A stretch of DNA of 64,000 nucleotides from Veillonella seminalis (GTDB taxonomy: Bacteria > Bacillota > Negativicutes > Veillonellales > Veillonellaceae), in assembly GCF_003992065.1 (NCBI RefSeq), contig NZ_RQUZ01000002.1:1-64000 (forward strand), given 5' to 3'. The translations under genes and the position numbers were made by a program. Of the stretch, positions 1-64,000 are shown one piece after another (the first letter of the stretch is position 1; the number at the start of each line of letters is the position of its first letter). The notes beneath the pieces were generated by a model. That model was given only the letters and a program-made list of their open reading frames with translations. It did no database searches and was not told the origin of the DNA.

Positions 1-47
1 GCACGCCGCCAGCGTTCGTCCTGAGCCAGGATCAAACTCTCCAAGAT
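1..47 (-). rRNA. rrs: 16S rRNA, 5' end only
   Basis: The reverse complement carries the universal 16S 5' primer site (AGAGTTTGATCCTGGCTCAG), with E. coli base 8 falling at about position 40, so the mature 5' end is near position 47. The gene is read leftwards and only its first bases are inside the window. A promoter at 248-276 and a conserved leader lie upstream. Confidence 0.97.
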
Positions 48-186
48 ATCTTGGAGCTATTTGCTAGCTCGTTTTCGTTGTTGTCTCTAACCGAAGTTAG
101 TGACTAGAATTTATTTGGTTGGTTTCAACGTTGTTGAAACCCGCACTCTGGCTATGTTCATTTCGTTAAAAATGATTACCTTATAT

Positions 187-206
187 TGTTCAGTTTTCAA
201 AGATCT
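187..206 (-). promoter_or_regulatory. rRNA leader antitermination-like box
   Basis: On the minus strand the leader reads AGATCTTTGAAAACTGAACA, a segment commonly found in Firmicute rRNA leaders and spacers near the boxA antitermination element. Assignment as boxA rests on resemblance only. Confidence 0.5.
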
Positions 207-247
207 GCGTGTCAGGTTTTTATTCAGTATCGCCTGACGACTTAATC

Positions 248-276
248 ATTCTATCAGTGATAGAGGATTATGTCAA
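248..276 (-). promoter_or_regulatory. rRNA operon promoter (sigma-70 type)
   Basis: The minus strand has TTGACA (276-271), a 17-base spacer and TAGAAT (253-248), about 200 bases ahead of the 16S 5' end. The spacer contains a perfect palindrome, CTATCA-G-TGATAG (251-263), which matches the core of the classic tet operator. Confidence 0.8.
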
Positions 277-430
277 CCACTTTTTTACAACTTTTTTACT
301 ATTTTTACACCACCACCTACAAAACCGCATAAATACAGGCTTTACAGTTTAATTACAGTGAATTTCATCTATACACAAACACAGATAAATATTAAAGTTT
401 TATTAGCAGTTGTACTAAGTAAAGTATAGA

Positions 431-459
431 AAAAGCATCGTCGCAATGACGATGCTTTT
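431..459 (-). terminator. Terminator of the tRNA cluster
   Basis: An AAAAGCATCGTC / GACGATGCTTTT stem with a 5-base loop lies immediately 3' of tRNA-Lys on the minus strand and is followed by a T-rich run. Confidence 0.85.
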
Positions 460-462
460 AGA

Positions 463-538
463 TGGTGACTCATCCGCGATTCGAACGCGGGACACCCTGA
501 TTAAAAGTCAGGTGCTCTGCCAGCTGAGCTAATGAGTC
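463..538 (-). tRNA. tRNA-Lys (anticodon TTT)
   Basis: A full 76-base cloverleaf with CCA encoded in the DNA. The acceptor stem GACTCAT pairs with ATGAGTC, the discriminator is A, the anticodon loop is CTTTTAA and the T arm contains GTTCGAAT. Last tRNA of the Lys-Gln-His cluster, directly before its terminator. Confidence 0.96.
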
Positions 539-544
539 ATGTAA

Positions 545-619
545 TGGCAGGGGCGGCTGGGATCGAACCAGCGCATAATGGAGTCAAAGTCCATTGCCTT
601 ACCACTTGGCGACGCCCCT
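545..619 (-). tRNA. tRNA-Gln (anticodon TTG)
   Basis: A 75-base cloverleaf with encoded CCA. The acceptor stem AGGGGCG pairs with CGCCCCT; the anticodon loop CTTTGAC gives TTG. Six bases separate it from tRNA-Lys and three from tRNA-His, so the three are one transcript. Confidence 0.96.
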
Positions 620-622
620 AAG

Positions 623-699
623 TGGGGTGAGTAGTGGGGATCGAACCCACGCGTAACGGAGCCACAATCCGCCGTGTTAACCGCTTCACCATACCCACC
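623..699 (-). tRNA. tRNA-His (anticodon GTG)
   Basis: A 77-base cloverleaf with encoded CCA and the extra 5' G(-1) opposite C73 that marks tRNA-His. The anticodon loop TTGTGGC gives GTG. First tRNA of the cluster, about 45 bases after the promoter at 743-772. Confidence 0.96.
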
Positions 700-742
700 A
701 CTGTGGAACATACAGAGGAAAGTATCCCCCGTAACGAATGAT

Positions 743-772
743 ATTGTATCATTCTACAAGGGATACTGTCAA
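743..772 (-). promoter_or_regulatory. tRNA cluster promoter
   Basis: The minus strand has TTGACA (772-767), an 18-base spacer and TACAAT (748-743), close ahead of tRNA-His. The -10 box sits inside a 19-bp palindrome (736-754: GAATGATA, TTG, TATCATTC), itself flanked by the arms AGTATCCC (721-728) and GGGATACT (760-767). Confidence 0.8.
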
Positions 773-793
773 CTATTATTTTTAATTAAACTA

Positions 794-1633
794 TTATTTT
801 TTAATTAAATAGTCTTTTACAAAATTCGGCAAAGCAAAAGCCGCTTTCTGTATCCCTGCATTATAGTATTTAGTTGTAAACGTCTGTTCACGATTAGCTT
901 CCCAAGTCAATGGATCATATTTTTTTGAGCCCATGGTGAAGCAATGCATGCCGGTCGGATAAATAGGAATAAAAGCCGTATAGAGACGAGCAATCGGGAA
1001 ATGATTGGATACGTAGCCGAATACTTTTTCAACTAACGGCTGATGCATCATAGGCGATTCCGTCTGCTGTACAAAAAGGCCGTCTTCTTTCAAAGCTTTA
1101 TAGGTATTGGCATAGAACTCATCGGTAAACAAACCTTCGCCCGGACCGATTGGATCGGAGCAGTCAACAATGATGACATCGTATTTATTTTCAGCTTGCG
1201 CCATAAAGCCGATACCGTCACCGATAGTAACCGTTAATTTAGGATCTTTACGAATCATAGCGTCAGCAATAGTCGGTAAATATTCTTTAGCCAATTCTAC
1301 TACCTTGCCGTCGATTTCAATCATCATAACAGTTTCTACACAATCATGACGTACACATTCTCTGGCTACACCGCCATCGCCGCCGCCGATGATCAATACA
1401 TGTTTTGGATTAGGATGCAAGAACAACGGTACATGAGACATCATTTCATGATAAATAAACTCTTCTCGTTCCGATGTTTGGAACACACCGTCCAAAGACA
1501 ACATAGTGCCGTATTCCAAGCTGTGAACCACTTCAATCTTCTGAAATTCCGACTGCCCGGAATATAAAACCTTATCAATTTCTGCACTCAATTTCAAATG
1601 AGCGGACTGATTTTCTGTAATCCAATCTGCCAT
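794..1633 (-). CDS. speE: Spermidine synthase (polyamine aminopropyltransferase)
   Basis: Transfers the aminopropyl group of decarboxylated S-adenosylmethionine to putrescine (or a related diamine) in the cytoplasm. The 279-residue length is normal. Visible are the beta-strand N-terminal domain with LDGVFQTSEREEF and YHEM, the nucleotide-binding loop IIGGGDGGVARE at about residues 80-91, and the catalytic segment VDCSDPIGP. A GGAGG-type site precedes the ATG. No adenosylmethionine decarboxylase gene lies next to it. The tRNA promoter follows directly downstream with no clear separate terminator. In Veillonella-like bacteria, polyamines (cadaverine, putrescine) are linked covalently to peptidoglycan; whether this enzyme feeds that process cannot be told from sequence. 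Confidence 0.93.
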   Translation of the reverse strand: MADWITENQSAHLKLSAEIDKVLYSGQSEFQKIEVVHSLEYGTMLSLDGVFQTSEREEFIYHEMMSHVPLFLHPNPKHVLIIGGGDGGVARECVRHDCVETVMMIEIDGKVVELAKEYLPTIADAMIRKDPKLTVTIGDGIGFMAQAENKYDVIIVDCSDPIGPGEGLFTDEFYANTYKALKEDGLFVQQTESPMMHQPLVEKVFGYVSNHFPIARLYTAFIPIYPTGMHCFTMGSKKYDPLTWEANREQTFTTKYYNAGIQKAAFALPNFVKDYLIKK

Positions 1634-1755
1634 TGGTAACCTCCTAAGCCGATTAATACCCTCTAACCATACCTAATCAATGTAGCCAAATTGAGAACTC
1701 ATCCTGTAAATTGCGTAATTACTTACTCACAGTGCATCACTTACAATGCACGCAA

Positions 1756-2382
1756 TTATTTACGCACCGCATAAGCAAAACCGCCGCCCAACATAGTGTC
1801 TTGCAACCATTTTTTCAGCGAGAAAATGCGTTCAATTTCTTCATCATACACAACGCAACGTACATCGTCATTGTTTTCCATCAATTTTACAATAGGAACC
1901 CAATGCCATGTGGAAAGTCCCTGTTCATGGCCGCGATGACGGTTCAAAAAAGCTACCGGTGAATCACTGCCAAGACCCTGTTTGATGAAATTCATTACCT
2001 GCTGTAACGGTTGGCGACAAACGGCAAAAGGATATACTCCCATCATCTTAACGGTATACGGCAATTCTTTCTTTTCACAATAGTCATTTAAACCTTCATG
2101 GAACCATTGCGTCTTATAGAGCCCGCCGCCAAAACGAGGGCGCACATATTGGAATACTTCCTCCATACGTTCCAAAGCTGCTTCCCCGTCAGCACTGGCA
2201 GCACTATCCAATAAACCGTCGCGAAATTGTACATAGCTGATTACCTGCGTCGCCGTCGTAGGACCGCAACCGGATAAACGTTGCCAATCATCACGATACC
2301 ATTCTTGATTATAACCGTAAGAAAAACGGCCGTCTTTTTTCACCTGCAACCATTCAAGATGTTTGAGTGTCAAGCTCTCCAT
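1756..2382 (-). CDS. Papain-like (C39-type) cysteine peptidase family protein
   Basis: A 208-residue protein without signal peptide or membrane segment. It carries a cysteine-protease-like active-site pattern: SGCGPTTATQ with Cys39 near the N-terminus, and a His in TWHWVPIV at about residue 160 followed by a VVYDEE segment where the third catalytic residue usually lies. This arrangement is that of the C39-like/papain-like superfamily, with Asn147 a possible further active-site residue. The substrate is unknown. It ends about 120 bases before speE on the same strand and may be cotranscribed. It could be a cytoplasmic peptidase or amidase. Family call is moderately sure, function open. Confidence 0.6.
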   Translation of the reverse strand: MESLTLKHLEWLQVKKDGRFSYGYNQEWYRDDWQRLSGCGPTTATQVISYVQFRDGLLDSAASADGEAALERMEEVFQYVRPRFGGGLYKTQWFHEGLNDYCEKKELPYTVKMMGVYPFAVCRQPLQQVMNFIKQGLGSDSPVAFLNRHRGHEQGLSTWHWVPIVKLMENNDDVRCVVYDEEIERIFSLKKWLQDTMLGGGFAYAVRK

Positions 2383-2472
2383 ATATTTCTCAATCCTCTA
2401 TTACATCAACTTAAATTAAAAATCTAAAATCATTTGTAATAGTGACCTTCCATACATAGACCTACGATTAAA

Positions 2473-2904
2473 TTAGTCTTCTACAACTTCAACCTTAACC
2501 ATACGGTCACCTTGCTGAATGCCATCTACTACATCCATGCCTTCAATTACTTTGCCAAATACGGTATGAACACCATCCAAATGAGGCTGTGGTTCATATA
2601 CGATAAAGAACTGACTGCCACCCGTATTCGGACCGCGATGGGCCATGGATAATGCACCGCGTTCATGTTTATGCGGATTACCGATTAATTCATCTTTAAT
2701 AGTGTAGCCAGGACCGCCTGTGCCATTGCCGTTAGGACAACCGCCTTGAGCTACGAATCCCGGAATTACACGATGGAATGTAAGGCCGTCATAAAAACCT
2801 TCTTTGATTAATTTTTCAAAATTGGCAACCGTACCGGGTGCTTCTTTTTCAAATAATTCAATCGTAATATCGCCTTTTTCCATATGGATAATCGCTTTTT
2901 TCAT
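2473..2904 (-). CDS. Peptidyl-prolyl cis-trans isomerase, cyclophilin type
   Basis: Catalyses cis-trans isomerisation of Xaa-Pro bonds. At 143 residues it is a minimal, cytoplasmic, single-domain cyclophilin with no export signal. Family motifs are clear: [13 protein letters not shown] around residue 43 (with the catalytic Arg), [11 protein letters not shown] around residue 91, and [12 protein letters not shown]. The start lies 1 base after the stop of the upstream E1-like gene, so the two are translated from one message. Confidence 0.93.
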
Positions 2905-2905
2905 T

Positions 2906-3607
2906 CTATTCTACCTCCAACAATGTACGGAGTACATAACTCGATAACATAAGACCCGCTACGGATGGAACAAAACCGCAAGAGCCGGGGCTGCGAGAAT
3001 CATCATCACGATTAGGCGTCATCGGTTTTTCCGTGGAGAACACGACCGTCTGCTTCTTAATGCCACGTTTGCGCAATTCACGACGCATAACTTTGGCAAG
3101 CGGACAAGTATGGGTTTTACTGATGTCGGAAATGCGCAACAATTCCGGATGCATCTTATTGCCGGTTCCCATGGACGATACACAAGGTATCCCCAATTCC
3201 TGACAAGTCTCGATAATAGCCAATTTAGCGGTTACCATGTCAATCGCATCGATAACGAAATCCACCTTAATGTCCTTGATAAAATCAGGATAGGCTTCTT
3301 TGGTATAGACAATATCATAGGTATCAACCTGCATATCCGGACAAATCGATAAAGCACGCTCTTTAGCCACTTCCACCTTGCGGCGACCGATAGTTTCCTG
3401 CGTTGCAATTAACTGGCGATTTAAATTACTCACCGTAACTTTATCACCGTCAATTAATACCAAGCGCCCCACGCCGGTACGCACCAAAGCTTCCATGGCA
3501 AAACCGCCTACACCGCCGCAGCCGAATAAAGCTACCGATTTGGTGCCTAAATTTTCTAATTTTTCTTTTCCTACCAGCCATTCCAAGCGGGTTAACATAT
3601 GTTCCAT
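2906..3607 (-). CDS. tcdA: E1-like ThiF/MoeB-family enzyme, probable tRNA threonylcarbamoyladenosine dehydratase
   Basis: Adenylates a carboxyl group using ATP; in the TcdA branch this cyclises t6A37 of tRNA to ct6A. The protein (233 residues) has the Rossmann ATP-binding motif [18 protein letters not shown] at about residues 28-45, LIDGDKV, and the NLNRQ motif with the arginine finger. The C-terminal [15 protein letters not shown] segment fits TcdA better than ThiF or MoeB, and no thiamine or molybdopterin sulfur-carrier gene is adjacent. The start is set by a GGAG site 7 bases upstream. Confidence 0.85.
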
Positions 3608-3644
3608 TTAAAAACTCCAATCAATAATACACTTTTTACTGACT

Positions 3645-3726
3645 GTCACCAAAGTGACTGCTACAAGCTGCCGCTTCGACGCGGCAGCGACATTTAATTC
3701 TAATGACAGTTATATTTTCACTGTCA
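3645..3726. repeat. Cluster of three short hairpins between the E1-like and VOC genes
   Basis: Three inverted repeats lie within 82 bases: GTCAC/GTGAC (3645-3658), GCTGCCGC/GCGGCAGC (3667-3688) and TGACAGT/ACTGTCA (3704-3726). They are 3' of the VOC gene on the minus strand. The GC-rich middle one may act in termination or mRNA protection, though none has a clean T-run. Confidence 0.45.
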
Positions 3727-3756
3727 AAAAACATCAAAGCAAACGACTATTTCAGA

Positions 3757-4128
3757 TTAGCGCACAGCCGGAATAATTTCCAACCAATAGTCGTCCGGAT
3801 CAGCGATGAAATAAATACCCATATTAGGGTTTTCATATACTACACAGTCCATTTCTTTATGTTTTTTATAAGCTGCTTCATAGTCATCGACTACGAATGC
3901 CAAATGGAATTCATTATCACCCAAATTATAAGGACGATCCCAGTCACGCAACCAAGTCAGTTCCAACTGATGGCCGCTAACGCCGTCTTCCATATATACA
4001 ATTCTGAAGGCACCGTCAGCCGGTTCAATACGACGACCCGGTTTTAAGTCCAATGCTTCTTCATAGAATTTGATGCTTTTTTCTAAATCTCGTACATTAA
4101 AGTTGTTATGTACCATTTTAAATTTCAT
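3757..4128 (-). CDS. VOC-family protein, lactoylglutathione lyase (glyoxalase I)-like
   Basis: A 123-residue single-subunit glyoxalase/dioxygenase-fold protein. It opens with the family motif FKMVHNNFNVRDLEKSIKFY and has metal-ligand positions consistent with glyoxalase I: His in MVHNN, Glu in LELTW, His in FHLAFV and Glu in YWLEIIP near the end. In glyoxalase I these bind Ni or Zn and isomerise the methylglyoxal-thiol adduct. An AGAGGAG site precedes the ATG. It may use a thiol other than glutathione in this lineage; substrate is inferred only. Confidence 0.8.
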   Translation of the reverse strand: MKFKMVHNNFNVRDLEKSIKFYEEALDLKPGRRIEPADGAFRIVYMEDGVSGHQLELTWLRDWDRPYNLGDNEFHLAFVVDDYEAAYKKHKEMDCVVYENPNMGIYFIADPDDYWLEIIPAVR

Positions 4129-4272
4129 GTGATTAACTCCTCTCAGCGTCTACACACACAAATAAATTACTTCTAATTTTAAATTATATTTTTCTGTTAC
4201 AAATATTTAATACTGCTATTTAATAGTATCACAAATCTCGATATATTGCTATATGACGAACTAATATTATGA

Positions 4273-7200
4273 TTATGGCACCATAAAATGCGCTGTACTG
4301 CCCCGATTAGTAGCCTCTACTTCCAAATGAGCCTGAATACGGCCTTTAAGTTCAGGCACATGAGAAATAATCCCCACCAGACGGCCCGACTTCTGCAATT
4401 CCACCAAAGTCTCCATGGCAATATCCAGTGTATCGGGATCCAAAGTCCCAAAGCCTTCATCAATGAAAATTGTATCTAAATGAATGCCGCCGGCATAAGC
4501 CTGAATAATGTCGGCAAGCCCCATGGCAAGTGACAAGGACGCGAGGAACGTTTCCCCTCCGGACAAAGTATTGGCCGGTCGTTCATAGCCCGTATAAGTG
4601 TCAAGCACCGACAAATCAAGGCCTCGATGACCACGACTAACGCTTTCAACCCGGGCGCGCAGCAGTTCATAGCGACCGCGGCTCATCTGCCGCAACCGCA
4701 CATTGGCGGCCACCACTACTTCTTCCAAAATAGCGCCTAATACATACCGTTCGAAAGTGACCCCCTTCTGCCCCGAATTGCCACCGCTGGCCAAATCATG
4801 GAGCTTAAAAATAAAATCAACCCGCTCCATAATTGCCTTATTGTCAGCCACCAGTTTTGCATATTCCGTTAAAACTTCATCAAGATGCCGAACGACTTCC
4901 GAAGCCAAGGTTTCTTGACGCACGGCCTCTTCATAAGCAGCCGTAGCTGCTTCTTTCATCTCAAGCGTCACTGCTTCAGTTGGTTCAGCCAAAGCCTGCA
5001 ATTCTTCATCCGCTGCCTTTAACAGGGTATTCTCCCTATTGACGGCCGTATCAAAATCATGTACCTGTGTTGACAAGCTTGACTTATCGGCAACTTTAAG
5101 GCGCAAATCGGCTACGTCTTCGTCCGTCAATTGACACTTGGTTAGTTCTTCCGAAATGAACTGCGCCACATCAGCCAGCTCCGAATTGGTTTCCCGCTCC
5201 TGCTTTTGCCAATTAATAATATTCGTACTATTTGAACTTTGCCGCTGCAAGAAATCCCGTTCTGTCTCATCAAAGCCCGCCTTTTCATTGTCATACGAAG
5301 TAAGCCACTGTATTTTTTGCTGCAGCTCTTTTTCCCAACTTGCCCGGTCAATTTCCTTAACCGCTTCTTGGTGTAATTCTAAGGCAGATCGCTTGCCGGA
5401 CAACGCGTGCAACGTTTGCTGATGTTGCTCTTCCTTTTGTTGTAAAGCGTGACGAAGTATTTCCATGCCTTTGTTAATTTCCGTCACTTCCTTATTCAGC
5501 TGTTGGGCCTTAGTTTCCTTGATGGCTAGTGTTTTACGTCGATTATCAAGAATTGTTTTGGCCGTTTCTGCTTCACCTAAAAACGCATTAGCCTCAGCCG
5601 TTTGTATGCCAAGACCTCTATGATTGGCTAACCATTCGGTCACCGCTTGAGAGCTCTTAATTACCGCTTCCTCGGCTTCTTTTAATTGCGTTGCCGTGGT
5701 TACCTTACGCTCCGCCTGCTTTGATGTCAACTTAATCGCATCATTATAAGCTTTTTCAGCCTTCGCCACATCATCTTCCTTATAGTCCTCAGGCCAGGTT
5801 GCCTTATGAGGATGCTCTTTTGAGCCGCAAACAGGACAAGGTGTATGTTCCTTTAAGGCTCCGGCCAAACCGGCCGCAGCATACTGTTCACGCAGATACT
5901 CCCGATGATTTCGTTCCGACAAAGCCAACTCTTCAGCTTGCTTTGCCTGCTCATAAGCATGACGGGCATTGGAATCACGGAGTTTAGCTGTTTCTCTATC
6001 GGTTAAAAGTTTTACCGCCTGCTGCCCTAATTGAACAGCACCAATAACAGCTTCCCAATCATTCATCAATGAACTTTGACCGGCTATTTCTGTCTGAAGG
6101 CTCGTTAAACTCTGTGCTAAGATATTAACTTCTTCCGTTTTTTCGGTTAGCAGTGCATTTTGTGCCTGCAGGCCCGCTTTCGCTGCCTTTGCCTGCTCGG
6201 CCAGTTTTGCTATGTCTTGCTGAATGCTTGCTATAGCATCAAAATGTTTTTGAATATCCGAAGCCTTATTAATATCTAACCGATATGTCTCACTCAAAGG
6301 TTTCCGTTCGGCCAATGAAGCTTTTTGTTCGGCCAACGTTTTACCTTCTGTCACCAAATCATCTTTAAGTTTAAACGCCGTTTGTAAATCAGCGTCGATT
6401 TGTTTAACTTTAGCGATCAATTGCTGCTGTTGCATTTCTTTTTGCAATATAGGGGCAATCTGTTCCAAACGCGCTAATGTTTTTCGAGTTGCTTCAATCG
6501 CAGCCGATTCTTTCATGAATTCTGTCAACACAGCCCGTTTTTCAGCTATCACAGCCGTCAAAGAGCGACGTTTTTCGCCCAATTCATAATCGTTTACAAT
6601 CCGCTGTTGCGTCTTATGTGCCTCTATTAATACGACTGTCGCTTCCGTCTGTGCCACTTTGGCGGCCGCCGCTTTTTCGCATAAATCCGTTTCGGTTACT
6701 ACATCTTCACCGCTCAACAAATATCGCTGGCGATTTAACACATCTTCAGACGATTTGGATACTTTTTCGTACTCTTCTTTTAATAAATCCTGCAAGCGGG
6801 TATAAATAGCGGTATTAAACAAGGTGTGCATCAAGGCTTCACGCTCTGCTGTTTTGGCAACCAAGAGTTTACGGAATTCCCCTTGCGGCAATAAAACAAC
6901 TTGTAAAAATTGGTCCAATCGAAAACCGATAATTTCATCGATTTTCTCCTTAATTTCATTGGAACGACTGCTGAATTCACGCCATTTACCATCTTCAAGA
7001 ACAGAGAGCTGAGCCACCGCCGCTTGTTCACGATACCCTTCGCCGCGCTTTTTCTTAACCTTCTGTTTAGGGCTCCGCGTAATTTTATAACAATTGTCAC
7101 CGACAGCAAAGGTAAAGCACACTTCCGTCAGCGTCTCCTCCGACGCATAATCACTGCGCATGGTCGTACCTTCACGTAAACCGCCGCTGGATTCTCCGAA

Positions 7201-7356
7201 TAAAGCGAATACCATAGCATCTAAAATACTTGTTTTACCCGCCCCGGTGGGTCCCGTAATGAGGAACAGACTCTGATTTTTTAAATCGGCAAAATCCAAG
7301 TGAACCGTTTCCGCATAAGGACCGAATGCCGTCATAGTCAATGTTAATGGTCTCAT
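4273..7356 (-). CDS. sbcC: Exonuclease subunit SbcC (Rad50-like SMC ATPase)
   Basis: ATPase partner of SbcD; together they open DNA hairpins and trim blocked DNA ends. The 1027-residue protein has the expected plan: Walker A (GPTGAGKTSILDAM) near residue 35, long coiled-coil arms, a zinc-hook CPVC at about residue 507, a signature motif (TLSGGETFLASLSLAMGL) and Walker B (FIDEGFGTLD) near the C-terminus. Its ribosome binding site AAGGAGG lies inside the last codons of sbcD and the genes are separated by one base, so the two subunits are translationally coupled. Confidence 0.95.
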   Translation of the reverse strand: MRPLTLTMTAFGPYAETVHLDFADLKNQSLFLITGPTGAGKTSILDAMVFALFGESSGGLREGTTMRSDYASEETLTEVCFTFAVGDNCYKITRSPKQKVKKKRGEGYREQAAVAQLSVLEDGKWREFSSRSNEIKEKIDEIIGFRLDQFLQVVLLPQGEFRKLLVAKTAEREALMHTLFNTAIYTRLQDLLKEEYEKVSKSSEDVLNRQRYLLSGEDVVTETDLCEKAAAAKVAQTEATVVLIEAHKTQQRIVNDYELGEKRRSLTAVIAEKRAVLTEFMKESAAIEATRKTLARLEQIAPILQKEMQQQQLIAKVKQIDADLQTAFKLKDDLVTEGKTLAEQKASLAERKPLSETYRLDINKASDIQKHFDAIASIQQDIAKLAEQAKAAKAGLQAQNALLTEKTEEVNILAQSLTSLQTEIAGQSSLMNDWEAVIGAVQLGQQAVKLLTDRETAKLRDSNARHAYEQAKQAEELALSERNHREYLREQYAAAGLAGALKEHTPCPVCGSKEHPHKATWPEDYKEDDVAKAEKAYNDAIKLTSKQAERKVTTATQLKEAEEAVIKSSQAVTEWLANHRGLGIQTAEANAFLGEAETAKTILDNRRKTLAIKETKAQQLNKEVTEINKGMEILRHALQQKEEQHQQTLHALSGKRSALELHQEAVKEIDRASWEKELQQKIQWLTSYDNEKAGFDETERDFLQRQSSNSTNIINWQKQERETNSELADVAQFISEELTKCQLTDEDVADLRLKVADKSSLSTQVHDFDTAVNRENTLLKAADEELQALAEPTEAVTLEMKEAATAAYEEAVRQETLASEVVRHLDEVLTEYAKLVADNKAIMERVDFIFKLHDLASGGNSGQKGVTFERYVLGAILEEVVVAANVRLRQMSRGRYELLRARVESVSRGHRGLDLSVLDTYTGYERPANTLSGGETFLASLSLAMGLADIIQAYAGGIHLDTIFIDEGFGTLDPDTLDIAMETLVELQKSGRLVGIISHVPELKGRIQAHLEVEATNRGSTAHFMVP

Positions 7357-7357
7357 G

Positions 7358-8539
7358 TCAGTCCTCCTTAATCAATCGCTGCCAAAGAGAGTTCATAAAT
7401 TCCTTCTCTTCTTCAGACAAGGGCTCATTACGCACCGTCGCTGCAAATTGTTCGAACAATTCATGCTCCGATAATTCTTTGTATTTCACCTCATTATAGC
7501 TCGTCATTTCAGCCTTCATGCGTCCCGTAAGCTCCAAGGACATGGCATACGGAAAAACCTCCCGCAAGCGCGCCATGCCGTCAATCACCGGCGACGTATC
7601 GGCCAATTCAACCTGTACATAGTTATTCTTGTGCGCCTCATGAAGTTTTTTATCTTCCAAAATATCATTGAACAGCCCTTTAATAACGACTACATCATGC
7701 TTTGCCTCAACAGATACCTGCTCAATTTGGCAAGCACCGACTGCATCCATGTCAACAATGGTGAAAGATTTATTATGATTGGCTTCGTCAAAAGAATATT
7801 TCAAGAGCGAGCCGCTGTAACGGATATGCTCGGCACCCATACGCTGTGGCCGATGAATGTGCCCCAACGCTGTGTAATTAAAAGGTGCAAATACATCCGT
7901 CCCCACATTAGCACTGCCGCCGATAACAAGAGGTCGCTCCGATTCACTGGTAAGACTGCCCGCTACCATGGCATGAGCAATCCCCACCGTGCGCATTCCT
8001 TCCGGCACCTGACGGCGTAAATAATCGGCCCATGCTGCATAGGTAGAGCCAAACGCAACAGCTAAATCCTGCCATTCTTCCAACTGTTCTTCAGCCGATA
8101 TGGTCTCCAACAAATGAGTCAGCAGCGTACGTGGCTCCGCAAAAGGCATGGGACAAAAAGCAATTTTGCCATAACCGTCCTCCAAATAGAGCGGCTGCAA
8201 ACTGCGATCCATACGACTCCATACATGCACACCGGAGTCTGAGTACAAATCACGCCCCATATCAAGACGCTCTGCACTATCGTGATTACCGCCGATAACC
8301 AATGCCGGAATTTTATAATCCTTGGCTAATTTTGTAATCACCATATCCCATAACGCAACGGCTTCCACCGGCGGTACCGCCCGGTCAAACACATCGCCGG
8401 CAATCACAACGACATCAATCTTTGCCGCTTTCAATAATTTAAAAAACTGTTCTTCTAACACATATGCCTGGTCATCTGTTAAATGATGCGCATAGAAAAT
8501 ACGCCCCAAATGCCAGTCCCCGGTATGTAATATTCGCAT
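7358..8539 (-). CDS. sbcD: Exonuclease subunit SbcD (Mre11-like nuclease)
   Basis: Mn-dependent nuclease subunit of SbcCD. The metallophosphoesterase motifs are intact: GDWHLG near residue 6, AGDVFDR, GGNHDS and GHIHRPQ. An upstream in-frame codon would give 20 extra residues, but the conserved N-terminus (MRILHTGDWHLG) and an AGAGGG site 7 bases ahead fix the start at 8539 (393 residues). First gene of the sbcD-sbcC pair. Confidence 0.95.
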   Translation of the reverse strand: MRILHTGDWHLGRIFYAHHLTDDQAYVLEEQFFKLLKAAKIDVVVIAGDVFDRAVPPVEAVALWDMVITKLAKDYKIPALVIGGNHDSAERLDMGRDLYSDSGVHVWSRMDRSLQPLYLEDGYGKIAFCPMPFAEPRTLLTHLLETISAEEQLEEWQDLAVAFGSTYAAWADYLRRQVPEGMRTVGIAHAMVAGSLTSESERPLVIGGSANVGTDVFAPFNYTALGHIHRPQRMGAEHIRYSGSLLKYSFDEANHNKSFTIVDMDAVGACQIEQVSVEAKHDVVVIKGLFNDILEDKKLHEAHKNNYVQVELADTSPVIDGMARLREVFPYAMSLELTGRMKAEMTSYNEVKYKELSEHELFEQFAATVRNEPLSEEEKEFMNSLWQRLIKED

Positions 8540-8635
8540 AGTAACCCTCTGTATGACCACACCTAAAAATAAAATATATGCACATCTAAATATGCACAAT
8601 ATTTTCGCGCCGATTACGCATCTAAAAATTACGCA

Positions 8636-9472
8636 TCAGCCTTCTTTATACACGCTTTTTAACAAGGCAATTTCTTTCGCATATCCGTCCAATTCATTCG
8701 GGGTTTCCAGATAAAACGGTAAATTACGCAAAGCCAGATGATTGATGATGTTCGTGATAGCTTCCAAACCGATATGACCTTCACCGATTTTTTCATGACG
8801 ATCTTTGTGAGCCCCACGCGGATTCTTGGAATCATTCAAATGAATCGCATGCAAACTGTCCAGCCCTACAATTTTGTCAAATGAATCAATGACTCCGTCC
8901 AAATCACCGATTACATCATAATCTCCTTCATGGATATGACAGGTATCCATGCAGACACCGATATACTCCTTCAATTTCACGCCATCAATAATACGCGCAA
9001 TTTCTTCAAACGTACGCCCCACTTCGGTGCCTTTGCCGGCCATGGTTTCCAACAATACCGTTGTATGCATGCCTTCAAACATCACTTCATTAAGTGCCTC
9101 TACAATATATTCAATGCCTTGATCGACACCCTGCTTGACATGGCTGCCGGGATGAAAATTATATAATTGATTCGGCAAAAATTCCAAACGCTCCAAATCT
9201 TCACGCATCATGTTTTTGGCAAATTGACGAAGTGACGGATCGGCTGCACAAGCATTCAACGTATACGGTGCATGCCCCAAAATCTTACCGAAATTATGTT
9301 CCGCCATGAATGTTTCCAATGCCTTCATATCAGCTTCGTCAAAAGTACGTGCTTTACCGCCGCGAGGATTCCGCGTAAAGTATTGGAACGTATTGGCACC
9401 TAAACTCAGTGCCTCTTTCCCCATATGCAAATACCCCTTACTGATTGATAAATGACATCCGATAGTTAACAT
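8636..9472 (-). CDS. nfo: Endonuclease IV (AP endonuclease)
   Basis: Zn-dependent AP endonuclease of base-excision repair that cuts 5' to abasic sites. The 278-residue TIM-barrel shows the family signatures: GCHLSISKG at the N-terminus, [59 protein letters not shown] split across adjacent strands, and LETPNE near the end, supplying the three-metal ligands. An AAAGGAGA site precedes the ATG. It lies upstream of sbcDC on the same strand, grouping DNA-repair nucleases together. Confidence 0.96.
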
Positions 9473-9671
9473 GAAAACTCTCCTTTTTAATTAATGACTC
9501 TATATACAATATTCAAGCCCCATTCACCGGTCTGCTTTTTACGCCGTTAAACATCGGAACTTAACCTATGATTTTTATACTAATACATTTATTATATAAC
9601 AAATTTCTAATTACATGACTAAATTCTAAGTTCATAGCAAACTCTTATTGCAAAAGTCTATTTATGCAACA

Positions 9672-9697
9672 AAAAAAGAGCCTTGCGGCTCTTTTTG
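9672..9697 (-). terminator. Terminator after the PerR-type gene
   Basis: Stem AAAGAGCC / GGCTCTTT with a 4-base loop and flanking A and T runs, 2 bases past the stop codon of the Fur/PerR gene. The symmetry makes it potentially bidirectional. Confidence 0.9.
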
Positions 9698-9698
9698 T

Positions 9699-10118
9699 TT
9701 AATGGGTTCCTTTACGCAGACAATCCGGGCAAATACCTTCGAACGTAATTTGCTGACCGGTCACTTTGTAGTGACTCAAAGCTTCCACTTCCGCTAAGGT
9801 ATCTTCCATGTTCATATCGTGTAAATCATCAATGCGATTACATATGCTGCAACGCATGTGAGGGTGGTTATGAGTATCCCAGTCGTAACGGCTGGAATCA
9901 TCGCCAATATCAAGAACTTTTACAAGACCGATTTTTTCAAAAATTTCCATCGTCTTATATACGGTTGCTAAACTCATGCTAGGATGATCTTGGCGCAAAC
10001 TTTGATAAATCATTTCCGCCGTCGGATGCTCATTTTGACCATAAAGCACTTGGTAAATCGCAATACGTTGAGGGGTTACTTTGTAACCTTCGGAACGCAA
10101 TTTTTGTGCAATATCCAT
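9699..10118 (-). CDS. perR: Fur-family repressor, PerR-type peroxide sensor
   Basis: Metal-dependent winged-helix repressor. The DNA-binding region contains VTPQRIAIYQVL and SLATVYKTMEIF; two CxxC pairs (CSIC and CPDC) form the structural Zn site. The segment SSRYDWDTHNHPH has Asp and two His where PerR binds Fe or Mn, and the whole is closer to PerR than to Fur. A GTG seven codons upstream is rejected because the GGAGAGAGGA ribosome site overlaps it; ATG at 10118 gives 139 residues. A palindrome at 10212-10234 is a probable autoregulatory operator. Presumed targets are oxidative-stress genes elsewhere. Confidence 0.88.
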   Translation of the reverse strand: MDIAQKLRSEGYKVTPQRIAIYQVLYGQNEHPTAEMIYQSLRQDHPSMSLATVYKTMEIFEKIGLVKVLDIGDDSSRYDWDTHNHPHMRCSICNRIDDLHDMNMEDTLAEVEALSHYKVTGQQITFEGICPDCLRKGTH

Positions 10119-10211
10119 AGCAATCAATCCTCTCTCCACTCGGATTTAATAGTGTTTCGTGCAACTTTGCACGTTGCCTATAGCTAAGTTGCTCAGTTAA
10201 AAATTTAACTC

Positions 10212-10234
10212 TAACCAATAACAATTATTGGTTA
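10212..10234. promoter_or_regulatory. Perfect palindrome, candidate PerR/Fur operator
   Basis: Arms TAACCAATAA and TTATTGGTTA around a CAA spacer form a 10-3-10 perfect inverted repeat about 95 bases upstream of the perR start. AT-rich arms near a Fur-family gene suggest autoregulation. It departs from the known PerR box consensus, so binding by this protein is inferred. Confidence 0.55.
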
Positions 10235-10304
10235 ATTAATTATAGCAAATTTAGTATACTTTGGCAAGATAACCGCTTATCAAATCTAATTATATACAGC
10301 AGGA

Positions 10305-11876
10305 TTAGTCTTTGAAATACGGTTTGAAGGCACCGCTCTTATGTGCTTCCTGGCCGCCACGACGACCTTGGCCTTCCGGATTACGGCGTTTGGAACGATT
10401 GCCGCCGGAACGACGGGAATCATCAAGACCGTTACGATCGCGGAAACTGCGTTCACCATTGCGGCGATCACCACGACGATCGGAACCGCGGGAAGTGCGC
10501 TGACCGTCACGACGACGGCCGTCTTTACCGAAGGAGCGTTTTTTACGAACACGTAACGGAGCTTCCTCAGTAATATTAACCGGCGTAGTATCCGGCTCTT
10601 TAGTCAATAATTTAATAGCCGCAGCCACTAAAGTTACGGAATCTAAATCATTTAATAATTCTTCCGCACTGGCGCGATATTCTTTAAGATTTTCAGTATC
10701 ATCAGCCATATCAATTAAGCTTTGAACAGCCAATTTCTGCTGGCCTTCCAACACTTCGCCCAAAGACGGTGCTTTACGACGGGCAATTTTACGTTTAGTC
10801 AAACGTTCAATAGCGTGTAAATGTTCCATTTCACGAGGGATAACAAAGGTATTGGCCATCCCGGCTTTACCGGCACGACCGGTACGGCCCACGCGGTGAA
10901 CATAACTTTCCGGATCTTGCGGCAAGTCATAGTTATATACATGAGTTACGCCACTGATATCGAGACCGCGGGCTGCTACGTCGGTAGCTACCAAAATATC
11001 GATGGTACCTTCGCGGAACTGACGAATTACGCTGTCGCGTTTTTGCTGAGATAAATCACCATGAATACCTTCAGCCATATAACCGCGTTTTTTCAAACCT
11101 TCGGTTACTTCATCGACACGGCGTTTCGTACGTCCGAACACGATAGCAAGTTCAGGTGCCTGCATATCGAGCAAACGGCAAAGTAAATCGAACTTCTGAC
11201 GGTCCTGTACTTCGATGTAGTACTGTTCGATTAAGTCCATAGTAACCTGCGTTGGTTTCATGCGAATGAGACGCGGTTCTTTTAAGTAATTTTCAGCCAA
11301 TGTCTGAATGGCCGGCGGCATGGTAGCGGAGAACAACAATGTCTGGCGTTGTTCCGGTACGGCTGCCAAAATTTTATTAATGTCATCGATGAAGCCCATG
11401 TTAAGCATTTCATCCGCTTCATCGAGGACAATTACTTTTACATTATCAAAATTGATGGATCCGCGTTCCATGTGATCCATTAAACGACCCGGGGTTGCGA
11501 CGATAATTTGAGGATTTTTGCGCAAGCTGCGGAATTGGCGCTGAATATCCTGACCGCCGTAGATAGGCAAGGCCTGAATATGGGTGTGCTGTGCCATTTT
11601 GTTGAGCTCTTCCGCTACTTGAATAGCCAATTCACGGGTTGGCGATAAAATTAAAACCTGTACGGCTCGAAGATGTTCATCAACCTGTTCCAAAGCAGGG
11701 ATACCGAAAGCAGCGGTTTTACCGGTACCGGTCTGAGCCTGGCCAATCATGTCTAAGCCGCTCATGGCAACCGGAATGGCTTCCTTCTGAATCGGTGTAG
11801 GTTCTTCAAACCCCATATCATTTAAAGCCCGTAAAATGGGCTCGCTAATTTGTAATTCTTCAAATTTTTCAAGCAT
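10305..11876 (-). CDS. DEAD-box RNA helicase with Arg/Gly-rich tail
   Basis: ATP-dependent RNA helicase of the DeaD/CshA group, acting in ribosome assembly, RNA decay or cold adaptation. All core motifs are present: the Q motif (GFEEPTPIQ), [12 protein letters not shown] near residue 47, [20 protein letters not shown] near residue 152, [12 protein letters not shown] and [10 protein letters not shown]. After about residue 440 comes a low-complexity basic tail rich in Arg, Gly, Asp, Ser and Asn. Tails of this kind bind RNA without sequence preference and favour condensates. 523 residues. An AAGGAGGA site lies 12 bases ahead of the ATG. Symbol withheld because DeaD, CshA and CshB cannot be separated here. 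Confidence 0.93.
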
Positions 11877-12023
11877 GAACTATATGAGTCCTCCTTATGT
11901 AAATCAATCTTATTTTCGTCTATTATTCGTCGGCGTATTCTAATATTATAACACAGATAAAAGAAGATAGCCAAATTAGAATGTCAATTTTTTCCAATTC
12001 AGCTATCTTTATGAAAAACTATC

Positions 12024-14543
12024 TTACTTTTTCTTACTATATACGATTATTATATTATTATTTTCAAATGGTGCCGGTTCATGTCGTTTTTGGCGATTAT
12101 TATTCTGATTCCGGTTCCGATTTTGATTGCCACCGTCTTGGCGATTGCCGTTACGATTACGGTTTCGATTGCCGTTACGATTACAGTTTCGATTGTCATT
12201 GCGATTACCGTTGCGATTACCGTTACGGTTATCACGATTCCGCGAATCACCACGTTGACTATCGCGATTTTGACATTCACCGCCTTGACTGTCACGACGA
12301 TTGTGATTACGCTGCGCTGAATCATCACCGGCTGCCACAGCTGCTGCCGCTTTTTCTTTATCGCGCAGTGCCTTCATAGATAAACCGATACGATTCCGTT
12401 TCGGCTCAACGGAAATTATTTCCGCTTCAATGATATCGCCTACCGCCAACACATCTGACGGGTGTTCATTACGGCGGCAGAACTCACTGCGATGAAGTAA
12501 ACCATTAACCTTTAAGCCGAAATCAACAAAGGCACCAAAGTCCACAACATTATGTACGGTCCCTTTTACTACGGTACCGACTTTTACATCTTCAAGGCTC
12601 ATAATGTGTTTACGAGTCATCGGTGCCGGTAAATCTTCACGCGGATCGCGCCCCGGTTTAGCCAAGGCCTCTAAAATGTCGCGCACCGTCGGTACACCGG
12701 CATCCAATTCTTTAGCCACATCTTCCGCATTCACCAAGGCCAGCTTGGTATGAAAATCAGCCAGTTTCGCTTTGTCATTTAATTCAACCAAAGTAAAACC
12801 TAAATTTTTAATGATGGTTTCCGCCAAATCATACGATTCCGGATGGACCGGTGTATTATCGAGCGGGTTCTGACTGTCTTTGATACGCAAGAACCCGGCA
12901 CATTGTGTAAAAGCCGCCGGCCCCAATCGTTTAACCTTTAACAATTCCTTGCGGTTGTTAAAAGCACCGTTATCTTTACGGTACGTTACGATATTATTGG
13001 CAACCGCTGCGGATATCCCGGCCACATGTTCCAAAATAGCCGGTGATGCCGTATTGAGCTCTACCCCTACATGGTTTACCACGGTTTCCACCACTTGGTC
13101 CAAGGTTTCACTGAGCTGTTTCTGATTAACATCATGCTGATATTGACCGACCCCGATTGATTTAGGATCAATTTTAACCGATTCCGCCAACGGATCCTGG
13201 ACACGACGGGCAATGGATACAGCCCCTCGAATGGATACGTCCAAATCCGGCAATTCTTCGATAGCCAATTTAGACGCGGAATACACCGAAGCCCCGGCTT
13301 CATTGGTAATAATATAATGGCAATCCAGTTTTTCATCTTCAATCAACTGGGAAACAAATTGTTCCGTTTCGTATGAAGCCGTGCCGTTACCGATGGATAA
13401 CAAGGTAACCTTCCATTTACGAATGCATGCTACCATATCCTTCTTAGCCGCTTCCTTGCCGCGTTCACCGGATGTCAAATGGTATATCCCCTGATCGAGC
13501 ACATTCCCCTGTACATCGATAACCGCCATTTTACAGCCCATGCGATAGCCCGGATCGAGCCCCATGATAACATGACCGGCCAAAGGCGGTTGCAATAAGA
13601 GATTGCGAAGGTTAGTACCGAATACTTTAATAGCCTGTTCATCGGCATTTTCCGTTAAAGTCTTACGGATTTCACGTTCCATGGCCGGGAAAATAAGACG
13701 CTTATAAGCATCCGCTACGGCAATGGCTTTATATTCTTTTAAAGCAGCTACGCCCGTTTCAGGCAAGGCCGCTACCATGTAATCAATATAGGTTTCATCC
13801 GGTGCCGTCAACGATACTTTGAGGGCACCCAATTTTTCGCCGCGATTAATAGCCAAGATACGGTGCGACGGCATCTGATGAATCGGTTCTTCATAATCGG
13901 CATAATGAAGGAAAAGCTGACGCACTTCATCGGTTTCAGCCGTTTCTTCATCACCGGTCATAACAGTTTTTACTTTACCTTGACGCCAGATGGCATCACG
14001 CAAATAGGCACGGAAATCAGCACGATCACTCACATCTTCAGCCACAATATCCATAGCCCCCTGCAACGCCGCTTCAGCATCAGACACGTCTTCCGTAATA
14101 AATGGTGCCGTCAAGCTTTCCACGGTGCTCGCTGTATCTTCAGTTTTATCATCGAGCATCAATTGAGCCAACGGTTCAAGCCCGCGTTCACGGGCAATGG
14201 ACGCACGGGTACGTTTCTTAGGGCGATACGGTAAATATAAATCTTCCAGCTCTTGAAGTTTCATGGCTCCTTCAATAGCCGTGGCTAATTCGGGCGTCAT
14301 TTTTTCCTGTTCCGTAATGGACCGAACAATTTCTTCACGACGCTGTTCCAAATTGCGCAAATATTTAATGCGTTCTTCGATTTCACGAAGTTGTTCATCC
14401 TTTAATTCTCCCGTTTTTTCCTTACGATAACGAGCGATAAACGGAACTGTGTTCCCTTCATCCAATAATTCAACGGCTACCTTTACCTGCCAGGCATTAA
14501 CGCCTAATTCAGCCGCAATATATTGAGACATTTTTTCCAACAT
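12024..14543 (-). CDS. tex: Tex-family S1 RNA-binding protein with Asn/Arg repeat tail
   Basis: Tex/YqgF-type RNA-binding protein implicated in transcription and RNA metabolism. Order of domains in 839 residues: N-terminal helical Tex region (FIARYRKEKTGELKDEQ), the YqgF/RNase H-like domain (MGLDPGYRMGCKMAVID) near residue 325, helix-hairpin-helix region (VAGISAAVANNIV, VKRLGPAAFTQCAGFLRI) near 500-560, and an S1 domain (GTVVKGTVHNVVDFGAFVDFG) near 650. After about residue 735 there is an unusual tail of NRNG/NRND-like repeats. Third gene of the thyA-folA-tex operon, starting 3 bases after folA. Confidence 0.92.
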   Translation of the reverse strand: MLEKMSQYIAAELGVNAWQVKVAVELLDEGNTVPFIARYRKEKTGELKDEQLREIEERIKYLRNLEQRREEIVRSITEQEKMTPELATAIEGAMKLQELEDLYLPYRPKKRTRASIARERGLEPLAQLMLDDKTEDTASTVESLTAPFITEDVSDAEAALQGAMDIVAEDVSDRADFRAYLRDAIWRQGKVKTVMTGDEETAETDEVRQLFLHYADYEEPIHQMPSHRILAINRGEKLGALKVSLTAPDETYIDYMVAALPETGVAALKEYKAIAVADAYKRLIFPAMEREIRKTLTENADEQAIKVFGTNLRNLLLQPPLAGHVIMGLDPGYRMGCKMAVIDVQGNVLDQGIYHLTSGERGKEAAKKDMVACIRKWKVTLLSIGNGTASYETEQFVSQLIEDEKLDCHYIITNEAGASVYSASKLAIEELPDLDVSIRGAVSIARRVQDPLAESVKIDPKSIGVGQYQHDVNQKQLSETLDQVVETVVNHVGVELNTASPAILEHVAGISAAVANNIVTYRKDNGAFNNRKELLKVKRLGPAAFTQCAGFLRIKDSQNPLDNTPVHPESYDLAETIIKNLGFTLVELNDKAKLADFHTKLALVNAEDVAKELDAGVPTVRDILEALAKPGRDPREDLPAPMTRKHIMSLEDVKVGTVVKGTVHNVVDFGAFVDFGLKVNGLLHRSEFCRRNEHPSDVLAVGDIIEAEIISVEPKRNRIGLSMKALRDKEKAAAAVAAGDDSAQRNHNRRDSQGGECQNRDSQRGDSRNRDNRNGNRNGNRNDNRNCNRNGNRNRNRNGNRQDGGNQNRNRNQNNNRQKRHEPAPFENNNIIIVYSKKK
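12099..12243 (-). repeat. Degenerate tandem repeat encoding the Asn/Arg tail of Tex
   Basis: Imperfect 6-, 9- and 12-base units such as GCCGTTACGATT (plus-strand sense) recur across this stretch and translate on the minus strand as runs of Asn, Arg, Gly and Asp. The internal periodicity leaves other frames open too, which produces spurious overlapping reading frames. Confidence 0.8.
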
Positions 14544-14546
14544 GGG

Positions 14547-15038
14547 TTACTCCTTCCGTCGATACGTAACAAAACTGAATGGCCAAGGATTCTTCTCGTC
14601 CACTTCACCGGGTATTGATTCTACCACTTCAAACAGGTTTAAATCAATAGTCGGGAAAAACGCATCGCCTTCAAACTCATGATCGATTTCCGTTACATAG
14701 AGAACGTCTGCATAAGGCATAAAAGATTCGTACATCTGAGCTCCGCCGATACAATAAGCAACGTCCAGTTTGGCTGCTTCTTCGGCCGCTTCCGCCGGCG
14801 ACGTAAATACACGCACCCCTTCATAAGGTGGTTGATAATCCGCTTGACGAGTTACTACCCAATGTTCACGATTTGGCAACAAGAACGGCAACGACTCCAA
14901 TGTCTTGCGTCCCATAATGATAACATGACCGGTAGTCAGTTTTTTAAAATACTGCAAATCTTTCGGCACATGCCAAATCAGCTGATTATCTTTGCCAATC
15001 ACATTATTTTTAGCTTTTGCCACAATCATCGCTAACAT
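14547..15038 (-). CDS. folA: Dihydrofolate reductase
   Basis: NADPH-dependent reduction of dihydrofolate to tetrahydrofolate, the partner reaction of thymidylate synthase. 163 residues, normal for the family. The signature IVAKAKNNVIGKDNQLIWHVPKD is present in two adjoining pieces at residues 5-27, with Asn18/Gln19 and Trp22, and the acidic active-site position occupied by Val-Pro-Lys-Asp27. MGRKTLESLP and CIGGAQMYESFM follow. The start codon overlaps the stop of thyA (TAATG), showing tight coupling. Confidence 0.95.
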   Translation of the reverse strand: MLAMIVAKAKNNVIGKDNQLIWHVPKDLQYFKKLTTGHVIIMGRKTLESLPFLLPNREHWVVTRQADYQPPYEGVRVFTSPAEAAEEAAKLDVAYCIGGAQMYESFMPYADVLYVTEIDHEFEGDAFFPTIDLNLFEVVESIPGEVDEKNPWPFSFVTYRRKE

Positions 15039-15829
15039 TATACGGCCACCTCCATCGATAATTTACCCAAATGTTCGTATCCTTCCAATTTCACATCATC
15101 CGCCGTGAAATCATAGAAATTCTGAACCTTGTCATTAAGCCACAAAGACGGAGCCGGTTTCGCCTCTTCCAGACGAGCAAGCTGCGTCTTCAAAGCTTCC
15201 ACATGGTTTTCATAAATATGAGCATTGTTGATGATATGGGTAAACTGCCCAGGTTTTAAACCGCTCACATGAGCAATCATATAAACAAGGGTCGCATACT
15301 GAGTCATATTGAAAGGTACGCCTAGCCCCATATCGCCACTACGCTGTACGAGCATGCAATTTAACTTATCGCCCTCAACATCCCACAAAGTTTCATAAGC
15401 ACAAGGTTGCAAAGCCATATCCGGCAAATCTTCAATATTCCACAAGGTAACAATCATGCGGCGACTCTGCGGATCTTCTTTAATCATGCGGAGTAAATTA
15501 TCCACCTGTTTGTATTTAGCCAACTGATAGCCGTACGCTTTACCGATGGTGCCGTCTTCACGCATCCATTCATCCCACACGTGAACGCCCATGCCCTGCA
15601 ATTCTTTCACATCATTGCTCTGCTTTTGCCAAATCCATAAGAGTTCTTTGACCGCTGTTTTGAAAGCCACAAATTTAGTAGTCAAAATAGGAAATTCTTT
15701 ACTCAAATCGAACTGCATCATTTGGTGAGGCAATTTATAGGTAGGAATGCCGGTGCGGTTATTAGCATAATAACCTTCCTTCAAAATGCGTTCCACAATC
15801 GCTAAGTATTGAGTATCTGCTGAGCTCAT
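15038..15829 (-). CDS. thyA: Thymidylate synthase
   Basis: Methylates dUMP to dTMP using methylene-tetrahydrofolate. 263 residues, the usual short bacterial form. Conserved segments: [19 protein letters not shown], the catalytic Cys in [15 protein letters not shown], the [18 protein letters not shown] motif, and [12 protein letters not shown]. The AAAGGAG site precedes the ATG. First gene of thyA-folA-tex. An 8-bp tandem repeat lies just upstream at 15848-15895. Confidence 0.96.
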
Positions 15830-15847
15830 GATAGTCTCCTTTGTGTA

Positions 15848-15895
15848 TAGTCTAATAGTGTAATAGTGTAATAGTCTAGTAGCCTAATAGTCTAA
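15848..15895. repeat. 8-bp tandem repeat, six units, in the thyA leader
   Basis: Six consecutive units of consensus TAGTCTAA (variants TAGTGTAA twice, TAGTCTAG, TAGCCTAA) run from 19 to 66 bases upstream of the thyA start. This looks like a microsatellite able to change copy number by slippage. Confidence 0.85.
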
Positions 15896-16002
15896 TGGCG
15901 TTTTTAATGATACACCTTACAGGCAACGTCATAAAAAAATATATAATAAGAAACGAATATATAATATCAAACAAATAATATAAGTATGTAGGTTTTTATA
16001 GC

Positions 16003-17853
16003 TTAGTCTCTAAAAGAACTGATTACTTTCAAAAAAGACAGACCGAAGCGCTGCAATTTGGCTTCACCGATGCCTTTAATTTTATATAAATCCGCTAATG
16101 TTTGCGGTCTCATGGACGCCATATCAATAAGTACCGTGTCCGGAAAAATCAAATACGGCGGCACTTTCATTTGCTCACTGAGTTCTTTGCGATGTTGACG
16201 CAAAGCCTCAAACAAATTAGGTTTATTGGAAGCCCTTCGCTTCATTCCGGCAGTGGCGCCATTGTGTCCAAAACGTTGTTTATTACTGCTCTGACGCGGA
16301 CCATCGGGGCGAACTTTAACAAGTTCACGTCGTACTTCCGTCACTTTGGCTCTGCCGTCCAACACCGCTTCACCGGCCGGCGTAATGCTTAAAATCGGAT
16401 ATTTACCGGTAGCACAGTCCAAATAGCCGAGCGAAGTAAATTGACGAATGAGGCCTTTTATTTCTCGGTCATCCATATCCTCCAAACGACCGAATACAGG
16501 CAGCCGATCATAACCGTAACGGACAATGCGGTCCGTACGATTCCCTGCCACAATATCCGTAATCATAGCCGTCCCGTATCGTTCTTCCGTATCGATGACA
16601 GCCTTAAAAATCGCTTTTGCTTCCTCCGTTAAATCACGGAGCGAACCTTTATGTTGACAGGAGCCGCAATTATCGCAGCATGTCCAAGTCACGGTTTCAC
16701 CGAAGTAGTTGAGCATATATTTTCGCAAACAATCAGACGTAAAACAGTAGTTAATCATCTGCTGCAATTTACTCATTTCAATACGGCGACGCTCCGGTTC
16801 ATGTACCGATTCATTGATTAAATATTTGTGGATCATCACATCACGACCGCTATAGAGGAGCACACATTTTGACGGGGCCCCGTCACGGCCCGCACGCCCC
16901 GCCTCTTGGTAGTAGCTTTCCATATTGCGCGGCATCTGATAATGCAATACATAACGCACATTACTTTTATCAATCCCCATGCCGAAAGCACTGGTGGCCA
17001 CCATGACGCGCACTTTATCGTAAGCATAGCGTTCCTGCTGAATCTTTCGTATATCGTCACTCAAACCGGCGTGATAATAACCGACTTCAACACCTCGTTT
17101 GGCCAATTCCCCATATACCATTTCCACGTCTTTGCGGGTAGCACAGTAAATAATGCCGTTTTCAGCATCACGGTCGGCTACAAACTGTAACACATAAGTC
17201 AATTTATTCTGAGGCTGCACCACTTCAAAGGATAAATTAGGCCGGTCAAAACCCGTCACATGAACGGTGGCATTCGTAAGTCCCAGCAAGTGCTTCATAT
17301 CGTTTTCCACTTCACGCGTGGCACTGGCGGTAAAAGCTCCGATAACCGGTCTTCGCGGTAACTCGGCAATGAACGGTGCTATGAGCTGATACGACGGTCT
17401 GAAGTCATGACCCCATTGTGAGACGCAGTGAGCTTCATCAATGATTACTTGATCGATAGGCAGTTCTTTAAGGAAATTACGGAACCATTCCGAACCGAGT
17501 CGTTCCGGCGCCAAATATAAGATTTTAACTCGTCCGGCCCGTAAAGCCCTCATTACATTGATTGACTCATCCTTATCTTGAGAACTGTTCAAATAAGCAG
17601 CCGGAATTTTCTGCATGCGCAGACCATCTACCTGATCCTGCATTAAGGATATTAACGGTGAAAACACGATGGTCAAACCGCGTTTTAAAATAGCCGGGAT
17701 TTGAAAACAAATCGATTTGCCCGCACCGGTCGGCATAATGGCCAACACATCCTTATTGGCCAACAGAGATGCTACCGGTACTTCCTGGGCCGGTCGGAAC
17801 GAAGTATAGCCAAAGAAATGGGCCAATGCCGTCTCCGCCGATTTATGAGCCAT
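16003..17853 (-). CDS. recQ: ATP-dependent DNA helicase RecQ
   Basis: 3'-5' DNA helicase of recombination and replication-fork repair. 616 residues with the full RecQ plan: FRPAQEVPVASLL, Walker A (MPTGAGKSICFQIP) near residue 39, DEAH box (IDEAHCVSQWGHDFRP) near 138, YYQEAGRAGRDG, the zinc-binding cysteines (CLRKYML, CCDNCGSC) near 380-400, a winged-helix RQC domain, and an HRDC domain at the C-terminus (MRPQTLADLYKIKGIGEAK). Divergent from putP. Confidence 0.95.
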   Translation of the reverse strand: MAHKSAETALAHFFGYTSFRPAQEVPVASLLANKDVLAIMPTGAGKSICFQIPAILKRGLTIVFSPLISLMQDQVDGLRMQKIPAAYLNSSQDKDESINVMRALRAGRVKILYLAPERLGSEWFRNFLKELPIDQVIIDEAHCVSQWGHDFRPSYQLIAPFIAELPRRPVIGAFTASATREVENDMKHLLGLTNATVHVTGFDRPNLSFEVVQPQNKLTYVLQFVADRDAENGIIYCATRKDVEMVYGELAKRGVEVGYYHAGLSDDIRKIQQERYAYDKVRVMVATSAFGMGIDKSNVRYVLHYQMPRNMESYYQEAGRAGRDGAPSKCVLLYSGRDVMIHKYLINESVHEPERRRIEMSKLQQMINYCFTSDCLRKYMLNYFGETVTWTCCDNCGSCQHKGSLRDLTEEAKAIFKAVIDTEERYGTAMITDIVAGNRTDRIVRYGYDRLPVFGRLEDMDDREIKGLIRQFTSLGYLDCATGKYPILSITPAGEAVLDGRAKVTEVRRELVKVRPDGPRQSSNKQRFGHNGATAGMKRRASNKPNLFEALRQHRKELSEQMKVPPYLIFPDTVLIDMASMRPQTLADLYKIKGIGEAKLQRFGLSFLKVISSFRD

Positions 17854-17962
17854 ATCCGTTCACATCCTTTCCAATCCGAATTATCATATTATATTATTTT
17901 ACCATTTTTTTGGCAAAAACACACCTCCCCCGGAGGTTTCGTATTTTGATAAAAATAGCTTC

Positions 17963-17997
17963 TTTTTTACTAAAAATACACACTTGTTAGTAAAAAA
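17963..17997. repeat. 11-bp perfect AT-rich inverted repeat
   Basis: Arms TTTTTTACTAA (17963-17973) and TTAGTAAAAAA (17987-17997) flank a 13-base spacer. It has too little GC to be a convincing terminator. An operator for recQ or putP is possible. Confidence 0.45.
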
Positions 17998-18082
17998 ACA
18001 TCCGCCCGAATTTCTCCAAATGTTCGCTTGCCCTTTTTCACCATTGTATGCCAAGTTTTTCAGGTAATATTTCTATAGAACT

Positions 18083-18110
18083 TTGATTATAGTGGTGTTT
18101 TTAATATAGT
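18083..18110 (+). promoter_or_regulatory. Candidate putP promoter
   Basis: TTGATT (18083-18088), a 16-base spacer and TATAGT (18105-18110). A second candidate is the extended -10 element TGCTAAAAT at 18127-18135. The sequence alone does not decide between them. Confidence 0.45.
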
Positions 18111-18174
18111 AGAAACTGTATTTTTATGCTAAAATAAAAGAATCTATTATTACGAAAGGGGGGTGCATCCAAGT

Positions 18175-19656
18175 ATGCACAATCAATTCTCGATTATTCT
18201 CGCCTTTGCCATCTATCTGGGTTTGATGATGTACATCGGCATTTATTATTATCGAAAGTCACGTAATCTGAGTGATTATATTTTAGGAGGTCGTAAGCTC
18301 GGCCCGTGGATCACTTCCATGAGTGCGGAGGCTTCCGATATGAGCGGTTGGATGCTCATGGGCTTACCGGGTTTTGCCTACAGCACGGGGATTTCCGCTA
18401 TCTGGATTGCCATCGGCCTCGCCGGCGGTACCGGGCTGAACTGGGCCTTTGTATCAAAGCGCTTACGCAACCATACGGAAGTGGCCAATAACAGTTTAAC
18501 CATTCCGGACTATTTGAAAAATCGTTTCCGCGACACATCACGAATCTTACCGATTGTATCTGCTATTTTTATAATTATTTTCTTCTTAATATACACATCA
18601 TCGGGATTTGTGGCCGGCGGTAAACTCTTTACCACTATTTTCGGACTTGATTATCATATATCCCTTCTCATTACAGCGGGCGTTGTTATTTTCTACACCT
18701 TCCTCGGTGGTTTCTTAGCCGTAAGTTGGACCGACTTTATTCAGGGCACCATGATGTTCTTTGCAATTTTGTTAATTCCTACCGCAGCCGCTTTTACTAT
18801 GAACGGTCCGGTCAATACGGCTCATTTAATCGCCACGGAATTTCCGCAAGGACTTTCTATCTGGGGCCCCGAAGCCGACACCTATACCTTGGTTATCGGC
18901 ATTATTTCTTCCGTAGCTTGGGGGCTCGGCTATTTCGGACAACCGCACATTTTGGTGCGGTTCATGGCTATCTCCGATGCCCGTGAACTAAAAAAGGCCA
19001 CCAACATCGCCATGGTTTGGGTTGTTATTTCCCTCGTAGCCGCCGTTATGGTCGGGCTCGTAGGTAAAGTATTCCTCAGTACTCCGCTCACCGGTGCCGA
19101 TGTGGAAAAAGTATTCCTCGTTATGAACGAAAAACTCTTCCCACCATTTATAGCCGGCCTTGTATGGTCCGCCGTATTGGCGGCCATCATGAGTACCGCT
19201 TCCGGTCAATTATTGGTAACTGCGTCTTCCGTTTCCCAAGATTTGTATAAAAACATCGTCGGTCATCGCACCAGCGATCAAGAATTGGTACTTATCAGCC
19301 GTATTACGGTTCTCGTTATTTCCGCCATTGCTTTATGGCTGGCCCTCGATCCGAACAGTTACATTTTAACCATGGTAGCCTATGCTTGGGCCGGTTTTGG
19401 TGCCGCTTTCGGCCCTGCCATTTTGCTCTCCCTCTTCTGGCGCCGTATGACCTTAAAAGGTTGTGTAGCCGGTATCGTTGTGGGCGGCTTGACAGTGCTT
19501 ATTTGGAAACAATTCGGCTGGTTCGGTATTTACGAAATCGTACCGGGCTTCCTCTTCTCCCTCATCGCCATTTATGTGGTAAGTCTTTTAGATAATCCGC
19601 CTTCGAAAGAAATTACCGATGAGTTTGACGAAGCACAACGTATGCATATCTTATAA
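18175..19656 (+). CDS. putP: Sodium/proline symporter (SSS family)
   Basis: Inner-membrane Na+-coupled transporter of the solute:sodium symporter family; best match by motif is proline uptake. About 493 residues with some 12-13 hydrophobic segments. Typical PutP features are YILGGRKLGPWITSMSAEASDMSGWMLMG split over the first loop, an SGFVAGGKLF segment, and the GYFGQPHILVRFMA signature. A GTG at 18163 is in frame but sits inside the G-rich ribosome site, so ATG at 18175 is preferred. Followed by a strong terminator. Substrate inferred from family only. Confidence 0.88.
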   Translation: MHNQFSIILAFAIYLGLMMYIGIYYYRKSRNLSDYILGGRKLGPWITSMSAEASDMSGWMLMGLPGFAYSTGISAIWIAIGLAGGTGLNWAFVSKRLRNHTEVANNSLTIPDYLKNRFRDTSRILPIVSAIFIIIFFLIYTSSGFVAGGKLFTTIFGLDYHISLLITAGVVIFYTFLGGFLAVSWTDFIQGTMMFFAILLIPTAAAFTMNGPVNTAHLIATEFPQGLSIWGPEADTYTLVIGIISSVAWGLGYFGQPHILVRFMAISDARELKKATNIAMVWVVISLVAAVMVGLVGKVFLSTPLTGADVEKVFLVMNEKLFPPFIAGLVWSAVLAAIMSTASGQLLVTASSVSQDLYKNIVGHRTSDQELVLISRITVLVISAIALWLALDPNSYILTMVAYAWAGFGAAFGPAILLSLFWRRMTLKGCVAGIVVGGLTVLIWKQFGWFGIYEIVPGFLFSLIAIYVVSLLDNPPSKEITDEFDEAQRMHIL

Positions 19657-19706
19657 AAATAAATAAAATCTGTAGTCTTTATTAAACTATGGTACTCAAT
19701 AACAGC

Positions 19707-19738
19707 AAAAAGCTGAGGCAAATGCCTCAGCTTTTTTA
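19707..19738 (+). terminator. Terminator after putP, likely bidirectional
   Basis: Stem AAAAGCTGAGGC / GCCTCAGCTTTT with a 3-base loop and a T run on the plus side, located between convergent putP and the WG-repeat gene; the flanking A run would also serve the minus-strand gene. Confidence 0.92.
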
Positions 19739-19779
19739 TTTTATCTACGCTTTATCTATGCTAACAATGATTTTTAAAT

Positions 19780-21321
19780 TTAACGGAATATCATGATATT
19801 TTCGCCGGTAGGAACAATAAACTGAATATCTTTGTAGATCGGTTCAACGAGCCATTGACCTTCTACATTCATAATCCCCCATTTACCGCCCACTTTTACG
19901 GCTGAAAATTCATCGGCAAAATTAGATACCGCCTGAATCTTAATATCCTTGGCTTCAAATACGACTTTACCGTCTTTATCGATAATTTTATACCCTGTAA
20001 AACCGTCGCCTAACAAGGAGTCACCGGTAACCCAGGCAAAGCCTTCGGAACCGTAAAAAGTATGCTTAGCTCCTCTAGATAAACTAAACATTTCCTTACG
20101 AGTCGGTTCCATTTTATAAACGTGCTTACCGTCAGCTGCCGTAGCCACAATATAGCTGTCGTTCATAAAATCGATACCGTCATAAATAAACGGCAATACA
20201 TTCTTATTCGTCAAATAATTAAGGACACCGCGTTTTTCCGTATATTTATTCTTAAGCGCAATGTATGAATCGGAAAGATTAATGCCTTCAAACGTATAAT
20301 CACCAAACGGAATAAGGAAATTCCCCTTTTTATCAACCACAGCCAACTGATTGTCGTTTTCGATAATGGTACCGAATGGCATCATAGGATACACATAATC
20401 AAGTTTACTGTCCACTACAGTGCGGCCGTCACGATCGATATAACCACGCTTTACTTTGTCCCTGGCCACTGCAACGCCACCAAAGCCGTAAAAACCATCG
20501 TCATAATCGCCCCAGCCCAAATAACCGCCGTGGCCATGACCAACGCCGATGCCGATACCAAGTCCGCTGTCACCGCCGCCAAAAATACCGCCAATGGCAA
20601 GACCACCGAAGCCTCCGAATAGATTAAAACCGGATGCTTGACGTTCTATTTGCGCTAAACCGTCATTATATGGTGATACATAATCGGCTGCCACCGTAAA
20701 GAGTTCACTGCCCGTACCGTCAATACCGACAATTTGGCCCTTTTCTGTTTTAACAAACGCCCGATCTTCGCTGAATGAAACCACCACATCTTTATACTTT
20801 GGTGCAATCACGATTTGATCATTTACATTTTTAAAGCCATATCGCTTGGTACTTTCATCCTTAAACGGGAAATATAAATCGGAGGCATAGCCTTGACGCT
20901 TAATCATAGGGGCATCTAATTTCACGCCTACACCCTTATCTTTATCTTTCGGATTACTGAATACCAATTCATGGCCGCGGTTCGCACTGTTCACCGTTTT
21001 ATAAGCAGGTTGCACCACATACGCCCCTTTCGAGTCGAGCAGTCCATACCCTTCCTTGGTTTGCACAATGGCAAGGGCCCGGTTAACGGTTACATTGGCA
21101 TCTTCCCCTTTTACGGCACTGTCTGCCCGTGCTACACCGTCATTTCTTAGAGTCGGCCAAAGCCCGCCGTCATTCACGTAGGTAACCTCATCACTGAGTA
21201 CTACCGTGGCCGGCAAATAATTTACCGTATCGGTTATGGTCGCTTGACTCGAACCAAAACCTAAACAGAATGTACAAACGGCTGCTACGATCCATGTTTT
21301 TGTTCGCTTCGAAACTTTCAT
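19780..21321 (-). CDS. Exported WG-repeat protein with glycine-rich insert
   Basis: A 513-residue protein with an N-terminal signal peptide (basic KVSKRTK, then a hydrophobic stretch ending near SSQA). The rest is built of WG (KWG-leptin type) repeats, seen as YGLLDSKGAYVVQPAYK, GYIDRDGRTVV and KWGIMNVEGQWLVEPIYKDI. These usually form beta-propeller-like surfaces for protein or envelope interactions. Near the middle lies a glycine-rich insert of about 50 residues. Start chosen at 21321 because GGGAGGT lies 6 bases ahead; six residues of an upstream in-frame extension are dropped. Location is envelope or periplasm. Molecular role unknown. Confidence 0.75.
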   Translation of the reverse strand: MKVSKRTKTWIVAAVCTFCLGFGSSQATITDTVNYLPATVVLSDEVTYVNDGGLWPTLRNDGVARADSAVKGEDANVTVNRALAIVQTKEGYGLLDSKGAYVVQPAYKTVNSANRGHELVFSNPKDKDKGVGVKLDAPMIKRQGYASDLYFPFKDESTKRYGFKNVNDQIVIAPKYKDVVVSFSEDRAFVKTEKGQIVGIDGTGSELFTVAADYVSPYNDGLAQIERQASGFNLFGGFGGLAIGGIFGGGDSGLGIGIGVGHGHGGYLGWGDYDDGFYGFGGVAVARDKVKRGYIDRDGRTVVDSKLDYVYPMMPFGTIIENDNQLAVVDKKGNFLIPFGDYTFEGINLSDSYIALKNKYTEKRGVLNYLTNKNVLPFIYDGIDFMNDSYIVATAADGKHVYKMEPTRKEMFSLSRGAKHTFYGSEGFAWVTGDSLLGDGFTGYKIIDKDGKVVFEAKDIKIQAVSNFADEFSAVKVGGKWGIMNVEGQWLVEPIYKDIQFIVPTGENIMIFR

Positions 21322-21517
21322 TAAACTACCTCCCAACAAACATCAACTACCCACTTCACTTGTTAGTTACTCATATTATATGACGTGCCATTCAAATTAG
21401 CAATATAAGCTATCACTCTTATAATACAGTCCCACCCCATTTCCGGCTGTCACTCATCATCGTAATTATAAGGCAAAAAAGGCCAGCCAAATAGAACTTT
21501 ATATTCTATAAAGTCTA

Positions 21518-21546
21518 TTGACATATATTAACACTTGATATAGTAT
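21518..21546 (+). promoter_or_regulatory. amt promoter
   Basis: TTGACA (21518-21523), a 17-base spacer and TAGTAT (21541-21546). The -35 is consensus and spacing is ideal. Transcription would start near 21553, giving a leader of about 90 bases. Confidence 0.75.
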
Positions 21547-21551
21547 GTACG

Positions 21552-21563
21552 TGTAAGCTTACA
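21552..21563. promoter_or_regulatory. 12-bp perfect palindrome at the predicted amt transcription start
   Basis: TGTAAGCTTACA overlaps the expected +1 position. The TGTnA/TnACA ends recall GlnR/TnrA nitrogen-regulator half sites, but the spacing is shorter than their known 17-bp box. A repressor site is inferred. Confidence 0.45.
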
Positions 21564-21583
21564 AATAAAATAGTCAGGTAACG

Positions 21584-21623
21584 GCGTCTAGTTTTCAGAT
21601 GATTCTGAAACTAGGCGCTTTTT
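21584..21623 (+). terminator. Intrinsic terminator inside the amt leader (attenuator)
   Basis: A stem of GCGTCTAG... with ...CTAGGCGC (arms 21584-21598 and 21605-21618, one bulge and one G-U pair, 6-base loop) is followed at once by TTTTT. It lies between the promoter and the amt ribosome site, so it should stop transcription unless antiterminated. Confidence 0.75.
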
Positions 21624-21643
21624 GTTTATGAAAGGAGTCTATT

Positions 21644-22918
21644 ATGATAAGTAGTGATACAGGAAATACGGCATGGGTGCTCGTGTCGGCAACCCTAGTG
21701 TTCTTTATGATGCCGGGACTCGCCTTATTTTATGGAGGTATGGAGCGAAGTAAAAATGTACTTAATACAATTATGCAGAGCTTCTTTTTAATTGGTGTGA
21801 TTTCCGTGGAGTTTATGCTTATAGGATACCCATTAATTTTTGGCAACGATGTTGACGGTATCATTGGCAATCTTAATAAAATAGGACTTACCGGTACTGA
21901 AAATAATGTTATGGAAAGCGCGAATATTCCGGAAATGGCATTTATTGCATTCCAATGTATGTTTGCTATTATTACGCCGGCTATTATGAGTGGTTCAATT
22001 ACAGGGCGAATGCGTTTTGCACCGTTTGTCATATTTGCCGTTATTTGGTCCTTACTAATTTATAACACTATGGCCCATTGGGTATGGGGCGGTGGCTTCC
22101 TTGCAAAATTAGGGGCTCTCGACTTTGCCGGTGGTCTTGTTATTCATGTATTATCCGGTGTATCCGGTCTCGTACTTTGCTTATTATTAGGTCGGCGTCG
22201 CGGTTATGGGCACATGCCCATGCTACCTCATCATTTACCAATGACAGTCCTCGGCGGTGCCATATTATGGTTCGGTTGGTTCGGCTTTAATGCGGGCTCT
22301 GCTCTCGGAGCCGGTTCATTAGCAGCGAATGCCCTGTTAACAACTCAAATCTCGGCGGCTATAGGCATTGTCGATTGGGTATTGGCAGAACGGTATCATC
22401 GTGGGAAACCTACTGTATTGGGCACTGTATCCGGTGGTGTATCCGGCCTTGTTGCTATCACACCGGCAGCCGGTTTTGTAACCCCTGTAGCTGCTATTTT
22501 TGTTGGCTTAATTGGCGCTGTCTGTTGTTATGCGGCTGTAGCCATTTTGAAGAATAAACTTGGCTATGATGATTCCCTTGATGCTTTTGGTATTCATGGC
22601 ATAGGAGATATACGGGGAGCTATTGCGACCGGTTCATTTGCTACGGTTACGGTGAATCCGGATGGTGCCAACGGTTTATTCTATGGTGGCAATTTATTGC
22701 TGCCTCAATTAATTTCTATCGCTGCAGCTGTTATTTTTTCTGTTATTGGCACGGTTGTCATTTTTAAAGTAATTAGTCTCTTTATGGATATGCGTGTCAG
22801 CATTGGCGCTGAATCTTTAGGAGTTGATATTAGTGAGCATGGTGAAGAAGCGTATAATCAATCTGAATTTAAGAGCAGTGGCCGTTTTATAACGTCTAAT
22901 CACCATTCATTAGTATAG
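21644..22918 (+). CDS. amt: Ammonium transporter (Amt/MEP family)
   Basis: Inner-membrane trimeric ammonium channel. The 424-residue protein has about 11 transmembrane segments and the core family features: FFMMPGLALFYGGM at the N-terminus, the Amt signature around DFAGGLVIHVLSG (first pore His) and AFGIHGIGDIRGAI (second pore His). The latter has Asp where most family members have Gly, a minor variant. No signal peptide is seen. The partner PII gene follows about 70 bases downstream, the usual amtB-glnK order for nitrogen control, but is interrupted. AAAGGAG lies ahead of the ATG. Confidence 0.94.
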   Translation: MISSDTGNTAWVLVSATLVFFMMPGLALFYGGMERSKNVLNTIMQSFFLIGVISVEFMLIGYPLIFGNDVDGIIGNLNKIGLTGTENNVMESANIPEMAFIAFQCMFAIITPAIMSGSITGRMRFAPFVIFAVIWSLLIYNTMAHWVWGGGFLAKLGALDFAGGLVIHVLSGVSGLVLCLLLGRRRGYGHMPMLPHHLPMTVLGGAILWFGWFGFNAGSALGAGSLAANALLTTQISAAIGIVDWVLAERYHRGKPTVLGTVSGGVSGLVAITPAAGFVTPVAAIFVGLIGAVCCYAAVAILKNKLGYDDSLDAFGIHGIGDIRGAIATGSFATVTVNPDGANGLFYGGNLLLPQLISIAAAVIFSVIGTVVIFKVISLFMDMRVSIGAESLGVDISEHGEEAYNQSEFKSSGRFITSNHHSLV

Positions 22919-22989
22919 AAGGGTTTTAATGAAAACAGATTTTACAACCTATACATTAGTGTTGATTAAAATACAAAGGATGTGATAGC

Positions 22990-23352
22990 GTGAAACGGAT
23001 GAAAAAAGTAGATATAATTGCTCGAGCAGAACAATTAGAAGATTTAAAAATAGCTTTAAATCGCATAGGTGTTCAAGGTATGACGGTCTCTCAAGTATTT
23101 GGATGCGGATAACAAAAAGGACATACAGAAGTATATCGTGGGAAAGAATATGCTGTAAATTTAGTACCTATGGTAAAAGTAGAAACAGTTGTATGTGATA
23201 TACCGGTTGATCTTGTTATGAATACGGCTCGTGATACTTTGCAAACCGGTGAAGTCGGCGACGGTAAGATTTTTGTATATGATGTGGAAGATTCTATGCG
23301 GATTCGAACCGGTACACGCGGAACAAAAGCTGTAACTGATGATGAAGTATAG
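22990..23352 (+). pseudogene. glnB/glnK-like: Nitrogen regulatory protein PII, interrupted by an in-frame TAA
   Basis: Conceptual translation gives a complete PII protein (about 117 codons from ATG 22999, 120 from GTG 22990, which has the better-spaced AAAGGA site). It runs from KKVDIIARAEQLEDLK through GMTVSQVFGCG, then TAA at 23110-23112, then QKGHTEVYRGKEYAVNLV with the T-loop Tyr, and on to the C-terminal DGKIFVYDVEDSMRIRTG and a TAG. The TAA replaces the one residue between GCG and QKG. No frameshift or second stop exists. Single-base changes from TTA, CAA, AAA and several other codons could make it. It may be a fresh null allele, a sequencing error, or (least likely) readthrough. Confidence 0.9.
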
Positions 23353-23392
23353 TATATGGAGAAAATGGGCTGTAACAAAATCCCCCTAAAAC

Positions 23393-23440
23393 CAAGAATG
23401 CGGCTTGAGGACACTTAGGTATCTTCAAGCCGCATTCTTG
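23393..23440. repeat. 16-bp perfect hairpin after the PII gene
   Basis: Arms CAAGAATGCGGCTTGA and TCAAGCCGCATTCTTG pair without mismatch around a 16-base loop. It lacks a strong T run. It stands just before the bidirectional terminator. Confidence 0.75.
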
Positions 23441-23454
23441 TTATATTGGTATAA

Positions 23455-23481
23455 GAAAAAAGGCCCCGAAGGGCCTTTTTT
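23455..23481. terminator. Bidirectional terminator between the PII gene and nifJ
   Basis: Stem AAAAAAGGCCC / GGGCCTTTTTT with a CGAA loop between convergent transcription units; A and T runs serve both directions. Confidence 0.9.
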
Positions 23482-23573
23482 TATAATATAGGTCGAGACT
23501 GATTACCTGTTAAGGTAATTTTACACTCTACATTGTAGTTGTAACAGTCTCAATACCTATATGCTGTTTTGAA

Positions 23574-26500
23574 TTATTGTACTTCGTCAAAACCTTTCTG
23601 AAGACGTACATAGCTCTTACGACGTTCGATAGCGTCACGTTCAGTTTTAGCGAACAATTCTTCAGCCATTTCAGGAGCAGCTTTCTTCAAGGATGCATAA
23701 CGAACTTCGTTCATTAAGAAATCGTGGAAGCTTTCAGTTGGTTCTTTGGAATCCAAGCTGAATGGGTTTTTACCTGCTTCTTTAAGAGCTGGGTTGTAAC
23801 GATAGAGATCCCAGTAACCTGCTGCAACTGCACGGCGCTGTTCTTCCTGAGCGTTACCCATACCGCCTTTAATACCATGGTTGATACATGGAGCGTAAGC
23901 AATGATCAAGGATGGACCTGGATATGCTTCAGCTTCGGTAATAGCTTTCATCAACTGGTTCTTATCAGCACCCATGGATACTTGAGCTACATATACATAG
24001 CCATAAGACATAGCCATCATGCCAAGGTCTTTCTTCTTAGTACGTTTACCGCTGGCAGCGAACTGAGCTACAGCTGCTGTATGAGTGGATTTAGAAGACT
24101 GACCGCCGGTGTTGGAGTAAACTTCGGTATCGAATACGAATACGTTGATATCTTCGCCGGATGCCAATACATGGTCAAGACCACCGAAACCGATATCATA
24201 TGCCCAACCGTCACCACCGAAGATCCATTGGGAACGTTTTACTAAGTATTGTTTCTTAGCTAACATTTCTTTAACTTCAGGAGTCTGTTCAGCAGCTTCC
24301 AATTCTTTAACTAAAGCGGCAACGCGTTCACGGGAACCTTCGCCCTGGTCTTTAGCAGCTACCCAGTTTTCAATAGCTTCTTTCAAGCTTGGAGCTGCAT
24401 TTTCAGCAACAACCTGAGCTGTTTCAGCCAACTGAGCGCGAACTTTGTTAGCACCAACTAACATACCATAGCCGTATTCAGCGTTGTCTTCGAACAAGGA
24501 GTTAGCCCATGCAGGACCGAAGCCTTCCTGGTTAGTAGTGTATGGAGATGCAGGCATGGAAGCACCCCAGATAGAGGAACAACCGGTTGCATTGGCAATA
24601 ACCATACGGTCACCGAACAATTGAGTAATCAAACGAGCATATGGAGTTTCACCACAACCTGCGCAAGCGCCGGAGAACTCGAGAAGTGGAGTTTCGAACT
24701 GGCTGCCTTTAACAGTTTCTTTCTTCATTGGGTTAGTTTTCTTAGGTAATTTAACTGCATAATCCCAAGTTTCAGCAAATTCCATTTCGCCGTCGATAGG
24801 ACGCATTTCAATAGCTTTGCCTTTAGGGGAAGGACAGATATTTACACAGTTGGAGCAACCTAAGCAGTCAAGTGGAGATACAGCAATACGGAATTGAAGA
24901 TCTTTAGCACCTAAAGCAGGGATTGCTTCAAAGTTGTCGGGACCGGCAGCTACTTCTTCAGCTGTTGCCAATACAGGACGGATAGTTGCGTGCGGACATA
25001 CGAACGCACATTGGTTACATTGGATACAGTTTTCTTTGATCCAGTGTGGAACAAAGAGAGCAGCACCACGTTTTTCATAAGCAGCAGTACCTGCAGGTAA
25101 AGTACCGTCTTCGAAACCGGTGAAAGTACTTACAGGTAAATCATAACCTGCTTGAGCATTTACAGGGTTAGCAATGTTTTCTACATAGCTTGGGCAAGAC
25201 TGGCAACCAGGTTTAACTTCTTTAGCACCGTTGTCAACAGCGTCTTTCCAAGATGCAGGAACGTCGATTTTAACAAGAGCGCCAACGCCTTTGTCGATTG
25301 CGGCATTGTTCATGTCAACAACGTTCTGACCTTTTTTACCGTAAGTTTTTTCTACGGAGTCTTTAAGGTATTCAATTGCTTTATCTACAGGGATGATGTT
25401 TGTCAATTTGAAGAATGCAGCCTGACAAATCATGTTGATACGGCCGCCTAAGCCGATTTCACGAGCAATTTCAGCAGCATTGATGATGTAGAAGTTTAAT
25501 TCTTTTTCAGCAATGGTACGGCGAAGTTTTGCAGGTAATTTTTCTTCTAATTCTTCAGGAGTCCAAGTACAGTTCAAGAGGAATGTACCGCCTTTTTTGA
25601 TACCGCGAAGAAGGTCATATTCATGAACATAGGACTGACGATGACAAGCGATGAATTCAGGTTCTGTTACGAGGTAAGGTTTGTTGATTGGAGTCTTACC
25701 GAAACGAAGGTGAGACATCGTTACGCCACCGGATTTTTTGGAGTCATAATCGAAGTATGCTTGAGCATACATATCAGTGTAGTCACCGATGATTTTGATA
25801 GCGGATTTGTTGGCACCTACAGTACCGTCAGAACCGAAGCCCCAGAATTTGCAACCGGTTAAACCTTCTGCAGTAATGGATACGCCTTCAGCACGTTTCA
25901 AGGACAAGTTGGTTACGTCATCTTCGATACCCAAAGTGAAGAAACGTTTAGGAGCATCAGCAAGCATGTTATCGAATACAGATACGATATCTGCAGGGAT
26001 AACGTCTTTGGAGCTCAAACCATAACGACCGCCATATACTTTAGCATTGATATCGTTCTGTACTAAAGCAGCCTGTACGTCGAGGAATAAAGGTTCAGCC
26101 AAAGCACCAGGTTCTTTAGTGCGGTCTAATACAGCAATGCGTTCTACTGTCTTAGGCAAAGCAGCTACGAAACGATCGGTAGCGAATGGACGGAACAAGT
26201 GCACTGTTACCAAACCAACTTTGCGACCTTGTTTGTTCAAGTAGTCAACAGTTTCTTCTACTACCTGGCAGCTGGAACCCATAGCTACGATAACGTCGGT
26301 AGCATCAGGAGCACCGGTGTAGTTGAACAACTGATAGTTACGGCCGGTAATTTTGTTGATTTCAGCCATGTAATGTTCTACTACGTTTGGAACTTCAAGG
26401 TAGAATGGGTTGGAAGCTTCGCGATGCTGGAAGTAAATATCAGGGTTTTCAGCAGTACCGCGAGTTACAGGAGCATCAGGATTTAAAGCGCGTTTACGGA

Positions 26501-27104
26501 ATTCTTCAACTGCTTCCATATCTACTAATGGTTTTAATTCGTCATAGTCAAGAACTTCAATTTTCTGAATTTCATGAGAAGTACGGAAACCATCGAAGAA
26601 GTTGATGAATGGTACGCGAGTTTTAATAGCTGTCAAGTGAGCTACAGGAGAAAGGTCCATAACTTCCTGTACGGATGCTTCGGAAAGCATTGCACAACCT
26701 GCGGCACGAGACGCCATAACGTCCTGGTGGTCACCAAAAATGGCCAATGCGTGTGCAGCAAGAGCACGAGCTGCTACATGGAATACGCCAGGTAATAATT
26801 CACCGGCTACTTTGTACAAGTTAGGGAGCATTAACAATAAACCTTGAGAGGAAGTGAATGTAGTTGTTAAAGCACCTGCTTGTAAGGAACCGTGTACAGC
26901 AGCGGCAGCACCGGCTTCAGATTGCATTTCTACAACCTGTACTGTATGGCCGAAAATGTTTTTACGACCTGTTGCAGCCCAGTCATCAACGTGTTCCGGC
27001 ATTGGAGAAGACGGAGTGATTGGGTAAATCGCTGCTACTTCAGTAAAACCGTATGCAACGTGAGCCGCAGCCTGGTTGCCGTCCATAGTTTTCATTTTAC
27101 GCAT
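23574..27104 (-). CDS. nifJ: Pyruvate:ferredoxin (flavodoxin) oxidoreductase
   Basis: Oxidises pyruvate plus CoA to acetyl-CoA, CO2 and reduced ferredoxin; the central step of anaerobic pyruvate or lactate metabolism. All domains are fused in one 1176-residue chain: domain I (AAIYPITPSSPMPEHVDDWA), domain II, an EKR-type linker, a ferredoxin domain with two 4Fe4S motifs (CIQCNQC near 693, CLGCSNC near 746), the CAGCGE proximal cluster and the thiamine diphosphate site (GGDGWAYDIGFGGLDH near 963, then SNTGGQ). The start is fixed by AAGGAGG ten bases upstream. A LysR gene is divergent across a 620-base gap. Confidence 0.96.
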   Translation of the reverse strand: MRKMKTMDGNQAAAHVAYGFTEVAAIYPITPSSPMPEHVDDWAATGRKNIFGHTVQVVEMQSEAGAAAAVHGSLQAGALTTTFTSSQGLLLMLPNLYKVAGELLPGVFHVAARALAAHALAIFGDHQDVMASRAAGCAMLSEASVQEVMDLSPVAHLTAIKTRVPFINFFDGFRTSHEIQKIEVLDYDELKPLVDMEAVEEFRKRALNPDAPVTRGTAENPDIYFQHREASNPFYLEVPNVVEHYMAEINKITGRNYQLFNYTGAPDATDVIVAMGSSCQVVEETVDYLNKQGRKVGLVTVHLFRPFATDRFVAALPKTVERIAVLDRTKEPGALAEPLFLDVQAALVQNDINAKVYGGRYGLSSKDVIPADIVSVFDNMLADAPKRFFTLGIEDDVTNLSLKRAEGVSITAEGLTGCKFWGFGSDGTVGANKSAIKIIGDYTDMYAQAYFDYDSKKSGGVTMSHLRFGKTPINKPYLVTEPEFIACHRQSYVHEYDLLRGIKKGGTFLLNCTWTPEELEEKLPAKLRRTIAEKELNFYIINAAEIAREIGLGGRINMICQAAFFKLTNIIPVDKAIEYLKDSVEKTYGKKGQNVVDMNNAAIDKGVGALVKIDVPASWKDAVDNGAKEVKPGCQSCPSYVENIANPVNAQAGYDLPVSTFTGFEDGTLPAGTAAYEKRGAALFVPHWIKENCIQCNQCAFVCPHATIRPVLATAEEVAAGPDNFEAIPALGAKDLQFRIAVSPLDCLGCSNCVNICPSPKGKAIEMRPIDGEMEFAETWDYAVKLPKKTNPMKKETVKGSQFETPLLEFSGACAGCGETPYARLITQLFGDRMVIANATGCSSIWGASMPASPYTTNQEGFGPAWANSLFEDNAEYGYGMLVGANKVRAQLAETAQVVAENAAPSLKEAIENWVAAKDQGEGSRERVAALVKELEAAEQTPEVKEMLAKKQYLVKRSQWIFGGDGWAYDIGFGGLDHVLASGEDINVFVFDTEVYSNTGGQSSKSTHTAAVAQFAASGKRTKKKDLGMMAMSYGYVYVAQVSMGADKNQLMKAITEAEAYPGPSLIIAYAPCINHGIKGGMGNAQEEQRRAVAAGYWDLYRYNPALKEAGKNPFSLDSKEPTESFHDFLMNEVRYASLKKAAPEMAEELFAKTERDAIERRKSYVRLQKGFDEVQ

Positions 27105-27724
27105 GTTAAAAAAGCCTCCTTAAGCATTAAGAATGAGTTTTACACTTGCTTACCCTTATTATCTCAGGAACAAATTCCCCCGCACCTAGCGCATATCTAT
27201 GTCTATATTATCCTTATAAGCACGTGAAGACCCTATAGTATATTGAATACACTATAGGATTTTATACCGCATATAAATTTTTGACATACATATTGGCAAA
27301 TCGCTTTCAAATCGCATTGCTTCTACATTGCAAGCAACAAAGGACGTTAAATTTAATGCATTCTTTGTTGTAATTTTCGTAAAAGCATTGCCTATCTTGC
27401 AAAAATGTAATAATATAATAGTTATTAAAACTCTTTTGCATTTGGAGGACTTATTTCATTCCTAAAATAACAAATCGATATAGCCTCATGCTTCAATTAT
27501 ACAATTATATAGTGTATATAGCAACTCAAACAGGCATATCCGGTTTGCTAATTATGAGATGTTGACTTGATATTTTTTCATAGGTTCTCAATATTGCGAA
27601 TGCTTTTCAATAAGAACTTTTTTATCCCCTTTTGGTCCCTTTAAGACGAAAGGTATGACCGTAACGCATTCTTGAAAAGCAGTTTCGAGTTTTTCATATA
27701 TTATTTAACTAGTCGAGGTGTATT
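27105..27724. other. Long divergent intergenic region between nifJ and a LysR gene
   Basis: A 620-base AT-rich gap without a supported gene. It contains a 27-bp near-perfect palindrome (27232-27258) and two copies of a GCATTGC...TTGCAA motif (27314-27333 and 27385-27402). Its length suggests that both genes are controlled from here. Confidence 0.65.
27232..27258. promoter_or_regulatory. 27-bp near-perfect palindrome upstream of nifJ
   Basis: Arms CCTATAGTATATT and AATACACTATAGG, with a single central base, match with one mismatch (13-1-13). It lies about 128 bases upstream of the nifJ ATG. The neighbouring LysR protein is the natural candidate binder. Confidence 0.55.
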
Positions 27725-28654
27725 ATGGATTTTCATCATTTAAAGTACTTTGTAGAAGTAGCTGATCAAAAAAGTTTCAGTAAGGCAGCTCGCAATCTGC
27801 ATATTTCCCAATCCGCCATCAGCCGTACTATTAAGGCCTTAGAAGACGAATTAGGCGTTGTTCTTTTCATGCGTAATGCCAAGTCCGTAGAATTAACTGA
27901 CGGCGGTACTATTTTCTTAACCCATGCTAAACGCGTTGTTTTCATGTTTGAACATTTAAAGGTTGATTTTGAGAACGAATTCCGTTTAGAGCAAGGCTCT
28001 ATCCTCATCGGTTTACCACCAATTACGGATGCACCGATCTTTGCACAGCTTTTAGGCGAATTCAAACGCGCCTATCCGCAGATTGAATTGGAATTATATG
28101 AACACGGCTCCAAGAAAATCGAACTCAGCGTCCAAGAAGGCCTCATCGACATCGGTATCATTTGTACAAAACCAAATCCTAAGGAATTTGAATCCTTCTA
28201 CCTCACCAGCGATCCATTGTGCGTAATCTTACCGCGCGATAACCCGCTCGCTAAGGAAAAAGAAATTTCCCTTGATATGTTATCCGAAGAATCCTTCGTA
28301 CTTCATAAAGACGACTTCAATCTTCATGATGAAGTTGTTAAATCTTGTAAACATGCCGGTTTCCAACCGCACATCGTATTCGAAACCAGCCAACGCGACC
28401 TCATGTTACAAACTGTAGGTGCTCATTTGGCCATTGCTTTATTGCCTAGCCGCCTCTGCCCTACCAAAGGTGAAAACACAAAAGTCGGCACCAGCGTAGT
28501 GGTACGTCCGTTGGTTCGTCCGGAAATTACTCACACCTTATATGTAATTTGGAAAAAAGGTCACTACTTGTCTCACGCTTCCCGCTTATGGCTTGACTTT
28601 GTAACGGCTAAATTACCGTTACCAAGCGGTTCTGTTGTGAGCGAAGGGAAATAA
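27725..28654 (+). CDS. LysR-family transcriptional regulator
   Basis: A 309-residue LysR regulator with the N-terminal winged HTH (DFHHLKYFVEVADQKSFSKA, NLHISQSAISRTIKALEDEL) and a periplasmic-binding-protein-like effector domain (IGLPPITDAPIF, GIICTKP). It is divergent from nifJ and followed within 6 bases by a small membrane-protein gene. The layout suggests it controls nifJ and/or itself in response to a metabolite, perhaps a carboxylate; this is inference from position. GAGGTG lies ahead of the ATG. Confidence 0.88.
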   Translation: MDFHHLKYFVEVADQKSFSKAARNLHISQSAISRTIKALEDELGVVLFMRNAKSVELTDGGTIFLTHAKRVVFMFEHLKVDFENEFRLEQGSILIGLPPITDAPIFAQLLGEFKRAYPQIELELYEHGSKKIELSVQEGLIDIGIICTKPNPKEFESFYLTSDPLCVILPRDNPLAKEKEISLDMLSEESFVLHKDDFNLHDEVVKSCKHAGFQPHIVFETSQRDLMLQTVGAHLAIALLPSRLCPTKGENTKVGTSVVVRPLVRPEITHTLYVIWKKGHYLSHASRLWLDFVTAKLPLPSGSVVSEGK

Positions 28655-28659
28655 GCGCC

Positions 28660-29121
28660 ATGAGTGAGGAACGACCTCGCCCCCAACGATTGAAAAATCT
28701 CAGTAATCATTTGCGCCGTTTGGTAAAAAGCACAACCTTTTGGCTTTGGCTTATCATTATTGCCATGGCCGGCTATATCGCCTATCAGCAGGCGCAAATC
28801 GATGAATTGGCCACACGGGTATACGGTCAATATAATATGAGTGATATGGACAGTTTCGACTATCGCATCACCAATCTGGAACATATCAGTAATGCTCACG
28901 CAGCTCGACTAAAAGAGGCAGAAAAAGATATTTGGACCTTGCGCAAAGAAATCAATAATCTCCAATGGCGCCTCATGCAGTTGGAGTGGATTCATCCGGA
29001 AATCACCGTACCGCAAGCTGCTCCCGAAAAACCGTCACTTAAAGATTTTAACAGCAATCCCCAAAATGTCCCTAACCCGTTACAACCGGGCGAAAGCATT
29101 TTTAATGACAAAACGCCTTAA
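28660..29121 (+). CDS. Single-pass membrane protein with coiled coil, unknown function
   Basis: A 153-residue protein: a basic cytoplasmic N-terminus of about 25 residues (RPRPQRLKNLSNHLRRLV), one transmembrane segment (FWLWLIIIAMAGYIAY), then a heptad-rich helical stretch (roughly residues 45-110) and a proline-rich polar tail. No family recognised. It begins 5 bases after the LysR stop and shares its transcript, ending at the terminator 29161-29197. It could be an envelope or division-related bitopic protein; no function is proposed. Confidence 0.7.
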   Translation: MSEERPRPQRLKNLSNHLRRLVKSTTFWLWLIIIAMAGYIAYQQAQIDELATRVYGQYNMSDMDSFDYRITNLEHISNAHAARLKEAEKDIWTLRKEINNLQWRLMQLEWIHPEITVPQAAPEKPSLKDFNSNPQNVPNPLQPGESIFNDKTP

Positions 29122-29160
29122 TCACTCACACCTCACTGATTAAGTGCCGATAATAAAACT

Positions 29161-29197
29161 AAAACGACGCCGCTCCCGAAGGAGCGGCGTCGTTTTT
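29161..29197. terminator. Bidirectional terminator
   Basis: A 16-bp stem (AAAACGACGCCGCTCC with its complement) and CGAA loop, with A/T runs at both ends, between the membrane-protein gene (plus) and the citrate transporter gene (minus). Confidence 0.95.
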
Positions 29198-29249
29198 ATA
29201 TGCATTATATTATGTTTTTATTAATAATTCCTCACCGTAAACCGTCGGC

Positions 29250-30578
29250 TTAGATGTGGAATAAACCTAACATCGCGCCGCAAGCCAAGGAAATTAAGGA
29301 CATTACGAAAAGACGTGGAGCACAGAATTTCAACATATCTTTAATTTCAATACCGGCCAAGCCGCAAGCTAAGAATGTAGTTGCCGCATGTGGAGTTACC
29401 AATACACCGTAGTTTTTGGAAATCAACATAGCCATAGCCATATCTTGAGGGTTTACACCGAATTTCTGACCTACGCTGATAGCCAATGGTACCAAGCCGA
29501 AGAAGTAGGAGTCAGTACCGAGTAACATACCGATAGGTACACCGAAGATACCGAATACAGTCTGCAAATGTGGTCCTAAGAAATCAGGTACAAGAGCGAT
29601 CAACATGCTGGCCATATTGTCCATCATTTTAGTACCGCTCAATACACCGAGGAATACACCGGAAGCCAACAAAATCATAGGCATTGTCAAAGCTGTATCG
29701 GCATGCATTTTAATAGCTTTAGCCTGAGCTTTAGCGCCTGGGAAGTTAACGATTAAGGCAATAGCCAAACCGAACATGAAGGCACCGTACAAAGGAATCT
29801 TCGTGAAGCAGAGTAATAAAATAACAATTAATGTTAAAATACCGTTAAACCATAACAATTTAGGGCGTTTCATAGCTTCGATATCAGCAGTTGTTGCATT
29901 GCTGTCAGCCGGAACGATGGAAGAATCAAGCAAAGCAGCTTCGCCGGTAGGATTAAGACCTGCACCGCGGCGTTTTTCAACCATACCCATGTAAGTGGCA
30001 AATACCAACAAGATTACGAGACCAACGCCTTGCAATGGAATCAAGTCCTGCCACAAAGCATTAACATCAGCGTTCAATACAACGCCTGTACGAGCTACCG
30101 GACCACCCCATGGTACCAAGTTCATGATACTCATAGCAGCACCGATGATACAAACCAATACAACCGGACGGATGTGCAATTTCTTATAGATTGGCAACAT
30201 AGCAGGGATTGTGATTAACAATGTGGAAGCCAAAGCGCCATCCAAGTGACCGATTACGGCAATCATAGCCGTAGCAATGGTTACCAACATAATGTTGTTA
30301 CCGGCTTTTTTAGCCAAGTAGTTAACCATCGGATCGAATAAACCTACGTCACTCATTAAAGAGAAGTATACGATAGAGAAAATAAATAATACCGCTGTAG
30401 ACCAGGTTTTAGAAACACCGGTTTGGATAAATTTAAAAATGTCCTCAGGACCGAAACCGGCAATAACTGCCGCAATAATCGGTACGATTACGAAAATCGG
30501 CACCGGATTTGTTTTAGATTGGATTAAGGCCCAAACGATGATAACAATCATCAATAAGCCAAGAAAACCTAAAAACAT
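29250..30578 (-). CDS. CitMHS-family citrate transporter
   Basis: Inner-membrane carrier of the citrate-Mg2+:H+ (CitMHS) family. 442 residues, about 11-12 hydrophobic segments; the family's N-terminal LGLLMIVIIVWALIQSKTNP, the VIGHLDGALASTLLITIPAM loop and the VPWGGPVART motif are all present. Downstream of citrate lyase genes on the same strand but with its own promoter (30627-30654), it supplies citrate to the lyase. AAAGGAGG precedes the ATG. Related carriers move other tricarboxylates, so citrate specificity is inferred from context. Confidence 0.85.
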   Translation of the reverse strand: MFLGFLGLLMIVIIVWALIQSKTNPVPIFVIVPIIAAVIAGFGPEDIFKFIQTGVSKTWSTAVLFIFSIVYFSLMSDVGLFDPMVNYLAKKAGNNIMLVTIATAMIAVIGHLDGALASTLLITIPAMLPIYKKLHIRPVVLVCIIGAAMSIMNLVPWGGPVARTGVVLNADVNALWQDLIPLQGVGLVILLVFATYMGMVEKRRGAGLNPTGEAALLDSSIVPADSNATTADIEAMKRPKLLWFNGILTLIVILLLCFTKIPLYGAFMFGLAIALIVNFPGAKAQAKAIKMHADTALTMPMILLASGVFLGVLSGTKMMDNMASMLIALVPDFLGPHLQTVFGIFGVPIGMLLGTDSYFFGLVPLAISVGQKFGVNPQDMAMAMLISKNYGVLVTPHAATTFLACGLAGIEIKDMLKFCAPRLFVMSLISLACGAMLGLFHI

Positions 30579-30626
30579 GAGAAAATCCTCCTTTACACAT
30601 GTAACAAAATAAATGAGAAAATTATC

Positions 30627-30654
30627 ATATTACAATATATAATGCTTTTGACAA
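30627..30654 (-). promoter_or_regulatory. Candidate promoter of the citrate transporter gene
   Basis: The minus strand has TTGTCA (30654-30649), a 16-base spacer and TAATAT (30632-30627), about 50 bases upstream of the ATG. A GAGTGAG/CTCACTC hairpin lies just upstream. Confidence 0.5.
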
Positions 30655-30768
30655 CTCGCTGCCGAGTGAGATTCCTCAATAGAACCTCACTCACAGGAGT
30701 TTTTTTATTAAAGTCGACTTCCTAATCACAGTCAGCATTACTGCCGATTGGAGCAGACATTAATGACA

Positions 30769-32322
30769 TTAGTCTAAAGGTTTGCGAACTACGTCGATGA
30801 TGGTACCGTCACGATATTCAACGATAGCTACTACATCTTCGTCTTTATCGCTTACGGTAATACCTTCAGGTTTACCTACCAAGTCAAATGCCAATTTCTG
30901 TAATTCTTCAATTGTGTAGATTGGCAAATTAGAATCTTTGAAGCGTTCGATAAGATCGGTACGACGAGGGTTAATAGCAATACCGCGTTCAGTTACGATA
31001 ACGTCTACGGATTCACCCGGTGTAATTACTGTCTGTACGCTGTCGAGAATCATCGGTAAACGGCCGCGAACGAGCGGACAAGTAATAACTGTGCATTTAG
31101 CACCGGCTGCTGTATCACTGTGACCGCCGGAAGCCCCCATGAGGATACCGTTGGAATCAGTCATGCAGTTAACATTGAAGTTCGTATCGATTTCGGTAGC
31201 ACCTAAGAATACTACGTCGAGGTAGTTCGTCATGTTGTCGGTCCAAGGATCGGCATACATGGAAGCACTGATTTCAATATGATTTGGGTTTCTATGTAAA
31301 GAAGCGGCCGCATCAGTATCGAATGTTTGGGTATCATAGATAGCGTTAATTAAACCGTCTTCCAACATACCTGCCAAAATACCGGTAGCACCACCGATAC
31401 CGAAACCGGCTTTAACGCCCTGTTCCTTTAATTTCTGACCGATAAATTTAGCAACTGTCAATGGAGCTCCGCCGGCACCTAACTGGAAGGAGAAACCTTC
31501 TTTGATGATGCCTGCCTGATCCAAGAATTCAGCCGCCATTTCAGCGATTTTAATCTGTACCGGGTTTTTAGTGAAACCAACGGCACCGGAAGCAATACCT
31601 GCAGGATCGCCGATAGCTTCTACTTCAACGATGTAATCAACATCAGTTTGAGGTACGGAGTATGGATATACATAGTCAACCAAGTTATCGGTAATGGCTA
31701 CGGTTTTATCAGCATAGTGGGAGTCAATCATGGCATAGCCGAGAGCACCGCAAGCGGATTTACCCTGCATGCCGGTGAAGTTACCGCGACGATCGCAAGT
31801 AGGTGCACCCATGAAAGCTACGTCGATGTGAAGTTCGCCGGATACGATGGCACGAGCACGACCACCGTGAGAACGAATCACTACCGGACGTTTTAATACG
31901 CCTGGGTTCTTCGTTAAGAATTTACCGAGTGCATCACGTAAACCGGATGTTTCGATAGCAGTTACCGTACCGTCTTTGATCATGTCAATCAAGAAATCAT
32001 GGCAAGGACTCAAGGAGCTGGATGCAACTGTAATATCTTTAATACCTTTAGCTTGGATGCGTTCCATAACCATTTTCATAACATAGTCACCATTACGGAA
32101 ATGATGGTGGAACGATACGGTCATACCGTCTTTCAAGCCGGTCTTTTCAATTGCTTCATCAATAGAAGCTAATACTTTATCGGCACCGCCTTGATTGTAT
32201 TTGGCAACCGGACGACCGGCACGGTGCATTTTAGGCTCAACAGCGAACTCGCCTTGATACAGTTCACGACCTTCAAGAGCCGGAATATTCATTGGAATTT
32301 CGCGATTTGCTTTATTTAACAT
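30769..32322 (-). CDS. citF: Citrate lyase alpha subunit (citrate CoA/ACP-transferase)
   Basis: Alpha subunit, a family I CoA-transferase-like protein that swaps acetyl for citryl on the carrier thiol. 517 residues, usual length. Visible are SFHHHFRNGDYV, SHGGRARAI, FMGAPTCDRRGN, and the glycine-rich FQLGAGGAPLTVA and GIGGATGILAGMLEDG motifs. The start at 32322 overlaps the CitD-CitE stop by 11 bases and has AAGGAG nine bases ahead; an in-frame ATG six codons upstream overlaps that site and is rejected. The overlap implies coupled, near-stoichiometric synthesis with the beta subunit. Confidence 0.93.
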   Translation of the reverse strand: MLNKANREIPMNIPALEGRELYQGEFAVEPKMHRAGRPVAKYNQGGADKVLASIDEAIEKTGLKDGMTVSFHHHFRNGDYVMKMVMERIQAKGIKDITVASSSLSPCHDFLIDMIKDGTVTAIETSGLRDALGKFLTKNPGVLKRPVVIRSHGGRARAIVSGELHIDVAFMGAPTCDRRGNFTGMQGKSACGALGYAMIDSHYADKTVAITDNLVDYVYPYSVPQTDVDYIVEVEAIGDPAGIASGAVGFTKNPVQIKIAEMAAEFLDQAGIIKEGFSFQLGAGGAPLTVAKFIGQKLKEQGVKAGFGIGGATGILAGMLEDGLINAIYDTQTFDTDAAASLHRNPNHIEISASMYADPWTDNMTNYLDVVFLGATEIDTNFNVNCMTDSNGILMGASGGHSDTAAGAKCTVITCPLVRGRLPMILDSVQTVITPGESVDVIVTERGIAINPRRTDLIERFKDSNLPIYTIEELQKLAFDLVGKPEGITVSDKDEDVVAIVEYRDGTIIDVVRKPLD

Positions 32323-33556
32323 TGATTTCAGCTCCTTCATCTACTTCTACTTTAATCCCGGCAGCACGTGCTTTGTCCACGATACGTTGTGCACGTACTA
32401 CGATAGGACCATCGATCATTTTACCGTCTACGGCGATTACGCCTTTATTATTTTTCAAAGCATCAGCATAGCTGTTCAATACTTTTACGGAATGAGCAAT
32501 TTCTTTTTCATCCGGAGTAAATACTTTATGAGCTAATTTAATCTGGCTTGGGTGAATACAGGATTTACCGTCAAACCCGAGAGCTTTAATGTACTGTACT
32601 TCTTCAACAAAACCTTCAGGATCTTTAACATCGGAGAATACGGTATCAACGCAACGGATGCCGGCTTCACGAGCAGCCAATAAGATGGATTGACGAGCGA
32701 ATGTCAATTCAACGGCCGGTTTGGATTTACCGGTACGAAGATCGGCACGATAATCTTCAGCGCCTAAAGCGATACCTACAACACGTGGTGCGTGGCAAAT
32801 TTCACGAACATTATAAAGACCTTTAACGGATTCGATAGCTACGATAATATTGATCGTACCTTCTTCCCAACCGTTAGCTTTTTCTACTTCTTCAATCTTA
32901 CGGGCTACGATTTCAACTTCGGAAACATCTTCCGTTTTAGGAATACGAATCAAGTTTGGCTTAGCCGGTACGATTACATCAAGGTCATCATAGCCGTAAG
33001 GCGTCTGAGTCGGATGGTTAATACGTACTACTGTTTCGGATCTGAAGGTCATGCTTTTTAACGCTTCAGCAGTCATCAAACGAGCCGTATCCTTTTCCGT
33101 TACAGGAATGGAGTCTTCAATATCAAACATCAAGCTGTCAGCACCATGGATGTCAGCGCTGTTAATCATTTTGGGGGTATTGCCCGGTACGAACATCATG
33201 CTACGGGAAATACGTGCTTTAGCTGCTTCACTTAAAGGCAAAGTTTTAACTTCTACCGGACGAGTTTCGTCATGAGCTGCAGCCGCTTTTGGTTCGGAAC
33301 CGCGTTCTAAGGCACCGAGTACACGAGCTTTAATCGCATAATCCCAAGCAGCTTTATCGTCGGCAATAACTTTTACACCGTCATAACCGGCTTCTTTAAC
33401 CGTTTTTACGATTAATTCCTCAATGTGTTTACCATACTGGCGTTGAACTTTAGAAGTTAATTCTACTTCAATACCGGCGGCAATCGGTTCAACTGTTACA
33501 AGACAATCTTGCTTTTCGTCAAAACCGGCAGTCGCTGCCTTTACTAATTTGTTCAT
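32312..33556 (-). CDS. citDE fusion: Fused citrate lyase gamma (carrier-like) and beta subunit
   Basis: Residues 1 to about 90 align with CitD, the acyl carrier subunit (GIEVELTSKVQRQYG, ADDKAAWDYAIKARVLGALERG); residues 115-414 are CitE, citryl-CoA/ACP lyase (RSMMFVPGNTPKMI, MFDIEDSIP, RINHP, AIESVKGLYN, GAEDYRADL, GKSCIHPSQI). The two are normally separate genes. In the CitD half, the LESSD motif whose first Ser carries the phosphoribosyl-dephospho-CoA group reads DEKQD: no Ser is present. The enzyme may therefore use free CoA thioesters or rely on a different carrier. GGAAAGGATG precedes the ATG. Confidence 0.9.
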   Translation of the reverse strand: MNKLVKAATAGFDEKQDCLVTVEPIAAGIEVELTSKVQRQYGKHIEELIVKTVKEAGYDGVKVIADDKAAWDYAIKARVLGALERGSEPKAAAAHDETRPVEVKTLPLSEAAKARISRSMMFVPGNTPKMINSADIHGADSLMFDIEDSIPVTEKDTARLMTAEALKSMTFRSETVVRINHPTQTPYGYDDLDVIVPAKPNLIRIPKTEDVSEVEIVARKIEEVEKANGWEEGTINIIVAIESVKGLYNVREICHAPRVVGIALGAEDYRADLRTGKSKPAVELTFARQSILLAAREAGIRCVDTVFSDVKDPEGFVEEVQYIKALGFDGKSCIHPSQIKLAHKVFTPDEKEIAHSVKVLNSYADALKNNKGVIAVDGKMIDGPIVVRAQRIVDKARAAGIKVEVDEGAEINVK

Positions 33557-33713
33557 AGCTTCGCATCCTTTCCTGACGATTCAAATTACTAAAAAATAAA
33601 TTACGATAAAAGTTAAGGAAATACATCAACATTTAAATATCTGAAAAGCAATATAAGTTTAAATACTTTAGAATTGAATTTTAAACATTTTTTTATCTCT
33701 TACTTCTAAAAAC

Positions 33714-33764
33714 ATTATATCGACCTTCCTAGTTAAAAGATAATAAAAAGCAGTTATGTACTGC
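33714..33764 (-). promoter_or_regulatory. Probable cit operon promoter with upstream inverted repeat
   Basis: TATAAT (33719-33714) without a good -35 box suggests an activator-dependent promoter. GCAGT-TATGT-ACTGC (33750-33764) is centred near -50, where LysR-type activators bind. The neighbouring LysR gene is the likely activator. Confidence 0.5.
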
Positions 33765-33830
33765 ATAAATTTTTTATACACATTTTTTTATTCCACAAAT
33801 GCTTTTTAGTAATATATTCTAAACATGCAT

Positions 33831-33873
33831 AAAAAAAGAATCTTTTTGCATTTCTCAAAAAGATTCTTAAAAA
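33831..33873 (-). terminator. Terminator of the cit-linked LysR gene
   Basis: Arms AAGAATCTTTTTG and CAAAAAGATTCTT with a 7-base loop and a T run on the minus strand, about 110 bases past the LysR stop. Confidence 0.75.
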
Positions 33874-33982
33874 TTCTCACCGTATTTGCAATTTTCATAT
33901 AAGAAAATATAAATTTTGACTTTACAAAAAGTAAAATCTTAGATTCGTTCAACTCAATTCAACAATTGTCTTTATATTGTTT

Positions 33983-34876
33983 TTAAAACTTTATCGTTAC
34001 CGGTGAATTATCTTTATAATAGTCTTGTACATAATCTATAAAGGTTTTAACCGCAATAAGCTTATCACTCACTTCATTGAAGTATAAAAACGTACTACGC
34101 ACCCACGGTTCACCGTTCTTCTGATAAATCGGCTCTACATAGATACCTTCATCCTTGCAAGAGCCAAGTCCCAAATACGGTAAAATAGACCAGCCGAGAC
34201 CTTCACGCACGAAGTGACGGCATGTAACCATAGAGTCCATTTCCATAGCCGCTTCATGACTCTTCGGCAGATTTTCATTGCACCATGTGTCAAGAACGTT
34301 CGTAATGGAACCGTCCGAACGATATTGAATAAGTGGTAAGTCTGCCAACTCTTCAATGGTAACCGGATCCTTATAAACCAAACAATAAGGTTCTTCAAAA
34401 AGTTTAATACTATTACTTGCTTCTTTATAATTACCGCGTGCTATAGCTACCGCTACTTCGCCGCTATTAAACATCTTATTAACATGAGAACTGTGACCGG
34501 TTTTTACTTGAATATGGATATTCGGATACTGTTTCGTAAATTTCGCCAGCAAATGCGGCAGTTGATAGTCCGCAAAGTTAATCGACGAGCCGATTTTCAA
34601 TGTTCCTTGAATCTCTCCGCTCATTTCGCCGAGAGCCTGTTTTAAACTTTCCATTTCCTGCAACATACGTCGGCAATAGGTATGGAATACTTCCCCCTGC
34701 GGTGTTAACGTAATGCCTTCACTGGTTCTTATAAGTAGCGGACTGCCCAAATCTTCTTCCAAATGGCGCAATCGATAACTGAGCGCCGGTTGGGATAAAA
34801 ATAGCTTTTCAGCGGCCTTAGTAATATTGCCTTCTTCAACAACCGTTACAAAGGTTTGCCATTCTCGTTCATCCAT
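33983..34876 (-). CDS. LysR-family transcriptional regulator (probable citrate regulator)
   Basis: A 297-residue LysR protein: winged HTH (REWQTFVTVVEEGNITKA, LFLSQPALSYRLRHLEEDL) followed by the effector-binding domain (LKIGSSINFADYQLPHLLAKF). It sits immediately upstream of the citDE-citF operon on the same strand, so citrate or a related carboxylate is a reasonable inducer, but nothing in the sequence proves it. GAGGAGGG lies ahead of the ATG. It starts 11 bases after the end of the BI-1 gene and may be cotranscribed with it. Confidence 0.87.
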   Translation of the reverse strand: MDEREWQTFVTVVEEGNITKAAEKLFLSQPALSYRLRHLEEDLGSPLLIRTSEGITLTPQGEVFHTYCRRMLQEMESLKQALGEMSGEIQGTLKIGSSINFADYQLPHLLAKFTKQYPNIHIQVKTGHSSHVNKMFNSGEVAVAIARGNYKEASNSIKLFEEPYCLVYKDPVTIEELADLPLIQYRSDGSITNVLDTWCNENLPKSHEAAMEMDSMVTCRHFVREGLGWSILPYLGLGSCKDEGIYVEPIYQKNGEPWVRSTFLYFNEVSDKLIAVKTFIDYVQDYYKDNSPVTIKF

Positions 34877-34887
34877 TAAATCCCTCC

Positions 34888-35586
34888 TCAGTCTCTACGG
34901 AAAAATCGCAAAAAAGACAAGAAGATATTAATGAAATCCAAATACAACATTAACGCACCGATTAATTCAACACGTTCCAATATATCGTCATCTTCAAGCG
35001 CTACAGCGGTTAAAATACCTTTAATACGATTTACGTCTACAGCCGTAAAAATCGTAAAGATAATAACACCAAACGCCCCCAATACCAAATCAACAAATTC
35101 ACTGTCGAAAAGGAAAATATTTAACAGACTAACAATAATAAGTGCAATAACAGCTCCCAATAAATAGGTGGTCCACGAAGTCAAATCACGTTTAACAACA
35201 CCGCCGAGCACCGCAAAAGTACCAAAGAAAGCAAGTGTGCCCAAGAAAGCGTAGAAAAAGGCGGTTGTACCGTACACCATGCTCAAAGCAGCCAGCGTAA
35301 GCCCATTCAAGATTGAATAAATAAAGAACATGCCCTTCAATGCCGACAAACTTGCTCGCAACTGGCGAGCACTGAATAAAAAGACAACCCCTAATTCCAG
35401 AAGCAATAAAATATTGTAACTGGATTCAGCCAATTCCAACCAATCATCATTAATGATTGTTGCCATCAGGGTAATAAAAGTTGTTAAAATCCCCCAGCCC
35501 ATCCAGAGCATAGAATTGCGCAGTTTATGTGCTACAATTTGAGAAATCACCGATTGTTCGGAATTTACGGGCATTGAATAATTCAT
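34888..35586 (-). CDS. Bax inhibitor-1/YccA family membrane protein
   Basis: An integral inner-membrane protein of about 232 residues with seven hydrophobic segments. The C-terminal FTAVDVNRIKGI and the final membrane helix YLDFINIFLSFLRFF are typical of the BI-1 (YbhL/YccA/YetJ) family, whose members act as pH-sensitive Ca2+ leak channels or modulate the FtsH protease. Start at 35586 chosen over a 29-residue upstream extension because AAGGAGGT lies 4-5 bases ahead. Role here unknown. Confidence 0.85.
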   Translation of the reverse strand: MNYSMPVNSEQSVISQIVAHKLRNSMLWMGWGILTTFITLMATIINDDWLELAESSYNILLLLELGVVFLFSARQLRASLSALKGMFFIYSILNGLTLAALSMVYGTTAFFYAFLGTLAFFGTFAVLGGVVKRDLTSWTTYLLGAVIALIIVSLLNIFLFDSEFVDLVLGAFGVIIFTIFTAVDVNRIKGILTAVALEDDDILERVELIGALMLYLDFINIFLSFLRFFRRD

Positions 35587-35718
35587 AATTACCTCCTTAC
35601 TCAAACACTGTCGGGCACCCGGAATCTGCCTCGCCAATATGAAATTTTGGTTGCGGCACAATACGTACCGCAACCAAAATATTCGTAAAACTGTATCTAA
35701 TGTATATGAGCCGTATAA

Positions 35719-37467
35719 TTAACGTGCGTTGGCAATACCTTCAAATACCTTGCCGCGCGAACCGTCAACCGTTACTACTTCACCATTACTGATTACATTT
35801 TCCGCATTGGTTACACCCAAGATTACCGGAATGCCGAAGTTAATACCGGCAATAGCTGCTGCCGAAGTATAGCCGTCTTCAGCTGCAATAATTGCACCGG
35901 CTCGTTTAGCAAACGGCATTAAGTCCGGTTCTAAAGTACGAACGACCAAAATATCACCGTCGCGGAAGTTTTGCTGAGCCATAGCTCCGTCATAAGCAAT
36001 GCAAACACGACCGGTAGCTGCCCCTTTACCGACACCGTCACCGCTCAATACAGCTTTGCCGACTACATGTACACGAATCATATTGGTAGTACCGGCCTTA
36101 CCGGATGGTACACCGGCCGTAATAACAACCAAGTCGCCCGATTCGATACGATTTTCGGCTAATGAAGATGTGATGGCACTGTATACCATTTCATCGGAAT
36201 TTTCATGGCCGGCACCGAGTACTGCTTCAACGCCCCAATATAATTGTACGCGTCGAACGGTCGCTTCATGCGGTGTAACCGCCAAAATTTTGGCACGCGG
36301 ACGATTACGGGAAATACTCATAGCCGTTTTACCCGTTTCCGTACAGGTTATGATAGCAGCCGCATCCAGGTTCTTAGCCACCGTTACGGTAGCCACACTG
36401 ATAGCATCGGTGGTTTGAACCGTATCCACAACAAACGGATGATCAATATTGCAATACAAAGTAGAATGTTCCGTCACTTCGGCAATACGAGCCATTGTTT
36501 GTACGGCTTCCACCGGATATTTACCGCCGGCGGTTTCACCGGACAGCATAACCGCATCCGTGCCATCTAAGATGGCATTGGCCACGTCACTGGCTTCAGC
36601 ACGAGTCGGGCGCGGATTATTCGTCATAGATTCCAACATTTGAGTGGCGGTAATAACAGGTTTGCTGGCTTTATTACATTTGGTGATCATCATTTTTTGA
36701 AGAACCGGTACTTCCTCAGCCGGAATTTCAACGCCCAAATCACCGCGGGCTACCATGAGACCGTCGGACATTCGTAAAATATCGTCTAAATTGTTGATGC
36801 CTTCTTCATTTTCGATTTTAGAGATAATTTTAATATCTTTGCCTTCATCTTCCAAAATTCGACGAATGTCCACTACGTCGGTACCGCGTTGCATAAAGGA
36901 AGCGGCCACATAGTCCACATCCATCTGACAACCAAAGCGTAAATCGGCCATATCGCTTTCCGAAACCGGTGGCAAGCTGAGCGGAATACCCGGTACGGCC
37001 ACACGTTTACGGTCACTCATAGGTCCGTTATTTTTAATGGTTGTATAAATTTCCGTACCTTCGATTTTTTCTACCTGCAAGGTAACTAAACCGTCGGATA
37101 ATAAAATTTCACAGCCTACTTTAACGTCATCTACCAAGCCTTTATGATTAACCGAGCAAATGGTGGCATCGCCTTCAATATCACGCATAGTCAATGTGAA
37201 CGGCTTACCTGCTTCAAGCATAACTTTGCCTTCTTTAAAATGACCCAAACGAATTTCAGGTCCTTTAGTATCAAGCATAAGCGCTACAGGAATACCTGTT
37301 TTCTTCGAGGCCGCTCGCACAGCTTCCATACGTTTCCTATGTTCTTCATAGGAACCGTGTGAAAAATTAAAACGTGCTACATTCATCCCCGCCTGCAGCA
37401 TTTGTTCCAATACGCCGGGCGCATCAGTGCTCGGTCCGATAGTACAAACAATTTTTGTCTTTTTCAT
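35719..37467 (-). CDS. pyk: Pyruvate kinase with C-terminal PEP-utiliser-like domain
   Basis: Converts phosphoenolpyruvate and ADP to pyruvate and ATP. 582 residues: catalytic barrel (CTIGPSTDAPG, MLDTKGPEIRLG, KIENEEGINN, MVARGDLGVEIP), allosteric C-domain, and an extra C-terminal domain of the PEP-utilising type (IAAEDGYTSAAAIAGINFG), as in Bacillus-type enzymes. In that domain the usual catalytic His of TSHAA-like motifs reads Ala, so it should be structural only. Start at 37467 set by GAGG eight bases ahead; six upstream residues rejected. Feeds pyruvate to PFOR. Confidence 0.94.
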   Translation of the reverse strand: MKKTKIVCTIGPSTDAPGVLEQMLQAGMNVARFNFSHGSYEEHRKRMEAVRAASKKTGIPVALMLDTKGPEIRLGHFKEGKVMLEAGKPFTLTMRDIEGDATICSVNHKGLVDDVKVGCEILLSDGLVTLQVEKIEGTEIYTTIKNNGPMSDRKRVAVPGIPLSLPPVSESDMADLRFGCQMDVDYVAASFMQRGTDVVDIRRILEDEGKDIKIISKIENEEGINNLDDILRMSDGLMVARGDLGVEIPAEEVPVLQKMMITKCNKASKPVITATQMLESMTNNPRPTRAEASDVANAILDGTDAVMLSGETAGGKYPVEAVQTMARIAEVTEHSTLYCNIDHPFVVDTVQTTDAISVATVTVAKNLDAAAIITCTETGKTAMSISRNRPRAKILAVTPHEATVRRVQLYWGVEAVLGAGHENSDEMVYSAITSSLAENRIESGDLVVITAGVPSGKAGTTNMIRVHVVGKAVLSGDGVGKGAATGRVCIAYDGAMAQQNFRDGDILVVRTLEPDLMPFAKRAGAIIAAEDGYTSAAAIAGINFGIPVILGVTNAENVISNGEVVTVDGSRGKVFEGIANAR

Positions 37468-37543
37468 AGTAAATACCTCACTCATAATGGATTGGAATAA
37501 AGCCTATGTTTTCCCTTCATAGTACTCATTATACACTAATAAA

Positions 37544-40500
37544 CTAAAGTATTTCTACACTATCGGGCCCTAAAATTTCTTCCACGGCCCGGCATATTTC
37601 ACTCCCTGGGGCAAAGTAATATTCCTTAGCTACATCTATGCGTTTTCGCTGACGATGCAAATAAAAAGTGACAGGTATCGTCCCACTTGCATTGAGCAAT
37701 ATTTTTTTCAATGCATTGCTGGCTTCGGCCGTATCAAAACCGGGCCGAATATGCAAAATAACCCGCTTGGCCGTATCATAATTAATTTTTAGCGGTTTAA
37801 TCGTATCCGCGATAATCTGGACTCCCTTTTCATCGGCATCAATACGCCCCGAAATACGCACGGCCATATCGACAGCCAGCATAGATTGATATTGCTGAAA
37901 TTTCTGTGGGAACACAACGACGGAGACCGCCCCAGAGTAATCTTCCAGTCGCAAAACAGACATAACATCATTGCGACGGGTAATTCGGTCGGTCTTTTCT
38001 ACAATAAGACCGCCTACGGTGACTTCCTGCTTATCATACTGTTCCGGATTTTCGTTAAGTTTTCCCATTTCAAACAAGCCTTTTAATTCCGCTTCATACG
38101 CATTAAGCGGATGTCCGGAAATATAAAAACCGGAATATTCTTTTTCATCGCGTAATTTTTCATCCATGGAAAGGTCTTCAAGTTCCGGCACCTCAATGGT
38201 TTCCGCCACGGACGGTTCATCGCCGAAGAGGCTCATGGTGCCCCGAGCCTCTTCTTTTTGAAGCCGCTGTCCCAACCCTTGAGCCCCTTCATACATAGCT
38301 AAGAGCTGATTGCGATTTTCTTTAAAACTATCCATAGCGCCGCAACGAATTAAGCTTTCCAACAAACGCTTATTCACTACACGCGAATCAACGCGTTTAC
38401 AAAAATCAAAAATAGAACTGTATAAACCGTTACGCCGGCGTTCCAAGAGCAGCTGTTCCACCGCATTATCGCCTACACTCTTGACACCGCCTAGGCCGAA
38501 ACGAATGGCACCGTTCTGTACGGCAAAGGCCTGTTCCCCGTAATTTATATCCGGACCCAGTACTTCAACGCCGTGTTTTTTACAATCATTAATATAGTAA
38601 GTCAGCTTATCCACGTTTGTCATAAAACTGGTCATGGTCGCCGCCATAAATTCAGGAAAATAGTGAGCCTTCAAATACGCCGTCTGATAGGCAATATAGG
38701 CATACGCCGCACTGTGCGATTTATTAAAGCCATAGCCTGCAAAGTATACGAGCAAATCGAATACTTCATTGGCGACGGCTTCCGGAATATTATTTTGAAC
38801 CGAGCCGACAATGAAGGATTCCCGTTGTGCTTTAAGCACGGATTCCTTTTTCTTACCCATAGCACGGCGCATAAGGTCGGCTTGCCCCAGTGAGAAGCCG
38901 CCCATAGCGGACGCAATCTGCATAACCTGTTCCTGATAGAGAATAACACCGAAAGTGTCTTTTAAAATCGGTTCCAACAGCGGATGAAGATAGGTAATTT
39001 CCATTTCCCCGTGACGACGTTTAATGAAGTCTTCCACCATGCCGCTCCCCAAAGGTCCCGGACGATATAAAGCAACAAGTGGGATGAGGTCTTCAAAATG
39101 CTCGGGGCGAAGATCCATTACGAGTTTAGTAATCCCTTCCGATTCAAGTTGGAATACACCCGGTGTATCCCCTCTGGTCAATAAATCACAGGCCGCCTTA
39201 TCATCGAGCGGAATGTTATCAAGATCCAAATCGATACCGCGGTTGGCTTTGATGAGTTTTAGGGCATCATCCATAACGGTTAAGGTACGGAGCCCTAAGA
39301 AGTCCATTTTCAAAAGGCCCAATTCTTCAATATTATCTTTATCATATTGCGTAACAAAGCCACTGTCGTTGGCATTTTGAATCGGCACATGATCTTCCAA
39401 CGGTGCCGCCGAAATTACGACCCCCGCCGCATGAGTGGACGCATTACGTACAATACCTTCCAACTTACGACCGTAATCGAAGAGTTCACGCACCTTCGGG
39501 TCATTTTCATAGAGTTGTTTTAAATCTTTACCTTTTAACGCTTTGTCCAGCGTAATACCCAATTCATTGGGAATCATCTTAGCCAAACGGTTAACTTCGG
39601 GGAGCGGATGATCGAGTACACGCCCTACATCACGAATAACGGCACGAGCCGCCTCCGTACCGAAAGTGATAATCTGAGCCACACGGGCCTGCCCGTATTT
39701 CGCCGTAACATATTCAATCGCCTTGCCACGTTTTTCGTAGCAAAAGTCGATATCAATATCAGGCATGCTGACACGTTCCGGATTCAAGAAACGTTCAAAG
39801 AGCAAATTATATTTCAGCGGATCAAGGCCGGTAATGCCGAGTAAGTAAGCTACTACAGAACCAGCCGCACTGCCACGGCCCGGGCCTACCAAAATATCAT
39901 GCTCACGAGCATAACGGACATAGTCCCACACGATAAGGAAGTAGTCGTCAAAACCCATCTGGGCAATAACCGACAACTCATAGTCAAGGCGCTCTTTGAG
40001 TTCCGGCGTCATCGTCCCGTAAAGGCGCGGTACCTCCCGTTCGCACAGATGGCGTAAATAGGTCGTTGCCGTTTCGCCATCCGGCACATCAAAATGAGGC
40101 AAATGATGTTCATCAAAATTGAACTCTACATTACAGCGCTCCGCAATGGCTAAGGTATTTTCCATAGCACCTGGAATATGTCCGAAAAGTTCCGCCATTT
40201 CATCGCCGCTTTTCATATAAAATTCGTCATTTGGGAATTTTAAGCGATCCGTATCGGCCACTTTGGCCCCGGTAGCGATGCACACTTTAATATCCTGAGC
40301 ATCCGCATCTTCTTTAAGAACATAATGAAAATCATTGGAGCATACCAGTCCCACACCGTATTCCTTCGCGAGTTTTATAAGACCTTCCTGGGCTCTTACT
40401 TCCGCCGGCAAACCGTGATTTTGGATTTCCAAAAAGAAATTATCCTTCCCGTAAATATCCAAATATGTCTCTACAGCCCGTTTAGCGCCGTCCGGATTAT

Positions 40501-40948
40501 CCTGCAACAAACATTGCGGCACTTCCCCTTGAATACAAGCGCTAAGGGCTATAATACCTTTACTGTGTTCCTTTAGTAATTCATGATCCACGCGCGGTTT
40601 GCGATAAAAACCTTCCGTAAAGCCGCGTGATACGATTTTAGTCAGGTTTTGATACCCTTCCATGGTTTCTGCCAACAAAATAAGATGCTTTAAACGTTCC
40701 TGCTTATTGCTGTCTTTATCAAAACGACTGCCCGTCGTCACATATACTTCACAGCCGATAATAGGTTTTATACCCACATTTTTAGCTTCTTTATAAAAAT
40801 AGATGGCCCCACACATATTACCATGGTCCGTAATTGCCAAAGCGGGCATATTGAGTTCTTTGGCACGGGCTACCATTTGCGGCAGGCGGCTGATACCATC
40901 CTGCAAACTGTACTCAGTGTGGCTATGCAAATGAACAAATGGTTTCAT
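37544..40948 (-). CDS. dnaE: DNA polymerase III alpha subunit (DnaE)
   Basis: Replicative DNA polymerase catalytic subunit of the DnaE type. 1134 residues with PHP domain (HLHSHTEYSLQDG) at the N-terminus, the catalytic aspartates in PDIDIDFCYEKRG near residue 400 and the second acidic motif LKMDFLGLRTLTV, the palm/fingers segment (DLMRRAMGKKK, YGFNKSHSAAYAYIAYQTAYLK), and a C-terminal OB fold (VTVGGLIVEKTDRITRR). Start at 40948 is preceded by GAGGAGGG. A separate PolC may exist elsewhere. Confidence 0.96.
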   Translation of the reverse strand: MKPFVHLHSHTEYSLQDGISRLPQMVARAKELNMPALAITDHGNMCGAIYFYKEAKNVGIKPIIGCEVYVTTGSRFDKDSNKQERLKHLILLAETMEGYQNLTKIVSRGFTEGFYRKPRVDHELLKEHSKGIIALSACIQGEVPQCLLQDNPDGAKRAVETYLDIYGKDNFFLEIQNHGLPAEVRAQEGLIKLAKEYGVGLVCSNDFHYVLKEDADAQDIKVCIATGAKVADTDRLKFPNDEFYMKSGDEMAELFGHIPGAMENTLAIAERCNVEFNFDEHHLPHFDVPDGETATTYLRHLCEREVPRLYGTMTPELKERLDYELSVIAQMGFDDYFLIVWDYVRYAREHDILVGPGRGSAAGSVVAYLLGITGLDPLKYNLLFERFLNPERVSMPDIDIDFCYEKRGKAIEYVTAKYGQARVAQIITFGTEAARAVIRDVGRVLDHPLPEVNRLAKMIPNELGITLDKALKGKDLKQLYENDPKVRELFDYGRKLEGIVRNASTHAAGVVISAAPLEDHVPIQNANDSGFVTQYDKDNIEELGLLKMDFLGLRTLTVMDDALKLIKANRGIDLDLDNIPLDDKAACDLLTRGDTPGVFQLESEGITKLVMDLRPEHFEDLIPLVALYRPGPLGSGMVEDFIKRRHGEMEITYLHPLLEPILKDTFGVILYQEQVMQIASAMGGFSLGQADLMRRAMGKKKESVLKAQRESFIVGSVQNNIPEAVANEVFDLLVYFAGYGFNKSHSAAYAYIAYQTAYLKAHYFPEFMAATMTSFMTNVDKLTYYINDCKKHGVEVLGPDINYGEQAFAVQNGAIRFGLGGVKSVGDNAVEQLLLERRRNGLYSSIFDFCKRVDSRVVNKRLLESLIRCGAMDSFKENRNQLLAMYEGAQGLGQRLQKEEARGTMSLFGDEPSVAETIEVPELEDLSMDEKLRDEKEYSGFYISGHPLNAYEAELKGLFEMGKLNENPEQYDKQEVTVGGLIVEKTDRITRRNDVMSVLRLEDYSGAVSVVVFPQKFQQYQSMLAVDMAVRISGRIDADEKGVQIIADTIKPLKINYDTAKRVILHIRPGFDTAEASNALKKILLNASGTIPVTFYLHRQRKRIDVAKEYYFAPGSEICRAVEEILGPDSVEIL

Positions 40949-40976
40949 GGTTCCCTCCTCAATCAAGAATTATATA

Positions 40977-41006
40977 AAAAGGACCGACCCCGAGGTCAGT
41001 CCTTTT
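40977..41006 (-). terminator. Terminator of the typA-ygjP unit
   Basis: Arms AAAAGGACCGACC and GGTCAGTCCTTTT, with one G-U pair, flank a short loop; T run on the minus strand. It separates the metallopeptidase gene from dnaE. Confidence 0.85.
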
Positions 41007-41086
41007 ACTGTATCTGTACCTTATTTAATTATAGCATAAGTTGGAAATTTTCTGTTCAATTCATCGCACATTGATACGAATATTCG

Positions 41087-41875
41087 TTAACGACCTCTGA
41101 AGTAATAAGTCAGTTCACGTCGCACCGTCTGCCATTGTGGCATAAATTCAGCCACCACTTGCCAAAATCGTGACGAGTGATTAGGTTGAATAAAATGGGC
41201 AAACTCATGAATCATTACATATTCCAGAAATAAATGGGGCCCGATTAATAATTTTTGATTAATCATAATTCGTTCTGTTCTTAGCGAACAGGACCCCCAA
41301 CGTGTTTTCACTTCACGAATTCGAAGTTTCGGATACGGTACATCATAACCGGCTTCAATATAGCGATGATAAATACGATCACGCATACTCTTTACGACAT
41401 CCTCGACCAAACCCTCCCAGAACTTCTCCAGTAAGGCTGCCCGTTCAGCTACCGTACTATGCGGTTTAACAAACATGTAAAGGACGGCCGGCTCCGATTC
41501 GCTCCACGAAACATACGGTGCATGATTCGCCTCTATCTCGGCCACTTCCAAGCGAGCCTCATATCCCAATATAGGAAAAAGCTCACCCGTCTCATAGCGA
41601 TAAGATACAACTTTCGCCTGATTGGCCCGATGGTCCTTAAAGCGTTGCCGTGCTTTGTCAATAAAGCTTTCATGCTCCGACACGAATTGGGTAACGGATT
41701 GAGCGGGCATACGCCACGGTGCCGAAACCTTGACCGTACCGTCCGGCATGACGCGAAGGTTCATGTTTTTAACGGCCTTCCACGTCACCGTATACGGTAT
41801 AAGCTCACCGGCTATTCGTAATTCATATGTCTTAGACTGTGTTTTACGCGACGACCGTCGCTGCCACCAACTCAT
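41087..41875 (-). CDS. YgjP-like metallopeptidase-domain protein
   Basis: A 262-residue cytoplasmic protein of the YgjP/DUF45 (SprT-like, M48-related) family. The zinc motif HEFAH lies near residue 228, with the third ligand His in NHSSRFW, and the conserved VKTRWGSCS precedes it. Substrate unknown; relatives are often found beside restriction or translation genes. It starts 8 bases after the typA stop without a clear ribosome site of its own, so it is probably translated by coupling with typA. Confidence 0.85.
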   Translation of the reverse strand: MSWWQRRSSRKTQSKTYELRIAGELIPYTVTWKAVKNMNLRVMPDGTVKVSAPWRMPAQSVTQFVSEHESFIDKARQRFKDHRANQAKVVSYRYETGELFPILGYEARLEVAEIEANHAPYVSWSESEPAVLYMFVKPHSTVAERAALLEKFWEGLVEDVVKSMRDRIYHRYIEAGYDVPYPKLRIREVKTRWGSCSLRTERIMINQKLLIGPHLFLEYVMIHEFAHFIQPNHSSRFWQVVAEFMPQWQTVRRELTYYFRGR

Positions 41876-41883
41876 AATAATTC

Positions 41884-43695
41884 TTAGCGACCGTTTTTAG
41901 CTGCTTTAGCGCGAGCGGCACGATCCAAAATAGTTTTACGCATGCGAATGCTGTGCGGTGTAACTTCTACCAATTCATCATCGTTAATCCATTCCAAAGC
42001 CTGTTCCAAGCTGAAAATACGAGGCGGTGTCAAACGAACAGCTTCGTCAGAAGCGCTGGAACGCATGTTGGTAACATGTTTTTTCTTACAAGGGTTAACG
42101 TCCATGTCGGTTTCACGAGAGTTTTCACCGATAATGCGACCGGTATATACCGCTTCATTAGGCCTTACGAATAAAGTACCGCGATCCTGTACGGAGTTCA
42201 AGCCGTAAGGAGTTGTTTCGCCGTCTTCGAAGGCTACCAAAGCGCCGCGGGTACGACCCGGAATATCGCCTTTGAACGGTGCATAGCCATGGTACACATG
42301 GTTCATGATACCGTTACCTTTAGTGCTGGTTAAGAATTGAGCTCGGAAACCGATAAGACCACGTGCCGGAATGATGAATTCCAAGCGAAGGTAGCCGGCC
42401 AATTCGGTCATGTTAATTAATTCGGCTTTACGAGCGCCCAAGTTTTCCATAACGGTACCCATGAATTCCTGAGGTACGTCGATAGTTAAGTATTCCAATG
42501 GTTCGCAAAGCTGATCGTTAATGCGTTTGTAAATTACGCGAGGTTTACCTACCTGTAATTCATACCCTTCACGACGCATAGTTTCGATTAAAACAGCCAA
42601 ATGAAGTTCGCCGCGACCGGATACTTTGAATGCGTCCGGAGATTCGGTTTCTTCTACTTTCATAGATACGTTGGTTTCTACTTCTTTGAACAAACGATCA
42701 CGTAAATGACGGCTTGTTACATAATCCCCTTCGCGACCGGCGAATGGAGAGTTGTTAACGGAGAATACCATGGCCAAAGTAGGTTCATCAATAGTAATAG
42801 CCGGTAATGCTTCAGGATGTTCCGCATCAGCTACGGTTTCACCGATGTTAATGTCTTCGATACCAACAAAAGCGGTAATATCACCCATAGCAGTTTCATC
42901 GGTTTCTACACGGTTCAAACCGTTGTAAGTGTAAACACGACCGATTTTTGCTTTACGAGTGCTTTCACCGTTCATGATAACAACCGGTTGGTTAGTTTTC
43001 ATACGACCGCGTACGATACGACCAACGGCGATTTTGCCAACATAATCATCATAGTCAAGAGTTGTAACCATGAACTGCAACGGACCGTCAATGTCACCCT
43101 GCGGAGCCGGAATTTCTTTGAGCAATATTTCAAATAAAGGCTGCATATCTTTGCCTTCGTCTTCCATAGACAATTTGGCAATACCGTCACGAGCAGATGC
43201 ATAAACAACCGGGAAGTCCAATTGATCGTCATCGGCTTCGAGTTCCATGAAGAGTTCCAATACTTCGTCTTCTACTTCATGAACGCGTTGGTCCGGACGG
43301 TCGATTTTATTGATAACTACGATTGGTTTTAATTTCTGTTCCAAAGCTTTACGAAGTACGTATTTAGTCTGTGGCATCGGACCTTCAAAAGCGTCAACCA
43401 ACAACAATACGCCGTCAACCATGTTGAGTACGCGTTCTACTTCGCCGCCGAAGTCAGCATGGCCCGGGGTGTCAACGATGTTGATTTTTACGCCGTTGTG
43501 CATAACAGCCGTATTTTTAGACAAAATCGTAATACCACGTTCTCTTTCAAGATCGTTAGAGTCCATAACACGCTCTGCCACTTTTTCATTCTCTCTAAAA
43601 ATATGGCTTTGTTTTAAAAGGGCGTCCACCAAGGTTGTTTTACCATGGTCAACGTGTGCAATAATTGCAACATTACGAATATCTTCGCGAATCAT
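41884..43695 (-). CDS. typA: Ribosome-associated GTPase TypA/BipA
   Basis: Translational GTPase of the EF-G class, assisting large-subunit assembly at low temperature and stress adaptation. 603 residues, normal length. G motifs: [16 protein letters not shown] near residue 10, [22 protein letters not shown] and NKIDRPDQR. The C-terminal BipA-specific region ([21 protein letters not shown] split across the junction, ending [10 protein letters not shown]) is intact. CAGGAGG precedes the ATG. Confidence 0.96.
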
Positions 43696-43802
43696 GTATG
43701 TATGCCTCCTGTTTCGCTATAAACATATTAACTATATCTAAAGGTATAGCTTAAAGTGTCAATCTATTAAATAACAGTTAATTATAACACAGCTTACACC
43801 TT

Positions 43803-44246
43803 TTAACAACTTTCTAAAAACTCTTTGACGGTCGGATTGTCTTTTAAGGCTTCAATTTCTTCCGGGGACGGAATTTTCACCTTATCCCGATCTACATTAA
43901 CGAGACATAAAAATCCTACATAATCGCCCTTATTGGCGCGGAACTGATGAATCGTATGACTTGGGATTTCAATAAAGTCGCCTACTTTTACATCCACCAC
44001 ATTTTCACCCAATAAACATTGCCCATGCCCTCTGAAAATCATAACCATGTGAGTATGTTCATGGTGTTCTAAGGTCGAATAACCACCCGGTTTTACTTCA
44101 AAATAACGAAATTGGCAGGGAATGTCGAAAGCGCCGTCAAACAGCACCTGACGAGTCACATCCTTAAAGGGACTGCCGTCCTGTTTATAGACTAACGTGT
44201 CTACACCCTCCCAATTAAAGGTTTCATTGTCAAACTTTTTAATCAT
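43803..44246 (-). CDS. Cupin-domain protein
   Basis: A 147-residue single-cupin protein. The first cupin motif is visible as YSTLEHHEHTHMVMIFRGHG with metal-binding His residues, the second as IEIPSHTIHQFRANKGD. The function cannot be told from a lone cupin; small enzymes and sensors share this fold. Start at 44246 is chosen because GAGGAG lies 6 bases ahead, dropping 10 residues of an upstream in-frame stretch. It lies between the HMA-protein gene and typA. Confidence 0.8.
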   Translation of the reverse strand: MIKKFDNETFNWEGVDTLVYKQDGSPFKDVTRQVLFDGAFDIPCQFRYFEVKPGGYSTLEHHEHTHMVMIFRGHGQCLLGENVVDVKVGDFIEIPSHTIHQFRANKGDYVGFLCLVNVDRDKVKIPSPEEIEALKDNPTVKEFLESC

Positions 44247-44288
44247 GATTAACTCCTCAACGCTAAGGACTGCCAATACGCTTAACGC

Positions 44289-44318
44289 AAAAAACGTCCG
44301 TTACCCTCGCAACGGACG
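44289..44318 (-). terminator. Terminator of the copZ-like gene
   Basis: Arms CGTCCGTT and AACGGACG (44295-44302, 44311-44318) with a TTTTTT tail on the minus strand, 11 bases past the stop. Confidence 0.9.
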
Positions 44319-44328
44319 CATCGCTATT

Positions 44329-44640
44329 TTACTTAAACATACGTTTTAAAGAGCCCATGAGCCCGCCGCTTTCATGAGCATGAGTTGCTTCGGAAACGGA
44401 AGCTACTTCAAAGCCCGTTGCATCAATGGCTTCTTTAATGGCAGCAACATTTACTTTGCTGCTGTCATAGGAAATAGTTACATCTTTGGATTTCAAATCC
44501 ACATCAGCAGACATAACGCCCGGTAAACCGAGTACTGCTGTTTTTACTGTATTTTCACAATTACTGCACATCATTCCCGGTACAGTGAATACCTGCTGAT
44601 GAGCATGACCTGTACTGCCGCAACCACAATCTTTACACAT
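44329..44640 (-). CDS. Heavy-metal-associated (HMA) domain protein, CopZ-like
   Basis: A 103-residue protein with one HMA domain (residues 17-85) carrying GMMCSNCENT, the MxCxxC-type Cu(I) site. It is flanked by an extra Cys/His-rich N-terminus (MCKDCGCGSTGHAH) and a His-containing C-terminal tail (HAHESGG). Standard CopZ chaperones are about 70 residues and lack these extensions. It stands alone: no copper ATPase or repressor is adjacent. Start ATG 44640 has GGAGG seven bases ahead. Confidence 0.85.
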   Translation of the reverse strand: MCKDCGCGSTGHAHQQVFTVPGMMCSNCENTVKTAVLGLPGVMSADVDLKSKDVTISYDSSKVNVAAIKEAIDATGFEVASVSEATHAHESGGLMGSLKRMFK

Positions 44641-44715
44641 AGTGTGTTCCTCCAATCTTCCGATTCACAAAGTGAATCTGTAAATACAATTAAGAATTTA
44701 TAACGATTTAGTCGC

Positions 44716-44752
44716 AAAAGCCTCCCCGGGCCTGACGGCATAGGGAGGCCTT
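44716..44752 (-). terminator. Terminator of tatA
   Basis: GCCTCCC / GGGAGGC arms around a long loop with a TTTT tail on the minus strand, about 10 bases after the tatA stop. Confidence 0.75.
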
Positions 44753-44761
44753 ATTATCAAT

Positions 44762-45004
44762 TTATTCTATTTCTTTATGTTTTTTATCATTAACGGCGCC
44801 CGCTTCCACGTCAATCGTTTCCACTTTAGCCACATCAGATACTTTTTCTTCTTTTTCTTTTTTCTTATCAGAGCTTACGGCATCTTTGAATTCATTGATA
44901 CCTTTGCCAATGGCTTTGCCCACTTCCGGTAGCTTTCCCGGTCCGAACACAACAAGCGCAATAACAAGCACCAAAATTAATTCTTGTGTTCCGAAATTAA
45001 ACAT
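44762..45004 (-). CDS. tatA: Twin-arginine translocase subunit TatA/E
   Basis: Pore-forming membrane subunit of the Tat pathway. 80 residues: short N-terminus, one transmembrane helix (ELILVLVIALVVFGP), the FGPGKLPEVGKAIGKGINEFK amphipathic-helix region in two adjoining parts, and a charged Lys/Glu tail. The start at 45004 is preceded by GAGGTG. No tatC lies in the window. Confidence 0.92.
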   Translation of the reverse strand: MFNFGTQELILVLVIALVVFGPGKLPEVGKAIGKGINEFKDAVSSDKKKEKEEKVSDVAKVETIDVEAGAVNDKKHKEIE

Positions 45005-45112
45005 AATTTTCACCTCGTTTAGCTACAATAACAATCATTTCTATTTACAGTGTAACATGAAACTCCACTAAAATGCTATAGAAAATGTCATAGCGAATTG
45101 TCAATTTAAGTA

Positions 45113-45859
45113 TTAATTTTTAGCGGCTTTATCTACATACCATGTTACGGTGTCCTGTGAGAGTACAGCGCCAGGAAGTACATGACCGATACGATCCTCC
45201 CATGAGTCATCCATATACTCTTTACGCTGACGAAGCACGCGGCCGAGTGCTGCCGCCTTAGATTCACCGACTACGGTAAACCATACGTTTTTCGCTTTGG
45301 CCAAAAACGGGAATGACATGCTCACGCGCTGCCAAACCTTGCCATCCGTTACAGGAATTACATTTCGTTTCTTTTCGTTGAGAGCCTCTGAACGGGCAAA
45401 CAAAGAAGCTGTATGACCGTCATCACCAAGGCCCAACAAAGCCAAGTCTACGCCTTCTTTTTCATTCGCGCTGAGCACCGTTGCCACTTCTTTTTCATAA
45501 GCGTCAGCCGCTTCTTCCACCGTACCGCTGTTAGTAGGCACCGGATAGAAATGACTACAACCGCCGATAGAGGCAAAAAGGCGTTCTTTCGCACGATAAA
45601 AATTATTATCCGGATTAGATTGCGGTACAAAACGTTCATCCACCCAGAGGAAGAATATATTTTCCCAATCCAATTGCTTACGATATTCGTCGGTATTAAG
45701 CAACTCAAATAAAGTATTCGGCGTTGTACCGCCGGAAATAGCCACCACGCAAGTCCCCGTTTCGGCAATACACTGATTGGTGTAAGCGATAAAATCTTTC
45801 GCCACCGCTTCCGCTACTTCTTGAGCCGTTTCAAATGAACGAATTAAATCTTGCGCCAT
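45113..45859 (-). CDS. pgl: 6-phosphogluconolactonase
   Basis: Hydrolyses 6-phosphogluconolactone, second step of the oxidative pentose phosphate pathway. 248 residues of the DevB/SOL type: VVAISGGTTPNTLFELL, FFLWVDERFVPQSNPDNNF, LLGLGDDGHTASLFARS, and VTDGKVWQRVSMSF. Its AAGGAGG site and start lie inside the 3' end of zwf (16-base overlap), so the pair is coupled. Good evidence by both motif and neighbour. Confidence 0.95.
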   Translation of the reverse strand: MAQDLIRSFETAQEVAEAVAKDFIAYTNQCIAETGTCVVAISGGTTPNTLFELLNTDEYRKQLDWENIFFLWVDERFVPQSNPDNNFYRAKERLFASIGGCSHFYPVPTNSGTVEEAADAYEKEVATVLSANEKEGVDLALLGLGDDGHTASLFARSEALNEKKRNVIPVTDGKVWQRVSMSFPFLAKAKNVWFTVVGESKAAALGRVLRQRKEYMDDSWEDRIGHVLPGAVLSQDTVTWYVDKAAKN

Positions 45860-47376
45860 TGTAAGGAACCTCCTTCTAAGATTTCATTGGTTTCTTTCGG
45901 TCCTTCACTGTAAGCCGGATAGAAACAAAGCGGCACATTATCCAAATCGGCTTCCCACGCCCGCAATAACGGCATAAATAAACGCCAGGAAGCTTCTACC
46001 GTATCATTGCGAACAAACAAAGTCTGATCGCCCAGCAAAGCATCCAAAATCAAGCGTTCATAAGCATCCGGAATATCTTCTCCCTGCATAAAATCACTGT
46101 AGGAGAAATCCATTTCCAAAGTATTTACGCAAAGTTTGGAACCCGGTGATTTAACTTCCAAAGATAAACCCATGCCTTCATGCGGTTGCATGCGCAATAA
46201 CAACACATTTTGGTTAAAGTCCTTCGGACGAATCGGTTTAAAAATCGAATGCGGAATCGGCTTAAACGTAATAGCGATTTCACTGGATTTTTTAGGTAAG
46301 CGTTTGCCTGTACGCATATAGAACGGCACGCCGCGCCAACGCCAATTATCGACGAAGAGTTTTAGCGCCACATAAGTTTCTGTTTGAGAATTCGGTGCTA
46401 CCCCTTCTTCTTTACGATAACCTACGGCCGGACGTTCCGAGTCAACAGCTTCGACATATTGACCGCGAACAGAGATTTTGCCGAGATCTTGTCCTTCCAA
46501 CGGACGAATGGACGAAATCAATTTGGCAATTTCATCACGATATGCATCAGCTTCAAAAATAGCCGGCGGTTCCATGGCAATCAGGGACAACATCTGCACC
46601 ATGTGGTTCTGGAACATATCACGCAAAGCACCGGCTTTATCATAATAACCGGCACGTTTTTCAACGCCTAATTCTTCCGCTACCGTAATTTCCACTTTTT
46701 CAATATAGGTGTGGTTCCAAAGCGGTTCAAAAATTGCATTGGCAAAACGAAGCATCAAAATATTCTGTACCGTTTCTTTGCCCAAATAATGGTCAATTCG
46801 GTAAGTCTGTGATTCTTTAATATAACGTTTCAAGGATTTATCAAGTGCTACAGCACTTTCCAAATCATGTCCGAACGGTTTTTCAATAATAACACGGGAC
46901 CAAGCATCTTCCTCTTCGAGCAAGCCCTGTTCCGCCAAACCTTTTACAATCGGTTCAAACATTGTCGGCGGCATAGCCAGATAAAATAATGCATTGCCTT
47001 CGGTACCGTGTTCTTCACTGACACGTTTAAGCTCAGTTTCAAGCTGTTCAAAGGTAGCCGATTCCGTATACTGGCCGGCTACGTAAGAGAACTTTGCCAA
47101 GAACTCATCCGTTACGGTATCGCCATTAGCGGCCATAGCTTCACGCACTTCTTCTTGAAATGCTTCATTGGTCATTTCCGTGCGAGCCACGCCGATTACG
47201 GCAAATTTTTCAGGCAATAGTTTACGCTCAAACAAAGCATATATAGCTGGTAACAATTTTCGTTTAGTCAAGTCACCGGAAGCACCAAAAATGACGATGG
47301 TGCCGGGGCCCGGAGCCGAGTCAACACAGAGCTGTTCTCGATAGTTGTACGAAACTGTCATTGGTTGTGCACTCAT
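45844..47376 (-). CDS. zwf: Glucose-6-phosphate 1-dehydrogenase
   Basis: NAD(P)-dependent oxidation of glucose 6-phosphate. 510 residues with the coenzyme loop FGASGDLTKRKLLPAIY near residue 29, the active-site RIDHYLGKETVQNI, and the KPFGHDLESA segment. Start at 47376 chosen for the AGGAG ten bases upstream; 11 upstream residues rejected. With pgl it forms the oxidative pentose phosphate entry, supplying NADPH and pentose. If this is Veillonella, which does not ferment hexoses, the flux must come from gluconeogenic hexose phosphate. Confidence 0.95.
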   Translation of the reverse strand: MSAQPMTVSYNYREQLCVDSAPGPGTIVIFGASGDLTKRKLLPAIYALFERKLLPEKFAVIGVARTEMTNEAFQEEVREAMAANGDTVTDEFLAKFSYVAGQYTESATFEQLETELKRVSEEHGTEGNALFYLAMPPTMFEPIVKGLAEQGLLEEEDAWSRVIIEKPFGHDLESAVALDKSLKRYIKESQTYRIDHYLGKETVQNILMLRFANAIFEPLWNHTYIEKVEITVAEELGVEKRAGYYDKAGALRDMFQNHMVQMLSLIAMEPPAIFEADAYRDEIAKLISSIRPLEGQDLGKISVRGQYVEAVDSERPAVGYRKEEGVAPNSQTETYVALKLFVDNWRWRGVPFYMRTGKRLPKKSSEIAITFKPIPHSIFKPIRPKDFNQNVLLLRMQPHEGMGLSLEVKSPGSKLCVNTLEMDFSYSDFMQGEDIPDAYERLILDALLGDQTLFVRNDTVEASWRLFMPLLRAWEADLDNVPLCFYPAYSEGPKETNEILEGGSLQWRKI

Positions 47377-47530
47377 TGTTTGTAATCTCCTATTACTATA
47401 GAATATCATTCATAAGCTTACTCTAGCACAAAACTGCAAGAACTTCAATATATGGGTATCGGGAGGCCATTATTTGACAAAATTTTTACGGCTTTTCCGC
47501 GATTAAGATTGAATATATTATGTATATACA

Positions 47531-47570
47531 AATAACCGCCCCAAACTCGAACAAGTCCGGGGCGGCTATT
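47531..47570 (-). terminator. Terminator of cstA
   Basis: Arms AATAACCGCCCC and GGGGCGGCTATT pair around a 16-base loop, about 85 bases past the cstA stop on the minus strand. Confidence 0.8.
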
Positions 47571-47653
47571 ATATAAATGTCATTCAAACCAAGTTCAGCC
47601 TGCACAGGTTCACATGAACCTGTTTAAAGCTATATATCTCAGCTTTAAGAATT

Positions 47654-49492
47654 TTATTTAACTTCAACCTTAACGGCACCGTATTTCTTAAGACTTTCAG
47701 CTTCTTCTTCGGCTTGTGTCTTATAGTTTTGCGGAATTTTTGCCAAACGAATCCAGCTGCGAATGGCTTCTACCAATACGATAACAATCATGAGGAACAT
47801 GACAACACTGAAGGCAACCAAGGTCCATTTGCCGGCCGGAATGTAACTGTAGAATACGTTTTCATAATCGGCGGCAATAGCGATGATAGCCATAAAGAAA
47901 CATGGTACACCGGTTACCCAAGCGTAACGTTTGTGGCCGAGACGCATAATTACCGTAGTACCTACGGCTAAGGTCATAGTACCGAGCAACTGGTTGGATA
48001 CACCGAATAGAGGCCAAATGATACCGATGTTACCTTGTAATACGAGGTAACCCCACATGAGGCAAATTAACGCAGCACAACCATATACCCCCGGTGCCCA
48101 GTTAACGTTTTCAAGCGGTTTGTAGAAACGACCCAACAATTCTTGTAACAAATAACGACCTACACGAGTACCGGCATCGATCAAAGTCATAATAAATAAA
48201 GCTTCGAACATGATGCAGAAATGGTACCAGTAACCCATGAGATGATCCATATTAGGCAAGCGGGAGAAGATGTGCGCCATGCCGACAGCCAAGGAAACAG
48301 CGCCGCCCGGACGGTGCATTAAATCTTCGCCGACCATCTGAGATAAGGCCGGTAATTCATGGACTTGAAGTCCTAATGCTTTGAAAGATTCAGCCGTGGA
48401 GTTAATGGCAAAATAGTCATCAGGATGTAAAGCGGTAGCGGCAATCAAAGCCATCATGGCAATGAATGCTTCGGTAAGCATAGCACCGTAACCAATAGGT
48501 AAGATTTCTTTTTCGTTAGTAATCATCTTAGGTGTTGTACCGGTAGCAATTACTGTATGGAAACCGGACAAAGCACCGCAGGCGATGGTAATGAAAATGA
48601 ATGGGAATACAGAACCTTTAAGTACAGGACCGCCGCCGTGAATGAACTGGGTAACGGCCGGCATTTGGATAATAGGCATTACGATGATAATCCCTAAAGC
48701 CAACGCACCGATAGTACCGATTTTTAAGTACGTGGATAAATAATCACGTGGTGCGAGCAATAACCAAACAGGTAATGCGGCCGCAAAGAACCCGTATACA
48801 GCCAACATAATTTCGATGGTCTGTAAGTCATAAAGGAACCAGCTTGCATAGGAAGAAGCGGCTACTTGAGGACCGTAAATAATAGCTGCAAAGATAAGTA
48901 CTACACCGATAACCGTAGCTTCCTGAATTTTGCCGGGACGAAGCCAGCGTAAATAAATACCTACAAAAATTGCGATTGGAATCGTCATGCTTACGGAGAA
49001 GAAGCCCCATGCGGAGTTATGAAGCGCATTGGCTACTACTACGGCCATACCAGCCAACGTGATAATCAAAAGGAACAAGGTGGCAAGCATGGCACCGACA
49101 CTGGCCAAATTGGAAATTTCTTCCTTCGCAATATCGGCAATGGATTTGCCGTCGTAACGAACCGACGCAAACAGAATAACCATGTCATGAACGGCACCGG
49201 CTACAACCGACCCGATCAAGATCCATAATAAACCCGGTAAATACCCGAACTGTGCGGCAATAACAGGACCTACCAAAGGACCTGCACCGGCAATGGCCGC
49301 AAAATGGTGACCGAATGTTACCCACTTATTGGTAGGCACATAGTCATGACCGTCGTTATGAACAACGGCCGGTGTCGGACGGAACTGGTCCAACACGAGT
49401 ACCTTGGCGGCTAAGAAAGCCCCATAATAGCGGTAAGCTAAAACGAGGATGCACGCCGAGGCGATTACAATGTACAACCCATTCATTTCCAC
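47654..49492 (-). CDS. cstA: CstA-family carbon-starvation membrane transporter
   Basis: A large inner-membrane protein (about 613 residues, some 16 hydrophobic segments) of the CstA/BtsT family. Members import peptides or pyruvate under starvation. Family landmarks: RPTPAVVHNDGHDYVPTNKW and GHHFAAIAGAGPLVGP near the N-terminus, and SGFHTVIATGTTPKMI. The GTG at 49492 is preferred as start (GGAGGT seven bases ahead); ATG two codons later and a 17-residue upstream extension are alternatives. For a lactate/pyruvate-using anaerobe, pyruvate uptake is plausible. The leader (49493-49611) has competing base pairings. Confidence 0.92.
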   Translation of the reverse strand: MEMNGLYIVIASACILVLAYRYYGAFLAAKVLVLDQFRPTPAVVHNDGHDYVPTNKWVTFGHHFAAIAGAGPLVGPVIAAQFGYLPGLLWILIGSVVAGAVHDMVILFASVRYDGKSIADIAKEEISNLASVGAMLATLFLLIITLAGMAVVVANALHNSAWGFFSVSMTIPIAIFVGIYLRWLRPGKIQEATVIGVVLIFAAIIYGPQVAASSYASWFLYDLQTIEIMLAVYGFFAAALPVWLLLAPRDYLSTYLKIGTIGALALGIIIVMPIIQMPAVTQFIHGGGPVLKGSVFPFIFITIACGALSGFHTVIATGTTPKMITNEKEILPIGYGAMLTEAFIAMMALIAATALHPDDYFAINSTAESFKALGLQVHELPALSQMVGEDLMHRPGGAVSLAVGMAHIFSRLPNMDHLMGYWYHFCIMFEALFIMTLIDAGTRVGRYLLQELLGRFYKPLENVNWAPGVYGCAALICLMWGYLVLQGNIGIIWPLFGVSNQLLGTMTLAVGTTVIMRLGHKRYAWVTGVPCFFMAIIAIAADYENVFYSYIPAGKWTLVAFSVVMFLMIVIVLVEAIRSWIRLAKIPQNYKTQAEEEAESLKKYGAVKVEVK

Positions 49493-49504
49493 AAAAAACA
49501 CCTC

Positions 49505-49590
49505 CAATGTCTTAACAACATTGCAGGCGAAGGTTCGTATCATAAATAATAATAGCTGATAAGAAATACGTCCGTCACAGACAATGTTGT
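49505..49590 (-). promoter_or_regulatory. cstA leader with mutually exclusive pairings near the ribosome site
   Basis: Read on the minus strand, element A ACAACATTG (49590-49582) is fully complementary to element B CAATGTTGT (49523-49515). Element B can instead pair with element C ACATTG (49510-49505), which abuts the GGAGG ribosome site. A-B pairing would free the site and B-C pairing would mask it. Confidence 0.45.
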
Positions 49591-49617
49591 CACCCTAGTA
49601 GAAATATCTACGACCTT

Positions 49618-49645
49618 ATTGTAACGCGTCTGATTGGAGTGTCAA
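49618..49645 (-). promoter_or_regulatory. cstA promoter
   Basis: Minus strand TTGACA (49645-49640), a 16-base spacer and TACAAT (49623-49618). It implies a leader of roughly 115-120 bases. Confidence 0.7.
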
Positions 49646-49817
49646 TTATCAAATATGAATAATGCAATCCTAATATTACATTATAGTATGTGATTATCAA
49701 AAAATTGCCTAAACGATTATCCCGATGATTTCAGTAGGAATCAAGTGTTTACTGATTCTATGATTTAAATGTATAGAAAACTTTATTAATTTTTAATATA
49801 ATATTCAATAATAAAAT

Positions 49818-49849
49818 GACCTGAAGTCCTTATAAATAGACTTCAGGTC
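49818..49849 (-). terminator. Terminator of the pan cluster
   Basis: An 11-bp perfect stem (GACCTGAAGTC / GACTTCAGGTC) with a 10-base loop and a T-rich 3' side, 9 bases past the stop of the methyltransferase gene. Confidence 0.85.
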
Positions 49850-49857
49850 GCAGTTTT

Positions 49858-50463
49858 TTATCTAAAAATCGTATCGTCCACAGTTAGGACTAATATTTTT
49901 TCACGTATATCTTCAGCGTCAAATAAATCACGACAATCCAACACATCTTCCACTTGAAGATTTACATGATTAAGCAAAAATGCTTCGGTTTCTTCATACG
50001 AATAGTAGAAAAAGAGTCGCATGCGCCGCGTTTCTTGATAAACAGAGTCGAATATATTCGCCAATACCCGCTTCAAAGTATGTAAGGCAAAAGGATTAAA
50101 GAAAAAGCAACAATCAGCTTCTTTCGGTACTTTGAAAGTAACCGCATCATCATGAATAAATTCTACACGCTTACCGACCACGGCTGTCTTTTGATTGGCC
50201 AAAGACCGTTCCCATAAACGCTCATCAAATTCCACGCCGATACAACGGCAGCGAGTTTCATGAGCCAAGAAAAAACTGACCCGACCTTTACCGCTGCCAT
50301 AATCAATAAGAACATTATGTTTGCCGATATAGCCCGTACTTATCAAACGTTCAAGCACCGCATAATCAGTCGGCTCATACGGATGATGTTCGCCGTCAAA
50401 CTGACTGTCGTCACGACCGGCCGTCTTAATATTAAGCAACCGTTCCCATGCTTGTTCATCCAT
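49858..50463 (-). CDS. Class I SAM-dependent methyltransferase, substrate unknown
   Basis: A 201-residue Rossmann-fold methyltransferase. SAM-binding motif I is VLIDYGSGKGRVSFFLA near residue 55-71, then GVEFDERLWERS (motif II acidic residue) and the motif IV-like CCFFFNPFALHTL. Nothing identifies the substrate. It is the last gene after panD-panC-transporter, 39 bases behind it and before a terminator, so it may share that transcript. An AAAGGAGT site precedes the ATG. Confidence 0.78.
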   Translation of the reverse strand: MDEQAWERLLNIKTAGRDDSQFDGEHHPYEPTDYAVLERLISTGYIGKHNVLIDYGSGKGRVSFFLAHETRCRCIGVEFDERLWERSLANQKTAVVGKRVEFIHDDAVTFKVPKEADCCFFFNPFALHTLKRVLANIFDSVYQETRRMRLFFYYSYEETEAFLLNHVNLQVEDVLDCRDLFDAEDIREKILVLTVDDTIFR

Positions 50464-50502
50464 ACGCTACTCCTTTATAACTTACATAATTCTGCAATCA
50501 AC

Positions 50503-51492
50503 TTATTCGGCACTCTTCACTATCTTCGACGAAATCATTGATTCCGTGCCGTCATGTTTCTGACGAATAGATGCAAAAACAGCACCGGAAATATTATGCC
50601 ATACGCTGAAAGTCGCCCCCGGTAAAGTAGCCAACGGATTCATAGCAAAATGGAGGGTTGCCAGCGATACGGCGAGCCCGCTGTTTTGCATACCTACCTC
50701 GATAGTAATAGCGGTTTCTTTAGCATAAGAAACACGCAATACTTTAGCCGCCGTAAGTCCTAAAGTCATGCCGATAAGATTGTGCAAGATTACAACCGCC
50801 AAGACCACCAGGCCGGCCGTAAAAATCTTCGTCACATTCACCGAAATAATTCCGGCAATAATCATAACAATGGCAACGGATGATACCAGCGGCATAGTAG
50901 CCAATAATGCTTCCAATTTTTTACCGAAGAAATGATGAATGGCAATCCCCACCAACACAGGAATCAGAACAACTTTAACGACGGACAATACCATGGCTAA
51001 AAAAGATACCTCTACCCAAGTACCGCCCAACGAATAAATCAAAAACGGTGTCAATAAAGGAGCCAATAAAGTCGATGCAATGGTCATGCCTACAGACAAA
51101 GCCACATCACCTTTGGCAATATAAGTAATTACATTGCTGGCCGTGCCGCCGGGGCAACAGCCTACCAAAATGACGCCGATAGCAATATCCGTCGGCAAAT
51201 TAAGTGCCTTACACAGCACGTAGGCCGTGAGTGGCATAATCGTATATTGTAACAATACACCGCCCAAAATTACTTCTTTCGGATTGGCGAGCACCATTTT
51301 AAAATCCTTAGCACGAATGGAGAGCCCCATGCCGAACATGGCGACGCCCAAAAAGACCGATGTATAGCTTACGGTCCAACTGAACACAGACGGCGTTATA
51401 CACGCCCAAATCGTAAACGCAATGATAATCACACCGATATACTTAGTCACAAAGCCGGTCAGGCTTTTTAATGTCGAAAGCAACGGTTTCAT
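50503..51492 (-). CDS. panS-like: BASS-family transporter, probable pantoate/ketopantoate importer
   Basis: A 329-residue membrane protein of the bile acid:sodium symporter superfamily with about ten hydrophobic segments. The GCCPGGTASNVITYIAKGDVALSVG signature (in two adjoining parts) and GMQNSGLAVSLATLHF are the Na+-binding crossover regions of the family. It begins 17 bases after panC, which in PanS-type relatives reflects import of pantoate or ketopantoate for pantothenate synthesis. panB and panE are absent from the cluster. Substrate is inferred from position. Confidence 0.72.
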   Translation of the reverse strand: MKPLLSTLKSLTGFVTKYIGVIIIAFTIWACITPSVFSWTVSYTSVFLGVAMFGMGLSIRAKDFKMVLANPKEVILGGVLLQYTIMPLTAYVLCKALNLPTDIAIGVILVGCCPGGTASNVITYIAKGDVALSVGMTIASTLLAPLLTPFLIYSLGGTWVEVSFLAMVLSVVKVVLIPVLVGIAIHHFFGKKLEALLATMPLVSSVAIVMIIAGIISVNVTKIFTAGLVVLAVVILHNLIGMTLGLTAAKVLRVSYAKETAITIEVGMQNSGLAVSLATLHFAMNPLATLPGATFSVWHNISGAVFASIRQKHDGTESMISSKIVKSAE

Positions 51493-51509
51493 AAAATCAC
51501 CCGCCTTAT

Positions 51510-52364
51510 TTAAATAGCCTTGTCAGCCGGATTAAAACTGAAATTATCAATCAAGCGTGTTCTACCGATATAAACGGCCATAGCAACCAACACAGGACGA
51601 TCGATAACATCTACATCTTCCATGGTCAACACATCGACCGCTTTAATATATTCGATTTTGGCAAGCGGTTCATCGGCTACAATATCCGTCATAACCGACA
51701 ATAATTTTTCTGCCGGCATCCCTGCTTTAATATGGTCTTGGCCATAAAAAATCGCACGAGACAGACAAAGAGCCGCTTCGCGTTCTTCCGGTAATAAATA
51801 GGTATTGCGCGAAGATTTTGCGAGGCCGTCTGCTTCGCGGACAATCGGACAACCTACGATTTCAACCGGACTGTTCAAATCTTCTACCATCTTACGGATA
51901 ATAGCCAATTGCTGGGCATCTTTTTGACCGAAATAGGCTTTATCCGGTGTAACAATGTTAAATAATTTGGTGACTACCGTGCAAACGCCGTGAAAATGAA
52001 CCGGACGCGATACACCGCATAAATGCTCATTCATATCCTTAACTACAACGGATACTTTCGCATCCGTATACATTTCCTTAGGATCCGGACGGAACATCAA
52101 ATCGGCACCCATTTCTTCACATAAAGCCGCATCACGAGCTTCATCGCGCGGATAGGAATCAAGATCTTCGTTAGGACCGAATTGGGTCGGATTAACAAAC
52201 GTAGATACCACCACATGGTCATTATCCGCTACCGCTTTTTTAATAAGCGATGCATGACCTTCATGTAAGAATCCCATAGTGGGTACCAAACCTACGGTTT
52301 CACCGGCACGACGCCATGCTTTAACCGCGTCGCGTACTTCTTTAATCGTTGTTACTGTTTTCAT
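51510..52364 (-). CDS. panC: Pantothenate synthetase (pantoate--beta-alanine ligase)
   Basis: ATP-dependent condensation of pantoate with beta-alanine. 284 residues; the nucleotidyltransferase motifs PTMGFLHEGHASLI (HxGH) near residue 27 and the KMSKS-like segment KSSRNTYL are intact, as is FGPNEDLDSYPRD and YFGQKDAQQL. It lies between panD and the BASS transporter on one strand. Its product leads to coenzyme A, needed by PFOR and citrate lyase chemistry. Confidence 0.95.
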   Translation of the reverse strand: MKTVTTIKEVRDAVKAWRRAGETVGLVPTMGFLHEGHASLIKKAVADNDHVVVSTFVNPTQFGPNEDLDSYPRDEARDAALCEEMGADLMFRPDPKEMYTDAKVSVVVKDMNEHLCGVSRPVHFHGVCTVVTKLFNIVTPDKAYFGQKDAQQLAIIRKMVEDLNSPVEIVGCPIVREADGLAKSSRNTYLLPEEREAALCLSRAIFYGQDHIKAGMPAEKLLSVMTDIVADEPLAKIEYIKAVDVLTMEDVDVIDRPVLVAMAVYIGRTRLIDNFSFNPADKAI

Positions 52365-52422
52365 ATATTTTACGTCCTTTCACAAGTATGTTTGTGAAGA
52401 TAGCTCTGCTCTGACAGCACAA

Positions 52423-52815
52423 TTACTTCATATCGGCCAACAAACCATGTTTTTCGTAATTTGTTACCCTTACAATGGCATTCTTTTCATCCACAAACAC
52501 CACGGACGGTTTATGAGTTTTAACTTCTTCATCGCTTAACTGTCCATAGGCCATAATAATAACCGTATCGCCCGGACAAGCGCAGCGAGCGGCGGCACCG
52601 TTCAGACAAATCACACCGCTACCGGCTTCGCCGCTAATCGTGTACGTCTGAAAACGTTCACCGTTATTTACATTTACAATATCTACCTTCTGGTATTCCA
52701 AAATACCGGCAGCTTCGAGCAGTTCCGTATCTACCGTAATACTGCCCACATAATCTAAAGCGGCTTGAGTCACCGTTGCGCGGTGAATTTTACCCGCTAA
52801 TACTTCACGTATCAT
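52423..52815 (-). CDS. panD: Aspartate 1-decarboxylase precursor
   Basis: Pyruvoyl enzyme making beta-alanine from aspartate. 130 residues. It has the self-cleavage site YVGSITVD, with Gly24-Ser25 at exactly the standard position; Ser25 becomes the pyruvoyl group. [25 protein letters not shown] and the C-terminal segment match the family. ATG at 52815 has an AAAGGAG site; the frame stays open 40 codons further upstream through the leader terminator, which is chance. First gene of panD-panC-transporter. Confidence 0.95.
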
Positions 52816-52852
52816 GTATATCTCCTTTACTGTTGTCTCAAAATAAGACAAT

Positions 52853-52892
52853 AAAAAAACGGCGTTCGAGGAGACGTATCCATCGAACACCG
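52853..52892 (-). terminator. Intrinsic terminator in the panD leader (attenuator)
   Basis: On the minus strand CGGTGTTCGA and TCGAACGCCG form a 10-bp stem (one G-U) followed by TTTTTTT, ending 37 bases ahead of the panD ATG. A second small hairpin, TTGTCT/AGACAA (52833-52851), follows. With a promoter at about 53032-53040 this leaves a leader of around 200 bases, typical for attenuation or a riboswitch. Confidence 0.75.
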
Positions 52893-53031
52893 AAAACAGA
52901 CAAACTAAGCCCTTCCCTGTATTAGACATTGCCACAAGCGGCGATTGCCCATACGTAAACGGCTGTTTTCATACATGAAGCATTGTGTGTCAGATAGAGT
53001 ATAGTTTCCACAGAATACTATCTCCCACTGC

Positions 53032-53040
53032 AGTATACCA
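53032..53040 (-). promoter_or_regulatory. Candidate panD promoter (extended -10)
   Basis: Minus strand TGGTATACT combines an extended TG with TATACT. The matching -35 is weak. It lies about 215 bases upstream of panD and downstream of the previous gene's terminator. Confidence 0.5.
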
Positions 53041-53085
53041 TAAAATCCGGCGGACACCTAGTCTTCACTTTGAATATTACGCATA

Positions 53086-53122
53086 AAAAAATTCTATCGT
53101 GCCATAGCAGGATAGAATTTTT
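53086..53122 (-). terminator. Terminator of the acetyltransferase gene
   Basis: A 12-bp stem (AAAAATTCTATC / GATAGAATTTTT) with a 13-base loop and a T run on the minus strand, 13 bases past the stop. Confidence 0.8.
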
Positions 53123-53134
53123 AAATACAGTTTA

Positions 53135-53701
53135 TTATACAATTTTCTTCTCAAAGTAAATCGTATGATGCTTTTTGCCCGGCAATTGAGTCACTTTAGT
53201 GATATTAAAGCCCATGCTCAAGTACATATCTTTGAGCCACGGATGGGTATCGGCCGTGCCCAAGGTCACGAGCGGCGATTTCAGTTGATCACGCAATATA
53301 GCCGTTTCTATCCACGCCAGCATTTTCTTGGCATAGCCCTGTTTTTTAAAACGGGGCGATGTGACAAAATGACCGATATGAGGGAATTCACGAGGTCCCG
53401 GATTGGGTCCCCACGGCATACGCAAAGTAATGGAACTGGCCAATTCACCGTCGACAAAAAGGCCGTAGGTAGGATGCGTTTCACCCCAAGCAATGGCTTC
53501 CGTTTCCGTCATGTGACTGGCTGAAAAATCTACGCCCACTGCCAAATTACTGGCATAGCCATCGATGAGCACGTTGTAATAGGCCGCCCCGTCGTCCTTG
53601 GTCAGTTGGCGATAGGTAATCCCCACCGGCACCGTTTTAGTTACTGTGGCGGTCGCTTTAACTACCGTATTGGCCGTTTTAGCATCAGTCGGTTGACTCA
53701 T
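53135..53701 (-). CDS. GNAT-family N-acetyltransferase
   Basis: A 188-residue GNAT acetyltransferase with an unstructured Thr/Val/Ala-rich N-terminus of about 28 residues. The acetyl-CoA-binding segment is HFVTSPRFKKQGYAKKMLAW (R/QxxGxA type), and the C-terminal LGTADTHPWLKDMYLSMGF is usual. Substrate unknown. Its ATG overlaps the TGA of a small upstream gene (ATGA), showing translational coupling. Confidence 0.85.
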   Translation of the reverse strand: MSQPTDAKTANTVVKATATVTKTVPVGITYRQLTKDDGAAYYNVLIDGYASNLAVGVDFSASHMTETEAIAWGETHPTYGLFVDGELASSITLRMPWGPNPGPREFPHIGHFVTSPRFKKQGYAKKMLAWIETAILRDQLKSPLVTLGTADTHPWLKDMYLSMGFNITKVTQLPGKKHHTIYFEKKIV

Positions 53702-53868
53702 ATTACATAGTCCTCCCGCTGGCCTAAAAAGCGATTCAGGAATTGACGGGTACGATCTTCACGCGGATTGCTGGACTGGAATGGTGAAAAATCAATTGGG
53801 CAGGCATTCATTTTACGGGTAAAATGTATCTCTGCTCTGGCTTCTTCAATGGATTTATCTTTAATCAT
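53698..53868 (-). CDS. Small protein (56 residues) coupled to the acetyltransferase
   Basis: A short reading frame starting MIKDKSIEEARAEIHF, with GAGGAG seven bases ahead, and ending in an ATGA overlap with the GNAT gene. The protein is polar (25% charged), without membrane segment or known motif; it contains one Cys and a proline-rich middle. The ribosome site and coupling argue it is translated. No family recognised. It may simply act to drive translation of the GNAT gene or be a partner subunit. Confidence 0.6.
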   Translation of the reverse strand: MIKDKSIEEARAEIHFTRKMNACPIDFSPFQSSNPREDRTRQFLNRFLGQREDYVI

Positions 53869-54016
53869 AATCTCTCTCCTCATTTAATTATAAATTTTTT
53901 AAATCCTTCTTTTTAAATAGGATTAACTTACAAAAAAATTAAACACACAAAACATGTATGTGTCTTTATTACATTTTACCCTGTTAAAGAATTCCTTTCA
54001 ATAAAGTATGAATAAA

Positions 54017-54049
54017 AAAAGACCGACAATTCCATAATTGCCGGTCTTT
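54017..54049 (-). terminator. Terminator of the MFS gene
   Basis: Stem AAAGACCGACAATT / AATTGCCGGTCTTT with a 4-base loop and T run on the minus strand, just after the stop. Confidence 0.85.
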
Positions 54050-54057
54050 AATATTAA

Positions 54058-55230
54058 CTAATCCGATTCGGTCGTAAACGCTTTCATACTCAATAAAGAG
54101 GCCACATGTTCACCCACTACCAAGACAGCTATAGGCCACATACTATGACCACCGCCGATACCTACCAGCGGTGAGGCAACAGCACCGGCCAAGAAAGAAA
54201 TAACCCCTAACCAACCGGAAGCACTGCCGGCCATCCCTTTATGGGCATTCATACCACTGGAAAAGCTGAGTGGTAAAGTACAACCGCAACTGAAAATTAC
54301 GAACGCCAAAGCAATCATAATAAACCAAGGACTCTGTGGTTCTATGGCTGCGATTACCAAGAGAATTAATCCTAATATGGCACCGCCAACATTGCCCCAC
54401 CACAATACAGTGCGCTCCCCGAGACTCTTACTGATACGCCCGAATATCTGTGCCCCCAAAGCCAAGCAACCGGATCCGACGCCAAAGAAAATACTGAACT
54501 CGGTAGGCGTAAAACCGTACAGTCCTTCCATAATAAACGGAGACGCACCGATATAGCCGAAAAGCCCCATGGAAGCAAAACCTTGTACCAAGAAATAACC
54601 GCGATAATTTCTATTATTCCACAAAGCCGACATATTACGAACAGATTCTTTCAGCCCGCCTTGCAAGCGTCTCTCTACCGGCAAAGTTTCCGGTAACACA
54701 GCCATAGACCATACAGCACCAATGATACCGCAAGCCGTTAATAATAAGAAAATAGCTTCCCAATTCCAATATTGCAGAATTAGACCGCCAATAACCGGTC
54801 CCGCAATAGGTACAACGGATGTAATTAAAACCAACAAGGCAATAAAACGCGTCAATTCATTGCCCTTATGCGTATCACTGGCAATAGAACGACTCAACAC
54901 AATACAACCAGCTCCGGCAACCCCCTGCACAAAGCGCCACACGAGAAATTCTGTCAATGTTGCAGCCGTGCCACACAAAAATGAAGCTATAGCAAAACCG
55001 ATAAAAGACACCATAACAGGCTTACGACGGCCTACACCATCGCTCCAAGGCCCGATTAAAACCTGCCCCAAAGCCAGACCGATTAAACAAGTGGTCAAAC
55101 TAAGTTGGCCACCCGATGCGGTTGTACCTAAATCTCGGGCAATAGTCGGTAAGCCCGGTAAATAAATATCCGTACTTAACGGCCCGATAGCCGCCATAAA
55201 GGCAACTAACACGATAACAAATGTATTCAT
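54058..55230 (-). CDS. Bcr/CflA-type MFS multidrug exporter
   Basis: Inner-membrane drug:H+ antiporter of the major facilitator superfamily, DHA1/Bcr-CflA group. About 390 residues and 12 hydrophobic segments. The group's hallmark AAIGPLSTDIYLPGLP is in the first helix, with GPWSDGVGRRKP in loop 2-3 and RFVQGVAGAGCIVLSR in helix 4-5. Relatives export bicyclomycin, chloramphenicol or amino-acid derivatives; the substrate here is unknown. Start at 55230 preceded by AGAGGTG; a 20-residue extension is rejected. Confidence 0.88.
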   Translation of the reverse strand: MNTFVIVLVAFMAAIGPLSTDIYLPGLPTIARDLGTTASGGQLSLTTCLIGLALGQVLIGPWSDGVGRRKPVMVSFIGFAIASFLCGTAATLTEFLVWRFVQGVAGAGCIVLSRSIASDTHKGNELTRFIALLVLITSVVPIAGPVIGGLILQYWNWEAIFLLLTACGIIGAVWSMAVLPETLPVERRLQGGLKESVRNMSALWNNRNYRGYFLVQGFASMGLFGYIGASPFIMEGLYGFTPTEFSIFFGVGSGCLALGAQIFGRISKSLGERTVLWWGNVGGAILGLILLVIAAIEPQSPWFIMIALAFVIFSCGCTLPLSFSSGMNAHKGMAGSASGWLGVISFLAGAVASPLVGIGGGHSMWPIAVLVVGEHVASLLSMKAFTTESD

Positions 55231-55384
55231 ACGCAACACCTCTCTCGCAATATAATAAATAGCCGGCCAAGCGTATACTATAAATCTCACTCAGCTTTTA
55301 TTTTATGTAAATTATTTTATATATATTAAAAAGCTTTTTACCGTTAAATGTAAGAAGCCTGTTATCTTAGCTATAGTATTAAAA

Positions 55385-55414
55385 AATGAGGATTCCATTA
55401 ATGGAATCCTCATT
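55385..55414 (-). terminator. Terminator of the OmpA gene
   Basis: A near-perfect palindrome of AATGAGGATTCCATT and its complement, followed by TTTTT on the minus strand, about 85 bases past the OmpA stop. Confidence 0.85.
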
Positions 55415-55497
55415 ATATGTCTCAGCACTGCATGTTAACTGCAAAATCGAGTCATGTATCACCTAAACTGCATTGTGAAATATTATGACGCTGATTA

Positions 55498-56610
55498 TTA
55501 TTTGTTTTCCCAAATATCTACACGACGGTTGTCGGCACGACCTTGATCAGAGTCATTGGAAGCTACCGGATCATTTTCGCCTTTGTAGTTAAGTACCAAC
55601 TGAGAAGCCGGTACGCCTTGGCTCTGTGCATAAGCTGCTACATTGTCAACACGGCGTTGAGAAAGAGCATTGTTGTAACCGTCAGTACCGCGGGAGTCAG
55701 TGTTACCTACCAATTTGAAAGTATGGGTTGGGTTAGCTTTAGCTACCTGTACAAAATGATCTAATTTAGATTGTTCAGTGCCAAGTGGTTGATCTTCGTC
55801 AAAACCGAAGTGAACGCTTTCTAAATAGTAATCATTGCGTTGTACCGGAGCTTGTTGTACTACAGGCGCAGCTTGAGGCTGTGGCTGTGGACGATAAACA
55901 GGTGCTGCCGGTGCCGGAGCAGGAGCTTCTTCACTGCTACCGCCAAAACGATAAGAAAGACCGGCAATGATACCTTTGTAGCTGATGTTGGCATCATCAA
56001 GAGCACCGAAATCACATTTATCAGTCAATTTAGTGTTTACATAACGATAACCTACATTTACATCTAAGTCAGGCGTAATACCGTAACCGAGACCGGCTTC
56101 CCAAATTGTCGTATTCTGAGTACCGATAGCGGCTTTACCGTATACATCCAATTTGTCGGTAATAGGTGCTTTACCGATAATACCGATTTGAGCTACATTA
56201 TTAGTTTGAGATAAATTGTCGCCATCAGCAGTTACTTTGTTTTTAATACGATTATAACCTGCATAGGCGGCAAAGTTTTTATTAATGGAATAAAGTGCAT
56301 TCACTTCCTGAGCATTACCATCGGTACCGATACCATCTTTCGCATCGGTTTTCAAACCATAGTAATTGTATTGAACAGCCCAGCGATCATTCAAGCCGTA
56401 AGTTACGACGCCGGTAAAGTTCCATTTATTATCGGTAGTAAAATCACCACCTTCGCCGACAAGTTTATTGGCATCAGCACTGGCTTCAGTATTCCAAGCC
56501 CCCAAATCAACCTGCCATTGACCTTCTTGCCATTGAGTTTGTGGTGTAGCAAAAGCTGCGGATGTCACAGTTGCTGCTACAACAGCTAATAATAATGCAC
56601 GTTTTTTCAT
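55498..56610 (-). CDS. ompA: OmpA-family outer membrane protein
   Basis: An outer-membrane beta-barrel tied to peptidoglycan. 370 residues: signal peptide (MKKRALLLAVVAATVTSAAFA), a barrel domain of alternating strands to about residue 225, a Pro/Ala/Gln-rich linker (APAPAAPVYRPQPQPQA), and the OmpA C-terminal domain (VGNTDSRGTDGYNNALSQRR) with the Asp and Arg that bind meso-diaminopimelate. Start at 56610 has AGAGGAG; eight upstream residues rejected. The presence of OmpA beside Firmicute-type genes marks a diderm Firmicute. Confidence 0.93.
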   Translation of the reverse strand: MKKRALLLAVVAATVTSAAFATPQTQWQEGQWQVDLGAWNTEASADANKLVGEGGDFTTDNKWNFTGVVTYGLNDRWAVQYNYYGLKTDAKDGIGTDGNAQEVNALYSINKNFAAYAGYNRIKNKVTADGDNLSQTNNVAQIGIIGKAPITDKLDVYGKAAIGTQNTTIWEAGLGYGITPDLDVNVGYRYVNTKLTDKCDFGALDDANISYKGIIAGLSYRFGGSSEEAPAPAPAAPVYRPQPQPQAAPVVQQAPVQRNDYYLESVHFGFDEDQPLGTEQSKLDHFVQVAKANPTHTFKLVGNTDSRGTDGYNNALSQRRVDNVAAYAQSQGVPASQLVLNYKGENDPVASNDSDQGRADNRRVDIWENK

Positions 56611-56669
56611 AATATCTCCTCTTTTCTTAATCAATCGTAATATTCTATAAATATCATATTTATAACTTC

Positions 56670-56698
56670 ATTATAGATTTTTTTCGATATAAAATCAA
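56670..56698 (-). promoter_or_regulatory. ompA promoter
   Basis: Minus strand TTGATT (56698-56693), a 17-base spacer and TATAAT (56675-56670). It gives a leader of about 55 bases, consistent with a strongly expressed surface protein. Confidence 0.8.
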
Positions 56699-56779
56699 TA
56701 GGATTTGAATGAATAAAGGATTAAAGAGTAAAGTTAAAGTATTACGATAAAACAATAATTTCCGCGGATAAAAAAAGAA

Positions 56780-56811
56780 ACCCCACAAACCGAGGTTTGT
56801 AGGGTTTTCTG
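56780..56811 (-). terminator. Terminator of the rplM-rpsI operon
   Basis: Hairpin with arms AAACCC...ACAAACC and GGTTTGT...GGGTTT (minor mismatch) and a T-rich 3' side, just past the rpsI stop. Confidence 0.8.
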
Positions 56812-56825
56812 TTTGTAATCGAAAA

Positions 56826-57218
56826 TTAACGTTTCGAGAACTGGGATGCCTTACGGGCTTTTTTGAGACCGTATTTTTTACGTTCTTTCATACGTGGGTC
56901 ACGAGTCAAGAAGCCGGCTTTTTTAAGGGACTGACGAAGTTCTTCGTCAACGCCCAACAATGCACGGGAAATACCGTGACGGATTGCACCTGCTTGACCG
57001 GATGGACCGCCGCCTTCAACGCTGGCGATTACATCATATTGTTCAACCGTACCGGTAAGGTTAAGCGGTTGTTTTACAATCAATTCCAAAGTCTTACGAC
57101 CGAAGTATTCGTTTAATTCACGTTTATTAATCGTGATTTTACCTGTGCCCGGTACCAGACGAACTCTGGCAACGGAAGATTTTCTACGGCCTGTACCGTA
57201 GTACTGAGCTACTGCCAT
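56826..57218 (-). CDS. rpsI: 30S ribosomal protein S9
   Basis: Small-subunit protein S9, whose C-terminal tail reaches the P-site tRNA. 130 residues: [16 protein letters not shown] at the start, [19 protein letters not shown], and the terminal [12 protein letters not shown] ending in Lys-Arg. It follows rplM by 23 bases with its own GGGAGGAGG site. Confidence 0.98.
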
Positions 57219-57241
57219 GTGTATGTTCCTCCTCCCGGAAA

Positions 57242-57682
57242 TTACCGAATATCAAATTCCAAAACTTCAGGTTTCTGAGCTGCATGTGGATGTTCAGGAC
57301 CTGCATAAACGTTCAATTTACGATAAATTTGAGCGCCTAATTTGTTCTTAGGAAGCATCCCGCGAACTGCCATTTCCACAATGCGTTCAGGGTGTTTTGC
57401 CAACATGTTACCAAGGGTAACGAATGTGGAACCACCCGGATAACCGGAATGACGGAAATACGTTTTCTGTTCTAATTTTTTACCTGTGAAACGAACTTTC
57501 TCAGCGTTGATTACGATAACGTGGTCACCGGTATCAACATGTGGTGTGAAAGTTGGTTTATTTTTGCCCCGAAGAACTTTAGCTACTTCGGCAGCAAGGC
57601 GTCCTAAAGTTTTACCTTCAGCGTCAACAACATACCATTTCCGTTCGATAGTGTTCGGATTGGCCATATATGTGGTTTTCAT
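57242..57682 (-). CDS. rplM: 50S ribosomal protein L13
   Basis: Large-subunit assembly protein L13. 146 residues with [19 protein letters not shown] and [17 protein letters not shown]-type motifs (here [17 protein letters not shown]) and [18 protein letters not shown]. First gene of rplM-rpsI. AGGAGGAA lies ahead of the ATG, and a strong promoter lies at 57778-57807. Confidence 0.98.
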
Positions 57683-57777
57683 GCTGCTAATTCCTCCTCA
57701 TAACGACTAACTTTACCAAAAAGCATCCTGCTCTCTTTCCGGGGCTAATGGAATAAGATTCAAATGCTTACCGAAAT

Positions 57778-57807
57778 ATTATACATGGTTTGACAGAGTG
57801 GTGTCAA
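57778..57807 (-). promoter_or_regulatory. rplM-rpsI promoter
   Basis: Minus strand TTGACA (57807-57802), an 18-base spacer and TATAAT (57783-57778), both consensus. The leader of about 90 bases includes GAGAGCAGGATGC, and may contain an L13-type autoregulatory structure; that part is unproven. Confidence 0.85.
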
Positions 57808-57837
57808 CCACATTTTAACATTTCCCGATATAATAAT

Positions 57838-57890
57838 TTTTGGCTCAAATAGAAAAACCTAGATATAGGTTCCTACCCATTCGAGCCAAA
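57838..57890 (-). terminator. Possible terminator of murB
   Basis: TTTGGCTC and GAGCCAAA arms enclose an inner AACCTA/TAGGTT stem. The following sequence is AT-rich but has no clean T run. Confidence 0.45.
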
Positions 57891-57950
57891 CCTTATTTAA
57901 AATTTTGTTGCGACGGCACAAATTAAATCCGCTTAATTCTATGATACTTC

Positions 57951-58889
57951 TTAATTTTGTGCGTCTTCACCGATAATGCGCACTTCGGTTTCTAAATTCA
58001 CGCCATGGGCTTCGGCTACGCGAGCCTGCACACTATGGATTAAATTTAACACATCTTTAGCCGATGCCTGACCTTTGTTAATAACAAAGCCCGCATGTTT
58101 CTGGGATACTTCCGCATCCCCTACGGCAAGGCCTTTAAGACCCGTCTGCTCAATCAAAGTCCCCGCAAAATAACCCGGTGGGCGTTTAAAAGTTGAGCCG
58201 GCACTGGCATATTCGAGCGGTTGTTTGCTTTGACGACGCTCCGTCAAATCTTCCATAAGGGCTAAAATTTCATCCTTATCGCCCTCTTTTAAACGGATAT
58301 CCACTTCGCCGATAATTTCATGACTTTCGTGAAAACGGCTGTGACGATAAGCGAACGCCAATTCATCCGCCGTGTATTCCGATACGTGACCGCTCATATC
58401 AACGGCGCGAACCTTACTCACCACTTGGCACATCTCGCCGCCATAGGCACCGGCATTCATAAATACGGCCCCGCCCAAAGTGCCCGGAATACCGATAGCA
58501 AACTCCATGCCGGTAAGCCCGGCCGCATAAGCAAATTCCGAAGCGTCTTTTAACATATAGCCTGCACTGACAGTCATCACACCGTCAATAGCCGCCATGG
58601 TTTCACGCATATCACTGAGTGACAACACGACTCCGCGAATACCGCCATCGAGCACCAAGACATTGGAGCCGCTCCCCAAAACGGTGAGCGGTACATCAGC
58701 TTGATGAATCGCCGCCATAACTTGACTCAATTGACTCATAGTTTGAGGCGTCACAAAAATATCGGCAGGTCCACCGATTTTAAAGGTTGTATGGGCAGCC
58801 AACGGCTCATTGCAAAGCAGTGAACCGGGCGCTACAATTTGCTGTAAATCAGTATAAAGAGCTTGTAAATTACTGTTTAGCTTTTTCAA
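57951..58889 (-). CDS. murB: UDP-N-acetylenolpyruvoylglucosamine reductase
   Basis: FAD/NADPH-dependent reduction in the second committed step of peptidoglycan synthesis. About 312 residues of the type with TTFKIGGPADIFVTP, GSGSNVLVLDGG, GMEFAIGIPGTLGGAVFMNAG and ASAGSTFKRPPG (catalytic Ser). The start appears to be TTG at 58889, within the end of ylbF (20-base overlap), with AAGGA ten bases ahead; no ATG lies close enough to give a full N-terminus. Translation is coupled to ylbF. Confidence 0.94.
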   Translation of the reverse strand: MKKLNSNLQALYTDLQQIVAPGSLLCNEPLAAHTTFKIGGPADIFVTPQTMSQLSQVMAAIHQADVPLTVLGSGSNVLVLDGGIRGVVLSLSDMRETMAAIDGVMTVSAGYMLKDASEFAYAAGLTGMEFAIGIPGTLGGAVFMNAGAYGGEMCQVVSKVRAVDMSGHVSEYTADELAFAYRHSRFHESHEIIGEVDIRLKEGDKDEILALMEDLTERRQSKQPLEYASAGSTFKRPPGYFAGTLIEQTGLKGLAVGDAEVSQKHAGFVINKGQASAKDVLNLIHSVQARVAEAHGVNLETEVRIIGEDAQN

Positions 58890-59223
58890 GAATTTTCATT
58901 CCTTCTGTAATAGGTTCACTGATAATACGATAAATGTCATTAGAAACTTGAGTCCAACGCACATGCGCCTGTAAATAAGCTTGAGCGCCGGAGTTAGCCT
59001 GAATCATAGGCATCAATTCTTCTAATTTTTTACCGATTTCTTCCGCTTCAGGAGCTTCGGCCATTTTAGCGTATTCCCATTGCATCTGTTGCATCAAGAA
59101 CTGTTCAATCAAACCCTTGGCGGTGCTGTCACCTTCAACAGCAGCCTGAGCCGTCATCAATGCTTTATATTCTTCGCTTTCACGCATCGCTTTTTGTAAT
59201 TCGTAAGCCTTATCATAGTTCAT
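58870..59223 (-). CDS. YlbF/YmcA-family protein
   Basis: A 117-residue all-helical protein of the YlbF/YmcA (Com_YlbF) family. In Bacillus these proteins form a complex that directs RNase Y and influences competence, biofilm and sporulation. Features: NYDKAYELQKAMRESEEYKAL and a helix-rich middle with paired Gln/Met residues. The start at 59223 (ATG) is preferred over a GTG five codons upstream because GGTGGAG overlaps the latter. Middle gene of trmL-ylbF-murB. An RNase Y-linked role is by family only. Confidence 0.8.
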   Translation of the reverse strand: MNYDKAYELQKAMRESEEYKALMTAQAAVEGDSTAKGLIEQFLMQQMQWEYAKMAEAPEAEEIGKKLEELMPMIQANSGAQAYLQAHVRWTQVSNDIYRIISEPITEGMKILEKAKQ

Positions 59224-59227
59224 AGTA

Positions 59228-59719
59228 TTAAACTCCACCTTTCATTGTTAAATGACCAAAATTTTTTAAATCCGGAAAATTCAGCTGACGCATTGCTTCA
59301 TAAGCAATAATCGCCACCGAATTGGATAAATTAAGGGAACGGGCTTCCGCTATCATAGGGATGCGAATCGTATGGTCGTAATTCGCTGCCAATAACTCTT
59401 CCGGTAACCCTTTTGTTTCTTTACCGAACACGAGCATATCACCAATCTGATACTCTACTTCGGCATATGTATGTTTAGCTTTCGTCGTCGCATAAAAATA
59501 ACGACGGTCGGGATATTTATCGTATACTTCCTGCAAGTTTTCATGAACCTGTACATCCACGAGATCCCAATAATCGAGACCGGCTCGTTTTAAATATTTA
59601 TCTTCCAACTTAAACCCCAAAGGTTTTACCAAATGCAAGGTCATGTGATTGGCCGCACAAAGGCGGGCAATGTTTCCCGTATTGCCGGGAATTTCCGGTT
59701 CTACCAATACAATTTCCAT
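59228..59719 (-). CDS. trmL: tRNA (cytidine/uridine-34 2'-O)-methyltransferase
   Basis: SPOUT-family enzyme that 2'-O-methylates the wobble base of tRNA-Leu. 163 residues, with PEIPGNTGNIARLCAA at the N-terminus, DMLVFGKETKGLP and RSLNLSNSVAIIAYEAMRQ forming the SAM-binding knot. First gene of trmL-ylbF-murB, ending 4 bases before ylbF starts. Confidence 0.94.
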   Translation of the reverse strand: MEIVLVEPEIPGNTGNIARLCAANHMTLHLVKPLGFKLEDKYLKRAGLDYWDLVDVQVHENLQEVYDKYPDRRYFYATTKAKHTYAEVEYQIGDMLVFGKETKGLPEELLAANYDHTIRIPMIAEARSLNLSNSVAIIAYEAMRQLNFPDLKNFGHLTMKGGV

Positions 59720-59856
59720 AATACACTCTTTTCTGTCATTTAATCTATTTGATCTAACATCTTATTTTACCTAATTATAGAGTATGGTTCAAGTGTTTAT
59801 TAAGTATGACACAGTATATATTTGAACAACAGCATATACCACCGTACGCCCAAAAA

Positions 59857-60345
59857 CTATACTTCTGGGCGCTTCGGATTAATAAAATGACCGCTCTTGC
59901 CGCCCTCTTTTTCAATTAAATATACCGGTCCCATAACCATGCTCTTATCGATGGCCTTACACATATCATACACGGTAAGGAGCCCCACCTGAACAGCCGT
60001 CAAAGCTTCCATCTCAACACCGGTTTGCCCCGATGTTTTCACCGTAGCTTCAATCCGTACGGCACGGCGTGTTTCATCAAGTTCACAAATCACCGCTACC
60101 TTAGTGAGCATAAGGGGATGGCACAAGGGAATTAAATCGGATGTCTTTTTAGCGCCCATGATAGCCGCCAATTGTGCTACCGCCAACACATCGCCCTTTT
60201 TCATCGTACCGGCCTTAATGCGTTCATATATTTCTTCATTAACCAAGATGTAGCCTTCCGCCACCGCCGTCCTGGACGTAACGGCTTTTTCACTTACATC
60301 TACCATGCGTGCATTACCGGCTTCATCAAAATGTGTCAATTCCAT
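59857..60345 (-). CDS. moaC: Cyclic pyranopterin monophosphate synthase
   Basis: Second enzyme of molybdenum cofactor synthesis, forming cPMP. 162 residues; motifs [45 protein letters not shown] and [11 protein letters not shown] are complete, including the active-site Lys and His. GAGGAT precedes the ATG. No other moa gene lies in the window. The neighbouring metal-dependent hydrolase gene is divergent. Confidence 0.96.
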
Positions 60346-60513
60346 AATGTATCCTCAACTCATGAATTTTTACTTTAAAACAATGTATTGTCAGTAATTC
60401 GAATCTTCGACTAATTGATTCTTATCCGTAAAATTTATGTAATTCAATCTATTTCTATGGTATCATTAATTATAACAGTAGTCTAATATTTAAATCATAA
60501 GGAGGCGTCTTTT

Positions 60514-61185
60514 ATGGAAGTCAAATTAACGTATTACGGTCATGCAACCTTTATGTTATCCAACGGTGAAACAACCATCGTATTTGATCCTTTTTTCAAC
60601 GGGAACACCTGGGAAAAAGCTAAACCGGAAGATATCAAATGCCAATACATTGTCATCAGCCACGGTCACGGCGACCATTACGGCGATGCCGACCTTATCG
60701 GCAAAGCCAATAATGCCCTTGTTATTTCCACCGCCGAAGTAGCTCACAAAGCGGAAGAAGCAGGCCTCAAAGCTCACGCCATGCACCTGGGCGGCAAGCA
60801 TGATTTTGAATTCGGTTCCATCCGTCTTACCCCGGCCTTCCACGGTGCCGGTATTCCGGGCGGTCATGCAGCGGGCGTTATCGTTACCTTCTACGGCAAA
60901 ACCTTATACTTTGCCGGTGATACTGCATTCTTCAGCGACATGCAATACTTAAATCGCTTCGGCAAACTTAATTATGCGCTTTTGCCAATCGGTGACAACT
61001 TCACTATGGGTCCTGAAGATGCCTTATTGGCAGCCTCTTTAATTAAAGCTGACGTAACTATTCCGGTTCACTACAAAACCTGGCCGGTAATCGACCAAGA
61101 TCCGGATGCGTTTGTGGCAAAATTAGAAGCGGAACATCATCAAAAAGGACTCGTGGTAGAACCGGGTTCCACAATCGTTCTATAA
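60514..61185 (+). CDS. UPF0173-type metal-dependent hydrolase
   Basis: Metallo-beta-lactamase-fold hydrolase of about 223 residues. The metal-binding motif HGHGDHYGDA is near residue 49, with GHATFML at the start, AFHGAGIPGGHAAGV, the FAGDTAFFSDM segment and the final His in PVHYKTWP. The substrate is unknown for this family. AAGGAGG lies upstream of the ATG. Divergent from moaC and followed by a terminator. Confidence 0.92.
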   Translation: MEVKLTYYGHATFMLSNGETTIVFDPFFNGNTWEKAKPEDIKCQYIVISHGHGDHYGDADLIGKANNALVISTAEVAHKAEEAGLKAHAMHLGGKHDFEFGSIRLTPAFHGAGIPGGHAAGVIVTFYGKTLYFAGDTAFFSDMQYLNRFGKLNYALLPIGDNFTMGPEDALLAASLIKADVTIPVHYKTWPVIDQDPDAFVAKLEAEHHQKGLVVEPGSTIVL

Positions 61186-61503
61186 TCGTCAAAATTTCTA
61201 TATCGAAATTTTCTATTTTGTTTAGTTGAATTTCGAAGTCGGAAAAACTTTTATACTATTTCTAATAATCGACTTTTCAAATTTCAAACAGCAAAATTCA
61301 AAAAAAGACCAAAAAGGAGCTGACCTCAATGCCAAACATCGAGATCGAGCTCCTTTTTAGTACTTCATCTATTTTAATGCATACATACCATTACTTACAA
61401 CTTACAATTAAATTCGATGTATTCATTACTTGTATTATGAATAGGCTAAATATAGCTACAACTACTATAGACATTCATATCATTTCGATTACCTATGGGT
61501 ACC
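61186..61503. other. Intergenic region after the hydrolase gene
   Basis: This 318-base gap between convergent genes contains the terminator at 61311-61358. The rest is AT-rich without supported features. Confidence 0.6.
61311..61358 (+). terminator. Terminator of the hydrolase gene
   Basis: Arms AAAAAGGAGCT and AGCTCCTTTTT surround a 26-base loop with its own partial pairing; A and T runs allow use in both directions. Confidence 0.75.
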
Positions 61504-61866
61504 TTATTTTTCGCTTTTATCGACTAGCGGGTCATATTTTTCAAAAAAATCGGCCAACTGTTTGCGCAGTTGTTGACGCTGTGACGGCTTCAAGGCGTAA
61601 CGTTTGCCATTAAAGGCTACTTCCTTGTTCTTAATAACAGCCCATAAGTCGTAAACCGGAGGTGCACTAGGCTTAACCTCAGCCAATTCATCTAAGGATA
61701 CACCATAATATACGGCTAATTGCTTTAACGTTTCCAAATCGGGCTCACGATAACCGGTTTCATAATTGGAAAGAGCTGCATTGCTAATCCCTACACTATG
61801 TGCTACTTCCAATTGGCTTTTACCCGTCCTCGTACGAACTCGTTTAAGATTTTTATATAAAGCCAT
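61504..61866 (-). CDS. XRE-family HTH transcriptional regulator
   Basis: A 120-residue Cro/CI-type regulator: HTH at residues 6-60 (RTRTGKSQLEVAHSVGISNA, ALSNYETGYREPDLETLKQ, YGVSLDEL) then a short linker and a C-terminal segment (FNGKRYALKPSQRQQLRKQL) like that of mobile-element or phage-type repressors. Location beside purD, with no mobile-element genes, suggests a chromosomal role. Target unknown. Confidence 0.85.
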   Translation of the reverse strand: MALYKNLKRVRTRTGKSQLEVAHSVGISNAALSNYETGYREPDLETLKQLAVYYGVSLDELAEVKPSAPPVYDLWAVIKNKEVAFNGKRYALKPSQRQQLRKQLADFFEKYDPLVDKSEK

Positions 61867-61992
61867 ACTATCACGCCCCGCTTCATTGGCCTATCATATA
61901 CTACTCAAAATAGAAAAATTCTGATATTATTATACACCTATTATTCAACAGGCGTAAATAATTTGATTACAAACTTCACAAATTGATGAATT

Positions 61993-63264
61993 TTATCTCA
62001 AATGAGCAAATGCTTTTTGACCAATATCTTTGCGATACTGACGCCCTTCGAAGCGTACTTTGGCCACTCGTTCATACGCTTTATCGAGTGCCTTTTGCAA
62101 ATCATCTCCGAGGCCTACAATACCGAGTACACGACCGCCGGCCGTTACATAATGACCATCTTTAAACGAGGTGCCCGAATGGAATACCAAGGTATCTTCC
62201 GTAAAGCTTAAATCGCCGTCAATTACATCATCCTTATGGGATGTTTCCGGATAGCCGGCAGACGCCAAAATAACACAGGCTGCACTGCCGTCACGCCAAC
62301 TAACCATATCTTCGGTTAAACGACCGTTTTCACAAGCCATCATAATTTCGCCTAAATCGCCGTCCAATAAAGGCAAGACAACTTGCGTTTCCGGATCGCC
62401 GAAACGCACATTAAATTCTACCACTTTAGGTCCTTCCGGGGTAATCATAAGACCGGCATACAGACAGCCCACATATGGCATACCTTCTGCTTTCATGGCC
62501 TTAACCATCGGCACCAGCACTTTATCGTAAGCTTCTTTTAATAAAGCCTCCGTCATAACCGGCGCCGGTGCATAGGTCCCCATACCGCCCGTATTAGGTC
62601 CTTTATCACCGTCGAAAATTCGTTTATGATCTTGCGAAGCGATCATCGGCACTACTGTAGTACCATCCACAAAGGCCAATAAAGATGCCTCTTCGCCGAC
62701 CATGAATTCTTCAATAACAACGATATGACCGGCATCGCCGAAACGATTAGCCGAGAGCATATCATCAACGGCGGCTTTCGCTTCTTCCACCGTCATGGCT
62801 ACAGCTACACCCTTGCCGGCAGCCAAACCGTCCGCTTTAATAACGATAGGTGCCCCGGTTTCATCGATGAAAGCTTTTGCTTTGGCCGCATCATCAAATA
62901 CACCGTAAGCAGCAGTCGGAATGTCGTATTTTTTCATGAGGTCCTTGGCAAATACTTTAGAGCCTTCCAATTGAGCCGCTGCTTTGGAAGGGCCGAATAC
63001 GGCAATACCTGCCGCACGCACCGCATCAGCCAGGCCTGCCACGAGCGGAGCTTCCGGACCGATGACAACAAGGTCAATCGCTTCTTTTTGTAAAAATTTC
63101 GTTACCGCAGCAAAATCCTGCCAATCAATGGCTACACATTCTGCCACATCTTCCATAGCTTTGCTGCCCGGAATGGCATAGACTTTAGTAACCGAATCAC
63201 TTTGAGCCAATTTCCACGCTAAGGTATGCTCACGACCGCCGCCACCAATTACACAAACTTTCAT
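61993..63264 (-). CDS. purD: Phosphoribosylamine--glycine ligase
   Basis: ATP-grasp enzyme that makes glycinamide ribonucleotide, step 2 of purine synthesis. 423 residues, usual length: [18 protein letters not shown] at the start, the ATP-grasp core ([52 protein letters not shown]), and the C-terminal ATP-grasp GARS domain. Downstream of purH by 13 bases on the same strand, with GAGGAGG ahead of the ATG. Confidence 0.97.
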
Positions 63265-63277
63265 AAAGCCTCCTCAA

Positions 63278-64000
63278 TTAATGTTTAAAATGACGAACAT
63301 GAGTAAATACCATGGCAATGCCCGCTTCATCGGCTTTTGCAATGGATTCTTCATCGCGAATGGAACCGCCCGGCTGAATAATGGCCGTAATGCCGTGTTC
63401 CGCTGCGGTTGCTACCGTATCGCCGAACGGGAAGAATGCATCCGATGCAAGTACCGCGCCTTTTGCTTTTTCACCCGCTTCTTCAAGGGCAATCTTAGCG
63501 GCGCCCACGCGGTTCATCTGACCGGCCCCGACGCCTAAAGTCTGAAGATCTTTAGCAATTAAAATGGCGTTAGATTTAACATGTTTAACCATCTTCCAAG
63601 CAAAACGAAGTTCCTGCCACTGTTCTTCCGTAGGCTGAACTTTTGTTACTACCGTGTAAGAGGTTTCATCTTCTTTCAAATCATCTTCCGTCTGAACGAG
63701 TAAGCCGCCGGATACTTTTTTAACCACTACTTGGTCAACTTCCGGTTTAGCCAATTCGATAAGGCGGATATTTTTCTTGGCCGTCAAAATAGTCAACGCT
63801 TTAGCGGAGAATTTAGGAGCCATAATAACTTCCAAGAAGATTTTGCTCATTTCCGTAGCCGTTGCTTCATCCACTTCGCGATTAAGTGCTACAATACCGC
63901 CGAAAGCAGATACAGAATCGGCTTCATAGGCTTTTACATACGCATCATGCAAATCGCTGCCGATAGCCGCGCCGCAAGGGTTCGTATGTTTAATAATGCA
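63278..64000 (-). CDS. purH: Bifunctional purine biosynthesis protein PurH, C-terminal part
   Basis: The frame is open to the right edge of the window (240 residues shown) and lacks its N-terminus. It is the AICAR transformylase half: [32 protein letters not shown] with Lys/His catalytic region (split across the edge), [42 protein letters not shown] and a C-terminal [17 protein letters not shown]. It transfers a formyl group to AICAR (step 9) and, with its missing IMP cyclohydrolase half, forms IMP. Expected full length about 510-520 residues. Confidence 0.96.

Follow-up and report, generated by a model that had tools for sequence, protein, structure and literature searches.

An operon of Veillonella seminalis encodes a citrate lyase-like system whose acyl carrier subunit, CitD, has a lysine exactly at the position of the serine to which the prosthetic group is normally attached. 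The operon probably specifies a prosthetic-group-free citrate lyase that works on free acetyl-CoA and citryl-CoA and keeps CitD as a scaffold; its activity is unmeasured. Citrate lyase is a textbook enzyme, with its function tied to an unusual covalent cofactor. CitX and CitG build and attach this prosthetic group and CitC acetylates it (PMC10798043).

The window analysed here is a stretch of 64,000 nucleotides from one V. seminalis contig (NZ_RQUZ01000002.1), and the features of the operon within it are listed in Table 1. All are transcribed from the minus strand in the order LysR-type regulator, citDE, citF and CitMHS symporter, with an overlap of 29 nt between the end of citDE and the start of citF. 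The regulator beside the operon is conserved in Veillonella. The family search detected no citX, citG or citC in the window operon, and a search of Rfam around the operon gave no match.

Table 1. Coordinates of the citDE locus and its neighbours in the V. seminalis window.
Feature	Position	Strand	Evidence
citDE, CitD-CitE fusion (gamma carrier-like and beta lyase subunits), 414 aa	32312..33556	-	ORF and family matches
CitD-like domain, residues 1-90	33287..33556	-	AlphaFold2 mean pLDDT 93; best match MdcC 5vit_C, Z 10.5
Lys15 codon AAG, motif GFDEKQD, prosthetic-group Ser position (MdcC Ser25)	33512..33514	-	sequence, alignments, offset
CitE (citryl thioester lyase) domain, residues 113-402, catalytic residues intact	32351..33220	-	family matches, residue alignment
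citF, alpha subunit (acyl/CoA-transferase), 523 aa	30769..32340	-	TIGR01584 675.3 bits; 2hj0, 1xr4
CitMHS-family citrate:proton symporter, 442 aa	29250..30578	-	TIGR00784 277 bits, cut-off 260
LysR-type regulator, upstream of operon	33983..34876	-	nearest named family CcpC, below its cut-off

Residues 3-91 of the citDE product were assigned to CitD (TIGR01608, 66.2 bits, cut-off 63.5; PF06857, 70.5 bits) and residues 115-401 to CitE (TIGR01588, 340.8 bits; HpcH_HpaI, 219 bits). A first-pass annotation, made from sequence alone, had proposed a CitD-CitE fusion at this locus, and this part of it held. The CitE half remains under its equivalog cut-off of 443.4 bits, and CitF exceeds its own cut-off of 501.45 by 174 bits (PF04223, 607.8 bits). 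All catalytic residues reported for the CitE superfamily (PMC3832036) are kept: E147/D148, R178, E242/D268 and D382 are present and, in the alignment, invariant in 44 homologues. The first-pass annotation had stated that the lyase half keeps its family motifs. Two other identities failed. The RipC itaconate-pathway lyase model was matched at only 167.8 bits (NF038242, cut-off 375), and the criteria of a malonate decarboxylase are not satisfied, with lysine at the MdcC Ser25 position and with CitF and CitE as partners, not MdcA, MdcD and MdcE. Measured against canonical CitDEF, the system satisfies the criteria of a CitF subunit, CitE catalytic residues and the CitD fold and family, and fails those of an attachment serine and of maturation enzymes encoded with the system.

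The motif of the window protein reads G11-F-D-E-K15-Q-D17; a canonical CitD encoded elsewhere in this genome has G-T-L-E-S-S-D. The earlier claim that DEKQD stands in place of LESSD without a prosthetic-group serine also held, since Lys15 occupies the attachment position exactly and no serine occurs in residues 1-33. The domain has only S35, which the canonical CitD shares, and one further serine at its end. In the alignment with homologues that the first-pass annotation had proposed, lysine was present in every Veillonella and Pectinatus CitD with a readable motif, and chance or a sequencing error as its source is therefore excluded. All 28 Veillonellaceae genomes searched have a Lys-type CitD, mostly as a separate gene. 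In the fusion clade the residue after the motif is a cysteine, Cys18, but in most homologues this position is occupied differently, usually by Ala or Val. Cys18 is therefore not a conserved replacement thiol; another thiol is not excluded. Within CitD, two columns track the lysine type, namely an acidic residue two positions before the lysine (usual, not universal) and Tyr or Phe at column 78. A search for columns of CitE or CitF that change along with the lysine gave no signal comparable in clarity to that in CitD. Other losses of the serine are single cases, to Thr in genome G510, Ala in G394 and Pro in G444. At loci L138 and L141 (genomes G444 and G445) the CitD motif GTEDSGD or GTEESGD keeps the serine together with the acidic residue of the lysine type, and CitX was not found; such proteins could represent an intermediate state.

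The relatives were fetched from reference genomes and comprised Veillonella or Veillonella-like contigs, two Pectinatus and one lone Virgibacillus CitE-like protein. Among them the CitD-CitE fusion is restricted to the V. ratti/V. intestinalis group and the window, which refines the earlier statement that the fusion is uncommon. In other Veillonella, citD is a separate gene of 88-89 aa directly before citE, its stop overlapping the citE start (junction AATAATG in V. montpellierensis and CATAATG in V. parvula). Within the genus citD is under purifying selection (dN 0.010-0.039 against dS 0.13-0.43). An alignment that combined the fusions with stand-alone CitD and CitE sequences was dropped, its CitD rows being misplaced. 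An independent fusion of reverse order, CitE-CitD with CitD C-terminal and the Lys-type motif GTDRKGD, was seen in genome G232 (L102:14324-15598), where it adjoins citF and ADP-ribosylglycohydrolase genes.

Modelling of the CitD domain, also proposed by the first-pass annotation, showed that the CitD/MdcC fold is kept. The best structural match, MdcC, aligned over 85 residues at 2.2 Å; a sequence search for solved relatives of CitD also recovered MdcC, weakly (E 0.48). From the aligned ranges (model 1-87 on chain 11-97) and a profile-alignment offset of 11 at profile position 14, without a printed residue pair, we infer that Lys15 corresponds to MdcC Ser25 and that it lies in the same exposed loop as this cofactor-bearing serine. 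In malonate decarboxylase that loop carries the cofactor and MdcC is the bridging subunit (PMC5534430), which gives a structural reason for keeping CitD. The likeness to MdcC (PDB 5vit/5vj1) thus covers the common fold, the equivalent position and a subunit that bridges transferase and decarboxylase parts; the differences are that MdcC bears phosphoribosyl-dephospho-CoA and that its partners are MdcA and MdcD-MdcE in place of CitF and CitE. The AlphaFold model of the whole fusion gives no domain docking, because it is confident for CitE only, with the CitD part at pLDDT 30-50 on a shallow alignment.

The maturation genes follow the carrier type. In 26 of the 28 Veillonellaceae genomes only Lys-type CitD was found, without CitX, CitG or full-length CitC, and this absence of CitG and CitC from Lys-only genomes is established in the Veillonellaceae only. 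CitX (PF03802) and CitG (PF01874) occurred in two of the 28, and CitC exceeded its cut-off in the same two. These are the window's genome, which was searched by family profiles only, and one close relative, and each has a second CitD with the LESSD motif. Across the 28 genomes, prosthetic-group enzymes are thus present only where a canonical carrier exists to be charged. Weaker CitC matches, mostly frames of 165-200 aa aligned at model positions of about 110-220, are most likely phosphopantetheine adenylyltransferases, judged by size and range. MdcG_N as a substitute for CitX returned nothing, controls included, and is uninformative.

In the window's genome the canonical genes lie on another contig, C15, as citD-citE-citF-citG with a divergently arranged LysR gene, citC and citX; the locus (L003:4461-13194) also has a transporter and an unidentified protein of 346 aa. 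This set was acquired or retained only in this clade, because it is absent from most Veillonella. A separate intact citD gene expressed with the operon had been named in the first-pass annotation as a refutation, and this is half met: an LESSD citD exists, with its own citE, citF, citG, citC and citX. It is not required by the Lys-type system, because it belongs to the other operon and because V. ratti, V. intestinalis, V. parvula and other relatives have none.

A wider scan for CitD and CitX covered 398 genomes at the phylum level and 380 at the class level, the residue at the serine position being read from the fetched CitD sequences, which at the class level were obtained in part, not in full. 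CitX was present in none of the 36 Lys-only genomes, whereas 77 of the 90 genomes with a Ser-type CitD had it, the latter made up of 5/5 genomes with both types and 72/85 with the Ser type only (Fisher p 6e-21 for Lys-only against Ser-type, uncorrected for relatedness). In a tree-aware pair test at most five independent pairs were available, too few for significance; with both-type genomes left out two to three agreed and none disagreed. Because 13 of the 85 Ser-only genomes also gave no CitX match, a missing CitX alone is no proof of a missing prosthetic group.

The replacement arose repeatedly. The Lys rows of a 69-row CitE tree form four groups: Veillonella/Pectinatus with G758/G759 (group 1), G368/G408/G072 (group 2) and the second copy of G027 with G428/G443/G456/G473 (group 3), all well supported, and G232 (group 4), which meets a long branch and is of unsure placement. 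The AU test on this tree rejected placing all Lys rows together (p 4e-6) and three Lys groups together (p 9e-6); among pairs, groups 1 and 2 together were rejected (p 0.003), as were 1 and 3 (0.023), and 2 and 3 were borderline (0.052). The CitF tree agrees that several Ser-Lys changes are needed. At least two changes from Ser to Lys took place, and the number is probably three or four, provided that CitD by itself did not move between operons. The group 3 copy of G027 (contig C19, L103:7757-10462) is a second, distant Lys-type citDEF in a Veillonella, with the motif GSENKGD; a fragment of a DASS carrier and an amidohydrolase gene lie close by.

The genes around the operons include citrate-related ones. 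The window operon lies beside the CitMHS symporter and the operons of V. parvula and V. montpellierensis beside a DASS carrier, and 2HCT carriers stand beside the Lys-type operon in G758 and G759, with PEPCK also in G758. In group 2, a PrpF-family isomerase and isocitrate dehydrogenase adjoin the operon of G368, isocitrate dehydrogenase that of G408 and aconitase that of G072. From these neighbourhoods, without activity data, we infer that citrate is likely the substrate in the window's lineage. Lys-type operons of group 3 have DASS, amidohydrolase, class III CoA-transferase and HMG-CoA-lyase-like neighbours, and may use another acid. Counting against a citrate lyase, Veillonella is described as not fermenting citrate. 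In V. dispar, citrate lyase is among the functions with genes changing expression (PMC10100942), and beyond this remark the open-access literature searched offered nothing on how Veillonella uses citrate. Acidaminococcus fermentans ferments citrate (PMC3035267).

In the proposed mechanism, CitF would be an acetyl-CoA:citrate CoA-transferase that takes free acetyl-CoA and yields citryl-CoA plus acetate. The CitE half would then cleave citryl-CoA to oxaloacetate and acetyl-CoA, and the acetyl-CoA would re-enter the cycle. The CitD domain would carry no acyl group, would bridge CitF and CitE and may help to dock CoA. The conserved lysine is a candidate partner for a CoA phosphate, replacing the lost phosphodiester link, a hypothesis without direct evidence; such pairing could explain the repeated choice of lysine, and a structural reason would serve equally. 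The reading is economical because there is no serine and no CitX, CitG or CitC. Characterised free-standing CitE-like enzymes act on free CoA thioesters (PMC3832036), and activity towards acetyl-CoA and citryl-CoA is reported for isolated citrate lyase subunits (Dimroth and Eggerer 1975, cited in PMC3832036). The first-pass annotation had argued that an unchargeable carrier would force the use of free CoA thioesters or of another thiol. This is supported, and comparative genomics favours free CoA because CitX is missing from all 36 Lys-only genomes, and CitG and CitC also from the 26 Veillonellaceae; there is no biochemical proof, and free CoA use and the roles given to the scaffold and the lysine remain inferred. 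A bolder reading is that the Lys type is a repeatedly evolved class in which tethering was abandoned, the lysine binds free CoA (for example its 3'-phosphate) and the carrier became a CoA-docking scaffold; in this full form we lean slightly against it.

CitD might still be a carrier, with a different thiol cofactor (lipoyl-like, for example) linked to the lysine as an amide by another enzyme. The lysine is invariant within its type, recurs at one site and lies in the exposed loop of the modified serine, and DEKND resembles lipoyl-lysine hairpins. However, the genes adjoining the operon include none recognised as coding for a modifying enzyme, and structurally the domain comes closest to MdcC rather than to a lipoyl domain, so that we consider this explanation unlikely. 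Also unlikely is another substrate or the synthetic direction, in which the enzyme would be a lyase of citramalate, 3-hydroxy-3-methylglutarate or a similar acid, or would form citrate from oxaloacetate and acetate. The sub-threshold CitE score speaks for it, as do the class III CoA-transferase, HMG-CoA-lyase-like or amidohydrolase neighbours of another Lys-type group; against it stand the margin of CitF above its cut-off, the CitMHS symporter of the window and the 2HCT, PEPCK, aconitase or isocitrate dehydrogenase genes beside operons of relatives.

Two further explanations are very unlikely. Service in trans, by which the CitD of the canonical operon would work with the CitF and CitE of the Lys-type operon, draws on the intact canonical citD and whole maturation set in the window's genome, but for the relatives it is difficult to maintain, since canonical CitD, CitX and CitG are all missing from 26 of the 28 Veillonellaceae genomes, and the fusion ties the Lys-type domain covalently to CitE. 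Decay of the operon, leaving CitD functionless, would be consistent with the loss of a textbook functional residue and with Veillonella reportedly not fermenting citrate; it is opposed by the strong purifying selection on citD, by the intact citE and citF alongside it in the loci read, and by the fixation of the same residue in separate lineages.

The prosthetic-group-free citrate lyase proposed here shares with the ATP-independent CitDEF citrate lyase (EC 4.1.3.6; Klebsiella and the C15 operon) three subunits in the order citD-citE-citF, a CitF above its cut-off, the CitE catalytic residues, the CitD fold, a citrate-type transporter and a LysR regulator. It differs in the lysine at the attachment site, usually with the acidic residue two before it, in the absence of citC, citX and citG from the operon and, in most relatives, from the genome, and in the fusion of CitD to CitE in one clade. 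With the CitE-like lyases malyl-CoA lyase, CLYBL and RipC it shares the TIM barrel and the catalytic residues. Of these enzymes, malyl-CoA lyases act on free acyl-CoA, which is also the proposal for the window system. All three, in contrast, stand alone without CitF and CitD, and the window CitE is far under the RipC cut-off. A cofactor-free Lys-type citrate lyase was not described in the open-access literature searched, where most subscription papers are missing. If the proposal is true, a swinging-arm enzyme has reverted to a diffusible carrier, with the cofactor, its attachment residue and three maturation genes lost in whole lineages; annotations of a citrate lyase acyl carrier protein in Veillonella would be functionally wrong, and a simple three-gene citrate-cleaving enzyme would be available for engineering.

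Two minor observations were made during the survey. A clade of citrate-lyase-like operons (L067, L068, L069, L070, L074 and L075, in G030, G373, G182, G151, G413 and G394, respectively) has a CitE match of 230-236 aa in place of the usual ~290; its genomes gave no CitX match, and the CitD serine is kept in five of the six, the sixth reading GTPDASD. Genomes G495, G498, G499, G501, G707 and G733 each have five to eight CitD-like genes, and those read have the Ser motif.
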